Shown: positions 1 through 8,176 of the stretch, in pieces
Position numbering within the stretch: position 1 is the stretch's first letter
Layout: every line of letters begins with the position of its first letter
DNA from: JACPSX01 sp035288405 [NCBI: bacterium]
GTDB lineage: Bacteria > JACPSX01
Direction: 5' to 3'
DNA length: 8,176 nucleotides
NCBI GenBank assembly: GCA_035288405.1
Contig: DATEAK010000197.1
Coordinates: 1 to 8,176 of the forward strand
Notes under the pieces: generated by a model
What the model saw: the letters and a program-made list of their open reading frames with translations, nothing else
Databases searched by the model: none
Told to the model about the DNA's origin: nothing
Made by a program: the position numbers and the translations under genes

Positions 1-636
1 GAAGCTGTCGGGCCCGATGTAGCGGATGTAGTGAGCGTAGAGCCCTCCGATGAGGGCTGCCATTCCGCCGGCAGCCGCTGAAGCGAGAATTTTATAGTGT
101 CCCACGTTCTTTCCCAGAATCAGTGCCGGCACCTCGTCATCCCGGATGGCTCTCAGCGTGCGCCCGAAAGGGGATTCGACGAGGCGGTGTAGAGCCCACA
201 GGATCAGGATCGCGATGGCGAGGGTCAAAACGAAATAGCTTACGTTGGAGGTAAAGGAAAAGCCCGCCAGCTTGGGACGGGGAATTCCATAAATCCCGAA
301 GGGTCCGTTCGTCAGTGACACCCAGTTATGCAGGATGCCGTGCGTGATAATCTGCAACCCCAGAGTGGCCAAGATGAAGTAATCGTCACGGAAGCGCAGG
401 AAAAGGGCGGACGCCAGTGCGGCAATGGTCGTGGCGACCACGACGGCAGCCCCCAGTCCCAGGAAGGGGCTCCATCCCAACTTGGTGGCCAGAAGCGCCG
501 AGGTATAGGCCCCGATGCCGTAGAAGACCGCATGAGCGAGGGAGAGAAGCCCGGCGTACCCCACCATCAGGTTGAGAGAGGCCCCGAGCACGCTGTAAAT
601 GACGATAAGCGTGAGGAGATGCAGAAGATAGGACAT
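1..636 (-). CDS. livM: Branched-chain amino acid-type ABC transporter permease LivM (partial, C-terminus off the left edge)
   Basis: Inner-membrane permease subunit of a hydrophobic amino acid uptake (HAAT/Liv) ABC transporter; it would pair with LivH to form the channel. 212 residues are visible from ATG at 636, and the frame stays open to base 1. The protein is mostly hydrophobic helices. It shows the LivM hallmark near residues 108-119 (LTNGPFGIYGIP) and the cytoplasmic coupling loop for the ATPase near 154-178 (SPFGRTLRAIRDDEVPA, then a GKNV segment). LivM proteins are usually about 300-350 residues, so roughly a third is missing because of the window edge, not a mutation. The start lies 3 nt after the livH stop, with a G-rich Shine-Dalgarno (GAGGGGG) inside the end of livH, so translation is probably coupled. 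The Liv family also transports urea, amides and aromatic acids, so the substrate is not settled. Confidence 0.93.
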   Translation of the reverse strand, partial: MSYLLHLLTLIVIYSVLGASLNLMVGYAGLLSLAHAVFYGIGAYTSALLATKLGWSPFLGLGAAVVVATTIAALASALFLRFRDDYFILATLGLQIITHGILHNWVSLTNGPFGIYGIPRPKLAGFSFTSNVSYFVLTLAIAILILWALHRLVESPFGRTLRAIRDDEVPALILGKNVGHYKILASAAAGGMAALIGGLYAHYIRYIGPDSF

Positions 637-639
637 GAT

Positions 640-1518
640 CTAGGCCCCCCTCACGGCGAACTTCTTGCCGAAGATCCCCTGAGGCCGGAACAGGAGGAAG
701 AGGACCAGGATGGCAAAAGCAATCGTGTTTTGCCAGGCTGACGAGATCTCGATGACGGCCAGGTTTTGCACCAGACCCAAGATGAACGCGCCGATGGCCG
801 CACCGGGCAGATATCCCACTCCCCCCACAATGACGGCAACCGCTGCCACCAGGACGATGGCGAACCCCGTATCGGGACGAACCCCAACGTCGATGCTCAC
901 GAAAACGGAGGCCAGGGCCGCCAGCCCCGATCCCAGGATAAGGATGGCAAGATAGAGCCGGTCCGCATTGATCCCCACGGTCAACGCCAACTCCGCGTTG
1001 TTGGACAGTGCCCTCATCTCCTTACCCAAGCGAGTGCGGCTGAAGAAAAGTTGCAGGACCGCGAACACCGCCAAGGAGGTAGCCAGCGCCACGACGTGCA
1101 GGGGGGTGAGGGTTACCACGCCCAGATCGTAAGCTTCCAGAGGACCCTGGCGAATCACCAGGGTCTCCGTACCGAAGACGGCCGCCGTGAGATTTTGCAG
1201 AAAGATGAAGAGGCCCAGGGAACTGATCATGTACGTTGCCAGACCCGCTCCGCGCCGGCGCAGGGGCCGGTACACGACGAGCTCCAGCAGACCGCCAAAG
1301 ACTGCGACCACGACAACCGTTATCAACGCCGCGGGGAGAAGAGGCAGTCCCAGCTTGGCTCCGATCAAAAAAAGAACATAGCCCGCCAAGGTGTACACGG
1401 CCCCGTGAGCCACATGAAATATCTTGCTCGTGTTATAGACAATGGCAAAGCCCAGGGCCATCAATGCGTAGATGGTCCCGCCCACGATGCCATTGACCAG
1501 AAACTGGAGAACTACCAC
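640..1518 (-). CDS. livH: Branched-chain amino acid-type ABC transporter permease LivH
   Basis: Second inner-membrane permease of the Liv-type ABC importer, 292 residues, a normal full length for LivH. It is almost entirely hydrophobic segments. The N-terminal signature is near residues 10-47 (GTIYALMALGFAIVYNTSK, then FHVAHGA), and the ATPase coupling loop is near 161-184 (TRLGKEMRALSNNAELALTVG). The C-terminus has the usual short FRPQGIFG motif. The start is GTG at 1518, two bases after the TAG of the binding-protein gene; a weak AAGGG lies 6-7 nt upstream, within that gene's last codons, so translation probably depends on coupling. It forms the channel with LivM immediately downstream. What is seen is a clear LivH-family permease. 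The Leu/Ile/Val specificity implied by the name is not proven, since relatives carry urea, amides or other organic acids. Confidence 0.95.
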   Translation of the reverse strand: MVVLQFLVNGIVGGTIYALMALGFAIVYNTSKIFHVAHGAVYTLAGYVLFLIGAKLGLPLLPAALITVVVVAVFGGLLELVVYRPLRRRGAGLATYMISSLGLFIFLQNLTAAVFGTETLVIRQGPLEAYDLGVVTLTPLHVVALATSLAVFAVLQLFFSRTRLGKEMRALSNNAELALTVGINADRLYLAILILGSGLAALASVFVSIDVGVRPDTGFAIVLVAAVAVIVGGVGYLPGAAIGAFILGLVQNLAVIEISSAWQNTIAFAILVLFLLFRPQGIFGKKFAVRGA

Positions 1519-1520
1519 CG

Positions 1521-2654
1521 CTAGCCCTTATAGGGGACGAACTTTCCGTCCTTGATCATGCGGATCGTTATGGGTTTGATGGAATCCCCGTTGGGCAGGA
1601 AGGTCGTCTTCCCGGTCACGCCCGGAAAATCCTTGATCGTCAGCAGGACGCTGCGTATCTTCTCGGCGTCGTAGCCCCCCTTCTCGATGGCCAGGGCCAG
1701 AATCTTCACCGCGTCGTGGAAGCTCCCCGCGAAGTTATCCGGGATCTTCCCTCCGGACTTTTCCTTGTACTTCTTCACGAAGTTCGCCACCAGGGGATCC
1801 TTGCTGTCCGGATCGAAAGCCGGAATCGCGTAGATGATCCCTTCGGCCGCCTTGCCCGCCACATCGATGATGTCGGCCGCCTCCGTGGCCGAATTGCTCA
1901 CAATCTGAACTTTGATCCCCAATTCGGCCGATTGCTTGACGACTTGGGCCAGAGCCTTGGTACCCGTCCCCAGAATGGCCAGGATCTCAGGTCTGGCCGC
2001 CCTCACCTTGGTGAGCTGGGAACGGAAATCGGTCCCCGCATTCTCGTAGGCGTCAACTACTATAATCTCTCCCCCGAGTTCTTTGGTCTTCCTCTCCATG
2101 GTCTCCTTGTAGTACCGCCCCACCTCATCGTTCACATGGAGAACCGCGATCTTCTTCTTCTTGAGCTCGCGGATGGCAACCTCGGCCACGGTCTCAATTT
2201 CCTGATTCGCATTCGTCGTGTTGCGGAAGGCCCAGCGGCTCTTTTTGGTGAAATCTGGGTGCTGTACTCCGCCGCTGAAGATAATGGTCTTGGTCTCATC
2301 GGCCACCGGGATCTGGGCAAAAGCAATACCCGTAAAGATGGTGATGACGACAGGAACCTTATCCACGCTCACGAGCTTGCGGTAGGCGGCGACTCCGGTG
2401 TTCGGATCCCCTTTGTGGTCTTCATAAACCAGTTCGAGTTTCTTCCCTTTGATTCCCCCCTTGGCGTTGATTTCCTCGACGGCGATGTTCATTCCGTTCA
2501 TGAGACGGTCCCCCCAAATTCCCAGAGGCCCGGACATGGGGATCGTGACGCCCAGTTTGTAGGTCTCCTGAGCCGCGGCGGGAACGGGGCTCCAGGTAAC
2601 GAGACCAAGGGCCAAAACGACACATCCCAAGAATGCAAAAACTCTCTTCATCAT
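1521..2654 (-). CDS. Liv-type (LivJ/LivK-like, type I periplasmic-binding fold) substrate-binding protein
   Basis: Periplasmic binding protein that would deliver ligand to the LivH/LivM permease encoded directly downstream; 377 residues. A Sec signal peptide occupies residues 1-28 (MMKR, hydrophobic core, then PVPAAA before QET). The mature part opens with YKLGVTIPMSGPLG, the standard first beta strand and ligand loop of the family. It is followed by GMNIAVEEINAKGGI and LVYEDHKGDP, which are typical of HAAT binding proteins. ATG at 2654 is chosen because GGAGGA lies 7 nt upstream; a second ATG follows immediately. Cys11 is not a convincing lipobox because the hydrophobic stretch before it is too short. 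The gene begins 30 nt after the dehydrogenase stop and is 2 nt from livH. The ligand is unknown: members of this family bind branched-chain amino acids, amides, urea or aromatic acids. Confidence 0.93.
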   Translation of the reverse strand: MMKRVFAFLGCVVLALGLVTWSPVPAAAQETYKLGVTIPMSGPLGIWGDRLMNGMNIAVEEINAKGGIKGKKLELVYEDHKGDPNTGVAAYRKLVSVDKVPVVITIFTGIAFAQIPVADETKTIIFSGGVQHPDFTKKSRWAFRNTTNANQEIETVAEVAIRELKKKKIAVLHVNDEVGRYYKETMERKTKELGGEIIVVDAYENAGTDFRSQLTKVRAARPEILAILGTGTKALAQVVKQSAELGIKVQIVSNSATEAADIIDVAGKAAEGIIYAIPAFDPDSKDPLVANFVKKYKEKSGGKIPDNFAGSFHDAVKILALAIEKGGYDAEKIRSVLLTIKDFPGVTGKTTFLPNGDSIKPITIRMIKDGKFVPYKG

Positions 2655-2684
2655 GAGAAGGTCCTCCTCTCTTTTGCGGTCTTT

Positions 2685-3773
2685 TTAGGGAACAACGGCA
2701 ACTTTGATGGGTTCCACTCCCGGCAAATCCCCTCCTGCAGCGCGGACGGCTTCTTCGGCCCGCTCGAGTGGGTAAATATGGGAAACCATCTTCTCCAGTG
2801 GATAGCGTCCCGACTCGACGAGCCGGACGGCCGCCACCGTGGCCTGGGAACTTTTACTGAACACTCCTTTTACGGAAAGCTCGTTCCACACAATCTTGTC
2901 CATAAGCATGGGCGTTACGGATTTGGCCCCCGTGAGGCCCGCGACGACCAGAGTCCCCTGCTTACGGATCAGATCGGGGGCTTTGGCCAGAGCAGCCGTG
3001 GAACCGGTTACATCAAGCACAATGTCGGCCATCTCTCCGCCCGTGAGATCACGGACCCGCTCCACGGGATCCTCCTCATCCACGTTGATTGTCTCGTGGG
3101 CGCCAAATTCCCGGGCCAGTTTGAAGCGATCCCAGTCGCTGCTGCGGCCAATCATCAGGATGAGACTTGCCCCCGATTCTCGGGCGGCCAGGACAGCCGC
3201 CATCCCCTGGGGACCCACCCCCTGAATGACCACCCGGTCCCCAATTTTCACCCCGCCGATGAACCGCAACCACTGAATGCCGTTGGCAACGGCCGCGTTG
3301 GTAAGAACGGCCGCCGCCGCAGGCACTGCCGGCGAGATTTTGTGAAGAAGGGATCCCGGAGCCACGTACAGGTACTCGGCATAGGCCCCCCACAGATGGG
3401 GCGGAACCGTGGAGGAAATCTTGGTGCCGTAGCCCCGGGAGTTGGTGCAGTACTTGTATTCCCCGCGCACGCAGTACTCACAGCGGCCGCACTGGATATT
3501 GGCCTCCATGACCACCCGGTCTCCCGCCCGCACGCGGTACGCCTTCGCCGCCTCCTCCCCGATCTCCTCGATGAAACCCAGGATCTCGTGCCCCAGGATC
3601 ATGGGCAGGGAATACTGGGTGATCTCCCCGTGATAGATCTTGGGGTCGGTTCCGCACACCCCGGCCATCTCCACCTTGAGGAGGGCGTCTTGAGGACCGA
3701 TGCGCGGCCGCTCGAATTCGCGGATCTTCATGACCCCAGGAGCTTCCACGACCGCCGCTCTGACTTTGTTCAT
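2685..3773 (-). CDS. Zinc-type medium-chain alcohol/polyol dehydrogenase family protein (MDR)
   Basis: Cytoplasmic NAD(P)-dependent dehydrogenase of the medium-chain family, 362 residues from ATG at 3773. That ATG is preferred to an in-frame GTG at 3794 because GGGAG sits 9 nt before it, while the GTG has no well-placed site. The N-terminal GroES-like domain carries catalytic-zinc candidates Cys40 (VCGTD) and His62-Glu63 (LGHE), and a structural zinc knot of Cys95, Cys98, Cys101 and Cys109 (CGRCEYC...C). The Rossmann nucleotide loop is GVGPQG at 185-190. At the position where relatives have a third catalytic-zinc ligand (Cys or Glu), the sequence reads LTNAAVANG with neither residue. It lies between an NMT1-like binding protein and the Liv genes, 45 and 30 nt from its neighbours, so it probably oxidises or reduces an intermediate of the imported compound. 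Threonine, sorbitol and alcohol dehydrogenases are all possible relatives; the substrate is unknown. Confidence 0.92.
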   Translation of the reverse strand: MNKVRAAVVEAPGVMKIREFERPRIGPQDALLKVEMAGVCGTDPKIYHGEITQYSLPMILGHEILGFIEEIGEEAAKAYRVRAGDRVVMEANIQCGRCEYCVRGEYKYCTNSRGYGTKISSTVPPHLWGAYAEYLYVAPGSLLHKISPAVPAAAAVLTNAAVANGIQWLRFIGGVKIGDRVVIQGVGPQGMAAVLAARESGASLILMIGRSSDWDRFKLAREFGAHETINVDEEDPVERVRDLTGGEMADIVLDVTGSTAALAKAPDLIRKQGTLVVAGLTGAKSVTPMLMDKIVWNELSVKGVFSKSSQATVAAVRLVESGRYPLEKMVSHIYPLERAEEAVRAAGGDLPGVEPIKVAVVP

Positions 3774-3818
3774 CGTCTTATACTCCCAACGCACTCTGAC
3801 TGCGGGAATTCTTCTCCT

Positions 3819-4811
3819 CTATTTGATCATCCCTGAAGCAACGAGTTCCTTCACGAAGCGGTCATCCACGAACTGGTCCCAGCGGGCCCCCTTGGCCTTG
3901 GGGTTCAACGATGTATTCAGCACCGCCTCGATGGCGGCCCGGGACGGCAGGGGAACCCGCTCCCAGGACTTGTCGTACGAGTCAAAGGCTTCCTTCAGAA
4001 GAGCCCCGTCCGTGATCTTGGTGTACTTGGACATGACCGCGAGAGCTTCTTCCCGGTTCTTCAGTGTATAGGCCAGAGCCTCCACGGCGCTGCGCACGAA
4101 CCGGCGCACCGCTTCCGGCTGGGTGCGGATGTAGGAGCGCGTAGTGCCCATCGCGTGCTGCACGAAGGGGAGTTTCAGATCCGTGATGTTGACCAGTTCC
4201 TTCATCCCCAGGTTGCGGGCGATCAGCGTATTGGGAGGAGTGATCACGGCCGAGTCGATCACTCCCTCCTTGAGGGCTCCCACCAAGGCAGGAAGTTCTT
4301 TGAGATAGGCAAACTTCACATCCACATCGGGGGTGAGACCGTTTCGCGCGAGCACCAGCCGTCCCGCCACGTCCGTGGGAGTTCCCTTGTTCGTGGCGCC
4401 CAGAGTCTTCCCCATCAATCCCTTGACTCCCGCAATGTCGGGCCTGCCGTACAAGGAAAGAACGAAGGTGTTGATGGGAAACATGATGTAAACCGTATCC
4501 GCGCCCGAAAGGGCCGCTTCGAGGATCTGGGGGCCCGAGGCGGAAAACTGAATTTTTCCCCCGGCCAGGGCCGACACGGCCTGATTCGTCGGAATATGAG
4601 TCAGATCGGTATCCAGGCCGTTCTTCTTGAAAAACCCCTTCTCGCTGGCCAACCAGAGGTAGACGGAGTCGGTGCTGATGACACCGTATACCGCTGTGAC
4701 GGGAATCAGCGCCGGCTCAGCGGCAAGGACACGCATCACCGACGCCGGCAACAAGAGACCCACCGCCACAATGAGCGTCGGAAAAACAACGCGCAGCATT
4801 CTCTTTTTCAT
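3819..4811 (-). CDS. NMT1/SsuA-like ABC transporter substrate-binding protein (first of two paralogues)
   Basis: Exported solute-binding protein of the type II fold, in the family of sulfonate (SsuA), nitrate/taurine and thiamine-precursor (NMT1/THI5-like) binding proteins; 330 residues. The signal peptide covers about residues 1-31 (MKKRMLR, hydrophobic core, VLAA before EP). The mature part has the family pattern of a first strand, then SEKGFFKKNGLDTDL, then SALAGGKIQFSASG. ATG at 4811 is chosen because GGAGG lies just upstream and the signal peptide starts there. The frame is open 35 codons further upstream, but that stretch is not signal-like and contains a broken hydantoinase start. It is clearly related to the product of 4982-6004 along its length, ending in the same FVKE-(L/I) motif near the C-terminus. 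No matching SsuC/SsuB permease or ATPase is in the window, so its membrane partner is unknown. The ligand cannot be predicted. Confidence 0.9.
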   Translation of the reverse strand: MKKRMLRVVFPTLIVAVGLLLPASVMRVLAAEPALIPVTAVYGVISTDSVYLWLASEKGFFKKNGLDTDLTHIPTNQAVSALAGGKIQFSASGPQILEAALSGADTVYIMFPINTFVLSLYGRPDIAGVKGLMGKTLGATNKGTPTDVAGRLVLARNGLTPDVDVKFAYLKELPALVGALKEGVIDSAVITPPNTLIARNLGMKELVNITDLKLPFVQHAMGTTRSYIRTQPEAVRRFVRSAVEALAYTLKNREEALAVMSKYTKITDGALLKEAFDSYDKSWERVPLPSRAAIEAVLNTSLNPKAKGARWDQFVDDRFVKELVASGMIK

Positions 4812-4898
4812 GAATCCTCCCCACCGCAAGTTTCTCTCAGGAGACTGCGGCTCCCTTTTGGAACCCCATAGCTTCTTTGCTCTTCCCGCGCTCTCGCT

Positions 4899-4958
4899 GG
4901 CAATGACAAGGTCCACGAAGGTCCCGCCGATATTGAGAGCGATGCGCTACGACTCCAT
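4899..4958 (-). pseudogene. hyuA: Remnant of the 5' end of a hydantoinase/oxoprolinase A (HyuA-like) gene
   Basis: Reading leftward from ATG at 4958, the codons give M-E-S-stop-RIALNIGGTFVDLVIA. The block IGGTFVDLV preceded by R-I-A-L-(N for D) matches the N-terminal phosphate-binding motif of the ATP-dependent hydantoinase/oxoprolinase A subunit, normally (V/F)DIGGTF(T/V)DLV within the first 20 residues. An AAGGA ribosome site sits 4 nt before the ATG, and the ATG is 23 nt after the stop of the upstream NMT1-like gene, as expected for an operon gene. A TAG at 4947-4949 replaces what is often a Tyr or Arg codon, and similarity fades after about 20 codons, where the next gene's signal peptide begins. 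Bases 4812-4898 stay open in the same frame but are not recognisable. This looks like a gene reduced to its first codons by a deletion plus a nonsense change. The identification rests on a short motif recalled from the family and needs a database search. Confidence 0.5.
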
Positions 4959-4981
4959 CTTTTCCTTCTTACACGGGGAGA

Positions 4982-6004
4982 TCAGCGCCCCCGGTACAAT
5001 TGATCCGCAAAACCGCTGTTGGCGATCTCTTTAACGAAACGGGGCTCGATGAAACGCTGCGGAGAAATTCCCGGTGGGAGGGGACGGCTGGTCGCGATCT
5101 CCTCCAGAATCGTCTGGACTCCCTCCAACGTCGCTTCCGGGATCCGCTTGATATAGCGGTTGGCATAAATCTCGTACATCTGCTCCTCGGCCGGCGTAGT
5201 CTTCACGTTTGTGTACTTTTCGATGATCGCCAGAGCCCGGCGCTTATCCGTTTTGAAGCGATGAATTCCCTCCACATAAGCTTTCATGAAGCGGCTCACC
5301 ACATCGGGCTTGCTGCGCAGAAAGGACTGCCGGGCGGCAAACGGACCGAAGACGTAAGGGAGGCCCATGGTGGAGACGTCGGCCAGACGCACCAGTCCCT
5401 CTTTCTGGGCCTGCAGGGTAAAGGGGCCCGTGTCCATGACCCCGCTCTGGATCGAACCTCCTTTGAGAGCCGCGAATACCTCGGGCATTCCACCCGTTTG
5501 GAAAATGGTCACATCGCTGGTCGGGTTCAGTCCCCATTTCTTGAGCAAATAGCGACCCACGAAATCCGAGGTGGCCCCGAGGCGGCTGACCCCCATCTTA
5601 GTGCCCTTGAGCTGGGAAGGATCCTTGATCGTCGGAACCGTCCACACCTCGAAGGGGAGGAGGTCAATCGTAGTTCCGATCAGCACCACATCCGAACCGG
5701 CCAAATTCGCTGAGACCACGGCTCCCGCAGCCGTAAAAGCGATCTGGACATCTCCCGCGATGAGGGCCTGCGTGGAGGGAGGCCCTCCTGCAATGTAGAG
5801 GAGTTTATCCACATCCAGGTTGTACTTCTTGAATATCCCTTCCTCCTGAGTCACCCAGAGCGGAGCAAAAACCACTGCAACAGCGGTATAGGCGATAGGC
5901 AGAGGCTCGGCAAAGACCGGGAGCCGCTGCGCCAAGAAGGTGGCTGACAAAACAAAGCAGGTCAGCAAGCCTGCTCCCAGCTTTCGGAGCAACTTTCCTT
6001 TCAT
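4982..6004 (-). CDS. NMT1/SsuA-like ABC transporter substrate-binding protein (second paralogue)
   Basis: Exported type II solute-binding protein of the NMT1/SsuA family, 340 residues. The signal peptide spans about residues 1-32 (MKGKLLRKLG, hydrophobic core, PVFA before EPLP). The mature part has PLWVTQEEGIFKKYNLDVD and then QALIAGDVQIAFTAAGA, both standard for the family. The middle domain contains LKGTKMGVSRLGATSDF followed by a long helical C-terminal part. ATG at 6004 is chosen because GGAGGGG lies 4 nt upstream. The frame is open about 99 codons further up, but that part crosses the intergenic palindrome and has no signal-like sequence. It is paralogous to 3819-4811, sharing FKK-xx-LD, an A-G-x-(I/V)-Q loop and a FVKE-(L/I) tail, yet the two have diverged widely, so recent duplication is unlikely. 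It is the first gene after the racemase/decarboxylase-like gene. No dedicated permease or ATPase is visible; the ligand is unknown. Confidence 0.9.
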   Translation of the reverse strand: MKGKLLRKLGAGLLTCFVLSATFLAQRLPVFAEPLPIAYTAVAVVFAPLWVTQEEGIFKKYNLDVDKLLYIAGGPPSTQALIAGDVQIAFTAAGAVVSANLAGSDVVLIGTTIDLLPFEVWTVPTIKDPSQLKGTKMGVSRLGATSDFVGRYLLKKWGLNPTSDVTIFQTGGMPEVFAALKGGSIQSGVMDTGPFTLQAQKEGLVRLADVSTMGLPYVFGPFAARQSFLRSKPDVVSRFMKAYVEGIHRFKTDKRRALAIIEKYTNVKTTPAEEQMYEIYANRYIKRIPEATLEGVQTILEEIATSRPLPPGISPQRFIEPRFVKEIANSGFADQLYRGR

Positions 6005-6038
6005 AAATCCCCTCCCCCAAGTAAGATGTTGTGTCCCC

Positions 6039-6090
6039 CTCACCTTGACCCTCTCCCCCTTCCAGGGGGAGAGGGTGGAGAGAGGGTGAG
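6039..6090. repeat. Nested intergenic palindrome, probably an interspersed repeat
   Basis: The gap between the racemase/decarboxylase-like gene and the NMT1-like gene holds a strong inverted repeat. The core is ACCCTCTCCCCC at 6048-6059 and its perfect complement at 6065-6076; T6060 can pair with A6064, giving 13 pairs and a 3-nt loop. An outer pair of arms (CTCACC at 6039-6044 and GGTGAG at 6085-6090) extends it. There is no T-run after the stem on the transcribed strand, so it is not a standard terminator. Similar CCCTCACC...CCCTCTCCC...GGGAGAGGG palindromes are recalled as common interspersed elements in many environmental bacterial genomes. Here it could stabilise or process the mRNA between the enzyme and transport parts of the operon (inference). 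Confidence 0.65.
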
Positions 6091-6135
6091 AACTTTCGTG
6101 TGTCGATAGGACATTACAGATGCAGTTCCCAACAG

Positions 6136-6861
6136 TTATGGAGCCAGTGAGTCGAAAAGCCGCCCGTACCCCCGGATCGGTTCGTGAATCCGCAGGGTGC
6201 TGAATACGTGCCAGAGCATGGCCTGGAAGCTTGTCACCACGGGAACTCCCAGATCTCTCTCCAGTGGGGCGATGTTTCGGAAAGTCGGCATCTGGGCGCA
6301 AGGCATGTAGATCCCCTCGGCATCGGGTGCCTCGCGGAACGCATCCCTGGCCAGCTGATAGGAAGCGGAGGCAGGCATCCGGCCGATGTCAATCAGAGGA
6401 ACCGCCAGCCCTTTGATTCCTACAACTTTAAACCCGGAGTCTTCCAGAAATTTCTTGAGGAGCAGATTTTGATCCTCTGCGAAGGGGGACCCGATCACGA
6501 GTTTGTGAACCCCCAGCTTGCGCAGTGCCTCAACAGCGCCGGTCTGGCTCGTGGTGCCGGGAATGGAGGTTACCTCCCCGATCTGACGGCTGATCTCTTT
6601 ATCGAAACCGAACCCACCGTAGGTGACCGGTGGAGATCCTCCCAGGACGATAATGTCCACTTTGGCACGGGCCAGTTCGGCGGCGGCTCCTTTCAACAGG
6701 TCGAGAGACTTTCCGATGTCCTCCCGGACCAGGTGCTGAATTGCCAGAATCGCCATCACCATGGCGACGCCCGGAGGAGCCACCATGGGAAACTCTTGAA
6801 TCGGGGTCTCCGCGGTCATGGAAGGGTTAATGAAACCGATGCGAGCACGCCAGCCGTACAT
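6136..6861 (-). CDS. Arylmalonate decarboxylase / maleate isomerase / Asp-Glu racemase superfamily protein
   Basis: Cofactor-free enzyme of the Asp/Glu racemase superfamily, closest by pattern to the arylmalonate decarboxylase/maleate cis-trans isomerase branch; 241 residues, full length for that branch (about 240). Seen: an N-terminal RIGFINPS strand; GGSPPVTYGG at 74-83, where maleate isomerases and racemases have a catalytic Cys but this protein has Gly; a single active-site Cys188 in YMPCAQM; LERDLGVPVVTS after it; and a C-terminal RGYGRLFD that matches the decarboxylase tail. One Cys in the second half and Gly at 74 is the arylmalonate decarboxylase arrangement. Other pocket residues differ from that enzyme as I recall it (Gly75 for Thr, Phe127 for Tyr, Ala189 for Gly), so the reaction may be another decarboxylation, isomerisation or racemisation. 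ATG at 6861 follows AAGGAGG by 9 nt. It is the first gene of the leftward operon. Confidence 0.8.
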   Translation of the reverse strand: MYGWRARIGFINPSMTAETPIQEFPMVAPPGVAMVMAILAIQHLVREDIGKSLDLLKGAAAELARAKVDIIVLGGSPPVTYGGFGFDKEISRQIGEVTSIPGTTSQTGAVEALRKLGVHKLVIGSPFAEDQNLLLKKFLEDSGFKVVGIKGLAVPLIDIGRMPASASYQLARDAFREAPDAEGIYMPCAQMPTFRNIAPLERDLGVPVVTSFQAMLWHVFSTLRIHEPIRGYGRLFDSLAP

Positions 6862-6899
6862 AAAGAAATTCCTCCTTTTGCGAGGGTGCGTCGGCTCTT

Positions 6900-6919
6900 G
6901 TGCAGCGGCTAACCGGCAC
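6900..6919 (-). other. Small hairpin in the untranslated leader of the racemase/decarboxylase-like gene
   Basis: On the transcribed strand GTGC-CGG pairs with CCG-(two-base bulge)-GCAC around a TTAG loop, giving seven GC-rich pairs about 40 nt before the ATG at 6861. It lies in the leader of roughly 180 nt predicted from the promoter at 7047-7076. Apart from this hairpin and that promoter I see no gene or recognised riboswitch in 6862-7154. A regulatory role is possible but unproven; a hairpin of this size can occur by chance. Confidence 0.3.
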
Positions 6920-7046
6920 TGTCCCTCCGTTCGCTGGGTTCGGTAAAGAATGTTTAGGATCAGAGATGGGGGTACGGCTTCTTCCCGTATGGAATGATCA
7001 ACCTGATTTCTCTTTCCTCAGAGAGATATGCCGTCCCGATATGAGA

Positions 7047-7076
7047 AACATAACAAAGGAAGAGGAACTATGTCAA
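7047..7076 (-). promoter_or_regulatory. Candidate sigma70 promoter of the leftward operon
   Basis: On the minus strand a perfect -35 box TTGACA (7076-7071) is followed after 18 bp by TATGTT (7052-7047), four of six matches to the -10 consensus. Transcription would begin near 7040 and run into the gene starting at 6861, leaving a leader of about 180 nt. It is the best promoter-like sequence between the winged-helix gene and the operon. Read-through from the winged-helix gene is also possible, since I see no clear leftward terminator between them. Confidence 0.5.
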
Positions 7077-7154
7077 GGTCAGGAATGGGTGAACTCAGAG
7101 AGGAAAACTATCCTTTCCCCTCTTTTTAAGCTTTGTGCGCAGCTTTCGGGATGC

Positions 7155-7352
7155 CTACTTCAAGAAGACCCGAGTTGTACGCTTCTCTTTCTGCATCTCG
7201 AGCTTACCCTCGCGGGCCAGCCACCCGATGGCTTGGTGGAGCAGATCGCGGGACAGCCGGGTCTTTGCCTGGAGTTTGCTCAACGTCGTCTCACCATTTA
7301 TGTTGAGCGCCTTCCACACAACACCAGCGGACTCCCCAATCTTTTTGATCAT
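7155..7352 (-). CDS. Small winged-helix-turn-helix protein (DUF2582-like)
   Basis: A 65-residue protein starting MIKKIGESAG and continuing VVWKALNINGETTLSKLQ, then LSRDLLHQAIGWLAREGK and a basic tail ending RTTRVFLK. This order of helix 1 (IGESAGVVWKAL), helix-turn-helix (TTLSKLQ...DLLHQAIGWLARE) and beta wing (KLEMQKEKRTTRVFL) fits the small stand-alone winged-helix family known as DUF2582, which is usually 65-80 residues. ATG at 7352 is preferred to the ATG at 7361: the GAGGAGG site touches the latter directly but lies 9 nt before the former. The protein is probably cytoplasmic and DNA-binding. What it regulates is unknown; its own upstream region carries paired direct repeats, one inside its promoter. 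It lies upstream of, and in the same direction as, the transport operon. Confidence 0.82.
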   Translation of the reverse strand: MIKKIGESAGVVWKALNINGETTLSKLQAKTRLSRDLLHQAIGWLAREGKLEMQKEKRTTRVFLK

Positions 7353-7393
7353 ACGACTCATCCTCCTCGGCTACAGGATATGCGGCTTGATTT

Positions 7394-7423
7394 ATTTTAG
7401 GGCTGCAATTCCTTGGAGGTCAA
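7394..7423 (-). promoter_or_regulatory. Candidate sigma70 promoter of the winged-helix gene
   Basis: On the minus strand TTGACC (7423-7418) is followed after 18 bp by TAAAAT (7399-7394); each box matches the consensus at five of six positions. Transcription would begin near 7387, about 35 nt before the ATG at 7352. One copy of a direct repeat (7405-7419) fills most of the spacer and touches the -35 box, which suits a repressor site. Confidence 0.55.
7405..7419 (+). repeat. Direct repeat copy 1, candidate operator
   Basis: GCAATTCCTTGGAGG, nearly identical to GCAATTCTTGGAGG at 7456-7469 (one base longer). The two copies start 51 bp apart, about five helical turns, so a protein bound at both would face the same side of the DNA. 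This copy overlaps the promoter of the winged-helix gene. Confidence 0.45.
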
Positions 7424-7455
7424 TCATTTTTCTTTTCAGGCCATCCGATACGCCG

Positions 7456-7469
7456 GCAATTCTTGGAGG
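7456..7469 (+). repeat. Direct repeat copy 2, candidate operator
   Basis: GCAATTCTTGGAGG, the partner of the copy at 7405-7419. It lies between the winged-helix promoter and the weak promoter proposed for the reductase gene, so one regulator could act on both divergent genes (inference). Neither copy is followed at ribosome-site distance by a plausible start codon and gene, so the GGAGG part is not a functional ribosome site. Confidence 0.4.
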
Positions 7470-7493
7470 GGCGTTTCGGACATCGATCGGTTG

Positions 7494-7522
7494 TTGCCTT
7501 CCTTCCAAAGCCGCACTAAGAT
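7494..7522 (+). promoter_or_regulatory. Weak candidate promoter of the short-chain dehydrogenase gene
   Basis: TTGCCT (7494-7499) and TAAGAT (7517-7522) are separated by 17 bp, with four of six consensus matches each. Transcription would start about 60 nt before the ATG at 7588. It is the best rightward match in the divergent region 7353-7587, but such matches are common by chance. Confidence 0.3.
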
Positions 7523-7587
7523 AGCCGCGTTTGACCAAGGCGAATCGGGAAACTCGACGCAAGCCAACGAAAGAGAAAGATCAACCT

Positions 7588-8176
7588 ATGAGCCCGCCTC
7601 TTTCCGTGAGTCTGGAAGAAAAAATCATCGTGGTGACCGGAGCCGGTCGCGGCATCGGCAAAGCTATGGCCATGACCCTGGCGGAAGCCGGAGGAACTTT
7701 GGCCATTGTGTCCCGCACCCGGGAAGAGATCGAGAGAACTGCCCAACAGATTCGGGATGCGGGCGGCACCGCATACGCTTACCCGGCCGATGTGCGCGAC
7801 GCTTTCCAGATGGAAGATTTGGCCGGCCGGATCCAGAGCCGGTTCGGCCGAGTGGACGTCCTCGTGCACAGCGCCGGGTTCCACGGCGGCCTGCTGATCA
7901 AGCCGATCCTGGAAACTTCCGAGGAAGAATGGGACATGATCCTGGACACGAACTTGAAGGGGACTTTCCTATGCGCTCGCGCGTTTGGCCGCCACATGGT
8001 CAAGCGCCGGCAAGGGAAGATCATTCTCATGGGCTCCATCATCGGAGTCCGGCCCTTCCCGAACCGGATCCCCTACGCCGTCAGCAAAGCCGCGGTCATG
8101 CACTTGACCCGGGCTCTGGCCATGGAGTGGGCCCCCTACAACGTTCTGGTGAACTGCGTGGCCCCCAACTCCTTCG
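7588..8176 (+). CDS. Short-chain dehydrogenase/reductase (SDR), partial, C-terminus off the right edge
   Basis: NAD(P)-dependent oxidoreductase of the classical SDR family; 196 codons are visible of the usual 250 or so. Seen: the nucleotide-binding TGAGRGIG at residues 17-24; Ser42-Arg43 after the second strand, an arginine that often favours NADP(H); the adenine-ring Asp68 (ADV); HSAG at 94-97 in place of the usual NNAG; Asn122 in DTNLKG; catalytic Ser150; and Tyr163-x3-Lys167 (YAVSK). All four catalytic residues are present, so the visible part looks functional. The start is ATG at 7588, with only a weak purine-rich AGAGAAAG upstream; an in-frame TTG at 7531 is a less likely alternative. 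It is transcribed away from the rest of the window. Relatives include 3-oxoacyl-ACP reductases and many sugar, polyol and alcohol dehydrogenases; the substrate is not predictable. Confidence 0.92.
   Translation, partial: MSPPLSVSLEEKIIVVTGAGRGIGKAMAMTLAEAGGTLAIVSRTREEIERTAQQIRDAGGTAYAYPADVRDAFQMEDLAGRIQSRFGRVDVLVHSAGFHGGLLIKPILETSEEEWDMILDTNLKGTFLCARAFGRHMVKRRQGKIILMGSIIGVRPFPNRIPYAVSKAAVMHLTRALAMEWAPYNVLVNCVAPNSF

Follow-up and report, generated by a model that had tools for sequence, protein, structure and literature searches.

The window, by which we mean the whole stretch of 8,176 nucleotides that was analyzed, carries an operon on its minus strand. By family assignment, a gene for an enzyme of the arylmalonate decarboxylase (AMDase)/Asp-Glu-hydantoin racemase superfamily (6136–6861) is followed by two genes for NMT1-like periplasmic binding proteins, NMT_b (4982–6004) and NMT_a (3819–4811). 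NMT_a is followed, in this order, by genes for a zinc-type alcohol dehydrogenase, a LivK-type binding protein and a Liv-type permease, and a second permease-like frame, recognized from its translation only, lies at the edge of the window. A short minus-strand frame at about 7290–7155, ending in ...TLSKLQAKTRLSRDLLHQAIGWLAREGKLEMQKEKRTTRVFLK, presumably resembles a small winged-helix protein. NMT1-like binding proteins are hugely expanded in genomes G001–G004, with 39, 30, 56 and at least 150 matches per genome, respectively (E ≤ 1e-30).

NMT_b ends in a TGA stop codon at 4984–4982 (minus strand) and is separated from NMT_a by a gap of 170 bp. Within this gap, on the minus strand, are all of the elements described in the original prediction: an AAGGA (4963–4967) that resembles a ribosome site from its letters alone, the codons ATG GAG TCG TAG (4947–4958), and then the N-terminal signature of hyuA. 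The ATG at 4958–4956 may be an old start codon, with the TAG at 4949–4947 as codon 4. In hyuA genes whose products begin with MRI, such as that of G182 (see below), the start codon falls at the position of this TAG. The hyuA-like part consists of 13 codons, RIALNIGGTFVDL (4908–4946), which we refer to as the relic. Its frame is open onward into the signal peptide of NMT_a, as had also been predicted. The mechanical ORF of NMT_a (3819–4916, 365 aa) begins with a GTG at 4916, inside the relic; the true start of NMT_a is placed at the ATG at 4811 by its signal peptide, by the GGAGG site and by comparison with the G182 relative. Gene callers may place the start of NMT_a inside the relic.

The similarity of the relic to hyuA was evaluated with a 13-column profile trained on 30 intact hyuA starts (L051–L080) from 8 genomes. 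The relic scored 28.4 (27.0 when identical training rows were collapsed slightly differently), compared with a mean of -3.2 and a maximum of 14.1 for 8,000 dinucleotide shuffles of the gap. When 602,017 bases of fetched loci were scanned in six frames, 32 positions scored within 6 points of the relic; all 32 contained the motif GGTxxD, and 30 of them were the training starts themselves. At the DNA level, the 48 bases from 4946 onward shared as many as 32 positions with an intact hyuA start (mean over the 30 starts, 58%), while the best match among 298,818 positions in 12 control loci reached 27 of 48.

Database comparisons pointed the same way. The 42-residue frame matched a single Pfam family, Hydant_A_N (PF05378; E 0.0024; residues 1–26 on profile positions 1–28), with 18.0 bits, which is below the gathering score of 25.2 bits. 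In tblastn of the hyuA product of the syntenic G182 operon against the whole window, residues 2–23 matched 4946–4881 with E 0.004; no second hyuA match below E 0.35 and no hyuB match below E 0.36 were obtained with the G182 proteins. The fragment, only 28 residues long, had no match among NCBIfam families and PDB sequences. In a DNA search of G182 with the 170-bp gap, 2 of 14 candidates were scored and both lay in hyuA starts (contigs C277 and C180). Across the wider set, 248 of 392 genomes gave a match at E ≤ 1; three hits covering the hyuA part were opened, and the one from G182 (L106) was hyuA, while L100 and L101 were not. The gap matches outside G182 look like noise and were not counted as evidence. 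Judged by these sequence comparisons, the similarity to HyuA N-termini exceeds chance, as the original prediction had anticipated.

The resemblance is short. Profile columns 14–20 gave a score of -0.5, which was reached by 3.5% of shuffled tails (intact hyuA genes score 5.9 or more), and columns 14–27 gave -8.5, reached by 24% (intact hyuA genes, 12.6 or more). The earlier estimate of about 20 recognizable codons was thus too high: the hyuA-like part comprises 13 codons, perhaps 15. Within these, N and V replace the D and T/S that every one of the 30 intact hyuA starts carries; the relic departs from the PF05378 signature D-[IVT]-GGTF-[TS]-D, while the remaining signature positions are kept. 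The sequence is disabled by the TAG at 4949–4947 and by the fading of similarity past codon 13, and the window contains no full-length open hyuA gene (about 700 codons, usually with hyuB).

Immediately after the last hyuA-like codon begins a putative repeat element, GTCATTGCCAGCGAGAGCGCGGGAAG (4882–4907), which might extend further. It is similar to a repeat family with the pattern GTCATTGCGAG...GCGAAGCAATC, which we take to be REP-like. Of 198 genomes of the phylum, 40 contained this family, the largest count in a single genome being 67 matches (31 forward, 36 reverse); the pattern read backwards had 0 matches among those listed in this count, and G182 had no match to the pattern. Against twelve variants of the repeat the gap scored 14.5, a value equalled by 2 of 2,000 shuffles and by 3 of 1,393 real 170-bp chunks. 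The piece agrees with the REP-like repeats at 14 of the 15 bases that open the left arm, GTCATTGCGAG, and over some of the part behind it; it differs from them in one mismatch in this arm, in having no clear right arm, GCGAAGCAATC, and in lacking an exact match to the pattern. A single copy of the pattern TCATTGCSAGSGA is present in the window, where 0.06 would be expected with at most one mismatch allowed, and none of 80 fetched loci contains it. On the basis of these comparisons the tail of the relic is probably a repeat. Both hyuA and the repeat could account for the bases CTTGTCATTG, as might be the case at a deletion junction.

Other searches with this part of the gap gave little. Four opened hits over the repeat part (L099, L102, L104, L105) were not REP elements, and the hits that overlapped REP-like elements by coordinates, two in G231 and one in G200, were weak (E 0.16–0.19). 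There was no exact match in viral contigs to the REP-like pattern taken from the window, no Rfam match at the gathering level, and nothing related by title in a literature search with the letters of the repeat. Elsewhere in the window, between the racemase-superfamily gene and NMT_b (6048–6076), there is a perfect 13-bp inverted repeat with a 3-base loop, ACCCTCTCCCCCT TCC AGGGGGAGAGGGT, which looks like another repeat element.

G182, the sole genome of its class in the set searched, is the one genome reached that has the core of the window operon. Its proteins are 81% (racemase-superfamily enzyme), 74% (NMT_b) and 70% and 80% (NMT_a) identical to those of the window, the two values for NMT_a coming from two contigs that both break inside the gene. 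Upstream and in the same direction, the G182 operon contains genes for a methylmalonyl-CoA mutase and a CoA transferase III, an intact hyuA (703 aa), hyuB and a second AMDase-like gene, so that hyuA and hyuB lie upstream of the racemase-superfamily genes. The presence of intact hyuAB in the syntenic operon indicates that these genes belong to this operon type. Synteny is confined to the core, since NMT_a is followed in G182 by genes for a short-chain dehydrogenase and a UbiD-type protein and in the window by the alcohol dehydrogenase and Liv genes.

The gap between NMT_b and NMT_a in G182 is 63 bp long and shows no trace of hyuA. The original prediction of a broken hyuA gene was borne out in part: the truncated hyuA-type gene start with its stop codon is present, and G182 ties this type of operon to hyuAB, but the intact hyuA expected between the NMT1-like genes of relatives was not seen, hyuAB being located elsewhere in the operon of the single syntenic relative. 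The result comes close to an outcome named beforehand as contradicting the prediction, namely relatives with the same short gap and no hyuA; it concerns one relative at 70–81% protein identity, whose gap is shorter than the 170 bp of the window.

The search for further relatives was extended to other genomes. In the class of G001 (148 genomes), NMT_b relatives with 59–73% identity were present in 12 genomes besides G001. By tblastn, their surroundings contained no relative of the racemase-superfamily enzyme and only one distant paralog of NMT_a (26%). Reading the sequence available downstream of NMT_b, 109 to 4,000 bases per genome and under 450 bases in 3 of the 12, in its forward frames gave no instance of the motif [IVL]GGT[FLA][TVCA]D. 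NMT_a relatives with 63–71% identity were found in 4 genomes of the same class, with no hyuA match on the stretches fetched around them. Across 395 genomes of the phylum, NMT_a matched only G182 and, at 37%, G001 (E ≤ 1e-60). The racemase-superfamily protein matched only G182 in 392 genomes of the phylum (E ≤ 1e-75) and nothing in the class of G004 (148 genomes; E ≤ 1e-70); its best relatives in the 12 genomes were 38–45% identical, except in G122 (35%) and G132 (33%). No relative was found in viral contigs, and the literature search yielded no paper joining three of the terms hydantoinase, NMT1, gene cluster and Rokubacteria.

The order of an NMT1-like gene followed by hyuA occurs elsewhere. 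Twenty-two of the 24 hyuA matches in G182 and G122 were examined, on 20 fetched stretches and locus L048, many of the contigs being short. A same-strand NMT1-like gene was present on the fetched stretch for 7 of these 22 hyuA genes, and an AMDase-like gene for 4, in one case on the other strand. On contig C180 of G182 an NMT1-like gene (27% by tblastn) ends in the start of hyuA, its stop codon overlapping the ATG, and on contig C122 of G122 hyuA begins some tens of bases after an NMT1-like gene (36%). Given this order elsewhere, it would not be unusual for hyuA to begin 23 to 35 bp after the end of NMT_b. Two hyuA genes of G182, on C240 and C277 (L118, L119), appear split into two pieces and may be decaying or mis-assembled copies.

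We consider the gap most likely to hold the dead start of a hyuA gene left by deletion of the gene body, with the junction at or next to the REP-like element, and assign this reading a probability of about 0.78. A hyuA-type gene would once have followed NMT_b in the same orientation, and its body (about 690 codons if it was like that of G182), together with any hyuB, would have been lost by a deletion whose right end lay in or beside the REP-like repeat, upstream of the ribosome site of NMT_a. The stump would have decayed since, acquiring N and V in place of D and T/S and a stop codon at or just behind the old start. It would make nothing, given the in-frame stop and the loss of two residues of the signature loop, and NMT_a would use its own GGAGG site and the ATG at 4811 for translation.

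A small insertion, in which a 5' fragment of another hyuA gene was copied into the gap along with a REP-like element and hyuA was never whole here, is an unlikely alternative. The relatives offer many possible donors (4 to 14 hyuA matches per genome in 8 genomes), and with the 63-bp gap of G182 in mind the 170 bp of the window could represent a short gap enlarged by about 107 bp. Against an insertion, the fragment represents a gene start, runs in the direction of the operon and has AAGGA and ATG in front of it, as would a gene in place; this argument is weak, since no other part of hyuA is so well conserved that 13 codons would suffice to recognize it. With one syntenic relative, and that one lacking hyuA at this position, insertion and deletion are poorly separated.

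It is very improbable that the stump has been kept as a functional leader which sets the amount of the second binding protein relative to the first. Such a role, in which a 3-codon micro-ORF, a fold and the REP-like piece would tune the ratio of the two proteins, would suit the location between two operon genes and the mechanical ORF that joins the tail of the relic, from the GTG at 4916, to NMT_a. However, the predicted fold is not unusual (z -1.55; 17 of 200 shuffles are as stable), the gap holds no terminator-like site and the region 4700–5100 no promoter-like site, and the element is absent from the G182 operon. Less credible still is that a short intergenic reading frame resembles hyuA by chance: the match spans only 13 codons and its Pfam score is below the cut-off, but no shuffle or control stretch came near it, and it lies on the right strand and at the right place relative to a gene start.

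If the deletion reading is right, this lineage lost from the locus an ATP-dependent hydantoinase- or lactamase-type step but retained the binding proteins and the racemase-superfamily enzyme, and the relic hints at the former content of the gene cluster. The occurrence of hyuAB beside racemase-superfamily genes in G182 makes it plausible that the ancestral pathway included an ATP-dependent step of ring opening or carboxylation. Since hydantoinases, oxoprolinases, lactamases and ketone carboxylases are all found among the relatives of HyuA, the cyclic amide or related compound originally proposed as the substrate of the operon is a guess. Among the substrates described for these enzymes are hydantoins, 5-oxoproline, caprolactam and aromatic ketones (PMC8453981, PMC5214803, PMC6061476).

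Compared with the family of HyuA, 5-oxoprolinase, the caprolactamase alpha subunit and acetophenone carboxylase (PF05378), the relic shares the 13 N-terminal codons with the GGTF..DL signature, positioned at the start of a gene, and lacks the about 690 codons, the signature D and T/S and the intact frame. Gene remnants are a known kind of sequence in prokaryotes, for instance in Rickettsia (PMC2374718). Like the remnants described there, the relic is a short, stop-containing piece of a gene whose intact family members are found elsewhere; in contrast to them, it is very short and no intact copy was found at the same place. It is a small, clean case in which a broken gene start, recognized from 13 codons, can be tied to the past of its operon, and it represents one more gene remnant, short but well supported, and a product of ordinary gene decay.
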